Source: Branchiostoma floridae (taxonomy: Eukaryota > Chordata > Leptocardii > Amphioxiformes > Branchiostomatidae). Taken from it: a stretch of DNA of 64,000 nt. The notes under the pieces were generated by a model. The model was not told where the DNA came from. It saw only the letters and a list, made by a program, of their open reading frames with translations, and made no database searches. Below are positions 1 to 64,000 of the stretch, in pieces. A program made the translations under genes and the position numbers. The first letter of the stretch is position 1. Each line of letters begins with the position of its first letter. Location: the NCBI RefSeq assembly GCF_000003815.2, contig NC_049985.1:7378066-7442065 (forward strand). Reading direction: 5' to 3'.

Positions 1-938
1 TGTGGTCTTTGTCCTTCCACTGTGAGATTTTGAAAATGTAAAGTAAAACGTTGCCATGATAAGGATATCAGTGAGGGGACTTCCTGTAACTCTGTTAACA
101 TCACATGTCATTTGAAGGACTTTTTGGTCAGTTTGGAGTGGCATATCATAATTTTTAATTTTGATTAGACCTTTTTCAATACGTAATGATAGAAAAGTAC
201 CACTCCGCTACTTGAAAATTAGCGCAGTGGTCCTCATTTTAGCATGGTGGTCGCAAATTATAGCGTAGTGGCCATTACACTAGCTAGAACCCTGCTATTG
301 ACCACCTCTTATCATAAGGACCATTTCGGCAATGTGACCACTTTTGGTGGTCACCTTTTCCCATTGACACAAGCATTAAGAATCCTGTCTACAGTGACCA
401 CCTTTCCTCATAGGCCAGATTTTCTTAGTCCCAAGTGACTGTCCAGGCAGTTTTGATCGACCTACAATATTTACATCAAAGAATATCAGATAACTGTAGC
501 ATGATGTTCTCCTTGAAAATTCTGTCAGACAAAGATCGTTGCTGTACTGACATCACTGCCACAGCACCTCACACTAAATCAACTCAACTTCTAATCTTGA
601 ACACCATGGCGGTGAAATATCTTGGCACTCTGGGTTGGTATAGCATCGCATTGCTGGGAGAACACACTGCAGCATTATGTAACACTACTTAAAATGGCTA
701 CTTACTCTGTCACAATACAAAAAACCTTGCATGTATAATTTGTAATACGTTTCATTTTTACTGTCAATTGTAATCATCACAGGATAGGCCACAATGTACA
801 GAACTGGAAAAGTCCTTTTATACCAAACAAACTACTAAAATATAAGTAGAAATAGTAAAACCACAAGATAAGCAGATTCATCACACTCTGACACATTTAA
901 TCCGACTTAAGATAGATAAGAATAACCAAAGGTCTTAC

Positions 939-1010
939 GTCTGTACTTGGCAGCTGTGGAGCTGAGGGCACAAACACTGCAGTCTGCCTGTAGGTCTGTG
1001 TGACAATCAG
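939..1010 (-). CDS. Possible internal exon of an unidentified minus-strand gene
   Basis: On the minus strand a CTCCCCCAG acceptor precedes 72 nt, followed by a GTAAGACC donor. The length is divisible by three. The frame beginning at the first base is open (LIVTQTYRQTAVFVPSAPQL is its start), as is one other frame. I do not recognise the peptide. It could be an exon of a gene that ends left of the window. No partner exon was found nearby, so this rests on splice signals alone. Confidence 0.2.
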
Positions 1011-4000
1011 CTGGGGGAGACAAATCAAACAACATTAGAATCTACTAGTTATACGGTGACTCTTGACCAAGTATGTATTCTAGATACGGAACAAGACTGG
1101 ATTGTGACTGTGAGGGGCGTCAAGGTGGTAGTCTTCCTGCCATTTATGATTCGCTCCTGACTTCATCACACTTCCGACTGCCGGAACATAACTGCAGCGG
1201 ATCAGACATCTGATGAAGGTCGACGAGATCAACTGAAAATTCACGGTGAGTGCTTCCTTGTGTTAGAACAAAGCTCATCTTTGTAATTAAACATCAGAAT
1301 CTGTTACCTTTGTGTATAGAGGTTTTGTTTTTGTTGTTTCTGTCTATCTGTTTCTTTGGTTGTCACATTTGCCTGGTCTGTAGTTTTATCAATGCAGCAG
1401 AGTATATGTGTTGGTGTGTTACGCTGAAGGGTTATACAGCTACAGCTACCGAGTGGTTGTTTTTCACATGGCATGCTGTGGATGCTGACAGGAAATTAGG
1501 TCAAAGGTCCCAGAATAGGTTATCTCATTTTATTGCTTCAGTTTCCTCATACATTGTATATGCATGTCTATTACCTTCTGAGAGCCATGTAAGAGAAATG
1601 CATACAACAGAATGGACGATGATAAAAAAAATGATAATGAAGATAATGATAAAAATTTAAAGATGAATAAAACAAGAGATGCACAAAAACTGAGCATATT
1701 TCATGGAGGAATTCGATCTTTGGTTCCTTGTTATCCTGTGACATACAGCATATGACAGTCTAGACTGTTCCGAGCCCTGCCATGACGTCATTTTCCTGCG
1801 GACGCTGTGCCCCACACTTGTCAATTCATATTCCCGCTCCTTTCTGACATGCGTGATGTTCCAGTTTTACTGGCAAAAACTGTGGCCACGCCAATTTGAC
1901 TTCTTGACTTATGGATAAACAACAAACACAATATCCAACATCTAAATACTCTTAACTTCCTTTCGATTCCACAGCAGTAACATTACATATACGTTGCTCC
2001 AGCTACTTGCACAGGAAGTCAACATGTTTCTCACAAGGAAGAAATCCCATTTATTTTCAGTATGTAATATCAATCTCCTAGAAATCACTGTGCTACTTTC
2101 ACTTGACTAGTCTTTCTATCCCTTTGGCTCTATGGTGACACAACCAATATGTCATCTCTAAAAATTTACAAAAACATGAGATGAAAAAGACGTGCATGTA
2201 TAAAATGTTATTCACATAATGCCTTTTCATGCAACAATTGTGTACAAAATATACATGCATTGTATTACACCCTCTTAGCACTCTGTAAATTTGTCACTGT
2301 CATCTACTAAAAGTTTTGATGGAGGAAAGCTTTGGGTAAGGTTTAAGAGAGGAGAGAATGGTTAAGGAGGATTTGGAGCTCCCCCTGGAAATTTTGTAAT
2401 TGTAACACTAACAGATGGAAATTCTATTTTAGTTTTTTTTACATATTTAATATGAGGGGCAAATTTCAAATGGCTTCATCTTAATTACTGTAAATTTTCA
2501 TTGTACTGTCCAAGACCTGATGAAAGTAACATGAAATTTTGATTTCAGTTTGTCAAGGGGGACAAAATACAGTCATATTTGCCAAGTGAGACCACCCAGG
2601 CGACCGGGCAAAAGCACTCATCTTTAACAGGTGGTTGACTTGAAGAGGATTTACTTGCACAATAACCAAGAAAAATGGTTTCCAAGGCGAGGTGTTCATG
2701 TCAAATATTCAGTATTACTGGTATATACATGGGTGGAAAATAGTGTGATTTATTATTGACAGCATATTGATGTATTACCACACAATATACTATGCTACAT
2801 TTCTATGTCCCCAATGATTCTATCATTAGTATCAATGTCCTAGTTTGTAGCAGCTTGACCAAGTGGCGAAGTCATCCATAACGATCCGAGTGAAAGCCAC
2901 ATTCAGGCTTATTCTTGCTTTTTAAGCATGCTAGGATCATGTTTACTTTTTCAAGATTCATCGTATCTTGAGAATTAGCAGATTATGCAGCACTGCCACT
3001 TGACAATTTACCAGAGCATATTGTGACCTAGCCTGATTTAATTGCCTGCGCATCTGCTGTCATGATAATCAACTCTCCATAGGAAGCAGGGATGTCTACA
3101 CCAGGACCCATCCTTCCGTCCCAGAATGGAAATTGGCTGAAATTTTACCTCCTCCAATTTACTTCAATCCAAAACATCTGAACTTTATGACATGAAATTG
3201 ATAAAAGTAAGCTTTGTAAGCTTAATGAAAGGACAGATCTACCTACGGAAATTAATATTATGGGCTCCCAAACTACAAGTACTACTAGAAAAAAATTACG
3301 CTGGAGATAGCCCTTACAGGGAGTATGGGCTATATGCAGACCAATAATATTCACCTGGCTACAACACACAGGCACAAATCAACAAGGACAAGGGGGAGAA
3401 AATCCATGAACTCCGTGTTACCAACATGATTGAAAACGGTAACATTTGTGGGGATGAAGGATTCCTGAAATGATTGATAGTGCAGGTGTCAAAGCTCCAT
3501 CCTAATGCCAGGTTGAGGCATGAACACACAGCTAATGTGATATGACGTGGGGTTACCATAGCAAAGATGGCAGGTGGCCATCGCTGGATTACACCTATAA
3601 GTATAACTTAGGAGTACAAACATCTGCTACATACAAGGTACCTACTCTACAATAACAAACCGCTGGCTAATAATCAACATGAGTGGTAATATTTGCACGG
3701 CAATGTTTACGGAAGTGAAAGGAGTAGCTCTGCTTGATCCGTTTCTCATTACAAAATATTCCTTTGATTTCCCTTAAAAATTGCTAAAACATGCTTTAAT
3801 CAATGAACCCCTTCCAAAAACACAAGGCCACAAAAAACACTCCATTTTCAATGATATTTTGGGCAATGATTTAGAAGTAGAAGTTCTTGTTAAAATAACT
3901 AATTTTTCATTGATAAACAACGCACATTCTTAATTTCGTATCTTTGATGATATGGTAATATAAAGGGAAATGAATCAATTTCACATCTAAAATCTGCATA

Positions 4001-5227
4001 TTAATGAATGAACATTAATACCGACATTAATGTCCGACATCTCCTTGTCCTGATGAGAATGAAAAACGACGAGTACATGAGTACGTCAAACGTGCAAAGA
4101 ACTCTGTACCTTCACACTGGTGCATGGTTCCTTACTTAATCATGCATGCAATGTTCCCTAGTTCACGCTCTTGTGCCCGCTAATGCGTCCATCGGACCCG
4201 TCTTCTGTCTACGCCCTTAAAATGGTCCGCATCTTCCCCTTGTACAGGCCGTATCTGTGAGCGTTAATGCTATTCCGCCAGGAGACGGTTATGGCTATTT
4301 GTCTGGCTGCAGTGCGTAATGCTCCTACGTCACTACATTCCATTTGGATGTTGGCACATCTCTAGTCTATACTCCCTGCAGGCTTGGGGGAAGAGTCTAT
4401 TTTGTTCAGCGGACTGGGGGTGGCAGGATGGGAGGTAAAATGTTGCTAATGTGTTAGCCTGAAGGGCTGTTTTATACCGGCTACATATATACAGATACAG
4501 AAGATATGATCAAAAGACCTTCAGCAAACGACAAACACTAAAAATCACAGAAAAAAAAATCAATAATAGATAACGAATCGATAACCGTGCAAATCAATCA
4601 TGATTTACGATCGGGTTTCATGATTTAAAAAAAAATGTTGTAATATAACAGTGTCACATGTGTATGTTCATAATAAGGATATGTCTATAATTCTTACAGA
4701 ATGTACGAATTTATTCTGTTATACCACAGTACATTGAAATAGAATTGTGAAGAAAATGTTTGCATGATTGTTGGTATGTTAGATAATTTTGAGCCGGATC
4801 TAAAAATATAACGGGACAAAGCCACCTGATACAGAAAATCAAGACAGTGATTTTTTCTTACGATTCAAAGTTATGAATTTTACGCCTTCGCATGTAAGAA
4901 GTAAGCGGGTATAGGCAGCACGGCTTTCCGCACACTTCTTTTCACGTAAAATATGACCAGCAGAAGGTCATCAGTATCACACTTTCCGCAGTACGGTCTG
5001 TAAAATTAACCGGAAAAAATACCCGCATAATAATTTTCTGATCTCGCCATTTTCTCACATACTGTTCCTGGCAATAAAAACACAACTACGGGCAGCGGTT
5101 GAGGGAAATAGGTGACTACACGGTACATAATCCATGTCTAGTCTATATCCCACGTCACCCAGGGCGATATTTGAGGAGATTTTGAGGTAAATCACGCGGA
5201 AGATTGTGAGGTAAAATGTTCACCTAC

Positions 5228-5300
5228 CTGTCCTGTGCGTTCTACTCCACCCTCGTAGCACCGGAAGTGTACGGCATTGTGGGATAGATGGGGACCCATA
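5228..5300 (-). promoter_or_regulatory. Possible promoter and 5' UTR exon, minus strand
   Basis: A consensus ETS site (CCGGAAGTG, read on the plus strand near 5260) lies beside TCCCACAATGC on the minus strand, a combination common at housekeeping start sites. Reading leftwards, ACAGGACAG is followed by the donor GTAGGTGA. It may be the 5' exon of the same gene as the candidate at 939-1010. No transcript evidence is available from sequence alone. Confidence 0.22.
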
Positions 5301-7442
5301 TGTGGTTTACGGGTAGCATGGACGGCCGAAATAACACTCATGTCGGGAGGTATTTTGCATGTTATATGTGATAATACATGCTTCATGTATGCACTTAGTC
5401 TAATCTACAAGCAGATGTTGGGATGGCAAAACCTCAAAAGTTTTACTGGTCTCCCATTTTCTGATGCACAAAGTTTTTATTGCATGCTGCGTAAATCATC
5501 ATGTGCCGAGCCATGCTGAATTTAATTCTTCTTGCATAGGTATGAGCCATTTTACAAGAATGTATATACCAAACTATCTTTATTTGAATGTCTGAAGTCA
5601 GTAATACATTTTCAAACAAGGACATGTCCTCATTTCGACACTTGTTCTATTATCAAATACAACCATGCAGATCCCGTGACTATACTGGCACACCACATAT
5701 ATTTGAGTTGAAAGAAAAAGGGCTGAAACCTGAGGAAGAGACCAGATTTTTGGGGAAAACATGCTAAAAAAAAAACCTTGGTAAATTGAAATTTTTCTAG
5801 ACCATACTTTACCTTTAGAAAGTGTACAGATATTCCCCTTACAAGCCCTCCGCATATAATTCATATGCCTAATTACAATTTGTCTCACCAATATTTGTTA
5901 CATGTGTCCTTTTTTCACAGGTTCAGAAAAATAAAACATTTTTTTGCATTACTGTGGGTGTCTTCATGATGTTGAGGAAAAAATCACACTTAAAATTCCA
6001 AACAACAATGAGCAAATCTTGAACAATTACAAACCACTATTACCCGACTTTCTTCTGTTGGATGAATGCACACAAATAGATATAAGGCCAGCTCCTCAAT
6101 GAAAATATTACATTAAGATCCTCTGAAATTCTGCCAGTTGAAATAAGCAATTACTGATTTGTCATAATAATGTGCAGTGACAGATCATTTGAGTTTTCAA
6201 AATTAATAATGTCATTATGAAGTCTAAGAGTTCAAATCAGCACTCTTTCACAACCTTACACAAATCACGGTAGACTCCCTTCCTTATGGTTTCCTTATGC
6301 TAACTTTATTTACATATATATTGTATATCACATATGTATGCATATTTTAAAATTACACTTAATTTTCAATAAATTTTTCACAAATAAAAACAACTGACAA
6401 CAAAAATATCAGCAAAAAAATCTCATTCGCAATGGATAACAGAAAATTGTTTGCTATTCCAGTGATAAATCACCATTAATATACACTGTATGAAACAGTT
6501 ACATGTTTACAGAACTTTCAAATGTGATCGAATAAATGTTTTGCATACATTTGTCAAAGAAGGTCTCTCAATTTCTAAAGGGCTTGCGTACAGTTTTAAT
6601 GTCAGCTCAGCTTGAATGTACTGGGGTCCGTTAAACTTCTGGAAAGTAACGGTATTCTTGATGGTTTTGGCCAGTTTAATTAAACTGGCCAAAGCAAAGA
6701 AACACAATCAGAAGTGCTATTTTCCCAGCACTACCTAAATTGGCTGAAGTGTGCGATTCAAAATGTTGCAAATTCAACATCCTTGATAGCTGTCCACCAA
6801 CATACATCTTAAATGTTAATGGACCAATCCTGATTGATTGTCATAATTAGCAGGTCAACCAATTGTAGAATGGCAATTTAGCTGTTTAACCAATGGAAAA
6901 ATGGCTATTGTCTGTCAAAGATTTCAATTTGCATGATTTTAATTCACATTCCTATGTTTTTACATAGGTGGCAGGGCTTTGGATCGTCTGTATGCCTACA
7001 TAATCATTAAAACTTCTGTACATTGCTTCAATATTATAGTTCCAGGCCCAAGCACTGCAAAGCAGACAGTCTTTTTGTATGTCATATACACTTCTGCAAT
7101 TTGTCATATACATTTCTTTAATTTGAAAAGGGCAAATATATCTTTGTCACTGTTCACACCAATAATCATATCAGGCTCAAGTTTTCTAAAAACCTTTCTA
7201 CATCAAATTTACAATAATATTTACAACACTTCCCTCTGCTTGCTTTTCTCTACACAAATATGTCGCAAGACAATTGTGATAATAATTTGAAACACACTTC
7301 ACACATTTGATACATTTTGGGACATATTACATGTTCTTGGCATGTAACAACATAAAATTGTTCAGCTGCCAGTTTGAAAAATACAAAGATACTTGCTACA
7401 TTTCATTTGCTTGCCTAAAAGTGTGCTTTTATTTCCTTTCAA

Positions 7443-7893
7443 TCAATCGTTGGGTGCCACGTGTCCCACGAGGTAGATGTTGTCATAAAGGTGGCCGGCG
7501 AATTCGGGGTCTGTTTCTGGAGTGGCGTGGCGAAGATTCTTGATGAATTCGCGCTTAGACATCTTGTTCTTTACATGTGGACTGCTCAAGTCTACAGAGA
7601 GGAGTATCAGGGCAAAACATAGTACCTCTATCACCCCTGCAGGAAACAGAGAAGCAGAAAATTTAACATCCACAAAGGAATCTTGGCAATACATGTAAAC
7701 TATATGTTTGTATATCATTCAGACCTGAAATCAACACAATATGAGTAGCACCAAATTAAACAAAGAAGCTGCAGGGGGAAACACTTTAATTATCTAATCA
7801 CAGAAAAATATTAGATTGTACATTGTAACTATGGTAATACTTCTAAATCACATATACCGGTAGTAGAATTTCACACAAATGCACGCACGCACA

Positions 7894-7929
<36 letters not shown>

Positions 7930-9818
7930 TTCACTCACTCACTCACACAGAGCATATCACATACAGTGTACATGTACCTGGGGACAGTCCACAGTCGGGG
8001 TTACACTGACAGAATCTCTGGGAGAATTTCTCCACTAGTTTCTGAAGGTAGTCCCCCCTCTCCTCAGGCGCGTGAATAGTCAGGAAGAACTTTCGCAGGG
8101 CGTTGGGGAGGAACTGGTTCCTGTAGTTCTGACGAATGACTAGATCATCCAGAACATCTGGCCTGGGTAGAGAAAAGAAACTTTCAGCACTTACAACCTT
8201 ACAAGTTACATATAAAAATAATTATGGCTATTTTCACTTAAGCTCATGCAAATGTTTGCCTGCTTGCCTGTGTGTCTGTCTGTGTTTCTGACATCATGAC
8301 CATAAATTAAAGCTGCATGGGTGATTACATCATATAGGTTCTAATTATGTAGACCAGTTGAGGGCTGTTATCTCTGATTGCCCTGATGCCTATAGTATGG
8401 TATATGTATGTAACTTGATATAGCTTTCACAGAATGTTTTTACATTGAACAAGCTGTGTTTGAAAGATGCCCATGCAGAGGAAAATCATAATGCCACACA
8501 ATCATACTGTACCTGTTTTCTAGGAAGATACGGAGGGGTTTCCATCTGAGGGTTTGTGTGCCATGGATAAAAGCTGCCAGCTCTCTGGGGTGGTTATCCA
8601 ACACACCCTGGGCAACCAGGTACTCAATACCCTGTGAGGAATAGGAAACACAAGGTTCATGTACTTGTAATATGGCCTCAACCATCAGCAGCAAATGAAT
8701 GAGCTCACCCACTGTCTGTAGTAATAGCTAAATTAATTCATGGAATGCAAGGTTTAGCAACATCTACATGTACTGTCTGATTGATCCCACTTCTGACACC
8801 ATGTTGTGGAATCAGATGCGTAACATGTCAAAGTTGCATGCTCCTGGCCATCTCTATGTATTGCCAACGGCCTTTTAAACTTTCAAATAGTGTAGCAGAA
8901 TTCACTGATAGTGTAGTAGAATCCACTTACTGACTCGGGGTCTGCATTAAAGGTTAGAGAACCTTCATCTAAGATAAGGTACAGTCTCCTGAAGGAAAAG
9001 TTAGCATCTCTCTGCTTTCTGTAGATGGTGGCATAGTTCCAGGTGGCTTTGCAAAGTCTAAGAACAAACAAGACATAATGTATCATCATTCATCAACAAC
9101 ATATTACTTCTAAGTATATATTATACTGTTGACTAGCAAATCTTTGTTTAGTACAAACTTTTTGAACAATCTTTGATCAAACACTCTTATCCAAAATGTT
9201 CACATTAGTAGGAGTACCTGATAATCTTTTCAAAAAATAAATTTCCAGTCCCGGTGTAAAATACATTTATACAAGGAGGTTGAAAGAGGGGTTCAACCTC
9301 CTTGATTTATATCAATGACTACTGGAGACTCCAGCCAGTTGTTGTGATAAAGTATGCAATGATAATGTTTAGATTTTAAGATTTTTTAAAAGCTGATTAA
9401 ATGTTTAAACTGCACATGCACAACAAGACGTATTGTGGGTAATATGTCAAAGTCCCAAACTTCCACTAACAGTTCTTGTCCTCTCGATGTTTTATACTTG
9501 TTTCTTTATGTCTCAGGGGCCTTCGACTTTGACATATTCAGTAACCCACAACGCATCTGGCGTGCATGCTCAGTTTGAACTGTGAACTAGCTTATTGTCA
9601 CAAACTCACCCCATCCACAGGACATCATCGTTGGCCATGTTCCACACACAGGAGGCCAAACACAGGTCTGTGGCATTCAGGTGCTTCAGGACGGCCATGC
9701 CCACTTCCGGGGGGAGGGTTTCCAGGTCTGGGAACTTCTGCTGATCCCGGTGGTGGTGCCTCCCCCTCCGAAGTTTTAACCTCTCCGCATGCAGCATGTG
9801 TCCCAGAGAATGTCCCAT
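7443..9818 (-). CDS. FBXO8: F-box only protein 8 (F-box plus Sec7-like domain), 5 coding exons
   Basis: Coding exons on the minus strand are 9610-9818, 8931-9057, 8513-8631, 7978-8162 and 7443-7636; every junction has GT/AG and the phases agree, giving 277 residues and a TGA stop. Residues about 29-70 form the F-box (LPPEVGMAVLKHLNATDLCL), which in the family recruits SKP1/CUL1 ubiquitin ligase. The rest matches the Sec7-like region of FBXO8, including DEGSLTFNADPES, NYRNQFLPNALRKFF and SSPHVKNKMSKREFI. Vertebrate FBXO8 is known to promote ubiquitination of ARF6. The start ATG at 9818 is chosen because MGHSLG resembles the vertebrate N-terminus. The protein is shorter than the human one (about 320 residues), mostly between the start and the F-box. 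Identity by family resemblance is very secure; catalytic exchange activity is not implied. Confidence 0.93.
7879..7950. repeat. CA/TCAC microsatellite
   Basis: A GCAC/CA-rich run passes into an uninterrupted CA dinucleotide tract and then CACT/TCAC repeats. It lies in FBXO8 intron 4, about 30 bases downstream of the exon 4 donor. Confidence 0.9.
9403..9585. mobile_element. Palindromic MITE-like element
   Basis: The left arm (GTTTAAACTGCACATGCA, then TGTGGGTAATATGTCAAAG) is matched in inverted form by the right arm (CTTTGACATATTCAGTAACCCACA ... TGCATGCTCAGTTTGAAC in pieces). The arms have mismatches and small indels. Part of the centre (GGGGCCTTCRACTTTGACATAT) also occurs near 34.09 kb. It is a degenerate inverted-repeat element with no coding capacity, just upstream of the FBXO8 exon 2 acceptor. 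Exact ends are uncertain. Confidence 0.55.
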
Positions 9819-10684
9819 CGCCTGTGGTTGTTTGCTACTTGGTTTTACACAAATGTGTGGCTACAGAAAGGATTTAGGAATAACATAATAAATTGAATGT
9901 GACTTAAAACAATTTGGAATCATTAACATTTCTTCAAATCTGGTAGGCATAACACATCAGCTTTGCAGGCATGTGGTGGAGACTGGTCATATCATTATGA
10001 CATACAGCATGAACGACTCTTTACGATAAATTCTGAAAGGCAGCGGCTACATACTTCCATAATAACATTAACTTTGTCAGGTTGGGTTTGCTTTATGCTA
10101 AATAATTAATTCAACTACTAGTTGACTATATGTTGATTACACCAATCATGCTCTAACAGTTATAGTACTAGTAAATCTAAGTGAACTCTGCCTACAAATT
10201 TCATGGAATTACAACGGCTGATTACGCTCTATGTAGCAATTAACTTTACTGCCATTGGAAGAGGCCCCAACCGTAACATTGGATGACAACCACTTTCACT
10301 TGAATAGTTTGTGGAAGAAATTATCGTAACTCGTAATAGATACACATATAGCATTTGTAATTAACTTCAAACCATGCTGGGCTTACGTTTGTATGTAGTT
10401 TGTACGTCTGAAATGCATATCTGATAAACTGCAATGTTGAGGCCGTTCAGAGATCTTATGACCCTTGACATTAATTAAAACAAGTTGTACTTGTATTGTC
10501 ACAAGAGTCAGCCTTGCCTTGTATTCAGATAATCACTTTCAAATGTTTATGTTTACATCTACAGAAACCCTCAATGTTTTATTCACAGGGTCTCTTCTGA
10601 GTTATGTGCAGTTAAACTAAATATTTCTAAAAGCCATATAACGTTGCTGCTAGTTTATATTACGTTGATTTTGATGACACAATA

Positions 10685-10920
10685 AGCCCTTTCACAGATA
10701 TCAGAACGCATGTGCGGCAACAGGAGTTCTAGGTAATATGTCAAAGGTACAGGCCTCAAAAGGGAAAACAGTCCTTATCTCGACAATTGTTTCGATTTGC
10801 ATAACAACGTTCAGACGGGTTTTGTTTACTTTTCATGGGCCTTTACCTTTGAGAAAGTTTGACATATTTTACCTAGAATTCCTCTGGCCACACATGCGTT
10901 CTGATCTCTGTGAAAGGGCT
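10685..10920. mobile_element. 236-bp MITE with long TIRs and TA target duplication
   Basis: The element begins AGCCCTTTCACAGATATCAG and ends with the inverted form CTGATCTCTGTGAAAGGGCT. Arm similarity extends about 60 bp inward, through GAACGCATGTG and TTCTAGGTAA. It is bounded by TA at 10683-10684 and 10921-10922, the target duplication of Tc1/mariner-type transposases. It has no transposase frame. A truncated relative lies at 32052-32186. Confidence 0.85.
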
Positions 10921-11328
10921 TATCAACATCCTGGCATGGAATATTGGACTTGGTAAGAAAAAAAATGAAAGAATAGCCGATTACAAAGCTAGGTGTGAAA
11001 TCTCCCTGAATAGCCGCAGGACATATCAAGCTTATAAACACGAAACAACAAACTAAAAAAAAATGGGGGAGGGGCGCGTTTCGGCAGTCCAACGAACAAG
11101 AGCTTGACGTAAGCACTGATGACAAACTAGTAGAAAATAACATCTTAGAAACACGTCAATAATACGAAGATGTGATTGTAACGATCATTGTGTCGCATAA
11201 TTAAATGCCTGGAACAAAATTTTATGTTGTGGATGGAACATCAACCCTCAACCATATTATTTTTAACGAAGCAAAGGAATGTGTACGTCTGTCTTCACCG
11301 TAAACGGGTAGCTGGAGGCTTGACTCAC

Positions 11329-11400
11329 CTCTGTAGTTCTGCCATGGGTGTCTATGATCCCTCTGCTACGAGGTGACAACTTTATGTACCCCCTACATCA
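11329..11400 (-). promoter_or_regulatory. Possible FBXO8 5' UTR exon
   Basis: On the minus strand a stretch ending CAGAACTACAGAG is followed by the consensus donor GTGAGTCAAG. It contains an ATG (ATGGCAGAACTACAGAG) that does not join in frame to the FBXO8 start exon, so if transcribed it would be a leader with a short upstream frame. Its position about 1.5 kb upstream of the FBXO8 start is the only link to that gene. Confidence 0.3.
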
Positions 11401-12817
11401 TAATACAGGAGGTAAACAAATAAAGATGATTCATCTTTACACGACCTCGATTCTGACGTGTTTCAGGACAGCTCAGCTCAGACTGCACCGCAGACAAACG
11501 CAAGAAAAAAAGCATACTTAGTAATATATACATTATTTATTAAGATTTACAGAGTGATTAAACATTGTCTTCTAAATCTATTGTATTTTCTTATGAAAAC
11601 AAGCAGATGATAATGCATTCCATTATAGTGAACCATAAATGGAGCTGAAAGACAGCATATATTTGTCTTGGGCACAATCTACGTTAGGTTGCGGGCATAG
11701 GGAAAACTAAACAGCACAGAAGCGACATCTAGTGACTAAGTGTAGTACCTCAGCATTTATGCATGGTGTTGTTCGACTTCGTGTTGGACAGAAGTACAGA
11801 CGGGGATTGCCATGGCAACAGGTAGATGTTCGACTTCAACTAACTTTACACGAGTATAAAGTTCCCAGCGTTGCATACTGTTGCCCCTGTAGGACTAGTG
11901 CGCCAGTGGACGAGAGGGTGGAGAAGGACGTGCACACCCCTCCTTCACCTTACTTGAAGTGCAGGCCAGGCCTTAAAACCCGTCTGCCTAACATTGTCTT
12001 CCAAGACAGACTGATGCCAACAAAGTTCCCATCATTTCTCATTAAGCAGTTTTGACATTTTTGTATCAATTGTACAAATCACTTCCTCACTTGAATGTTT
12101 GGTATCTGTTTATCTGTCATAAACATGTTTGCAAATTCTTAAAAAACATTTTGAAATGTGTATGGCCGACTTACAGTATGTCCATTTTCGCTCAGGACCC
12201 CAAGTAGTAGCTCTAAATGGCCTGGACCACCTTAGCTATGCAGAGTGATATACCATTGCTCCAGGCTCAACATACTACTAGTATTACCTTCTTTCACCTT
12301 TCACCTTCCCCCCTTTATGCGTTGTATTTCTTCTTGCGTGTTGTATTACACCCACGGGTACAGTAGATATAAACAGTGGCTATTGATGGCCGCCGTTGAA
12401 CAGAGAAAGGAGTTTACAGAAACTTTGCCAACAAGGACTGCTAAATATTGACCCGTAAAAGAACCACTTCAACTCAACACCCGTGCCAATCAGCATTTCA
12501 GTAGAAGGTAAAACTTCAATGTGACTATGTTTTAGACTTAATGCCGTCTCTACTACATGAAGTTCACCTGTATCTGAAGTATGCTATCGGCCACTATTGC
12601 CATATTCTATCAAATATTTATCCTTCCGTTCTTCTGAGCTTTCCATTCCGAGGTGAAGAACTCTCTTTTGACGATCCTGACCTAATATGTTGCAGCACAA
12701 GTTGGATTGTTATTCTGGTTTTGTGAACGTGCAAACAAGTTGACCGTGTTTTTCACAAGCCTTCGCTTTATTATACTTCTACTTGTAGCATTTTATTTTC
12801 CAGCATCGTCCTTTTGA

Positions 12818-12885
12818 CTAGGAAGATCTGATCACAGTTCACGGCCTTAGCATGCACACCAGTTAAACCGGTGATCAGATCTTCG
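12818..12885. repeat. Short perfect inverted repeat
   Basis: GAAGATCTGATCAC is matched exactly by GTGATCAGATCTTC about 40 bases later. The arms sit between AT-rich flanks and could be the tips of a small MITE. No target duplication was identified. Confidence 0.6.
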
Positions 12886-13866
12886 TTCGTCAACCGTACT
12901 AGTATGTGTTTATTGAGGAATCTGACTTTCAGGGGACCTGAACTTGACCCGCATACCTCAGGCTCAGGTTGCAGCTCTCTCTTCGTTCTCAGCATTCTCT
13001 CTCCGTTCAAACCGTGGCATCACCTGTTAAGTTATGACCACAAAACTAAGATTTGAATTTTCGTAAACATTCAGAAATAGCGCCGTATACTGCATAACTA
13101 TGCCAAAAATCTTATGTTGCGTGCCATATTTCTGTGTGAGTCCGTTAACTTATTGATCACCCCTCGTAACGCTAGAAGTGTTAAGTCAGCGCCCCGTTCA
13201 TTTGAAACCAACATGGATTACAGGTAACAAAGAAGTCATTGAAGAAGTCAAAGCCATCGAGCTGAAAAGACTTGAATACAATGACTGCCATACCGAGCCT
13301 GGTGGGACAATCTACTCACTTGTCCTTTCAGTTATGAGAAAGTTACTAATGTTTTAAGCTATGTCTATGTCCTGGACGCCTGGAAGGAAGCCTGGGAATG
13401 GGCAAATAAAAGAAAAAGAATTATCAGGATTCAACTTCCGTTCCGCATTGTTGCTATAATCTCCCCTACCATGCCAACGTCCTGAAAAATATCTCCACAA
13501 GAACCTATACAATAGATTGTGATCTTAGAAGACGTTGAACCCATTTACTCTCCAAATGAAGGTTCGGCTCCGACTGTTTTTGAAGTGATTGCTAACCGAG
13601 CCTGTGGGACAATCTACTCATCAATCAGCTATGAGGAGATTCCTTTTTTTTTTTTTTAAAGCGATATCGACGTCTCTCCTAAGAAAATGTTCAATTCAAT
13701 CTGTTGCCGAGGGAAATGGTGTGTGTGCTTTGTATCGCACCAGAAAATATCTGGCTCTTTCTGTCATCCTGTGTCCTTACAAGAGCAAGATAAGGCCAAA
13801 AATGGAATATTACAATTAATAATCTTTATTGCAAGTTCATGCCCGATGGCTAATTGCAGACAAAGT

Positions 13867-13967
13867 AAACTAGTGGTATACATAATTGTATACTTTACAG
13901 ATAAGGAACATGGGAACTATAGATTTTCCTTGTCTGTAAAGTATACAACTATGTATACCACTAGTTT
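13867..13967. repeat. Near-perfect 101-bp hairpin
   Basis: The left arm, starting AAACTAGTGGTATACATA, is about 42 bases long and is mirrored by the right arm ending TATGTATACCACTAGTTT, with one or two mismatches and a loop of about 17 bases. It resembles a MITE or foldback element; there is no coding sequence. Confidence 0.75.
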
Positions 13968-14631
13968 GTATAATATATATATTTGCTGATCTGTATTTGT
14001 TAGCCCCAGATGCCTGATGGCCAGTTACCGGAGGCGTGCTGCTGCGTTTGTGTTGGTAGCTGTTTTTCTTACGGTACGTTTTGTCTTTTATTTCCCAGTT
14101 ACCGATAGGCAATACTAATTTTGGTTATGGACGACATCCTCTGTGTACCCCCACCCCCTAAAAAAACTATTGCGAGTGTACGAAAATGGATGGGCAAAAA
14201 TATTCATCTATTATGTAATCCTAATGGTTAGCAAGATTGAAAAAATCACTGAATACACAGTTTTGTGGTATACCGAACAAGAAAGTCTTTATTTTTGTTC
14301 TTTCACATTTTCTTTCACTTAAGTAGACTTCTTGTCAAGATTTTGCAGCTTCTTTATACAATTCGCTGTATCGTTTAAACCTTTTTGAAAACTGATGAAA
14401 TTTGACGATCGCTAGGGCTAGGATGTCATTCATACAATCAGTGTGGCATTACGACATTACTATAGCCAAACCACGTTGATGTCATGTATTAGCCAAAACT
14501 CTCGCTAACGTTAACGTTAACCCTGCTTTATGTTGATGGAAGTGATGACGGTAACGGGAGACAGGAAAATCGTTTGAACACAAATGATACATGGCGTTTA
14601 TAAGCCATATCAACAATAAACATCAATTAAG

Positions 14632-14773
14632 TGCGGGGGGGGGGGCTTTCAGGTACTTTTCATCGGCCCCTTCAGCAGTCAAGTGATTTTACATGTGGAC
14701 CAGCGGGGGGGGGGGCTTTCAGGTACTTTTCATCGGCCCCTTCAGCAGTCAAGTGATTTTACATGTGGACCAG
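14632..14773. repeat. Two exact 70-bp direct copies headed by poly-G
   Basis: Two adjacent copies each start with a G run of ten or more bases, continue CTTTCAGGTACTTTTCATCG and end TTTTACATGTGGACCAG. They are identical by eye apart from G-run length. This lies about 110 bases upstream of the first NXPE exon seen; it may be a recent duplication or an assembly artefact. Confidence 0.85.
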
Positions 14774-14884
14774 TCGTATTTGGAAAAATGTCTTACCAAA
14801 TTGAACTGGCCATAACGAAATTTTTGTGAGGACATTCAACATTTTGATGTGACTTGTCTTACCATGTCATTTTCTGCTTCACAG

Positions 14885-17800
14885 ACTTTTGAATTCTTGT
14901 TTGTGACGTTGGACAATGTCGAAATCCCGAAGCTACTGCTCAAACCTCGCCTCTTTCGGCGGGTTGAAACCAGAAAATACAACACGGACAAGCCTCCTCA
15001 ACTCAAGCAAGTTAGCCCGCCAAACGACATGACGACTACAACCCCTCATGAGTACCAAGAGTTTGTACCATTAACAAACATCACGACGACAAAACCTCAC
15101 CAACTGAAGCATACAAAACCCCTAAACAGCTCGACAAATAGCCCCCCTCAACTGAAGCAAGTGAGCCAATCAAACAACACAAAACCTTGTGAACTAAAGC
15201 ACGTCACTTGCCCCCCAAAGACAAAAACAGTCGTGTTAAACGGAGACCGCCTATATCACAAAGGTGACGACCTTACCGTGAGGGTGGTGGCAAGAGACGA
15301 AGGAGGAAGACCGAAGACGTACGGAGGAGACTTTTTCCGTGCCAGACTGGTCAGTACTGACCGTTTGCCACTGGCCAGTAGCGCTGGCCATGTCACTGAC
15401 CACTCTAACGGCACCTACACCATGCAGTTCCCACTCTACTGGACAGGGAACATCTCGGTGAGTACGGATTTTTTAGGGACGTAGAGAAGTCTCTTATCAG
15501 GGGCTAAACTAGCATTTTGTGATGTTGCCATGTCTTTTTCAGTGTATATTTACAGCTATTTTGTCCTTTCCCTCCACGTATCTGCGACTGTCTATTGATA
15601 ATGCATAGTCACGATAATGCATCCGCAGTTTTTCTGTGCACTAAGAGGCATTGTACAACATTAGAGACATGTGTTGCTTTCTCTACATAGTAAAACTATT
15701 TTTTTTATCTAATCAGATAAAAATCCAACTCGTACATCCAAGTGAAGCAGTGGCGGTTCTACAGAGAGTGCGGGAGACTCCAAACAAGAGAGTCTTCAAC
15801 TGCAGCTTCGTTGACCTAACGACGAATGCTACACAAACACGACAATGCTACAGCTCCATCGATGCCAGCATGACACCTCGCCAATTGTGCGATCTTTCAA
15901 AACGGGACGTGAACGTAACTTGGATTTGTGAGAAACCGGACAAACTCCCGTGCTCCACCATCTCAATGTGCCATTATGCCAGTACCACGAGCAGAGTAAA
16001 GACGCTGGGCCTTTTGTCTCAAAGGGAACTTTTCCAAGAGTAAGTCCTCATTTTTTTCGGTGGGTCCTTCAAAATCTCCCCTTTCCCCTGGAGAAAACTC
16101 CTCACCTTCGTTCTTCTTCGGGAACAAAGTATATATTTGACGGGGGCAAAGCAGGATACGAATAATATCGATATATCCTATTCTATAACACTTTCTCTCC
16201 CTAGTCCTCTTGATGGATTTGTACATAACATGACGCTACCAATGCAAGTATGCATACGTGTATAGGTATATTTGCATTAAAAAATGTGTTTGCAACGCAT
16301 CATCTTCCACACAACCAGATGTATAGAAAATGTATGTCGATTTACCTATGAATCGTTTATTTCCACGCCCGCAGGCCTTACATAGAGGAGGAACTTAAAG
16401 TAGAGACCAAAGAGCCCATACGTGTCCTTGAGACAGAGCTGGCCATACCTCAACACCTTCCAGCGTGTACGTGGGACAAGTCTGCAGCTCAGGGGTACTG
16501 GTCGGGCAAGGTCTGGCAGTCTTCGGTCTGTGATGTCCGAGTGTTCTCTAAGAACGACATCAGACAGTGCCTGGCTAATAAGACCGTGTATATGTACGGT
16601 ACGTATCACTGGCGGCCACGGTTGTGACATAATGCATAATGATGCTTCTGGTTGGGAGAACACTTGCAAGTCCGACAGTAAATGTTGCTCAGTCTGTATT
16701 TTGATAGTCTCTTCGGCGGGGCGATAAGTTGCTCTCTGATGTTCATTAATTATTGTACTATGTACAAAAATGAAAAAGATCCTTCCTGATTTTGTAACCC
16801 ATTTATACTACTTACTGCTAATTCTAATTATTTGATATCTTTGCCAAAAAAGGACTGTCTGTCTGTGATGAACACCCATAACGCGAGACGTCGTAGACGA
16901 ATGTCTATATAATCTGAATTGGAAGGGGTTGACAAAATAAGAAATAAAAAAACGTTTAGATCATGTGTATGGACTCCTTGCAGCTTTCCATGGTACTGCA
17001 GAAAAACTCCCAGTTCTTATATCTTGTGTTCCTGATTTTTAAAGATGGATACCTCTCGGGGCAGAGAGTACTGAAGTGGTCACGGTAGCTTTAGGATCCC
17101 GGATGGTCATAGAATTACATGCATTTTTTGCACTTTTCTATTCCTCTATTGTAGGTGACTCGACAATTAGACAATGGTACCTGCGTTTGAAGAAGGTATT
17201 GCCGTTGTTCAACGATAATAGGACCATGGATTCAACAGGTTTGTAAGCGTTTCTTAATGGCCTTTCCATGGCTGCTCTTGATAACAAGTGTACATCATGA
17301 AAATATAGTGGTTATACACAACCAGAGTCCGTCACCTTCCCAAAGGCAATACTGATCCAACCTCGCATTGCAGCTAGTTCTCGCTCCTGCAGTGCGAAAA
17401 ATGCATCCCCCTCACCACGGTTCATGCAGGTAAGGAGGTGCTTTGAATGCTTTTACGCAAAGATCGCCATACGGACGCCCAGTAACAAGAATTAACCCAG
17501 AATCGGTAATTTTTTTTGTTTTGTTTGCAGTCCTTCTAGGAGGAGACAACAGCCAGTGGAACATCTCTGTTCGCTACCGGTTCCACCACTTCCCCATTCA
17601 AACAAGGGGATGGGTTGATTTCCGTCAGCTCCGTTACATTGCTGATGAGCTGGACGCCATTCACGGAGGACCAAACACGGTAATATTTTTGGGTCTGTGG
17701 GCGCACTTTACGGCAGATCCGCTCGAGATGATCCAGTCGCGGCTGTACGCCATACGGGGCGCCGTGCATCGTCTCAAGCAGAGGAGTCCCGGTACGCGGG

Positions 17801-18063
17801 TCTTCGTGAGAACTGGGACAACGCGAGAACACAGTGGAGTGCGCTTGGAGTACTACCTGCTTGGGAGCGACTGTCTGGCTTACCAGATCACGGAGGTGAT
17901 ACGAGAGATGTTCCGGGCGGATCCTGACGTGGTCGTGTTGGACACATGGGACATGAGCGTGTGTCAGCCCGGCAAGGACAGCGTTCACCCAGATCAAACG
18001 ATGGTGGACAATCAACTCAACATACTGTTCTCTCATATCTGCCCAAACAAAACGGCTTCATAA
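14885..18063 (+). CDS. NXPE family protein (neurexophilin-like plus PC-esterase), N-terminus missing
   Basis: Exons: 14885-15457, 15717-16039, 16375-16598, 17155-17238 and 17531-18063 (TAA). All junctions are GT/AG and in phase, giving 578 residues. The first exon begins at a clear acceptor (GCTTCACAG), so upstream sequence with the expected signal anchor was not found. A Thr/Pro/Lys-rich stalk precedes an immunoglobulin-like neurexophilin segment (VRVVARDEGGRPKTYGGDFF, then NGTYTMQFPLYWTGNISI). The PC-esterase part shows the GDS block (MYGDSTIRQWYL) and the C-terminal DxxH pair (DSVHPDQ), so catalytic Ser and His are retained. NXPE proteins are secretory-pathway proteins; the esterase fold acts on modified glycans in related families, but the substrate of this one is unknown. 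Which NXPE paralogue it is cannot be said. Confidence 0.88.
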
Positions 18064-18841
18064 ACAGGATAGAAAGGGATTTTTTTTTTCACCTGTGCAA
18101 AATAAGTGTTCTACTTTTATGCTTAGCTAGCAAACAAGTGATACATAGTTTTATTAAGGAGGTTAAATGCTAATTATGCAAATCAGGATCTAATGTGCAT
18201 TATCAATGAAGGGATTCTATGTCTCTGCCACATTCCATGACAGAACTATTCAAACATGTGACATATGTGATTGACAGAGAGAGTTAGGCAAATTGGTTAA
18301 GCATGAAAACTAGATCTAATCAATGAGAAAATACTATAATCCTATACAGTTAAGTGATGGAAACTTCACTTGGAAGCTATGTGAAGGGGAACATTGTAAG
18401 AAAAGATTAGGCAAATCAGGACCTTGGACAGCTTTTGCTATTTGGGTGAGGAAATTGATCAACTGGTATAATTAATGTGAAGATCTTGTTTGTATCATCA
18501 ATGAGAAACATCTATTATATGTAAGTCATGAAGGTAAATTTTGCAAAGGTATGAGGTCATGGAACTCTTTATTCATGAATATATAAAAACTACAAAAGTG
18601 GCATTAGAAACAAACTGTACACTATGTAGGTTGGCACATACAAAATAGACATTTTTAATTGCAAAACCGTTAAATATAGATGAAACTCTATGTACATTAT
18701 CTACAAGTACATTGCAATGCAAAAAAGTGACTTGAAAAGCTTGGTAAGAAAAACTTAAGGTATGACTAAAGATACAGTCTTAAAAGAAAAGTTTGATGTT
18801 ATGAAGTCTTGAGAAATAAGCTGCAGTTCCATTCAGCACTG
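18064..18841. other. Convergent 3' region between NXPE and TMEM237
   Basis: No exon is supported. The two genes converge here, so this is probably their 3' UTRs. A minus-strand AATAAA (TTTATT at 18568-18573) lies about 270 bases past the TMEM237 stop and is a candidate poly(A) signal. Confidence 0.5.
18568..18573 (-). terminator. Candidate TMEM237 poly(A) signal
   Basis: AATAAA on the minus strand, about 270 bases downstream of the TMEM237 stop codon. A second copy exists further on near 18150, so which is used is unknown. Confidence 0.35.
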
Positions 18842-21800
18842 CTAGGCGACAGGATTCCTGGGAACCATCTCAGTTGCAACAAGTGAGTCCTCTGGGTCAT
18901 ACAGATGCTCTGCAACAAGACAAAAACAAGATCTGATTTAGGGATATCTTTACAAATACTGAATTCCTTGCAAATATCCAAGACAGAGGTAGAGTTAGGT
19001 AAAGGTAAGGAAGTCAACAGAGGTGAAGCGTCATCCTTTTTTTCAACTAAGCTAGTGGTACATCAATGAAGATATACATCCAGATGATAAGATATGCCAA
19101 AAAGCAGTTACTCAAGTAATTGGATATGATTTTGGAAATGGTCAGACGTTTCAGACATCATCAGGTGCCTTCTGTCAGTGACACAGGAGAGATCTTGTTG
19201 CAGAGAGTTTTCATATCCTGGCTATGAATTGAGATTTTCTGAAAGTCAATATGGGTGCTAAATTTGGAGTCTTTTTTCCCATAGCCGTACATGCCCTTTG
19301 CAAGGAATAACAAATGCATCAAATCACACCAACACAAATTCCTTTTGCACTTTAAAGAGAAAGTAATGGATATCGAGGAGTTTAACTGCATCTCAAACTA
19401 CCCTTTCAAGGAATCAAGACGTCAGCATGTCTAAAGGTCGCCATGTAATTTTCAGCTCACTAACAGTACTGTAGAGCCTACTTAGCACTAAGCTGGATTC
19501 TAACAGACCTCCACAGGAGCACTTCTAGACACAGGGTCTGGATTTTTTCTTTTCGAAACAGCAGGACATAATACTTCTTTTACAGCTGCACACTTAAGCA
19601 AATTCATCCAAGACATTTAATTTTAGTGCAAGTGATATGCCCCCCCCCCCCCAAAAAAGAAATAGGAAGATGTTGTTAATTTAGATTGAAAGTTCATCTC
19701 TGTTGCTAGAATTCATTCTGTATTAGGATCAAACTATAATCTAACGCATAACTTTTTTCGAGGGGAGAAAAGAAGCCATTACATGAAGGCTTAATAACTA
19801 TCCGTGAACAGACACGAGGGAAGCCATAAACTTTCTGCAACTTTTAATGTACGAGTCACAGGTCCTACCTCCAAAGTGACATTATATTACAATGGATTGG
19901 CTCATGGCTTGACAAAACTTGTGCTGTTCAGTTAAACTTTTTGGTTTATGAGTTTGGGTTTGAACCTTTATTTACTCATGACAAGCTTAAATCAGAGATA
20001 CAAATTACATCAAGTCCTAATAAATCTATCAAAATATATCGTTACATATGTTTAAAATTATACCTCAATCCTGCTACAGAAACTGTAGTAACGTGTGTAC
20101 CTGAGGTGTGGTCTACTGTTGGATTGAGTGCCACGATGAGCCAGCCCAGGATAGCCCCTCCCACCCTCATGGTGTTGATGATCCTCCAGATGTACAGTCT
20201 GTTGGCAGCATCTGAATCCGTCCTGTAAGGAACCAGATAGTCAAGCAGGCAAAGAGATTGTGTATAGAGTTATTTGTATGCAAGTTCACACACTAAATAT
20301 AGAATACAACATGGTGTATTCCGTATTACCTGAGGTACCAGCCTGACTGCTTTGGATTGCCCAAAGGCCAGAGGGCGATCAAACCCGAGCGAAGGCTGGG
20401 ACCAAGGGTGAACTTTATTTATGTCATACCCAGGTGGGGAAACACTGATTTGATTTCCAAACTACTCATAAAAAGGGATAAAATTTGACACATTGTTTCA
20501 ACCTGCACTAAGAATTCTATTCTTTAAGAACATTGAATCGAGAAAAATCCAGCCAGCCAATGTGACCACTTTTAGGGGGCCCTTAGATAATTGTTACAAG
20601 ACGACCTGTCTACAGTGTGCACCAGGATTTTGCCATCTTAAAAATGCTGTCCACTTGAGTCTTAGTTTCTTCAGGTATATGCACACCAGATGTAAGAGTC
20701 CATTGACTCCATTCTTGTACTAAAATAAGGTATAAGGTATAAGCACATGGAACAATGTGACAAATGTGCCAATACGTTAACAAAGACAGTAAAAACTAAC
20801 CAGAGGTTCTGATTGGTGGTTGCCACGGTAGCTGTACTGACGTCTGACGGCATGATGGTGGGAGCTGCGTCCACAAAAAGCCCTATTCTGTCATCTATAC
20901 TGGCTATACTCACACTGAAGATGATGGAAATCAGGTACACTGGAGGGGGGATCATAAAACATCAACTTGTGTCAGTTCCTGTGTAGCTTTAAGGCCGCAG
21001 TGATGGACAGTCAGGATTGGTCTATAGGTGTAAAGTCTGCAGTATTTTTTCTGTCTCTTTGAGAGAGGGAAATGCATTGAATGTGCAATTACTTTATCCT
21101 CCTTTCATCTGCATCATTCCTTTGGAATATTTTATACCTGGGACTGCACAGCAGTAATACATATGAACTGATTCTGCTTATACGTGGCTGTATCCTTCTT
21201 TAGCAGGAAAATTATGTTCTGTAAAAGTTAAACTACAATTCCAACACGAAATTGACTTNNNNNNNNNNNNNNNNNNNNNNNNNNNNNNNNNNNNNNNNNN
21301 NNNNNNNNNNNNNNNNNNNNNNNNNNNNNNNNNNNNNNNNNNNNNNNNNNNNNNNNNNTCCAGTCTTACGCAGCTTGTACTTACTTCACAAAACTGGTGT
21401 GTTACACCTAAAGGCAGTTTACAGTTTATGGAAACAAACAACTACATGTAAGGCCCTACCTGTCAAACACAGAGACTGTACAGATGGCGAGCAGCAGGTA
21501 GAACAGTGACTGTGCGGGCTGTGCCTTACCTGTCAAACACAGAGACTGTGCAGATGGCGAGCAGCAGGTAGAACAGTGACTGTGCGGGCTGTGCCTTACC
21601 TGTCAAACACAGAGACTGTGCACATGGCTGTGCCTTACCTGTCAAACACAGAGACTGTACAGATGGCGAGCAGCAGGTAGAAGAGTGACTGTGCGGGCTG
21701 TGCCTTACCTGTCAAACACAGAGACTGTGCAGATGGCGAGCAGCAGGTAGAACAGTGACTGTGCGGGCTGTGCCTTACCTGTCAAACACAGAGACTGTGC

Positions 21801-24800
21801 ACATGGCTGTGCCTTACCTGTCAAACACAGAGACTGTACAGATGGCGAGCAGCATGTAGAAGAGTGACTGTGCGGGCTGTGCCTTACCTGTCAAACACAG
21901 AGACTGTACAGATGGCGAGCAGCAGGTAGAACAGTGACTGTGCGGGTTGTGCCATACCTGTCAAACACAGAGACTGTACAGATGGCGAGCAGCAGGTAGA
22001 AGAGAGACTGTGCGGGCTGTGCCTTACCTGTCAAACACAGAGACTGTACAGATGGCTGAGCCTTACCTGTCAAACACAGAGACTGTACAGATGGCTGAGC
22101 AGCAGGTAGAACANNNNNNNNNNNNNNNNNNNNNNNNNNNNNNNNNNNNNNNNNNNNNNNNNNNNNNNNNNNNNNNNNNNNNNNNNNNNNNNNNNNNNNN
22201 NNNNNNNNNNNNNNNNNNNNNNNNNNNNNNNNNNNNNNNNNNNNNNNNNNNNNNNNNNNNNNNNNNNNNNNNNNNNNNNNNNNNNNNNNNNNNNNNNNNN
22301 NNNNNNNNNNNNNNNNNNNNNNNNNNNNNNNNNNNNNNNNNNNNNNNNNNNNNNNNNNNNNNNNNNNNNNNNNNNNNNNNNNNNNNNNNNNNNNNNNNNN
22401 NNNNNNNNNNNNNNNNNNNNNNNNNNNNNNNNNNNNNNNNNNNNNNNNNNNNNNNNNNNNNNNNNNNNNNNNNNNNNNNNNNNNNNNNNNNNNNNNNNNN
22501 NNNNNNNNNNNNNNNNNNNNNNNNNNNNNNNNNNNNNNNNNNNNNNNNNNNNNNNNNNNNNNNNNNNNNNNNNNNNNNNNNNNNNNNNNNNNNNNNNNNN
22601 NNNNNNNNNNNNNNNNNNNNNNNNNNNNNNNNNNNNNNNNNNNNNNNNNNNNNNNNNNNNNNNNNNNNNNNNNNNNNNNNNNNNNNNNNNNNNNNNNNNN
22701 NNNNNNNNNNNNNNNNNNNNNTGTCAAACACAGAGACTGTACAGATGGCCAGCAGCAGGTAGAACAGTGACTGTGCAGGCTGAGCCTTACCTGTCAAACA
22801 CAGAGACTGTGCTGGCTGTGCCTTACCTGTCAAACACAGAGACTGTGCTGGCTGTGCCTTACCTGTCAAACACAGAGACTGTACAGATGGCTGAGCCTTA
22901 CCTGTCAAACACAGAGACTGTACAGATGGCTGAGCCTTACCTGTCAAACACAGAGACTGTGCAGATGGCCAGCAGCAGGTAGAACAGTGACTGTGCGGGC
23001 TGTGCCTTACCTGTCAAACACAGAGACTGTGCTGGCTGTGCCTTACCTGTCAAACACAGAGACTGTACAGATGGCTGTGCCTTACCTGTCAAACACAGAG
23101 ACTGTACAGATGGCTGTGCGTTACCTGTCAAACACAGAGACTGTACAGATGGCTGTGCCTTACCTGTCAAACACAGAGACTGTACAGATGGTTGTGCCTT
23201 ACCTGTCAAACACAGAGACTGTGCAGATGGCGAGCAGCAGGTAGAAGAGTGACTGTGCGGGCTGTGCCTTACCTGTCAAACACAGAGAGAGACTGTACAG
23301 ATGGCTGTGTCTTACCTGTCAAACACAGAGACTGTATAGATGGCTGTGTCTTACCTGTCAAACACAGAGACAGTACAGATGGCGAGCAGCAGGTAGAACA
23401 GTGACTGTGCAGGTTGTGCCAGCCGGCTGTACTGCTGGAGGAAGTTCAGGTCTCCCTTCTCCGTCAGCAGGAAGACCACGATGCAGTGCCACAGCGAGTA
23501 CCCGGCTAGGATCCCGTGGCAGAACAGCGCAAACTTCTTGAACCCTCGATGAGTCGACTGCAACAGAGAAATTACCCCTTAGTATGCTAAGCTACATTGT
23601 ACAATATGTACCTACATGTATTGCAGTATACATATAAGGGCAAACCTGTTCTTGTCAGCTTTAACTGGACATCATGGCTATAATTGAGGGAACTCTACTG
23701 ACACTACAAAACTACATGGACTTTCCTATGGTCTTCTTTAACAGTACATATATGCAAGTCATTACATTTATGGACACCAGAATATGTATTTCCATTACTA
23801 TACTTCTATACTACAGTATTGTTTCAACTATGATTCCAAAAATACTGTGAAAACCTCCTCTATCCTACTGCAAGATAAAAACACTAATTGTAGTAACTGA
23901 ATTCACACTGTAGATGTAGCTGTAGACAGGAGGGTTAAGTTACCAGTGCCAGTTCCCCTGTAGTCCTGTCAGCCTTGTTCTGCTCGGCATATTCCTCGTC
24001 CGTCTCCTGTAACCGTGACAACCGGCGCCGCTGCTCCACCCGGAAACCACCTGTTGGTACAAGACCAGCATTCAGTTTTTGGCAACACCTCATGGGTGGA
24101 GCATATCTATGCTTGTCTGTGTTTCCATGATTCCCAATGCGTAAATGTATACACAAGGGAGCATTGCCATATGTGTAAAGTTCTGATGTTTCTAAATTTT
24201 ATCAGTGGAGTTGGAGGGGTTGTAAAGCAGTCTGGGTGGATATGAGTGAAGTCTGCCATCTTTGATTGCCTTGTTTGAAGCAAAGGAAACTTAAATGAAC
24301 TTTTGATTATGCTGCCAAGTTGAGAAAAGAAACTACATATTTCAGAAGAATATGACATGTATTCGTAGGTACATGATAATACCGCATTTTACATTCTATT
24401 TTCTTAAGACGAGGAGGGCACAAGATGTAGTGACACCAGGGTCCTAAGACTGACCTACTTGATGTACAGTACATTGTACATATACCAGGGAATATGAAAA
24501 ACTGTGTCTTACTTTTGGTTTCCACAAAGAGTGGTCCTACAGGCTGACTGGTCATGGAGGAGACCTTGTGTGGTTTCTGCACATCTGTCGTCTTGTCACC
24601 AACGATGATGTCCTCATCTGCTACCATGAAGTCTACTGAAACTGTAAGCAGAGGGAAAAAACAACTGTCACCCTTTTTTTTCTTCAGAAAATTGTTGTAC
24701 GGAATCATTTTGATGTCCTCATCCGCTACCATGAAGTCTACTGAAACTGTAAGCAGGCAGAAAAACAACTGTCAACATTACTTTCTTCAGAACATTGTTT

Positions 24801-27800
24801 AATAGAATCATTCTGATGTCCTCATCTCATCTGCTACTATTAAGTCTACTGAAACTGTTAACAGGCAGAACAAACAACTGTCAAACTTCTTTTCTTCAGG
24901 AAATTGTTGAACGGAATCATTTTGTGTACTTGACAAGATCTGAAGAAATGCAATTAAAGGCGTCTTATCTGACTGTAGACTAAGTATTTTCTGGAGTACA
25001 ATTGAGCAGCATAAAATGGTTCCTAGTAGAACAGTATAAACGCAGTCCTGAGATACTATAAGTCACAGGGTTATCAAGTTCTCTGTTTTTGCCATCACCG
25101 TGAATGTATCACTGTAATGATCTCAGTCTGTTTTGAGTCACATTGCTACAGAAACTAAGTAAGTTCAACCACAAACTCAAAGATAATACAAACACTTGAT
25201 TTTCATCATGTTACAATCTCTATAAGCAGATAAATTTGGCAGTATACACACCTTCTCCATCTGCTTGGTAGGCCTCATCGGCTGAATTCAGGGCAGTCCT
25301 GAAAAGAGGAGAGTACTGTAAGTCTTAAAACCCTTGCAGTGGTTTTATATTTGCAGTTCTGGTGGTGACCACCGCTGCAAATTGATGACACCAGGACTAT
25401 GTCTTTCTAAGGTTTTAATATGAATACTGCACTACTGAAGAGTTTCCAGGAACTTAAATCACTACAAAAACCCACCTTTCCCTCCCACCACATAATACCA
25501 CCGCAAAAGAAGTTTTATACAACAATTCTATACAAAAGTTACTCAAGTAACTGGATAGGTTTTATAAACAGTCAGGCGTTTCTGTACAACTATTAGTATT
25601 ACTGAACATGCTTGAACACCAAGCAAGCCAACTGATATTATATCAAATTACATGTACTTACAAACCAAGGGATAAGACAAGCAGTACAATTCTTTACCTG
25701 GCATTTTTCTTCTTCTTTTTCTTCCCAGGCTGGGGGCGTGGGGGTCTGGCCTTCTCACCTCCCTCCCCTTCCCCTTCTGCACTACCTTCCCCTTCCCCCT
25801 CTGGAACAACATGGACATGTCCATTCAAAGTCTTGTACTTACATACACTATATGACAGTATGGTTATCCGGTTGGTCTAAACCAATGCCAACATATAAAT
25901 GCCACATACTGCAATTCTTTATAGTTTTTTAAGGTTTGCAGTGGCTACTTCATGTGAACTGAAAACACTTTAAAAGGCATTTACAGCATCCAATTTTTTT
26001 GCAAATCCTCTGGGTCGGAGCCGGTATTATAGTATGGATTCTTTTAGCATTCCTTAGTCACATACATGTACCTTTCTATCATTCAATCATAGCTTTGAAG
26101 GACTCCCTTGGAAATCAGTTTCTCGAAAACTAAAGGGACCACCCTACAAGATTGATAAATAAAAAAAATAAAAAACTTAACCAGACAAAACCTAATCTAA
26201 GACAAGTATATTCATGACCATGTACCAGGTCTGGGCTTGGGTTTCCTACGCTTCTTCCCGGAGGAATCTGGAATCTCATCTATTCCCTCCTCACTCACCG
26301 ACCTCCGCACACGCGGGGACTTTGTAACACCTGAAAGAATGAAACTTGGAGTCAGATATAGTGACTCAATTACCTTCATTGCTACGATAATACATGCAGT
26401 TGAACATACGGTTGAATAAGACACCATCAGAATGTCAATATCATAAATGACGGCAAACATTTTATATAAATATCTCATACAGGTATCTAGCCAGGAAAGC
26501 TTCTCCATGTACTTGTATTTGATGCACTGAAAGAAAAATTAATTCTGTCGGATCTGACTATTCCCAAGACACACACATTTAGCATATCACAACATGGCCC
26601 AAACATGTAGTGAAAGTCTTTTGTTCACATTTGCACTTCTACCCAAACACAAACATGTGTACTTTGAAGGCAACACACGTGCATTACTATGGTCTGTAAA
26701 AGCAAGTTTACTAGTAAATAGTGATACCAGGGGACCCAAGACTGACCCTTGTGGTACCCCTGGTTGTAAAGAAGTTCAACACAGAATGACTGACATAAAT
26801 ACATGATTCACTCATGAAAAAGTCTTCATGGCTTATGATATGTTTGTTTATGAAAATGTGCATGTGACACATTTCTGATTTGTGAAAATGTGCATGTAGC
26901 TTACACTTAATCTGGGCCTTCCTGGCAGTACGAGGGGAGGGAGTGACTCCACTACTCTCACTGGTTTGTGTGAGGAAGGTGGTAACACCTTTAGGTACAC
27001 AGGAGAGAGTGACAGCAAGGAGAAAGTCAAGAAGGAAAAAAACACACACACAGAAAACAGTGTAGGATGGACAGGACAGGAAGGACTTTTTTGAAATTTA
27101 CCTGTGCCAAAAAAAAACCTGGAATTTTCTGACAGATGCTAAATTATAACAGTTACTACAGTCAGCATTCTACCAACTTTACAAACTTTTTTGTATTAAA
27201 GTATACATACGACACTGTTATGCACATAAACCCAACAGAAAACAAAATATCTGAAACATGCTCAAACCTTCTCTCTGCTGAAGTAGCCTTCTGACACTAA
27301 ATCATAAATGAGTATTGGTTTAACAGCAAAGAGATGGCTACATGTACATGCTTTCACAGTCTAATTTGTGATCCTTTTTAAACATGCTTTAAGAGTGTTG
27401 TATTACACAGAGAGGTCATATGCAGTCAACATGCCCGTCTTGTTTACAGAACTGACCCTGGCGAGAAACGTTACGCTTCGTTTTAGGAGAGGCTGCAGGA
27501 TTTCTGGTGTTCTCCCCTCGTCTGCCTAAACCGTTGCCAATAATGGATGGAGCATGGTTATGAGAAGGGGGAGGGGAAGCAGAGGTTGAAAGAGGGAAAA
27601 TTAATGATGACCCAGATGTAAAAACAAAGATGAAAGGGATATCTTAAAGCTACATTACAAAACGATCATCAATATGAAATCATGTGCAAGCATGTCTAAT
27701 CCTCGCACCACAGGAATAGTAGACAATAAACTGGAGTATAAAATCACATTCAAAATTCTTACAAAGTAGCAATATAACCTGTAACAACTTATCACAAATA

Positions 27801-30800
27801 TACAAGTGGTATACATATATAGCAGGCTGGCTAGAGGAAGGATATGCAGGTATCAAAAAGACATAGCCTGGAATCCATCCTAATCTCCAAGCAGATCCTA
27901 TGGTGCCTTAAGATAGTATCATAGGCTAGTTTTGTTCGCTGACCGAAGGTGGCTAATAAAGGACACTCCTTGGCTGGCTTCACTCCTCAGCCAGCTGATT
28001 AAATCTCACTTATAGCAGTCCGCCCAATATCCGCTGGCTACAGCCCCAGACAGCAGAGTTTGCGTTAAACAGACTAGATGGATTCCAGGCTACCAAAGGC
28101 ATGCAGTGGCTAGCAGGAGAAGACGGAAAGGTGCCGGGAAGAGTACCTCTGTGGTGCCGCCGCCTTTGCCGAGGAGAGACCGCCACCTTGTCTTTCCCCT
28201 CCTCATCATCCAAAGCTTTGTGCAAGCGTGAGGAAGGGTGGAAGAAGAGAGGCAGAAACGGAGGACAAGTGAAGAAACCCACAGTGAGTGAATATCAAAC
28301 ATTTGGTGGAAAGAAAAGGGTGCAATTACAGCAAATTTACTACAAACAGCATCAGTTCAGATGGTCATAGAACAAAATGACTGAGTTGAAAGATTCAAGC
28401 AAGCTGTCTAACAGCAACATGCGCATAGATAGTAGTAATACACAAATATAACACTGGTTGACAGCATGTTTGCATTGTTTTCCCTCATCAAGTCTCTGAG
28501 ATGTTTCTGACTAGTACTTAGGAAGAAATTTTCTCAAGTCAGCTCTTCAGGAGAAGCTATTTCAGTCCTATCCAATTTGTAAGTTGTAATCTTCAAGTAG
28601 CCTTCAATCCTTGTTGCAGGTTTTTCTTAATCTTTCTCTAACATGCTGTGGTGCCACAGATCTAAAGAGATCCCAGTTCAGTGCCTTATCACTGTTTCAA
28701 AGCTACCAATTGGTCTTGCATCAAGAAAGTATTGATGGGCACAAGTCTCATTGAAAAAAATCAAACTACATAATTCTGTGTGAAACTGCTAACATGCATG
28801 CATGACAAGCACAATACTGTTAGCTTTTTTCAAACTACTAAAAAAATTTAAGATATTAAAAGGAGTTGGACAGAAAAAAAGCAACCTGAATGTACAAGCA
28901 GTGCTACATTTGTACATGTACCTGTACTACACAGCCATTGACTACATTGTATCGTAAACATGCAAAAAGTACAAGACCTTAGCAATAAAACTTCCTATTT
29001 GTTACTACAACTAAGAAATTTAAATAACCTGTACTACAGCAGGATTGGACAAAGGAATGGGTCAGTACACTACATATATGTTTGTGGTCAGTACACTACT
29101 AGTACATGTATGTTTGTGGGTTAAGTTCTGTGGTCAGCTCTGTGGATAGATGTTAGTAAGTACAATGGAGGCAGGGATATTATCGTTATTGCCTTCACCT
29201 TTGCTTTGTCTCTTGCTCTTTTCTGACAGGTCAGTACCAGCACCTGCAAGGAAACTTACAGCTTCAGTGCACCATAAAGCATTGTGTTAGCCTTTTTCAA
29301 ATCATGTCATTGCTGTGTTGGCTGCCATGTTGGTGCATGCGTCCCTATTTGTATTATCATAACTCAAGCATTTCAAAACTAGCTCTCCTTATTTTCTACA
29401 ACACTATTGAGAGTTTGAGAAGTGAATGCTTGAAAACTTCTAAATAAAACAAAATTAATGCTGTGTACTCTTGGGCTACGACCAGTTCTATTTGAAAGAG
29501 CATTTTAGAAGCTCTAAAATGCTCTTTTCTCACTGAAGGGCCGTAGGTACATGTGGATTAAGCCTAGAATAAAAGGAAATGGTTGTGGGACAATTCTACA
29601 TGTGTGACTCTTTCCTGCCATGCTTACTGTTTGAGCTGAAGCAGTCACACACAGACATAGTAACAAGTATATACTGTATATACAAACACACACACACAAA
29701 CACACATTGCCTTACAGACCAATCCAATAGCCCCTCCCACCCATGTTAAAAACTTAGTAACAATTCTAAAATCAATCTTGAAGCACCTGCAGCCACTCTC
29801 TCATTAGTCAAACTACTAATTGCCGTTCTATCAGTATCTTTGGTTGAATTTTTGCTAATTTGAGAGTCAGAGCTGGCCTATTACCTTCCTCCTCCACATT
29901 TCTGGATTGTCTCTTCTTCCTCTGCCTGGCCTTTCTCTCCTGTCGGTCCTGTTGTGGCTCCCAGACGTTGTCCACGCTGCCGTTAGCTGACGCTCCATCC
30001 TCCACCCCGTCTACCCCGCCCCGAGACGCCAACGCAGAGGACGACAGCTGGGAATCACTCCCGGTAATTCCTGGGGAAAACAAATAAGGAAGTTATAGAA
30101 AGATTAGAAAATGGGAAACACATCTGAAATACCGATTTAGTCATCATTGGTCAAGAAAGAAATATGATATCTATAAAATGTAATTTCAGACTATTAAAGA
30201 GTACTATATTTTAGAAAAAGTAAAAGAATTAAAAAAAATATTAGATACCTGCAGACAATCTTTTCTTTTTCTTGGTGGTGGTTGCCAAGAGATCTGCATG
30301 AATGAAAAAAAGGAGATATGTGAAATGAAAATAGAAAAGTAAATATTATAAGTAAGCCTACAGGTGCAATGTGAAATCAAATGAAGAACTTGAAGAACGT
30401 AACAAGTTTTCCAACATACATGTATAGAAATAGGTGCATCAAAATAGATGAGAGAAAAAAAAATCATACATTGATTAAATCTAAGCATCAACCAATCAAA
30501 TGGACAAATTACTAGTACAGTATGTTGTACAATTATTTAGGTAGGTTAGCTTACCTGGTCCATCGGTGATTGTGCTATCCAATGCAAAAGAATAAGGTAC
30601 AAAGGATATTAAAATAAATGTCACGATCATAATATTTAAATATTCAACAAATCTACATTCGGATTACAAGTTAACAATTGACAAAAAATCAACAGGAAGA
30701 CCCTAGGCCCTTCTGCCTAGAGCATAATCAGAAATTTTAATTCCATGTATGATGTAAATTATTTCATTGAAAGCCTCACTTCTTGAACTCAATGTACAGT

Positions 30801-32919
30801 GTTGTTGTGCCTGTGTTGTTGGTGAACTCAACGCAATGCCTACTTGTCACCTGAATTCATCATAAATCGAAGCCTGCCTGCCGAATTTTACATAATAAAT
30901 AAGCACTCTCAGTCTCACATGCATGAATGAATGAGTTTATTGCTCAACAATCGCACAGGGTACAATGTATGGCAACCAATAACAACTAATAGCTATACAG
31001 ACAATAGTACTAAGAGGCTACATACAAAACAATAACAAAACATTATCGATAACAGTACAGTTATGTATAGGTAATCTGGTCTCGCATTTGGAATACATTA
31101 TGAAGAAACTGGCCTACGTAGACGGATATATGAGTTGAACATGAGAGCAATATATTGAAAATATCGTTTTCTGCACCAGTAAGAGAGATGTGTGTTTTGG
31201 TTCTAATATTCTTAAACAATGTTTCTCTCTCTTTACTGTAGGTAGGACATTTCATAACAAAGTGGAATTCATCTTCTATACATGTATTTTCATGACATGT
31301 AGGACACAGTCTCTGAGTGGCTGGTGTGTTACGGTGACGACCTTTTTCGATTTCTAAACAATGTGCACTTATTCTCAGTTTTGTAATGCTGTATCTAAAT
31401 GGTCTATTATGAATTGATTTGAGATATTCTTCCATACCAAAGTGTTTTTTAATTTTCGAATAGGTTTTTAGTTTGTTGGTGCTTTTGAGCTGTTCCCTCC
31501 AGCCAGAAAGAAACGTGTCTTTTAGACGCTCTTTAAATATGTTCCCAAAATGTTTGGCATTAACAGCGGGGTTAAGCCAAACATTTTGGAACCCATGTCG
31601 GCATAAAATGTCCTGAACGTGAGTAGCCCAGTCATGTTCTTTTTCCACTGAAGTGTCGTAAGCCTTTTTAACAATCCTATCATTTGGTAGGGTATGCAAT
31701 CTTAGCCAGTATTTAATCAGATGTGTTTGACTGTCAACGAATAGAGGAAACACTCCTAATTCACCTCTTACGGCAACATTGACAGAGCTTTTTGGTACAT
31801 GAAGTAAAATTTTGCAGACGTTTAAGAGTACGTATTCTAAGTCAGGTATTTCATATGAGATTTTTGGTTGTTCTATTGTTATATTCTGGTTCCTAAACAA
31901 AGTGTCTGACTGGTATATCACGTTCAGTTTGCCATTGTATTTCTTGAATCGAACAAGAATGGGACGAGTATAGATAGGCGAGGCTTCTGATATATTTCCC
32001 TGACGCGAGGCTCTAAGTATATTAACTTCTGATCTCAATGCATGTGACATTGTGAGAACTGTCTGGGCATTGTTATGCAAATCGAACAAGGACTATTTTC
32101 TTTTTCAGGGCCTTTAGGCTTTACCTTTGACATATCACCTAGGATTCCTGTTGACTCACATGCGTTCTGATCTCTGTGAAAGGGCTTGTAGGTAGCCACT
32201 GCCTTCCTGAATCTAGCATATGATATAGCTCTAGCATGTACCCCCCATGCAGCACCCCCCTCCCCTATATCAAGGAGGTTGAAAGAGTCCCTCTTCCAAT
32301 CTCCCATAATTGTCCTTGCCTATATCAAGGAGGTTGAAAGAGGGGGTCCTTGCCTATATCTAACTCTGAGGGAACTTACCTTGGACCGGGAAGGGGAGGC
32401 AGGTTTCTTGGAGGGAGGTCCTATAAAATACGGGACAGAAATATGATTCATATAGACATCAGAGTGCATACAAATCTCCTCTGTGATTCTAAATTTAAAG
32501 ATATCCCTTTTCAGTCACATAATATTTTTCCTAGATCATAGAGATGTCTGTAGCTATGACCAGAGAAACTGCTCGCTTCGATAGAAAACAGGAATGTGGA
32601 AAAAAAACATTCAAATATCTATATACTAGTACCTTTGCTAATAACATTCATGCATATGACTAAACCATAACTGTCGGTCCAATAATCAAAAAACAACAAC
32701 AAAATCACTCATCAAAATATGAACACCCTAATTTTTATACATATTACGTTACATTGATGGTTTTATGAGCTGTAAATTTCTACGTCCTGTCTAGATTTCT
32801 GGTTCAGAACATCGACCCAAGCGACCCGTGTGTAAAATGTCACGTTTCTTTGATAAATCATGTCAACAATCCTTGACACAAATTCACCAAATATTTCAAC
32901 TCACCTGATGGGTGGCCAT
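18842..32919 (-). CDS. TMEM237: Transmembrane protein 237, ciliary transition zone
   Basis: Exons: 32905-32919, 32380-32420, 30555-30574, 30249-30293, 29885-30070, 29199-29243, 28147-28215, 27457-27525, 26905-26988, 26226-26330, 25698-25800, 25252-25298, 24513-24641, 23944-24050, 23355-23557, [missing], 20801-20939, 20101-20222, 18842-18909. Phases agree except between 23355 and 20939, where an exon of length 2 mod 3 must be lost, probably in a gap. The product (over 530 residues) starts MATHQDLPPRNLPPLPG, has a long basic cytoplasmic region with Lys runs, the conserved DFMVADEDI and SQPVGPLFVE blocks, then four membrane segments: LFCHGILAGYSLWHCIVVFL, SLFYLLLAICTVSVF, VYLISIIFSVSIA, AILGWLIVALNP. 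In vertebrates TMEM237 belongs to the transition-zone (MKS/JBTS) module and is mutated in Joubert syndrome. The N-terminal region is longer than in human (408 residues). Exon 3 is only 20 nt. Confidence 0.92.
19097..19160. repeat. Dispersed ACTCAAGTAACTGGATA repeat
   Basis: GCAGTTACTCAAGTAATTGGATATGA-type sequence recurs at 25538-25580 and, as an inverted pair, at 37691-37749. It is a short dispersed repeat of unknown class; these copies lie in TMEM237 and PAN3 introns. Confidence 0.55.
21259..21358. other. Assembly gap (100 N)
   Basis: A run of exactly 100 N, the usual placeholder for a gap of unknown size. It is in the TMEM237 intron where one exon appears to be missing. Confidence 0.99.
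21459..23395 (-). repeat. Minisatellite made of the TMEM237 exon 15 donor edge
   Basis: More than twenty tandem copies, interrupted by a 608-N gap, each carry on the minus strand the end of exon 15 (CTGTCTCTGTGTTTGACAG) followed by its donor (GTAAGGCACAGCC). Long units are about 70 bp and include the sequence for QSLFYLLLAICTVSVFDR; short units of about 39 and 36 bp lack a 31-bp internal piece. The true exon 15 (23355-23557) is the rightmost member, and the array extends into its downstream intron. Confidence 0.95.
22114..22721. other. Assembly gap (608 N) inside the minisatellite
   Basis: An N run of non-round size flanked on both sides by the same repeat, so assembly failed inside the array. 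Open frames spanning it are artefacts. Confidence 0.99.
24600..24925 (-). repeat. Three ~100-bp tandem copies of the TMEM237 exon 13 acceptor edge
   Basis: The 5' part of exon 13 (GATGTCCTCATCTGCTACCA on the plus strand) with its acceptor recurs at about 24713 and 24815, each followed by AACAACTGTCA and a TTTCTTCAG phrase. The first extra copy still encodes VSVDFMVADEDI; the second is more diverged and its acceptor AG has changed (GTTAACAG for GTAAGCAG context on the plus strand). Both extra copies lie in the intron upstream of the real exon. Confidence 0.85.
30920..32050 (-). mobile_element. 3' fragment of a non-LTR retrotransposon (LINE)
   Basis: In TMEM237 intron 2 a minus-strand open frame of over 320 codons ends at 31061. 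It has the zinc-binding C-terminal tail typical of LINE ORF2 proteins (CPTCHENTCIEDEFHFVMKC: Cys-x2-Cys-x10-His-x4-Cys) but no reverse transcriptase core or endonuclease, so it is a 5'-truncated copy. A 3' UTR of about 130 bases follows, ending in a CATT-rich tail (30922-30940). The 5' edge abuts a MITE fragment near 32050. The frame has no internal stop, suggesting a fairly young insertion. Clade (CR1/L2-like by tail) is a guess. Confidence 0.82.
32052..32186. mobile_element. Truncated MITE, same family as 10685-10920
   Basis: It shares TTATGCAAATCGA, GGGCCTTTA, CTTTGACATAT, CCTAGGATTCCT and the full terminal CACATGCGTTCTGATCTCTG + TGAAAGGGCT with the intact element. The left half is absent where the LINE fragment begins. 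Confidence 0.75.
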
Positions 32920-32946
32920 TTTGAATTTCAATGACATCTCGGGAGA

Positions 32947-32956
32947 TCTCGCGAGA
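32947..32956. promoter_or_regulatory. TCTCGCGAGA core promoter element upstream of TMEM237
   Basis: A perfect 10-bp palindrome lies 28 bases upstream of the TMEM237 start codon. In vertebrates this motif marks CpG-island, often bidirectional, promoters and is bound by BANP. Its position fits the TMEM237 promoter; activity toward PAN3, which starts about 1.7 kb away on the other strand, is only inference. Confidence 0.6.
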
Positions 32957-33879
32957 TGTAAGGGTTGAGGACTGCCAGGTAGGGTTTCAATATACTAAAG
33001 ATTTTTATCAATGATCATTTTTCCACTAAAGATAGAGATATGTTTATATCTTATACTTTTGATCTGTAGTTTTGATCAGAATAGAAGGTAATTGTTTCAC
33101 TACACGCTGAAAGAAAAGCGGTCCATACCACTTTGATATCCAAATGTGATACTGATAAACTCTTCAGTACCCTCACAGCAGAGACAAGAAGGTGGTTGTG
33201 GTTTTTAGTTCTCAGGTTGTTGTTGTTGTGGTTCAATTATCAAGAGGGAGGGGACAGTTTTTCGGCCAAGATCTCTTCTCATTATCGCCCAGGACTACGA
33301 TAGAGCCTTCGGGATGACCAGAAGGTCATGTAAGTACTGTAAAACGCTTCCCTTATGGGAAGTTTACTCGAACGATGTAACTGAACTGGAGCACTTTTTG
33401 TTCACATTTTGGGGAGGGGGGCACGTACCGATTTTTCTTAGAAACTCGACAATCGTCAGCCTTGTTGATGGATCAAGTTTGTATTTGACCATGGCGATGT
33501 AAGATCGGGTTAGCGAGTCTAGTCTGAGTTTGTCGTGAGGAAAATAAACTGTTCTATTAGCGTTTTACAGAAACGATTTCTGATAAAGAACACAGTATTT
33601 AAACAGTTTAAAATGAATTTTAGATACGTTGTGGCCCTCGTGATTTAAATTTGTAGACATTTTGTGATATCAATACTGTATATATATATAATTATTGTCG
33701 CACTAGAATGTACTAATGTACTAGAAGAAGAAGAAGATTTCAGTATATTATAACACTTCATTATCAACAGGATGTTTAAAATTAACTTTTGATGTTCCAG
33801 GTTTGTCTCATAATTTCATGAGTACGTCTAGCTAGTTACTAGTACTATACAGTTGATTTCAAATTCAGGAACATTTGCC

Positions 33880-33960
33880 ATGCTTGTTAGGGGATTCAAA
33901 CCCAGGACCTCTTGGTTCTGGGCCAAACACCCTAACAGTATGCAACATGATGCCACCTGC
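33880..33960 (-). repeat. tRNA-like SINE head fragment
   Basis: On the minus strand TGGCATCATGTTGCATACTG is followed by a GGTTTGAATCCCC box B. It matches tRNA-derived SINE heads seen elsewhere in the window but lacks the downstream body. Confidence 0.5.
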
Positions 33961-34601
33961 TAATAGTCCACTTCACAGTTTAGACTATGCATACACAAGG
34001 TCAAAGGTCAATGAACTTGCAAACAGTTCTTGTCTAGACCATGGTTCATTAATGTCCAGACATGAACGTCTTTTGTTTATGTCGCAGGGGCCTTCAACTT
34101 TGACATATTACTGTAAATGCAGAAATTTTCGCAGTGGTTTTATGTTCACAGTTTTCACATTGCCAATTCACTGTGAACTTAAAACCACCGTGATTGATGG
34201 CGTGAACATTTTTCTGTGGCAGTAAGAGACTACAGTGCATGGTGCTACCGTGAACTTAACACCACCACGACCAGTCCTTTTCCTGCAGCTACGAAATTAA
34301 ATCCCCGCAAACTTAAATGCATTTACAGTACCTATCATGTTACCCATGCATCATACTCTGCATGCATTTAGTTTAAACCAGGAAATAGCCTATTTCTTCA
34401 GTGACAAGCTTTTACCACTTCAACACAGTATTTGACTATGAGTTAAGTTTCAAATTCAGAGTACCTTTCATAATAGAACACCAAATTTTAATAATAATGA
34501 TCGGGATGTTACATGGTTTTAGAACTGTTGATGTTGACATTTTCGTTATTGTTTTTGGCAGAACTTTTTAACGTGTACGCAACGCTCCCCCAGACGCCTC
34601 T

Positions 34602-37600
34602 ATGTATCGCAGTGACAGCGGTGGTGGAGGGGACGTCCCCCATACCATGGACAACCATATGGTCAGTAACTTATATCTACAATTTAGTGTAGGGGCTGCA
34701 TTCTTTTTGCCGTAGAGGATTATCAGCTGTTTAATTCAGTGTAATCCTTGTTTAGATCTTTCTAGATTGACATAGATTGTGATCAGCATATATAAACGTA
34801 ATTGGCACCTGACTTTAACGTAAAGAATAGCCAAATGCCTTCCTGAATTTAGCATTATGTGTTCTTGAGAACCCTCATGGAGCTCCCCTATAGTAGTATA
34901 GTACATTAAACTAATTTAGTGACATAAGGTCATGGTGGTCTAATAGTTAATAACAGTTCTAGTCTAGTTGTTTGTTCCAAATTTATTGATTTGTTGACAA
35001 TGTTGATATGTAATTCCTTACCATGTCTTTCTGACTGATACTTGGGTGTTCTGCAGAATTCCAACAGCAGTCCGAACGTTAACGGAGCTGTACAGAACGC
35101 CAGGCCATTCTTTCCTGCAGAAGGACAAGGTGAGGACTTGGCTTGCTTCAACATTACACTTGTTAGCCTTAAAGTTTAAAGTTTAAAGTGCCTCGAGGCA
35201 GTTTGAGTACAGGAGCTAATGTTGTCTTGTAGGAGTGAGAAGGCCACTAGTTTGCTAACATATTAAGAACCATTGAATCCAAAGCCTGATTTTGTTATTT
35301 CTACAAAATTGCTGATTGTTTAATTTTCCTGCTGCAATCTTGAAAATCCTTCCACAAATTGCGGACAGCAGATGGATAATTCAAACAGTGTATATGTAGG
35401 TCATCCGGCACTCTAGTATAGAGTGTAACATTTCCTGACTTTGTTTATATCTCCACAGCTCCTCCTCAGGAAGCACCAGCTGTGCTCAACAACTTCTCCT
35501 CTCTCTCAATCTCTTCAAACAAAGGTGGCAAGGTAATGGAACATTCAAGTTTCAACCCTATGTCATAGGAACAGCTAGTGTTATTTTCCATATGGTCTTT
35601 CAAATGTTCTTCCCTACATGAAACAAAAGACATGTGGCAGTTTGTGTGTCGTTATCACGCATTTTCCATATGCAATGCAAGCAGTGTTTCCGCCAGAGGG
35701 GCGTCCACCCGTCCATTGACGGTCTCATTTCGTTTTGGACGGCTTGAACGCAAACAGAGGCCGTCCTCATAAAAAAAATGCGACCCACATTTTGCCGAGA
35801 AATCTGTACAAAGTCGATAACGTTAAATGTAAACCGCAGTTTTGTGTTTTGTATTGAAGCAAGACGCTTGGGGACGCCGTCCACAGTCAGAAAGCCGCTT
35901 ACTGTTTGTTTTGCTATTGTTATGATTGTTGACAAATGTGTGTCGGCGCCCTTTCGCATACGATAATCTCATTAAAACCCGTTTTTCAAGGTCTCAGTTA
36001 TGCGAATTTTCCCTGCCACATTTCGAAAACTTGGCGGTAGGTCGATCTCGCTATTACACTACAAACTAATAGTTGTTATTGGGAGAAATAACTTAATAAG
36101 AAAACACACTAACTTTGTCTAGATATTAAAAACTTTTAGTCTCTGTTTTCATCATGAATCATCGTAAACAAAACAAAACACGATGATCAGAAACATGTGC
36201 CCACCGGGTGCTTGGCACGGGAAATCCAAGACCTCTTTCAAGTTCGTTATCGGCAACACAGCGGAAAAATAAAGTGTTCACATAAGAGGTGATGGACGTA
36301 AAAAACATCAAGTATAACTTTGGTTCCTTTTAATATGAGTTTTGAGCCCGCAAAATCTCCGAAAACGGCAGAAATTTTCGGGATAAATACGCATCAAAAA
36401 TGGCGGTCGGTAGTTGTTGTGTATCCTAGCCAATCACAGCGCTACTTTCCCGTGACGTCGCTAGCTTTCCCAAATCTCGCGAGAAGTCACCACGTGAGAT
36501 TGCGGGATTTCGGCCGCCATTACGCTCACTGTCGCCGATAGACGATGTTTTTCGTCATTTCTGAACGCAAATTTCTCGATCTATGGAAGGTTTTAGATGA
36601 TTTATAAGTATACTACAACATAAAAGAGAATATATACAAATGCTATTTCTTTTTTGAAAGCCCAAGAACCGTTTCTAGAACTTTTTAAAAGTCGTAGTAC
36701 CCGTTCGGTGCGGCATACCGGTACGCGGCACAGATCATAACACTTCGGCACTGAACTTAATCGGACGTTAGTTGTTTTGTTTTTTCTTGCGACAGTTAAC
36801 CATTAACATTAATTTTCGCGATTTTACAATTAAATTTAATTTTCGCGGTTTTGCAATTAAATTTAATTTTCGTGGTTTTCGCGCCCCAAGGTGGACGGCC
36901 TCTCAGCTGAGGTCTGGCGGAAACACTGAATGCAAGAGTGACAGAAAGTAAAGTTCATAGTTGCCAGCCTTATGCCAAACATGCAAGAAACTCATACTAG
37001 CTTTTGTAAGAGGACAACTACTGAATAGATTCTTGCAGATTCAGCTAAACGGGTGTATGTTCTTTGGGTGTTCTTTGGGAGACCAACAGACAGTCATAAC
37101 AAGATGCTGTTCTTCAAACCCTTGTGATCTCTAAGAACTCCTGGTTCAGTTCGTCTGGATGTAATGTCCTCAGTTGGTGTATCCAGTAGGATTCCCGGTG
37201 TAAGTGGCATTGTCTTGTGGAGTCTTCATTTCCCGTGTAGCGAAGTTTTTTTATGCCAACGACTTCAAGGTCTGCAATGCTGAGGTTGAAGTGGGCTGAG
37301 AAAAGGGTGTCCTTCTTTGCGTTGATGGATGAGCGGTGGGGTACAAGGAGTGTGTAATCTGTATTAATCTCTCTGTTCCAGATTAAGGGAGTGGACGCTC
37401 ATGAGTTCATCCCTGGGAACAGGATGTCCGCTGCCAGCTCAGTGCCGTCGATGACAGGGCTGGGTGTGAGCATGTCTAGCCCCTCGCTGTCCACCATGCT
37501 GTTCACTGCACAGCCACACACGCCTGCTGCAGCTGGAGCAGCAGTGCCCTCTGGTGAGTAACATTGGTACTGCAGTGTCACATGTGCCAGAGAGGCTGAC

Positions 37601-40600
37601 TGGTGAACACACTTAAACTCATATATATATAAAAAATCCTCAATATGTGTTGATGTAGGTTAGACATCCAGGTAATAAGATACGCCAAAAAGCAGTTACT
37701 CAAGCGACTGGATATTCCAAAATCATATCCAGTTGCTTGAGTGACTGCTTTTGCACGAATCCTCAGTATGATATTTGTCCACCCTCTTGCTTTGAATCAC
37801 AGTAGAAATAGAAATCGTACTGTAGATCATAAAGTATTTGCGGTGTTATGTTTGTAGTTTTTGCAGTGACTTCTTACTGCAGACTCATGACAGCAAACGT
37901 ATACTAGAAGCCTTGCATGGTCACAACAGTTGTTTCTGCAAACCCATGTGGATGCCACAGACTCCTAATTTTCACTGTGCTACAAAATCACTGTGCTGTG
38001 AAGTTGAATGAATTTACAGTAACCCTTTTTATACCCCCCACAAAGGTGCTTCCCTGTCAGCGGGTGCCTCCCCCCTCGGGTCCCCCCTGAGCTCCCCGGG
38101 TGCGAACAGGCGCAAGCCGCCGTACTCCGGTAGTTATGACTTCATCCCCGGCCAGACCAGCACTCCTGGTGGCACCATGCAGCAGCAGGCCATGGGACCG
38201 GCATCCTCTGCACCTGCCATGGTACAGCAAACATGATTTTTACTCTTATTTATTAGGCCGGACTTGTATGCTGGACAACTATTCTTTTATCAACATGTGT
38301 CACGTTTGTAAGCATGTCTTTGTTGTAACCTACAGCCCTGTGAATGTGAACGTTAACCAAAATAATCAATTTTTATAAAGTTGTTTTTGATTTTGCACCA
38401 AGAGTTACTCACAGCACAACCTTTCTTGACTTTCCAGCACGATTTTGGCGGTACGACGTACTTCTACACAGCAGGCTCGCAGCATGCCAGACACAGCCCG
38501 CTGCCAGCTGCACTGCTGCCAGGTGGCCACCTGTTCCACCTGCCCCACACGGCGCTCATGAAGCCCAAGGCCAACCAGCCGTCCTTCTTCATGCAGGATG
38601 AGCTGCGCCTGGTCAGACTTGTTTGTTTCTTTGTTTGATCTTTAGTTAATAAACAATACCCATCAACATTATAGTAGAGTGGATTTATTCCTTAAGCTAC
38701 CGACATCTTGCACACTGCAGTCGTCCCTCGGTATATTGGCAGGCTGAATAGAGGTTCAGAAACTTGTATGCGACTGCAGATGTCTTTCTGAGGAATGACT
38801 GGGGTGCAATAGATGTCGGTTAGCCGAGGAATGAGTCCATTCTACTATACAATATCAACAATATTAGTGATACTCATACCATCAGAATACACATACATCA
38901 TACTTTCGTTGCCATTTTCTTTAAATATTTGAATCATATATGGGGACCACCTCTTATCAGTCGCTACTTAACAGTTATGTATGTTGATGTGTAACCCTGA
39001 ACTCTCTGTCCCAGGATACCCTGCGGAGACAGTACCTACTGGCTGCCCAGATCGATCCAGTTCAGCACCCAGGTCAGAAAGTCATCTTTACTCGTACAGC
39101 ACCTTGCTTGTCATTTCGCATACTATAAGCCAGTAAACCGGCTTTGTGCGTAATGCAAAAGGTTTTTACAGTAAGTACTTGCTGCAACTGAACTGTAATG
39201 TCTTGTCATCTCAAACAAGGGATCTTTGCTTTACATCCCATTTGAGAGAACATCTCTTACGGCAGTTAGTTACGCATTTTCATGTGATTTTAGTGAGAAA
39301 ATGGTTCACTTATTGCCTGCTTGAGTCAACAACCCTGACCAGAAGACCACCTTACCACCACTGTGTTTTTGATAGTTTTTTTTATTTATCAATTCATTTA
39401 TTTGTTTGGCTGATATTACAGGAAGCTAAGTTTGCCCAACTAGTCAAGACTATTACAAAGGGCTAGCCTTGTGACAGAAATACAGAATACATTAAACCAC
39501 ATATCAAGTACATAATAGCTTTTGATAGTTTTTTATACAGAACTTACCCCCTTTATCCTGCAGACATTCCTAGTGAGGTAGACAACTACCACACCCTGTA
39601 CCCCCTGGAACCAGTACCGCGGGACCCCAAACACAGGTCCAGCACCTTCGGTTTCATCACCTCCTGCTACAAGGGCATCAGTGCCAAGGATGCCATGGCG
39701 TACTGCCTTACCAGAATACATGGTAGGACACCATTCACTTTATCTTATGAAGAATGAAGGAAGAATGGGAATGATTTATTTGTAAAACATCGTAGCCTTT
39801 TGGCTGAATTGTGTGATACATTACAAGTATATTACACTACATCACAATCTCATTTAAAATCATTAAACAGACAAATGAGATGTGCCAGAAAGACTCAAAA
39901 CAGCATGAAAAACACAAAGGACCACAAAAATAACTTTTGTCACCTACGCAAACCATTTCTTTGCCCATGCAGACAATTTTTTTGCATTGCTGACAAAGTT
40001 TTCCTGTGTATGGGCAACCAAATTCTTTGCATAGATGACTAAATTTGTAATTTTTGGTCTATGTACTATCCGTCTCTCTCAACTGCTGCTATTTTAGTAT
40101 AATGTGTCCGCTTTTTCCCATTCTGCAAGTCTCCATTTTCTGACACCAGGGCCAGACCTGGGCTTGTGGGAAGAAACCTGCACACACACCATGACAAACA
40201 AACCCTCTACAATACCTCTGTTTTCACTGACTTGATAACTTAAGATATTTGTAAGCTGCAGGTAAAACAGGTGTTTTCTGTCCCCCAGGTTTCCACATGG
40301 TGAACTCCAAGTGCATGCTGTTTACTGACATGTGGAAGAAGATCCAACATTCCAACATTGTGCAGCTGAGGGAGGTGTTCACTACCAAGGCGTTTGGTGA
40401 ACACTGTGAGTTAATTTTAATGAGTCATGGTTAACATTTTTACTATGTTTTTAAGTTTCCAGTTATTCCTGTAGGGTAAAATGTTTGTGCCTTTGGTGTC
40501 TGACATTGAGTGTTGTTCTGTTAATCTGATAAAATAGATGGAAATCTACTTATTGTCCAGTCTTAAGACCCAGTCTATACCAGGATTCATGAATCTGGAT

Positions 40601-43600
40601 TGTTCCCAATTCCCAAATCCTGGAATGAACAGTCTTAATCTGGCTGTGCTAATCCAGTTCCGCCAAGTCCACCTCAGGAGATAAAATCAGGATCAATCCT
40701 GTACCTGGGTGAAACAAAATTTGCAAAGAGTTGAACAAGGTATAACTCTACAGCTACTTTGGTGTTGTTTGTGTAGCTCTGGTGTTTGTGCATGATTACC
40801 ACCCCGGGGCAGAGACCCTCATGGCTCACCACTTCAACAACCCGCAACAGAACAAGGACTTCTTCGAGGGGACGGCTGCCAGCAAAGGTAACAAAACAAC
40901 ACCTATGCTAAAACTATGATTCTAAACATTCTTTGCTAGGAAAACAGATGCTTTCTAAAGGCTGAGTGACTGTAGATGAATAAAAATCTTCTATCTTTCT
41001 TACCTTGTCAAAACTATTAGTACTTACAGAATAAAGAGACTCTTTTTGACATAACCATTGCTTTATTCTCACCAATGTTTTGGTTACCATCTGTCACCTT
41101 CTTCAGGCAATTCTGACTGGTTCACATGGTACTGCAGTACAGGTGTCTCACAGTTCAGATTTGGTCACAAAACATAATTTTTTTACATATAAAAAAAAGT
41201 CTCTTTATACAGTAACATACCAACCTGATGAAATTATTTATGGATGTAGTACCTACATTTTTCATGAAGGTAAGAAGTGATGTAGATTCTTTAATGTGCT
41301 TGAGGTGTGGCTTGAGAGTTTTCGATGTCTACACTAGCATCTGTGTTGCAGAAATGAGGCTGAGAGTGAAATTCAATATAGATGAAAGATCCTCCATCAT
41401 TCTTACCTTCTCAAAACTGTTCCTACATTTTTCATGATGGTAATAAGTGTTAAAGATTCTAAAATGTAACATGCATTGGCATAATACCGGTCATAAGCCT
41501 TATACCGGTCGATTAAAAATAGTGGAACTTAAAGAGATCTACACATGCAACAATAGTTATTTCTGAGGTATGCACACTTCAGACATCTAGGTGTCCAATA
41601 CATAATTTACAAAGCATCGATAACAATGCATTCGAAGACAACAAGGCCAAAAGTTTTCAGGTCATTTTCGGGGCAGGCGAGCTCGTCGTGGGACAAACAC
41701 ACTGTCACGTTCATCGCCAGATTTGTAGATAATAATCACATGTGCTCACGGCACAAGACGAGCATGATTCAACAGCAATCTTGAATTTCTTTTGGTGACC
41801 TACAACTCGTGTAAAAGTGTGAGGAACCGTTGTATTATCGCCCGGATCTACGGCTGAATGGGTCAAATTGAACGTACGCCGCCATTTTCCCGCCATTTTT
41901 AATGCTACGGCCAGCAGTAAAGTTTTACGTCATAGCGGTTGTGACGGACCAAAATTAAATGAAAATTCTTGTCAGTATACGCCCATTTTCTCATGACTTT
42001 TTGTATGCTCATGCAGATTTTTGTTTTGTGCAACTACTAACAGGAAAGAAAGGAACATCAGAGGATGAATAAAGGTACATAGCGGCAGTTAATTGTGCCG
42101 TGTTTCGTTCGACCGGTATAGTGCACCCCCTTCCAACCACGCGCCCGTTCTCCGTGCAATTCTGCGGTGTGTTCCAATTACGATATTATGTTTTTAGCAG
42201 GACCAGAGAGACAAAATAATTTACACAGAAGAAGTGGCAACGGTAAGCTGTAACAGCAACATGTAACTGGAGAAAATGATGCGTTGATCATTTGCCAAAT
42301 TAGCATTGCTTGAGAAATTGCAGTAAACTGACCGGTATTATGCCAATGGATGTTACTTGAGGTGTGGCTTGAGAGTTTCCGATGTCTACACTAGTGTCTG
42401 TTTTTGCAGGAATGGTGAGTGATAATAGATGAATAAAGATCTTCTATTTTTCATGGAAGTGAGTGTTGTTAGTTCTTAAATGCCCTTGACGTGTTGCTTG
42501 AGAGCTTATGTCTTCACCAGTGTCTGTGTTTGTTATTGCAGGAATGGTGAACGGACCGCGGCAGCACGCAGGCCTGCTCCCGGAGAGCCTGATCTGGTGT
42601 TACGTGGTGCAGCTCAGCTCGGCGCTGAGGACGATCCATGCGGCGGGGCTGGCCTGTCGTGTCATGGACCCCACCAAGATCCTCATCACCGGAAAGTCAA
42701 GGTCAGGACACTTCTGTATCTTACCTTCTCCAAGGTGAGATTTCGTAATCGGTAGCACATTGGGCTCGGGTCCAAGAGGCCCCGGGTTCTAACATTGTCG
42801 TGTCACCGATCTTGTGCCCTTGGGAAAGGCACTTAACACAACTTTCCCCACTTCAATCAGATAAAAATGAGTAGCTAGCTTTGGCTTGGGACATCCCTTG
42901 CGTAGAACATTAAATAAAAACTAGTGCCCACTGTGCCATAATGATCAACTTAATGATTGTGGGCACTAAAGGAAGAAAGAAAGAAAGAAGGTTACATGTA
43001 TATTGTTGGTAGCAGTTTTTGTGGTTGAACAGCATAACTCAAAAATGTATGGATTGATTCTTGTTGAATTTGTTGTGTGGTTAGTTGTTGCCCTATCAAA
43101 GAAATTATTATTAGAATTTGTGTCCCTGGTGGCTTTCCTTGGTACTACTAGTATTTTTGAACAAATGGTATAATTGTTTATCTTGTATATTAACATTAAC
43201 TTCACTAAACTGTATATCTCAACAACTCTCCACCTGTATATCAAATATACTTCCTTGAAGCACTGATTGCTCAAACTTTGCCACCTTGCAGGTTACGTGT
43301 GAACTGCGTTGGCATTTTTGATGTACTGACATTTGATGTCAACCAGAGCAATCCAATGGCTCTCATTCCACAGTTCCAGGTAAAGTTCTTTCAGCTCCTT
43401 TCTTTCTTAAAAACTTGTTGAAATGCAGTATGTCTCCTATTTCTGCATATCTACCTGAAATTACTCCTGGCTTAGAGACTGTATGTAATGTAAGGTAGCA
43501 GAAATGTAGCCAGCCAATGTAAAACGTAATCAAAAAATTTTCCTAAACGTTATTGCATTTTAAGAATCATTTTTCTTAATCATGTCTTACTGAAGTGCTT

Positions 43601-46396
43601 ACTTAGTACCTAGACATCTTAATTCTTATATGTTTTTCCAACTGCTGTTTTTCCCCACCTCAGCAAGAGGACCTGTTGTCACTTGGCAAGGTGGTGCTGG
43701 CTCTTGCCTGCAATTCCGTGGCTGGCATCCAGAGGGAGTTTCTGCAAAAGGCCATGGAGCTGGTGACCTTGAACTACTCCAGTGACTTGAAAAATCTCAT
43801 ACTGTGAGAATCAGCTGTTTTCTTTTATCTCCGTTGAATAATTATATGACGTATAAATGTTATTTTTATTACTACCAATTTTTTATATTTTACAGCACAA
43901 TATGTATGTTGTAAGATAGTTGAACAATACTATTTATGAAGGCGTTGAACTATTACTTTCAGAATTGCCACAAATTTCAGATTATCCAAATCCATACTAT
44001 ACTTGAATATAAAGTCAAACCTGTACAAGTGACCACCTCTGTATAAGGATCACCTGGCAATGGCAAATGTGACCACAATTTTTCTCAATGATACAAGCAC
44101 TGAAATTACTATCTATACAATGTAGTAACCATGGGTCCACATAGACCAGAGTGGTCCCCTGAGTGGTCTTTTCAACTTGTTATAGTACTAGAACCCTCTC
44201 CAAACCTACTCTATACAAGCAACATTTCAGTAATGATGTTTTTCTGATGTCCCTTTCCTGTAGCTATCTGTTGACCAATCAGGGGAGGCCGAAGAGTGTG
44301 AATGACATCATGCCGATGATTGGCGCTCGATTCTACACACAGTTGGATGCAGCTCACATGCGGTGTGACGTCATCGAGTCAGAACTGGCTAAGGTCCAGA
44401 AATTTCGCATAATCCTCTGGTTTCCCTATAGCTGTCTTTAACACATACTCTCAATCGAAATGTTGTAAACTTGTCAGTCCTAACTATACATACATACTAA
44501 ATTTGCTTTGAACAGGACAACTTTCAAACTGATGTCTATGGTTATCCTAATTGAAATATGTACCCTTGCAGTGAACTTTTCATTCTTGACATTAGGTATG
44601 GTCAAAACCTTCAGACACCTGGAGAAAAAGTTAAAGACCTTTTTACTTTGCAGTCTTACACAAAACAACAATATACAAATCACTGGTAGATAAAGGACAT
44701 TTGGCCCCTGCTACAATTATGGTATTTACATACAAATTTATTGTTATGTTCTATATTCTTAGCACCACCCAACTCAATCAAAATGTAGAATGCAAATAAG
44801 AATTGCATTCTACATTTGGGCCAGCTGATAATTGCCATGTTATCATTGGTTGAAGTGTTATTAGTGATGGACAGTATTGGTGTATTAAGTTAAGACTTTG
44901 TGACACATCAGAATTGTGTTGTTCTGTTGACAGGAGGTTGAAAACGGCCGTCTGTTCCGGCTATTGTGCAAACTGGGCATCATCAATGACAGGCCAGGGT
45001 AAGGGCACTCTCAAACAAGCATTAATTTTTTCTATGCGTCACAGTGTGATGTAATGGTTAGAGTGTGTGGTCCAGAACTAAGAGGCTTTTGTTTGAAACC
45101 CAAGACATGCCTCGATGATGCATGTGCCCTTGAGAAAAGTACTTTACATGGATTAACAGTACTTTCACTTAACTCAAGTGAAAAAGAGTACTTAGCTTCA
45201 ACAAGGGATGTACATTGGATATCACATCAAAATAAGGTCCTGTATTTGAGGAGAGTCACACCTCAAGCACGTTAGAGAACCCACCTACAGACTGCTGATA
45301 TGCGGCGAAGATGATGATGAAAGAACCCACCATACTTATTGAAAAGAGAAGTAGCCCTTGCCAGTGTGAACAGTTCATAACCTTACAGTCCTATGGTCGC
45401 ACCTCGTACAGTTTATGTTTTGTTGAAGTTACCAGAACGCTGAAAATTACAGACCCTTGCAATTTATTCCTGGCAATTGTAAGCTCCTCTCCTTTCATGG
45501 CTGCAAAGAGAGTGTAGTTGGCCCACTTAATAACAACTCCCCCTCTTCATTCCTGTGTATTAGGCTGGGTCTAGACTCGGACTGGTCAGAGACAGGTGAC
45601 AGGTACCTGCTGAAGTTGTTCAGGGACTACTTGTTCCACCAGGTCACTGAGTCGGGCGAGCCATGGATCGACATGGCGCACGTGGTGCAGTGCTTAAACA
45701 AGGTAAAGCTCACTCATTCACACTCACTCAGTCCCATAGCTAGTAGCCAAAGGGTTAGTCTGTCTACAAAGGTTCTCCACCTCTCCAGTCATCAGCCAGT
45801 TTGGTCAGCTGGACTGCCGTCTTACCTGACCATCCTTAATATCACTGATCCATGTTTGGTGGGTGTGCCCCCCTCCACTTTTCCTTGTACACTTGTATGT
45901 GTAGATGGTATTGTTTCAATCACTTTTCACATTGCACACATATGCTGATATTTGATACCTGGTAAAATGCAGAGAAATAAAATGGCAGTTTCAGTGGAGA
46001 TTATGCATGCTCCTTTCAATGCTTTTAGTGTCCTGTTTTTTCTTGACTGACCAACATGGCCCCATCTCTTAAAGTTTGAATCTAGACAACTAGTTGTTGT
46101 TTTGAGTTATTGACAATGTTGTAAGGACTAAAATTTAGGGTAGTCATTTTCTGTCTTAGATTTGTCCATTGTCATTTCTCACAAGCTTTGCAGTTTTGAT
46201 AAGATGTGCGTGTTCTATCCCTTTATTCCAGCTGGACACGGGAGTGCCGGAGAAGTTGTGTTTGGTCTCGCGTGACGAGCAGAGCGTCCTTGTGCTCAAC
46301 TACCACGACCTGAAGCGCTGCTTCGAGCAGGCCTTCCAGGAGGTGCTGACCGCCAGCCAGCCCGGCGAGCAGCCGCCCACCTCCCTCCACCAGTAG
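34602..46396 (+). CDS. PAN3: PAN2-PAN3 deadenylase regulatory subunit PAN3, 17 exons
   Basis: Exons: 34602-34661, 35057-35129, 35459-35532, 37382-37553, 38046-38221, 38438-38611, 39015-39072, 39564-39722, 40289-40405, 40777-40887, 42542-42701, 43292-43379, 43664-43803, 44264-44393, 44934-44998, 45564-45702, 46232-46396. Phases agree throughout, giving 686 residues. An in-frame TAA at 34569 supports the start. PAN3 homodimers recruit the PAN2 exonuclease to poly(A) through PABP in the cytoplasm. The N-terminus is Ser/Pro-rich with a PAM2-like PABP-binding motif ([11 protein letters not shown]); a pseudokinase follows ([60 protein letters not shown]), then a coiled coil and C-terminal knob ([52 protein letters not shown]). 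No CCCH zinc-finger exon was found, so this is the short form or an upstream exon was missed. Several donors are weak GTCAG types; exon 14 uses GTCCAG. Confidence 0.95.
35682..36928. mobile_element. hAT-type non-autonomous transposon with 8-bp target duplication
   Basis: Termini are CAGTGTTTCCGCCAGA and its inverse TCTGGCGGAAACACTG. They are flanked by an exact 8-bp duplication AATGCAAG (35674-35681 and 36929-36936), the hallmark of hAT transposases; the CAGTG start also fits. GGACGGCCTC/GAGGCCGTCC words near both ends and AATTTAATTTTCGCGGTTTT repeats near the right end are subterminal repeats. No transposase frame is present in 1247 bp. It sits in PAN3 intron 3. The centre contains promoter-like motifs, listed separately. 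Confidence 0.92.
36397..36521. promoter_or_regulatory. Cluster of housekeeping promoter motifs inside the hAT element
   Basis: In 125 bases: AAAATGGCGG (YY1-type, 36397), CCAATCA (36430), TGACGTCG (CRE-like, 36453), TCTCGCGAGA (36475), CACGTG E-box (36491), and CGGCCGCCAT (YY1-type, reverse, 36511). CpG density is clearly above the surrounding intron. Motif presence is seen; promoter activity is inferred. Confidence 0.55.
37691..37749. repeat. Hairpin of the ACTCAAG dispersed repeat
   Basis: GCAGTTACTCAAGCGACTGG and its inverse CCAGTTGCTTGAGTGACTGC face each other around a short spacer, in PAN3 intron 4. Single-arm relatives are at 19097 and 25538. Confidence 0.65.
41466..42356. mobile_element. 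891-bp element with 28-bp TIRs in PAN3 intron 10
   Basis: Left end GTAACATGCATTGGCATAAT + ACCGGTCA is matched by the inverted right end with a single mismatch. ACCGG words recur just inside both ends. There is no transposase frame, so it is non-autonomous. The insertion splits one copy of a local repeat (TTGAGGTGTGGCTTGAGAG). A clear target duplication was not identified, so the superfamily is unassigned. Inside lie CGCCGCCATTTTCCCGCC (about 41878) and TTACGTCAT (41925). Confidence 0.82.
42357..42560 (+). repeat. Repeated copies of the PAN3 exon 11 acceptor region
   Basis: The phrase CTTGAGGTGTGGCTTGAGAG ... TCTACACTAG ... TTTGCAGGAATGGTGA occurs at 42357-42430 and, more diverged, at 42480-42550, where the last acceptor is the true start of exon 11 (42542). 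A further partial copy lies at 41290-41370, on the other side of the TIR element. Confidence 0.7.
42735..42968 (+). repeat. tRNA-derived SINE in PAN3 intron 11
   Basis: A box A-like TCGGTAGCACATTGGGC and box B-like GGGTTCTAAC head are followed by the shared body phrase TTGTGCCCTTGGGAAAGGCA. The 3' end carries an inverted pair TAGTGCCCAC / GTGGGCACTA. It resembles the elements at 45.0, 61.2 and 62.4 kb. Confidence 0.7.
44010..44230. repeat. Dispersed GTGACCACC repeat
   Basis: AAGTGACCACCTCTGTATAAGGA and GCAATGTGACCAC-like words repeat in the same order at about 300-420 and, in part, at 20.56 kb. Class unknown. Confidence 0.45.
45045..45320 (+). repeat. tRNA-derived SINE in PAN3 intron 15
   Basis: The head GTGATGTAATGGTTAGAGTG and a box B-like GTTTGAAACCC are followed by ATGTGCCCTTGAGAAAAGTA, the same body block as the other SINEs, with more divergence. 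Confidence 0.6.
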
Positions 46397-49300
46397 CCGT
46401 GGAGCCAACTTCTACTTATCAACAACAGACGGAACTACTAACAGGAATCACCACCTTCAACATGTAACCCTGCAGTTCCCACAAGAACCAGCAGGGGTCC
46501 TTCCAGTACGTGCCCGGTGGATAGTGGACCACAGAGTTGGGGAGATCACCCAGATTGTAAATACCCACTTTGGACGGCAGGTGATCAACAGTAAATGTTA
46601 ATATCGTTGCAGCTAAACATGAAGAATCTTACTCCGTAACAGAGATCACAGTTGTAATAATAACGGAGTCAGCTAGTCAGGAAAGGGACTTTTCCCACTC
46701 GAGGCCGGATAATCTCCAAGAATGTGTGCGTAAAAAGGTATGAGTCGTGTCGGCAGGTACGTGGAATAGCGAGGCAAGTATTATGTAAGGTCTGGCCAGC
46801 TCTGTAATGCTAGATTGAAAGTTGTTGGACTTATCATTCGAAGCACCTTACTACCAGACTTTAGTGGCGTATTTGCTGACATTGTACAGTCAGGTGGGCA
46901 GAACCACTCTTATTCCTACAGAGAAATGTTTATCTTTTGTTTCTGTGTACATGTCTTTTGCCATCAGAGGTAAATAAAATGAACATTTTGAGAGAAATGT
47001 TTCCTGCGTGATTTCTGTGTGGACATTTTTTTCTACAAAACGCACTTTGGCGGAGGAGGATTCTGATCTCCAAAAGTAAAATATTGATATACAAGGATAA
47101 TTACATTTCATGACTTGAGTAACTTTTCTGATCCATTCCTTCTAATTTATCCTATGAGTGCATCTGTGTATGATTAACAGTATGGTTGCAAACTTTTGGG
47201 GGGAAATGGGAATTGATGCATGCACAACAGATGTCATCCATCTTATCAAGTATGTACAGTAATACTGAAACTCAAAGAAAGACAGCTGTTAAAGATGAGC
47301 AAACTATAGAATATTTATTGTACAACAGGCACCTGCAGAAGTTCCCAACATGTTTAGGACACAAACATGTAAAGCTATCAGTCCTTGCAAAGACATAGAT
47401 GCAGTGATTACTAGATTGGTTACACTAGACTACAATGCATTAATGTATACCTGTTATTCCATTCTGTAAAATTGCACATTGAGAAATTCAATGAAACTGA
47501 GAAGTTTGACAATCCTCTCAGTTGAGTTTGCAAATAGGGTGTTTTTACTCACTTTCCTCACCAATGAATTGGCCAAATGCTGACTGACATAATGGTGTCC
47601 CTAGTTGCATTTCAATGAATCATAGTTGAAGAGTAGATTCTACTCTGCAATGTTGTGATTTATCAGAAACCTTTTCTAGTTAAGTATCCTACTGGTCTTC
47701 TCATCATTGAGCTGTAGACATTCAATTGCGTATTTTACAGGGTCAGAAGAACTTTAAAGTAAATGTCTAGAAATGCTTTAGCTAGGATTCATTGAAATAG
47801 GATCACCAACATGGCAGCGATGACCTAGAGTGAAAGTGCTCTGTACCAAAGTAAGGTCTGGTATACATACATACATGTAAACCTCATCATCTCAGGCTTA
47901 GAAAACTTGAAATTTTCAGTACTCTCTGTTGCATCAGTGAGCCACATCAGAGTCAGTGTGTATGCGTGAGCTTGAGGATATAAGATTTGTAACATTTGTA
48001 AGATATTCTGAATATACAAAACCTGTAGCCTGATTAAATTGTGCATATAGTAGCCAGCCCAACATGTGCTAGCCCAATAGTGGGGAGGGGCTAATTACAG
48101 CCCCTGACAGCAGAGTCTACGTTACACAGATCAAAATTGTTGGCGTAAAAAGTAGATCTGAATGGAGTTGCACAGTCAATTAGGCTTTACTTAATTCTCC
48201 TACCTGTTGCTGTGTATTGATGCAGTTGTGTAGTATAATATTTCATGGTCACAGCAAGACATAACATGTAAGTACACACAAAAACTATAATCTAACCTAG
48301 AAATGTAAGTCACCATAAATTAGTGTGATACAGTAAAGATGCATGTAATAAGCGCAGACTAAAAAGCCTATAAGCCTAGATTACAACAACTTAACTTTTA
48401 TATGTGTTTGAAATCTATCAGTTTCAGTCAATAAAACAATATCAAATATACATAATACAGAAAAAAGAGAAAAAAAACACCTTATACAAAAAGCTCAAAA
48501 GCAAATGTATTACTTAGCATCCGACAGAAGAAAAAAATGATTTACTATTAGGCTAGCCCCTCAAGTAACACAATAACTAGTGAAACATTTCAATATACAT
48601 TGCTGGACTGAAGTAGGCAGCATTATATATAATTCCCTTTACAACTATATTTGTCCAATACAACTTGTGTAAAGGACTAAAATTTTACAACACCCTCACC
48701 CAACCAAGGATGTTAAAACCCCCTTGACCCAACAAAGAAATATGTACATCAATGTATTGGGTCATTTCATAGATGTTATTTGAGACATCTTGCTTACATG
48801 TGTACACAAGTAATAGAAGAAAAACTACACTATGGACATAGAGAAGACTTCAATATTAGCATATTTTTCTTATGTATGTCAAGTTACCACAAAATGGGGC
48901 TCATTGTGAGCCACTCAAATGTTTTGGTTTACATTGCACCAATATTTGTCATTTTCTCACTATATACAAAGCTCTTATCATATCTTATCTTTGCACTAGT
49001 ACTGTGTATACATTTTTGCATACTGCTCATTGAATATTCATTACAGATACTGCATTACGCAAATTCCTTTGAAAGCTGCCCTACCATACAGATATCTACA
49101 TCACACCGTTACATTGTACACCTTGTTTTTTCATGACACAAAGTATGCACAGCTTATGGTATCAAATGCAGCGTTTTTGCATAATAGCAGCACTCTTTGG
49201 TTTCCAAGTACTAGTAGGTCATTATACTTCTTTGCCTGCAAGTGTGCAATGTACAATGATTCCTTGCAGTTTTTACTTCACTGAGAAATAGCAAAGGAGT

Positions 49301-50316
49301 TCAAAGATAACTGAATATCACCACGATTTCCGTTCATGTACGCTTCCATTGTACCAGTGGAAACACCACACCATTTCTTCTGACCGCGATACACCCTACA
49401 CCCTACAAATCATTTTCTGTACAGTGTGTTATGCAGAGGGGAATAGCAGTTTTTCAGAGAAAACACATTCAAGCATTTTTCCTATTTTCCTACAGTTTCA
49501 TGCATTACAGTGTTTATTACACCAATGAATTAATGACGATTTGCAATCAAAATATATTCCTTAAACTTAAAGATATTGGCAAAATATTTCTAGATTATCG
49601 ATTCAATGATCTGCTCTATACAAAATACACTTTATGTACACAGTGTACTTCTCATCTTTGTCCAAGGGATGTCTGCATTGCATTTCGCATATCATGATTT
49701 AATCAATGGAATACTATTTATTTTTAGATCGAACTGTTTTACGCAATATAAGCAGAGGTCACCTTGTTTGGTCCGACAAATTGCACAGTCGTCACAGTCT
49801 TTGCCCCACTAACACTCTTCTAGCCTTCCAACCACATAAACTATACGTGACTTTCATCTCACGGATTGAGTAACTTACTATAACTGGTACCCATCACTCC
49901 GTAAGTTACAGGCTAGGTGTAAGACCAAAGGAAAAACGTATTACTTGTTACCCGACCAACCCTATCAAAAATCTGCTAGTTAGGGATACATATTCATTCC
50001 TGACATTTGTGTGATTAAAACTTTGTGGAATGGTTTTCCAAATATTTTCAGGACTGTCATCAGAAACACAACATAAATTTCATTTCAATAGGTCAACAGC
50101 ACAATGGAACTATTCATGTTTCCACTCTTTTGAATGTTCCATGGCATTGAGATGGTGTTTGAAACCTGTTTTAATCAACTGAGATACCAATCAGCATCCA
50201 TGTGCAAACTGTCTCCAACACTACATTTCCATGCATGTTACAATACATTTACATCAATGGCCAATGCTTGGAGTCATCTGCATAATACTTATTGCTGATG
50301 TTATAGAGAGGAAGCC
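46397..50316. other. PAN3 3' UTR then gene-free region
   Basis: The first roughly 580 bases are the likely PAN3 3' UTR. From about 47.0 to 50.3 kb I see AT-rich sequence without a supportable exon. Part of its right side may be 3' UTR of the minus-strand gene ending at 50317. Confidence 0.55.
46973..46978 (+). terminator. PAN3 poly(A) signal
   Basis: AATAAA, 577 bases past the PAN3 stop codon and the first canonical copy downstream on this strand. Confidence 0.65.
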
Positions 50317-50439
50317 GTTAAAAGGGGTTGATCCGAGAAGTGGTGCCCAGTGGAGAGAAGGGGTTCACCTTAGCCCACATCAGAGCCTCATTCAGCGAGA
50401 TGGCAGTTTTCCCATCCTCCAGGAAGAACGCTGGTCCCT
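50317..50439 (-). CDS. Candidate terminal exon, unidentified product
   Basis: After the acceptor CAACTTGTTACAG the minus strand reads, in frame 0, GPAFFLEDGKTAISLNEALM then WAKVNPFSPLGTTSRINPF and TAA. Codon third positions favour G/C as in the neighbouring genes, and the composition is protein-like, so I prefer this frame. I do not recognise the family. Direct splicing from the 52060-52117 exon (phase 2) would force another frame that stops after about 15 residues, so either an exon is hidden (possibly in the 51798-51897 gap) or this exon belongs to another gene. Confidence 0.5.
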
Positions 50440-50639
50440 GTAACAAGTTGTAACAGACTCTTTGTGTGATCTTTGGAGCTATGTCCAGTATCAGGGTGAA
50501 GTGCACGAAGTAAGGGTGTACGAAGTTGTACGAAGTTGTACTAAGTTACAACCGTTTCCCATTGGCTTTGAGGCTATATCAGGAGTAACAGATGACGTCA
50601 AAACATTTATTGGATGACGTAATCTAACTTCGTACAGTA

Positions 50640-51180
50640 GGCAGGGTAGGGTGTCAAGTGTACGAAGTTGTCCGAAGTTGTGCAAAGTTACGTGACATCA
50701 TCTAACTTCGGACAGTGGGCAGGGTAGGTCAACAAGTGTGCGAAGTTGTCCTACGTTGTGCAAAGTTACGTGATGTCATCTAACTTTGGACAGTGGGAAG
50801 GGTAGGTCAACAAGTGTGCGAAGTTGTCCTAAGTTGTGCAAAGTTACGTGACGTCATCTAACTTTGGACAGTGGGCAGGGTAGGTCAACAAGTGTGCGAA
50901 GTTGTCCTAAGTTGTGCAAAGTTACGTGACGTCATCTAACTTTGGACAGTGGGCAGGGTAGGTCAACAAGTGTGCGAAGTTGTCCTAAGTTGTGCAAAGT
51001 TACGTGACGTCATCTAACTTTGGACAGTGGGCAGGGTAGGTCAACAAGTGTGCGAAGTTGTCCTAAGTTGTGCAAAGTTACGTGACGTCATCTAACTTTG
51101 GACAGTGGGCAGGGTAGGTCAACAAGTGTGCGAAGTTGTCCTAAGTTGTGCAAAGCTACGTGACGTCATCTAACTTACGT
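50640..51180. repeat. 78-bp tandem repeat, about 7 copies, each with a CRE
   Basis: Units read TGTGCGAAGTTGTCCTAAGT + TGTGCAAAGTTACGTGACGT + CATCTAACTTTGGACAGTGG and so on. The five right-hand copies hold perfect TGACGTCA at 50849, 50927, 51005, 51083 and 51161; the two left copies have TGACATCA and TGATGTCA. Diverged precursor-like sequence continues left to about 50510. Confidence 0.95.
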
Positions 51181-51797
51181 ACAGGGAGTCACAAAAATAA
51201 AGTTCCGAAATTACGCTACTCAAGACAAACACTACATTCAACTCATTTCCTTACGTCGGTATTGACTTGTGAATGTTGACAAGTTAAATAAACAGGGCAT
51301 GTCAATCAAAGTCATTGTTACTCTTTATTCAGGCAAACGATTTGAACCGAGGTGTTTAACCGAGTGCTAGCCATAAGCCTTATGGAGGCTATTCCATCAT
51401 AAGACTGTACTCGAGTACTCCAGCATCGCATCCTGGAGGTTGCCTGCGTGTTCCTTGCTCTAGTGAACAGGTATTGTAATCTTGCAAAATGATTATAACA
51501 TTTTCTATGCAATATTTCTATGCAATATTTAATAGTGACTATTAAAGAGAAAATTCTTATCCCTATACGACATAAGTACTTACCATTTTTGTTAAATTAA
51601 GCCTCGGTACTCCCACTGGTAGGTGAAGGCTGGTTATGTCCCACCAAAAACACAGACTTTTTAGATCTCGATCTAATAACTTTTATATTTACGTCATAAC
51701 TTCCGACAACTTTGGTAACCTCCCGTCTTCTTATACAAAGTTTGGATGACGTCATAATTAAGATGACGTAATCTGAAGCTATCTTCGGCAAAACGAC

Positions 51798-51897
51798 NNN
51801 NNNNNNNNNNNNNNNNNNNNNNNNNNNNNNNNNNNNNNNNNNNNNNNNNNNNNNNNNNNNNNNNNNNNNNNNNNNNNNNNNNNNNNNNNNNNNNNNN
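51798..51897. other. Assembly gap (100 N)
   Basis: 100-N placeholder between the lectin gene's last placed exon and the candidate terminal exon. Confidence 0.99.
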
Positions 51898-51917
51898 GTA
51901 CCAATAGAAAGGATTGA

Positions 51918-51950
51918 AAGGGAGGGAGGGAGGGAGGCAGGGAGGGAAGG
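51918..51950. repeat. GGGA-rich microsatellite
   Basis: GGGAGGGAGGGAGGCAGGGA-type run, next to the 51798-51897 gap. Confidence 0.8.
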
Positions 51951-52059
51951 TACTACAGTGATGTGGTACAGTGATGTGATAAATGGGAAAACTGTATCCC
52001 GAAATAGAAATACAGACAAGGTTTAGTAACGCCTATGAGGCATCTTGATGATAGCTTAC

Positions 52060-55000
52060 CGCTCTTTGTTGCTGTCGACTTCGTGGTCTTCAAGTCCGCG
52101 GCGGTCAGGTTTCCCGGCTGAAAAGAGAATTATACGTGACATTTCTAAGACGAGAAGAATCGATTTGATTTTGTTGACGAAGAGCAGTTTTTTCTACACA
52201 AAATGTCATAGGGAGCCTAAACAAATTCAATTTCTAATTTTTATCACTTATGCGGGAGCGTGTATTAAAGGTCATTAAACTCTGCTGTTTTCCGTGACTG
52301 GCTCCCTTAGAGAGATCAGCGGCCGCCTTGCCATAACATGCAACAACCTCGACACTATCTTCACTAGATCAGGCCGTTTTCCCAATAGCGGCATTCCATT
52401 CATGGTCAGGGCATTAACTTATCGTCTCCATTACTATCATAAAACGCCGAATGTGATGTTCCTACACCAATACAGCCGTAAGGTAGTAAGCTGTGTGGCA
52501 AATTGATAAGATGGCAAATAAACCAGTATACTGTCATGCATTGGACAAAGCGTAATGTCAGTGCAAGGACATACTTACCGCCGCAGGTGTACTCGACTTC
52601 CAGGTACTTATAAGTGAACGGCATACAAGGATCCCCGAAACGGCCGTTGTCGGCCGCCACAGAGCAGCGGGACTTCCCCTGGCATTTGCTCCGCATGTAG
52701 GAAAGGCTGGTCTTGCTGATGCAGTTGGTGTTCCCGATTGTGGGATGGGGGCAGACCTCCGGGCCTTGGGTCCGGCCGTACATGGCAGACACGATGTTGA
52801 TAGTTTTTCCAGCAGGACAACTGATGGTCAATATTCCACCTTCACACACTCGACGGGTTTCTAGATCTGTTACAATGTATAATCGAAAGTCATAACTAGG
52901 AGAGAATAGCCTTTGAAGGAAACATGGCTCTGGTGCCAGTCTGGCATCGNNNNNNNNNNNNNNNNNNNNNNNNNNNNNNNNNNNNNNNNNNNNNNNNNNN
53001 NNNNNNNNNNNNNNNNNNNNNNNNNNNNNNNNNNNNNNNNNNNNNNNNNNNNNNNNNNNNNNNNNNNNNNNNNNNNNNNNNNNNNNNNNNNNNNNNNNNN
53101 NNNNNNNNNNNNNNNNNNNNNNNNNNNNNNNNNNNNNNNNNNNNNNNNNNNNNNNNNNNNNNNNNNNNNNNNNNNNNNNNNNNNNNNNNNNNNNNNNNNN
53201 NNNNNNNNNNNNNNNNNNNNNNNNNNNNNNNNNNNNNNNNNNNNNNNNNNNNNNNNNNNNNNNNNNNNNNNNNNNNNNNNNNNNNNNNNNNNNNNNNNNN
53301 NNNNNNNNNNNNNNNNNNNNNNNNNNNNNNNNNNNNNNNNNNNNNNNNNNNNNNNNNNNNNNNNNNNNNNNNNNNNNNNNNNNNNNNNNNNNNNNNNNNN
53401 NNNNNNNNNNNNNNNNNNNNNNNNNNNNNNNNNNNNNNNNNNNNNNNNNNNNNNNNNNNNNNNNNNNNNNNNNNNNNNNNNNNNNNNNNNNNNNNNNNNN
53501 NNNNNNNNNNNNNNNNNNNNNNNNNNNNNNNNNNNNNNNNNNNNNNNNNNNNNNNNNNNNNNNNNNNNNNNNNNNNNNNNNNNNNNNNNNNNNNNNNNNN
53601 NNNNNNNNNNNNNNNNNNNNNNNNNNGCTTTCGGAAGCGAAAAGAATAATTATATGAAAGACATCAACATACACAAAACGTCAAAATATGGTTCATGGGC
53701 AAGATTTGTGTATACTTTTAGGTATACATTTTTATTTTTCGTTTCTTAAAACATCCCGACCGGGCCCCGATTCGGAAATGTGACCTAAGCCTAAATGATG
53801 CCATAAAATATCGTTCAGCCAGAATTTGCTTCAACCTCTCCTTTCATCTCCAAACCTACCAGAAGTGATAGTCTGCTAAACGTAAGAGGAGTTGTCGGCT
53901 ATATATAGATTAGAATATCTGATCCTGCACAGAAGAAATTAAAAAAGATATAGGCACCTAGATAAGTAATTGTAGATCCGTATGGTGCTAATACACTGGA
54001 TAGTCCTCCTGCAAAGTCGCCGCTGTCATGAACAACGACAACTATGATCCGTCCCTGCAGCGAAATAGGAACAAAGATGAGATATGATATCAGATTGCCT
54101 GAAGTATGACTTGTCCGAACGTGATCGGAAAGTTCCAACCAACGTTTATCTTTTATTAGACATTCTTGTCGTTGATATGACACTTATGTCTGTAGTAAGT
54201 ATAGCATATTCCTCTAAGGTATCAAGTTTACAGAAACGACCATCGCAAACGAAATGCTCGTTTAAACGATCATGATAGTTGAAAAATCTAAAACACATCA
54301 TATTTGATCTTTGGTAAGGAACAGGAGGTACTACATCCGAGTCAAGGTAGGTACCTGCAATAAGTATAGAGCACTTAAGATGCTGCATTAGTTGTTTACT
54401 ATACCCATAAATTTGTGCTTCAACATTCATGAACGTTACAACTGGCAGCAGAAAAATGCGTTAAACTTCAAGTCATTTGGAAACCTATGATTTTCAGAAC
54501 TGTCGTAATTAGCCCAAATGATACCATACATAAAAATCTACGTTTCTACGTTACCTCTGCAGCACCTCCCAGAAAGGTTGCCATTTTTGTCGCCGCCTCA
54601 GCGTCGCCATGGACCCAGGTGTCGAAAGCAGCCTTGCTTACAACTTGTCCGGTCTGCTCATTCAAAATGAACACCTGATGCCCTCGCTTAACTGACATTA
54701 TAAAAGAAATAGATCCTCAAAATTCTTCGTGTATTTCTGTTGATTTTTCATCGCCTGAAGGACAGTGTAATGCAATCGGGCCTTTTTCTGCGAGAAAATT
54801 TAAAATTTTCAGAAATTTAAAACTCATGTCTTTCGATTAATCTATGTTGATTCAAAAGTATTGATAACACGGACGCTGCCCCAACGGCTGAAAAAGGAGA
54901 GATAAATCGTTTTTGTCCAGGTGCTTTAATAGGAAATACAACGTCTACTCACGGCCTTCATCAATGTTTCTCTTCTGTCCGCCAACGACAATGTAGGTGA

Positions 55001-58000
55001 GATCTCTGGAATTGTAGGGGACATCCCGGAAACCCGGATCCTCCCATGCGTACGACTGTGCCCTCACGGTGAAACCTTTTGTGGCTGGGAAACAACAAGA
55101 ATATCCTTGAACAAAATGCCTCAGTATTGGCAGTTAACGCAGCACCTAGTGAAATCTTCGTTTAAGACATAAAGTCAGTACATAGCATAACGCGTCATCG
55201 AAAAACAACATATCTTCATTACTTCGTCAAAGGTACCTGCCTACCCATCCAGAACACCCGCCTACCCACCCGGAACACCCGTTTCGAACGTGTGTATTGT
55301 GTTGGTGGCAGTAAGGCATTGGTGGCAACCTCTCGGATATAACAACACGGTGCATTTTGGAATATAAACTGTGTGCTGACGCTTACTTCTTTTTTACAAT
55401 ATCAACACTTCAATTTAAAATTGACCGAATGGCTTAATTGTATATCTAACCAATCCTAAAAATGCTAACGATATAATGGTCCCTGGCTCTGTACTAATAA
55501 ATATTCTTTGTCAATGAAAGACACCTCACATAGGAAAAATATAAAATGAATACTCGCAAACTCGAGACAAAATGTTTTCTTTACCTGGTGGTATAAACGC
55601 CTCTACAGTAGTTGGTCCAGCACCTTTAGCGCTCCTTTTCTCCACGAACCAAGATGGTTTTGGTCCCTTCTGGGTAATCATGGCGTAGGACTCTCTGCGC
55701 CCTGTCATGAGATGTTTAGATGTGTCAATCCTTCAAATACTTGCCAGCTATCAAGTCATGATACTACTACTAGTAAACAAAGACGGATTATCTACATTGC
55801 ATGGCATAAAGGTACAATAGAAATTGTGCCTCCCCCCTTTACTTTGTTATGTCCGAGAGCAGATCAAGGACATCGCCAAAAGGCGCCCGGTGGTGACCCT
55901 GTAAGGCTTAGGTCACATTTCCAAACCGGGGCCCGGCCGGCCAGCTTTCGGAAGCGAAAAGAATAATTATATGAAAGACATCAACATACACAAAACGTCA
56001 AAATATGGTTCATGGGCAAGATTTGTGTATACTTTTAGGTATACATTTTAATTTTTCGTTTCTTAAAACATCCCGACCGGGCCCCGATTCGGAAATGTGA
56101 CCTAAGCCTCAATGACGTCATAAAACACCATTCAGCCAGAATTTGCTTCAACCTCTCCTTTCATCTCCAAACCTACCAGAAGTGATAGTCTGCTAAACGT
56201 AAGAGGAGTTGTCGGCTATATATAGATTAGAATATCAGTTCCTGCACAGAAGAAATTACAAAAGATATAGGCACCTAGATAAGTAATTGTAGATCCGTAT
56301 GGTGCTAATACACTGGATAGTCCTCCTGTAAAGTCGCCGCTGTCATGAACAACAACAGCTATGATCCGTCCCTGCAGCGAAATAGGAACAAAGATGAGAT
56401 ATGATGTAAGATTGCCTGAAGTATGACGTGCCCGAACGTGATCGGAAAGTTCTAACCAACGTTTATCTTTTATTAGACATTCTTGTCCTTGATATGACAC
56501 TTATGTCTGTAATAAGTATAGCATATTCCTCTATGGTATCAAGTTTACAGAAACGACAATCGCAAACGAAATGCTCGTTTAAACGATCATGATAGTTGAA
56601 AAATCTAAAACACATCATATTTGATCTTTGATAACGAACAGGAGGTACTACATCCGAGTCAAGGCAGGTACCTGTAATAAGTATAGAGCACTTAAGATGC
56701 TGCATTAGTTTTTTACTATACCCATAAATTTGTGCTTCAACATTCATGAACGTTATACCTGCCAGCAGAAAACGCGTTAAACTTCAAGTCATTTGGAAAC
56801 CTATGATTTTCAGAACTGTCGTAATTAGCCCAAATGATACCATACATAAAAATCTACGTTTCTACGTTACCTCTGCAGCACCTCCCAGAAATGTTGCCAT
56901 TTTTGTCGCCGCCTCAGCGTCGCCATGGACCCAGGTGTCGAAAGCAGCCTTGCTTACAACTTGTCCGGTCTGCTCATTCAAAATGAACACCTGATGCCCT
57001 CGCTTAACTGACATTATAAAAGAAATAGATGCTCAAAATTCTTCGTGTATTTCTGTTGATTTTTCATCGCTTGAAGGACAGTGTAATGCAATCGGGCCTT
57101 TTTCTGCGAGAAAATTTAAAATTTTCAGAACTTTAAAACTCGTGTCTTTCGATTAATCTATGTTGATTCAAAAGTATTGATAACACGGACGCTGTCCCAA
57201 CGGCTGGAAAAGGAGAGATAAATCGTTTTTGTCCAGGTGCTTTAATAGGAAATACAACGTCTACTCACGGCCTTCATCAATGTTGCTCTTCTGTCCGCCA
57301 ACGACAATGTAGGTGAGATCTCTGGAATTGTAGGGGACATCCCGGAAACCCGGATCCTCCCATGCGTACGACTGTGCCCTCACGGTGAAACCTTTTGTGG
57401 CTGGGAAACAACAAGAATATCCTTGAACTAAATGCCTCTGTATTGGCAGTTAACGTAGCACCTTGTGAAATCTTAGCTCAAGACATGAAGTCAGTACACA
57501 GAATAACGCGTCATCGAAAAACATAACGCATCTTCATTACTTCGTCAAAGGCACACGCATACCCATCCGGAACACACGTCCTGAACCTGTGTATTGTGTT
57601 GGTTGCGGTAAGGTATTGGTGGCAACCTCTCGGATATAACAGAACAAGGTGCATTTTGGAACATATGCTGTGTGCTGTCGATTAACTTCTTTTTCTACTA
57701 TATCAACATTCCAAATTGAAATTGACAGAATGGCTTCATTATATATCTAACATATGAAAACTTTTTTCATAGATTACTTAAAAGATTTGTTATTTTGGGG
57801 TTTTCTGCCATTTTCTACTAAAAATGTATATTTTTGGCTCCATTGCCGTTGTATTCAGAAACCAAATGACATGAAATTTGGTACAGAGATGCATTAGACA
57901 TATGCCCACAGGGCTTATCAACACTTTATGCATACCTCACTTCAAAAATGAGTTATTTTCCGATATTTGGCCATTTTTGTCCACAAAATATTTTGGGCTT

Positions 58001-60235
58001 CCATGCCCTTGTATTGAAACCAAATGACCTGAATTTTGGTAAAGAGGTGTGCAGAGCTTATGTCCAAAGTACTCTATTTTCACACCTGGCATATGTTACT
58101 TAAAATTGTTGAATTTGGGGACTTTGATATTAATTTAAGACGTACAGGTAATGGACTATCACACTTTGGGGTTCACTGAAGGGTAAACTGTAAAAAGGTT
58201 AAGCACAAATAAGTTTTAAAAAGTTTTTCGAAACCCACAGCGCTCTCTGTCATTTTATAATGCACGGAATATCTGCATGGCAGACTGGCAGATGTGAAAC
58301 GTCAATTATGCAGGCCTACCCATAATGCAGTGTTTCCTAACCTCCACCCACCTGCTTTCCCATCATGCAGTGTTTCCTGATATCCATCCACCTGCCTTCC
58401 CATAATGCACTGTTTCCTGATATCCATCCACCTGCCTTCCCATAATGCACTATTTCCTAACCTCTGCCCACCTGCCTTCCCATCATGCAGGGTTTCCTAA
58501 CCCCCACCAACCTGCCTTCCCATCATGCACACCTTAACAAGTACCTTGAAGAAATTTCATCCCACTGGAAAACCACCCCGATACAAAATACCAGGAATGC
58601 TCTAATTGTAGCATGGAAAAAAAATTGTTTCTGGTAGACATGTGCCTTTCATACGTCCCTGTATACAAATTTACAATTTCCGTGCCAAATATCGTATTTA
58701 ATTTTGATAATTTTAAAAAAGTGTAACATGAAAACGATTCCGCAGAACGTCCTGCAATCTTTTGCGGAACACGTAAAAACTTCTGAACGTCCCGCGATCA
58801 TCACAGAACTTGTAAAAATGGTGATTACAAAAAAGATGCCTTCTAGCCCCTCAATATGTGAATGCTAGAAACACATTTTCTCGGCTCACGGAGTATCTAA
58901 GAGAATAGGGCGTTCTAGGGTGACCTACGGGTTGAGGTAGCAGAACACAGTTTTCGGCCCATGGGGATTTCTATAGTTAAGGGCCTCAAGGTGACTGGCT
59001 TCGACGCATTAAAAAAAATATAGTAGGGTGCACTTTTGGAATACCCCAAACGGATATGTTTGAGTTGAAGGTACAAACCACAAAATATCGAAATACAAAA
59101 AAAAATTCTGTCGGCGTATCGTCTTCTCACGCCCTCTTTGAAATGCCCCTATGCGGAGGTCACTGAACTGCAGCTGACTCACACCGGAAGGGCAGTTGCG
59201 TAATGGGGCGCATTTATACACGAAATAGAAAACTTTCACAATCCAAATCATGCAGTCTCAAAGTCGACACCTTCTTTGACCACGCAGCACAGGTTATGTC
59301 TGGCCGTCTCTCAAATAGGGCTTTCTACCGAGCCTTCGACACTTTTATCCGTACTGTCTACCCGCGTCATAGACCCCGGGGTTCGCCCATTAATATTGTG
59401 TTATGCTACCTTGAGGTTTTTCGCCTATGGGATTTCTATAATTAAGGACCGCAAGGTGACTCAAATCAATGTCGATGAATTTATAGTAGGGTGCAGTTTT
59501 CAAGTACGACAAACTAGTATGTTGAAGTTGAGGGCTGAATCTACAAAATAACTGAAAATCAAAGAAAAGTTGTCGTTTTTTCTTAAATTTTGAAGCCCTC
59601 TTTTAAATAGGGCCATGCGGGGCCATACGGAACTGCAGGCGACTCACCCAGGCAGTCAGCTGTAAAGGTCACGCGCATTTATACTTCCAAAGGGCAAACT
59701 TCACAATCCTACTCATACGATCTGAAAGTCAACTTGTCGTGCTACCATATAGTAAAGTTCATACCCCACTGCCTTTCACATTATAAGTGCTTACAAACGC
59801 TTTCAGATCTAGGCTGTACTACTTTCTTTCCCCTACGTCATAGACGGTCGCGGAGAAATACTGTGGGCTGCGACCTTGACTGCACCTCCGTCCACCCGCC
59901 TACCCATCATGCAGTCCTTCCTAACCTCCAGCAACCTGCCTTCCCATCATGCACTGTTCCTAACCTCCACCCACGGCATGCTTTCAGACGGCTTCCACAA
60001 AGCCAAATTAAAAACACGTTTCGCCATTTGGCATGGAGCATAATCGGAAACGCTATCATAATCATAGTTTTCCTAGGCTTGGCTGTTGAAAATTCTAAGC
60101 TACTTAAACAGTAATGGTGACTATGTTAGAAGGTATGAAATCATTGTGGGAAAAAATCTTACCTTGAGCCGTCCCGCCAGCAGCGAGAGCGAGTAGGACC
60201 AGCAGCCCCACGGGTACCGCCACTCGTGGGCCCAT
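52060..60235 (-). CDS. Secreted protein with two ILEI domains and a SUEL-type lectin domain
   Basis: Exons: 60163-60235, 57269-57400, 56871-57007, 56275-56371, 55585-55701, 54953-55084, 54555-54691, 53958-54054, [probably one in the 52950-53626 gap], 52579-52866, 52060-52117. All visible junctions are GT/AG and in phase. Exon 1 encodes a signal peptide (MGPRVAVPVGLLVLLALAAG). Exons 2-5 form one ILEI/FAM3-type domain (RGHQVFILNEQTGQVVSKAA, FDTWVHGD, GRIIAVVVHDSGDF, SYAMITQKGPKPSWFVEKRS); exons 6-8 repeat it almost exactly, with the fourth exon missing in the gap. The 288-nt exon is a galactose/rhamnose-binding SUEL lectin domain (CEGGILTISCPAGKTINIVS to GDPCMPFTYKYLEVEYTCG). ILEI domains occur in FAM3 cytokines, CEMIP and POMGNT1. 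Function is probably extracellular glycan binding; more cannot be said. The 3' end is unresolved. Confidence 0.83.
52579..52866 (-). CDS. SUEL/rhamnose-binding lectin domain exon
   Basis: A single 288-nt exon encodes one complete domain of about 95 residues. Family marks are ACEG-like CEGG near the start, the YGR triad (SAMYGRTQG), NTNC, the CQGKSRCSV block, and the DPC-x4-YKYLEVEYTC end. The Cys pattern (about eight to nine cysteines) fits the four-disulphide fold. The YGR and DPxxxTYKYLE residues that contact sugar in rhamnose-binding lectins are retained, except DPC-M-P-F-T for the usual P-G-T. Confidence 0.88.
52950..53626. other. Assembly gap (677 N)
   Basis: The gap ends exactly where the left copy of the 2.3-kb duplication would begin, and by comparison with 55585-55701 should contain the last exon of the second ILEI domain. 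Confidence 0.98.
53627..57790. repeat. Tandem segmental duplication, about 2.3-kb offset
   Basis: GCTTTCGGAAGCGAAAAGAA at 53627 recurs at 55944, and the two stretches remain near-identical, introns included, to about 55.45/57.75 kb with scattered substitutions and small indels. Similarity decays beyond about 55.2/57.5 kb. Each copy carries three ILEI exons with identical splice sites. Confidence 0.93.
57401..60162. other. Large intron 1 of the ILEI-lectin gene
   Basis: No exon is supported. It contains imperfect repeats of CCAAATGACMTGAAWTTTGG (57.86 and 58.02 kb), the 40-bp minisatellite at 58.3 kb, and a diverged duplication pairing about 58930-59220 with 59415-59690 (shared TATAGTAGGGTGCA and AGGTGACT phrases). 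Confidence 0.6.
58316..58530. repeat. 40-bp minisatellite (CCTTCCCATCATGCAGTGTT)
   Basis: About five copies of TTCCCATMATGCASTGTTTC + CTRAYMTCCACCCACCTGCC. Two further copies lie at 59900-59975, so the repeat has been moved by the larger intron duplication. Confidence 0.9.
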
Positions 60236-61119
60236 CGTGTAGCTCACCTGCAATAACAGTCAACCGGCAGGAGGGGGGATTATTACCCGACACAGTGTCA
60301 AAATTACTTCTACACATTCAACAAAAACGGCCTGCGGTGTGAGCAACAGGCGATTCGAAAAATATTCAGCAAAAGCAGCATGATTGACAGACGTGTTTGC
60401 AAGACAAATTAACCCTTAAGCTGCTGGATTTTCAGCTCAGTACACGCTTCTAGTGCTGCAGTTTCCAGAGAATCTCTATTAGATTGTGAACCAGCTCATG
60501 GCGTAATCCAAAAAGTGCGAGCCATAAAGCAGACGGTACAAAATAGAAAGCCAGATAACAACATCTAACAAAACGTAAAAAAAAAACCATCCGGAACGGA
60601 ATATCTGCTTGGAGAGAAGTCGCTGTGCACCACCATGTTGTCTTGGTCATTAGCAACTAGTAGTTTAAAAGGTTCAAACTGTGCATCAGTGCAGAAACAT
60701 CTGCCTCGTCGTTTTTCAAACCAGCCGCCCTAAGGCGCCCGGGGCCCAACAAAGCTACGCGCGCGAACTAGTAAACATGTCGTCAAGACTCTACAGAATT
60801 CTGCCGACAAAAGAAATCGTCAAATCGCTGTGATTCTAGAAATATGAAAACAAAACATGCACCGTACGAAACGTCCCACCCTTTTTGGCTCCGACCTCTT
60901 TGAACGAAAAGTCTAATGTCATGCCCCCGCTTTTAACCCCAAGCATCGGGGGTCAATAAGCTTCCGCCGTAGGCCATGTTCTCAGCAATGCGTCTTCTAC
61001 TGGTGACATTTTTTTTCTTGTCTATTTGCTTATGGATAGACGAGGGCAATGCGGCACTGCAACCAAGTTAGTTAATTATATCAACAGTACCACATACACG
61101 GTATAGACAGAAGGTAAAT

Positions 61120-61281
61120 GTTGTATTTCTTTTTACCTCCCCGACCGCTACCCATTTTTACACCTGGGTGAAATGAGAAAGGTCGTGTGAAGGGCACAAC
61201 GTCGGAGGCACGGCGGGTATCGAACTGGGGACCTCTAGATTCCGAGCCAAACGCTCTACCAGTTATACCACACACGACGCC
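61120..61281 (-). repeat. tRNA-derived SINE, minus strand
   Basis: The minus strand reads GGCGTCGTGTGTGGTATAAC, TGGTAGAGCGTTTGGCTCGG (box A region), GTTCGATACCC (box B), then the body GACGTTGTGCCCTT and CACCCAGGTGTAAAAATGGG. No matching acceptor stem follows box B, so this is a SINE head, not a tRNA gene. Confidence 0.78.
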
Positions 61282-62097
61282 ACTACTTGTGACACGATTG
61301 AGCCATGCTTTACTCTATTGGTACACAGAAGTTCCATTGCATTTTGTTCAAAACCTGAGGAATACTCTCCAATTTGTAAAGACTTTTCTCTACTGGACGG
61401 CGACCCAAGAGAACCGAGTTGAGCAATCAAGGAGGAACCAAAATCAAATATGGTGTACATGGTATGAGGTATCATTTGAAGACAGAAAAATATACAAAAC
61501 GTAAGAAAAAAGAAACATTTTTCATCCATGAAATTCGCTGAGCGACCTGCCAGATATTTAGTCCTGAAAATACAAATACATTTGCGAATAACGTTTTTTA
61601 AAGTCTACAGAACAAGCAAATTAACAAAGAAATGTGAGTGAAACGAGCTCAGGCACTGTCTGTCTTTGAAAACTCCCGACGATACAGTACTGAACCTTGC
61701 CAAGAACGCCACATATCAAAACTGGAAGCCCTTCTACTGTACCATCGGACATCGCTAGGGGGCAATAATCTAATCATTTTTCTTGATTTTTCAACACCTA
61801 TCGGCATATCAACTGCCATAAAGATTCATCGAGTTATGGTAACTAGACAAAAACGCAAGCGCATCAACAGCCGAAAACAAGGGTGGTCAATGACCATGTT
61901 ACAAAGTATTTGGTAACATGTTAGTTTGGTACGTACATGTGATAATACAAAGATAGCATAACAAAGTAATCACATATTCCAGATTAAAAAAGACAAGCAT
62001 GGACTATATCTCAATACGTCGACGGCCAATTATTTTGAGAGGCAACATCTCCTTTGCTCAAATAGATACAAATAGACAGAATTTTTATGAATATCTG

Positions 62098-62310
62098 CGA
62101 CGCGCCCGTGAGAAGACTACCATCTCATTAGGTCCTCTATGGCTATGGGTTGGGGGGAAAACGAGCGGCGACGCGCCCGTGAGAAGACTACCATCTCGCC
62201 AGGTCCTCTATGGCTATGGGTTGTCGGAAAACGAGCGGTGACGCGCCCGTGAGAAGACTACCATGTCGTCAGGTCCTCTATGGCTACGGGTTAGCGGGAC
62301 AACAAGTCGC
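62098..62310. repeat. Three 70-71-bp tandem copies
   Basis: Units start GACGCGCCCGTGAGAAGACT and continue ACCATCTCGYCAGGTCCTCT + ATGGCTAYGGGTT. Copies begin at about 62100, 62171 and 62241. The last copy ends near the start of the SINE. Confidence 0.9.
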
Positions 62311-62333
62311 GACGCGGGACAACACGCTACGTC

Positions 62334-62530
62334 GGGCTTGGCGTAACTTGTAGAGCGTTCGGCTCGGATTATATAGGTCCTGAGTTCGATCCCCACCGTG
62401 TTCCCCCGACGTTGTGCCCTTGGGAAAGGAACCTTACACGGCCTTCCTCACTTCACCCAGGTGTAAAAACAGGTACCTTACTTCGGTCGGGGAGGTAAAA
62501 GACTACCTTTTCCTTCTGTCTGTACCGCGT
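62334..62530 (+). repeat. tRNA-derived SINE, plus strand
   Basis: The head GCGTAACTTGTAGAGCGTTC and GAGTTCGATCCCC box B are followed by CCGACGTTGTGCCCTTGGGA and TTCACCCAGGTGTAAAAACA. It is the same family as 61120-61281, in the opposite direction. Confidence 0.78.
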
Positions 62531-63544
62531 ATGTAGCACTGTTAATATAAGTTACAAAACTTGAGTGCAGTGTCACATTGTCCTCGTCTGTCCAAAAGCA
62601 AATAGAAAAAATGGCGCGACGCGCCCCGCATAGCCGACCGTCAGCGGTGGAAACCGCGATCTCCTCCCGTCCTAAGGTTGGCGGACACCAAGCCGTGACG
62701 CGCTCTGCCGTGCAGCCCACACCTCGCCGCGCCTTCTGTGCGACTGCAACGTGGCCACAGTGGCGTGTGGGTCGTGGCAATCGTCGAAGCTCGTCTTTTT
62801 TCGTGACAGGACGACACACCACGACGGCAGCCCAGAAAATAAAACAAGGGCCGACTTCGACGTCACCAGGAAAGCTCCCGTGATGTGTGCATCGTAGAGT
62901 CGGCTAAAGCCAGCCGTGGAAATGCGTCTTCTCCCGGTCGGTTCGTAAGGAAACAGCGCAGTGTGGCCACAGCCAATCGGTGGCCGAGAAAGTCACCATG
63001 TAGTGCCAAACCACCTTGGATCGCGTTTTCAATAAACAAACACGGCTGTTACACAGAAAAATGCAACAATATTCGATGCAGAGTTTAGAGCCGGACGCAC
63101 ACGTCGTCCATGGGAAAGTCGTCGAGGCTCGTCCTGTTCGTTGACAGCAGACCGCGATGGACCCACGGTCTAGCGTCTAGCGCTGCTTCGATTGTCAAAA
63201 TTTAACGTGATTCACGAAAAAAAAACGCGGCGTCTCTACATGTATCGTATGTTGCGACATGTTAGGCTACGCAGTCCGGACAGTCAACGTGCATTGGACA
63301 CACTTAGATATGAGATAGAATTCAATTTCGGCATTGTATATTCACTGGATCAAGGATGTAAAACCAAATGAAAAAAAAAAAAACTGATAGAAAAGAAGAT
63401 TTAGTACAGGTACCTAAGCCACGAAAGAATCAGAAGTAGCTATCAGCACGATTAAATTCATATATAAGAACATAATGAAAATAACCACGATAAAACAGTG
63501 CCGAAAGAAAACATAGGACGTCGCGGTACACGGTCTTTACTCAC

Positions 63545-63850
63545 AGTTGTGTGTTGCTTGACTTTCCTGACGAGGGTCGGGTACAGACAGTGCTGGTGAC
63601 GGTGCGACGGGCGCTTCTCGGACGAGTGTCGGTCCTCCCGACTGAGTCGTGCGCAGGTCCGGCGGCGGTTGACGAGACTTCGGTGCAGGGATGTCTCTGA
63701 GCTGGATCCGCTCCGTGGTCTGCCGCAAGCCGCAGATCTGCCCGCCTTTTCTAGCCTGGCTGCCTGACTCCTCCCCGCTAAACGATAAATCACACCAACT
63801 AAAGATGACAGATCCGAGTGACATCATTGTCCCCTCTAGCAACTGTGCAG
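63545..63850 (-). promoter_or_regulatory. Likely 5' leader exon and promoter region of the ILEI-lectin gene
   Basis: A GC-rich minus-strand stretch ends CAACACACAACT followed by the donor GTGAGTAAAG (exon edge at 63545). The next minus-strand exon in the same direction has an acceptor 12 bases before its ATG (60235), so this is the natural leader. Two open frames cross it, but neither resembles a known protein. The 5' boundary is unknown. Confidence 0.4.
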
Positions 63851-64000
63851 TAGGCGTCTGCTAGCCTCTATCAGGCTCTCACGAGGGTCGGAAGAAGCAG
63901 AAACTGGCCACAATAAGGGGTGATACTTTGCAGGAGGAGTCAGCTGACCGTAGAAGGTCCAACTGGCCAGTAGAGCACCTCTAGTCGGCCCACTTTCCCT

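Follow-up and report, generated by a model that had tools for sequence, protein, structure and literature searches.

A long donor-side mirage array at an exon end of TMEM237 in Branchiostoma floridae

Anatomy of the TMEM237 locus

The window, by which we mean the whole 64-kb stretch of Branchiostoma floridae DNA analysed (C7:7378066-7442065 of a 513-Mb genome), carries on its minus strand a gene that we identified as TMEM237, in agreement with the original prediction made from the sequence: the joined predicted peptide, taken without one exon hidden by an assembly gap and without the start of the exon following it, matched PF15383 (E=4e-49). At the 3' edge of one coding exon of this gene lies a tandem array, also on the minus strand, and a second, partial copy of the locus was found on contig C1. 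The following features were distinguished (a slash marks the splice border):

23355..23557, minus strand: TMEM237 exon, the seed of the array at its 3' edge (203 nt, phase 2 end, real donor CAG/GTAAGA)
21459..23354, minus strand: donor-side mirage array with 24 visible decoy donors and units of 70, 39, 36 and 43 bp
22114..22721, no strand: assembly gap of 608 N within the array (from sequence)
21259..21358, no strand: 100-N gap at the expected place of the next exon, an exon seen on the C1 copy
C1:26221027-26221103: the hidden next exon as found on the C1 copy, 77 nt
20801..20938, minus strand: predicted following exon, acceptor TCCAG/TGTACC, chosen by the reading frame after the hidden exon
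24513..24641, minus strand: TMEM237 exon whose 5' edge is repeated in an acceptor-side mirage (from sequence)
24606..24924, minus strand: acceptor-side mirage, in which intron end and exon start occur together three times, with the real acceptor before 24641 and decoys before 24746 and 24854

An acceptor at 20914 was dropped for the following exon, as the next exon falls in the 100-N gap and the frame gives a start at 20938. The donor of the first predicted exon pair (27525-27457) is doubtful.

Re-reading of the sequence bore out the predicted array, including its coordinates (21459..23395), and the claim that an exon edge with its intact donor had been turned into a minisatellite, each unit comprising the exon end plus the donor. 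The exon at 23557-23355 terminates in ...TTT GAC AG/GTAAGA and directly adjoins the first unit, so that the real exon, as predicted, stands at one end of the array as its terminal member, and GT is kept in all 25 donors visible in the window (the real one and 24 decoys). The motif CAGGTAAGG is present in 20 of these 25 donors and CAGGTAAGA in two, namely the real donor and the first decoy, with three of the 25 scoring as weaker by human weights. Over twenty units had been predicted; 23 complete units were counted between consecutive donors (ten of 39 bp, nine of 70 bp, three of 36 bp and one of 43 bp), besides two cut by the 608-N gap. Because this gap lies inside the array, the visible copy number represents a lower bound (at least 24 decoys). 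The predicted shortening of short units by 31 bp corresponds to the difference between 70 and 39 bp. Mutual agreement among the 70-bp units averages 96.8%, some units combine into a repeatedly occurring higher-order block of 179 bp (70+70+39), and Tandem Repeats Finder scores for the array reach up to 1019. Across the 64-kb window, 20 of the 22 minus-strand sites scoring at least as high as CAGGTAAGG lie within the array, which exceeds chance expectation.

A second copy on contig C1

A search for a 23-bp core of the unit, restricted to exact matches, returned 34 matches, 21 at the window locus and 13 on C1, while a TMEM237 family search returned 18 (10 and 8, respectively). With 34 of the 34 returned core matches at two TMEM237 loci, a unit spread genome-wide apart from this gene, which the original prediction had considered, was not what we found. 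The C1 copy is a 3835-bp piece flanked by two 100-N gaps, and it matches wholly within the window's gene; no contiguous matches to the window were seen outside this piece. The ends of the piece show 98.97% identity to the window over 972 and 99.84% over 640, and its middle is diverged, with many indels. In addition to revealing the exon hidden by the window's 100-N gap, the C1 copy carries a gap-free array of 12 decoys (units of 70,70,70,70,39,39,39,70,39,70,39,70 bp), in which 13 of 13 donors are CAGGTAAGG and which makes up 685 of the 966 nt of the intron after the array exon.

Since the C1 array has 12 decoys and is without a gap, the window array is hardly an assembly illusion, an outcome that had been anticipated as a possible artefact, and its length probably varies. 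On comparison of the two sequences, array length probably differs between the versions (12 decoys on the C1 copy versus at least 24 in the window), as had been expected of its copy number, and the C1 copy is probably a misplaced contig of the other haplotype. Its placement on another contig would also be consistent with a true second gene piece arising from a recent duplication, in which case length polymorphism would not be established. We consider this unlikely, given the confinement of the piece within the gene between two N gaps with no contiguous match outside, and given that near-identical ends around a diverged, indel-rich middle are as in a haplotype mosaic.

The acceptor-side mirage is identical on the C1 copy and in the window, and C1 therefore adds nothing independent there. 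Use of the nearer decoy acceptor (24746) would add 105 nt, in frame and stop-free, and use of the farther one (24854) would add 213 nt with stops.

Origin of the units

The long unit corresponds to exon sequence from GGCACAACC (in the unit version, GGCACAGCC) to just beyond the donor. A founding duplication would have begun some 66 nt inside the exon and run a few nucleotides past the donor. Beyond the last unit the intron continues with GTAGGGCCTTAC, which makes GGC a possible founding homology; the duplication may have arisen through this very short homology, the GGC of exon TGGCAC meeting the GGC of intron TAGGGC. Slippage and unequal exchange would then have enlarged the array, which on the C1 copy fills the greater part of the intron. 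Short units may derive from long ones through deletions between short direct repeats: the 39-bp unit would be a long unit minus 31 bp between two GCC (GCC...GCC), and loss of 34 bp between two GCACAGTC, together with one change, would account for the 36-bp unit. The array is most likely slippage-born. Unit 14b looks like a hybrid, joining part of a long unit to part of a short one.

Possible exchange between exon and array

Variants were counted across both copies, leaving out the hybrid unit 14b and a misaligned part of unit 2. At exon positions 173 and 185, the window exon carries C and T, versus G and A in the C1 exon. All seven long C1 units share with the C1 exon both the A at 185 and the G at 173, the latter being found in two of ten long window units (Fisher p=0.002). 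Furthermore, window unit 14a and the C1 exon end are identical along 56 nt, and both have a T at 146, which is absent from 16 of 16 other long units. Given the array variants in the C1 exon end and the identity of window unit 14a with that end, exon and array may exchange sequence, and these shared variants suggest that they have done so. The T at 185 in the window exon, a position at which 24 of 24 comparable window units carry A, looks as if this exon had been excluded from such exchange.

Among exonic variants in the long units of both copies, which are few and not independent, seven of nine distinct ones are synonymous (expected share 0.314, p=0.006), or seven of 11 with short units added (p=0.03). 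For exonic variants occurring in at least two units, the corresponding fractions are five of five (p=0.003) and, with short units, five of six (p=0.014). Against exchange, intronic and exonic columns of the long units did not differ in variability (Fisher p=0.61), and p=0.015 was obtained only with all units used for the intronic part. Occasional exchange, with array copies and the real exon end replacing each other, would keep the units donor-like without selection on the decoys.

Donor choice and consequences for the protein

The decoys could bind U1, as originally proposed, given that their motif is the same or nearly the same as that of the real donor. With scores of 11.6 for decoys and 11.28 for the real donor (human weights), real and decoy donors are alike, and position should therefore decide donor choice. 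The array exon (203 nt) is preceded by an intron of 386 nt and followed on the C1 copy by one of 966 nt, which is an exon-definition setting. The exon is most likely defined from the acceptor 203 nt upstream, in which case splicing would take the donor nearest the exon and remove the decoys as part of the intron.

Because the exon ends in phase 2, read-through of the real donor continues with the codons AGG TAA, stopping at ...VFDR; this translation was printed for four of 24 window cases and all 12 C1 cases. As the stop precedes the first decoy, truncation is common to all decoys. A repeated peptide, which had been proposed as an outcome of skipping the real donor, is excluded by the immediate TAA; a skipped donor would instead yield a protein truncated at ...VFDR, its message probably subject to nonsense-mediated decay.

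Taken as a whole, the explanation that we consider likely is a donor-side mirage grown by slippage, in which the exon-proximal donor is used, the decoys are removed with the intron, and exon and array occasionally exchange sequence. This explanation builds on the anatomy, the stop, the second copy and the shared variants, to which it adds a putative founding homology, donor choice, decay and exchange. With exon definition favouring the donor next to the exon, the decoys are most likely mostly silent, and the array tolerated rather than functional. In human minigenes with 365-nt flanking introns, two identical CAG/guaagu sites 52 nt apart were reported to give exclusive use of the upstream site (PMC9225289, accessible part), which we counted in favour of exon-proximal donor use under exon definition. 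The same source reports preference for the downstream donor under intron definition, and an upstream preference of only about 60% among natural human events of near-equal strength, both of which weigh against silent decoys. In amphioxus VCBP genes, intronic partial exons have been described, and templates in human cells gave diverse products (PMC2632668, accessible part); silence of the decoys is therefore not assured.

The original prediction had suggested that the array may tune, buffer or damage splicing, a suggestion that found no support in the accessible accounts of published mirages, reported not to disturb splicing (PMC3087553, PMC3902484), or in the upstream-only use of identical donors in exon-defined minigenes (PMC9225289). 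Decoys that held U1 or competed with the real donor, tuning the TMEM237 message by copy number, would have in their favour that they are full-strength by motif (20 of 25 visible donors being CAGGTAAGG) and that every donor skip truncates the frame, so that leakage would lower protein dose-dependently. In addition to the reported silence of published mirages, the units differ from one another at donor positions +4, +5 and +6, with three of 25 donors weaker and no sign of selection on decoys, and we regard such an effect as improbable. Triple donors are also common in the genome (see below), and this suggests that the cause lies in mutation and is not specific to the gene.

Recursive splice sites have AG directly before GT, and the same arrangement is found at every TMEM237 unit edge (GACAG/GTAAGG). 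Were the real donor to join a unit's AG, an identical donor would be regenerated and the array removed stepwise, making its length irrelevant. Scored as acceptors, the 24 unit edges reach values of 4.94-6.31, comparable to those of the predicted acceptors of the gene itself (-3.25 to 8.93). We nevertheless hold this to be very doubtful, since each AG follows a short tract of mixed composition (gtctctgtgtttgacag) in place of the strong pyrimidine tract of recursive sites, and since repetition of any exon end would by itself place AG before GT.

With its dozens of strong, near-identical donors in series, and with versions that differ in length, such a pre-mRNA represents a natural experiment on how the first of many equal sites is chosen.

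Relationship to known amphioxus mirages

The array had been called unusual, and it was found as described, although it is of a kind already known from amphioxus mirages. Such mirages have been described for Adh3 (Canestro 2002, as related by citing papers), the globins BflGb6 and BflGb9 (PMC3087553) and PGBD5 (PMC3902484), with troponin C cited in the mirage literature as a further case; the accessible part of PMC2206037 contains no mirage description. On sequence grounds, the TMEM237 array is a further, long case: its tandem unit spans the exon-intron boundary, many units carry a splice signal, the functional exon closes the array at one end, and units of 36-70 bp fall within the reported range (10-72 bp for Adh3 and 150-160 bp for globins; PMC3087553). 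Copy number of BflGb6 is reported to differ between haplotypes (6 versus 3; PMC3087553), which would be comparable to the 12 versus at least 24 decoys here if C1 is, as it appears to be, the other haplotype. Regular splicing was reported as undisturbed based on Adh3 data and globin RT-PCR (PMC3087553), and likewise for PGBD5, in the accessible part of a paper without its own RNA support over the repeats (PMC3902484).

Several features set TMEM237 apart from the cases reported in these sources. Its array has more copies than the 3-7 units reported for the globin and PGBD5 mirages (PMC3087553, PMC3902484), it mixes unit lengths probably arising from internal deletions, and donor-side and acceptor-side mirages occur in the same gene. 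Also, homogenisation within the BflGb6 cluster was reported to exclude the boundary copies (PMC3087553), whereas array variants are present in the C1 exon end; the window exon keeps its T at 185, as if excluded, and the C1 exon agrees with its own units at both 173 and 185. One globin mirage was reported as misassembled in the draft (PMC3087553), and an N gap lies inside the present array, but it is extremely unlikely that the assembler inflated or invented it, given the substitutions and the several kinds of deletion that distinguish its units, and given that a second contig has its own gap-free array.

A literature search, whose hits were partly covered and which left most subscription papers outside, found in print neither a TMEM237 mirage nor variants common to exon and array, nor tandem donors in excess across a genome. 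For Cryptococcus (PMC2395259) and the potato RdRp (PMC4974935), introns have been reported to be gained or changed through tandem duplication or expansion of repeats. As in TMEM237, duplicated AG/GT stretches create new potential splice sites; in contrast, the repeats there became used introns, whereas the extra TMEM237 sites are candidate sites.

Tandem donors across the genome

Three copies of CAGGTAAG separated by gaps of 20-50 nt gave 1586 genome matches (894+692), a number that counts overlapping triples and not arrays, versus 10 for the reversed motif in triple arrangement and 54 for CAGCTAAG, in which one base is changed (2 when reversed). The single motifs occurred 11, 9 and 6 times in 234 kb (sample plus window, array masked), and although these numbers are small, single frequency explains little of the triple excess. 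Among the matches listed (100 of 1586, all on C1) we identified about 12 clusters, one with 42 triples; four of the C1 clusters belong to a single scattered family of 51 bp, and another is the TMEM237 array. Extrapolated proportionally, these figures suggest, as a rough estimate, one to two hundred such arrays in the genome, and that donor arrays of this kind are common.

Seven other arrays were checked on their exon side, three of which read as dynein heavy chain exon ends:

L040: dynein heavy chain exon end (E=4.5e-14; also PF12780)
L041: dynein heavy chain exon end (E=3.1e-13; Pfam search without a match)
L044: dynein heavy chain exon end (E=5.7e-7; Pfam search without a match)
L043: PF15244 (E=3.6e-5, under the curated cut-off)
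L046: TPR (E=0.002, under the curated cut-off)
L042: open frame without family matches
L045: exon not evident

L040 and L044 lie 17 kb apart and are perhaps one gene.

We tentatively propose that in this genome minisatellites arise preferentially at exon-end donors, giving perhaps a hundred or more arrays, and that the working exon end is itself part of its array, at times replaced by an array copy and at times copied back; the array would form a reservoir of interchangeable ends of which the spliceosome uses only the first. If the genome-wide excess is real, this animal would hold many such natural experiments on donor choice, and its donor arrays would be candidate sources of new introns and of exon-end turnover. 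In a sample of 200 kb (20 stretches of 10 kb, 27,403 N included), which is too small to settle generality, one of 16 separate minisatellite arrays (L027, 194 bp) has a unit that holds a strong donor, without a recognisable exon.

Reading frame past arrayed exon ends

Four of the seven readable donor arrays lie at phase-2 exon ends, namely L040 (a dynein heavy chain exon end), L042 and L046 on contig C1, and the TMEM237 exon ending at window 23355. At such ends CAG|GTAAG, if skipped, gives AGG TAA immediately, and phase-2 ends perhaps tolerate arrays better, seven arrays being too few to tell. At the arrayed dynein exon end L044 (C1:221601-222200), read-on produces an in-frame repeated peptide, NLNTGESHLWVENLNTG.

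Two further features were identified within TMEM237:

window 24606-24924 (-), acceptor-side mirage (a tandem repeat spanning the intron-exon boundary), 3 copies
window 22771-23241 (+), open frame antisense to the donor array, 157 codons

Use of the nearer decoy acceptor of the mirage would insert 35 residues with the frame kept. The antisense frame stays open over this length owing to the predominance of 36- and 39-bp units in that part of the array; this frame gave no indication of being a gene. The following piece of TMEM237, on a different contig from the window, is probably a misplaced haplotype contig, and as such of use for mending the reference:

G000 C1:26218058-26221892 (locus L009), flanked by two 100-N gaps

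Further donor-bearing repeats

Tandem repeats bearing donors were also identified elsewhere in this assembly:

C1:9479866, 20224899, 20226107 and 29239901, scattered 51-bp tandem family
L027 (from the genome sample) 9186-10000, 194-bp tandem array continuing beyond the locus end

Units of the 51-bp family, containing donors CAGGTAAG and CAGGTGAG and a pyrimidine tract with CAG, resemble tiny introns in series. The 194-bp array carries a strong CAGGTGAGT in every unit, and no recognisable exon was found for it.

Other repeats in the window

14633-14773, perfect duplication of 70 bp, with a G run
50615-51176, 78-bp tandem array, ~7 copies, 96% matches

An NXPE-like gene, with matches to PF06312 and PF24536 at 14816-18060, has the duplication on its upstream side; the duplication could be an assembly stutter. 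Most units of the 78-bp array contain TGACGTCA.
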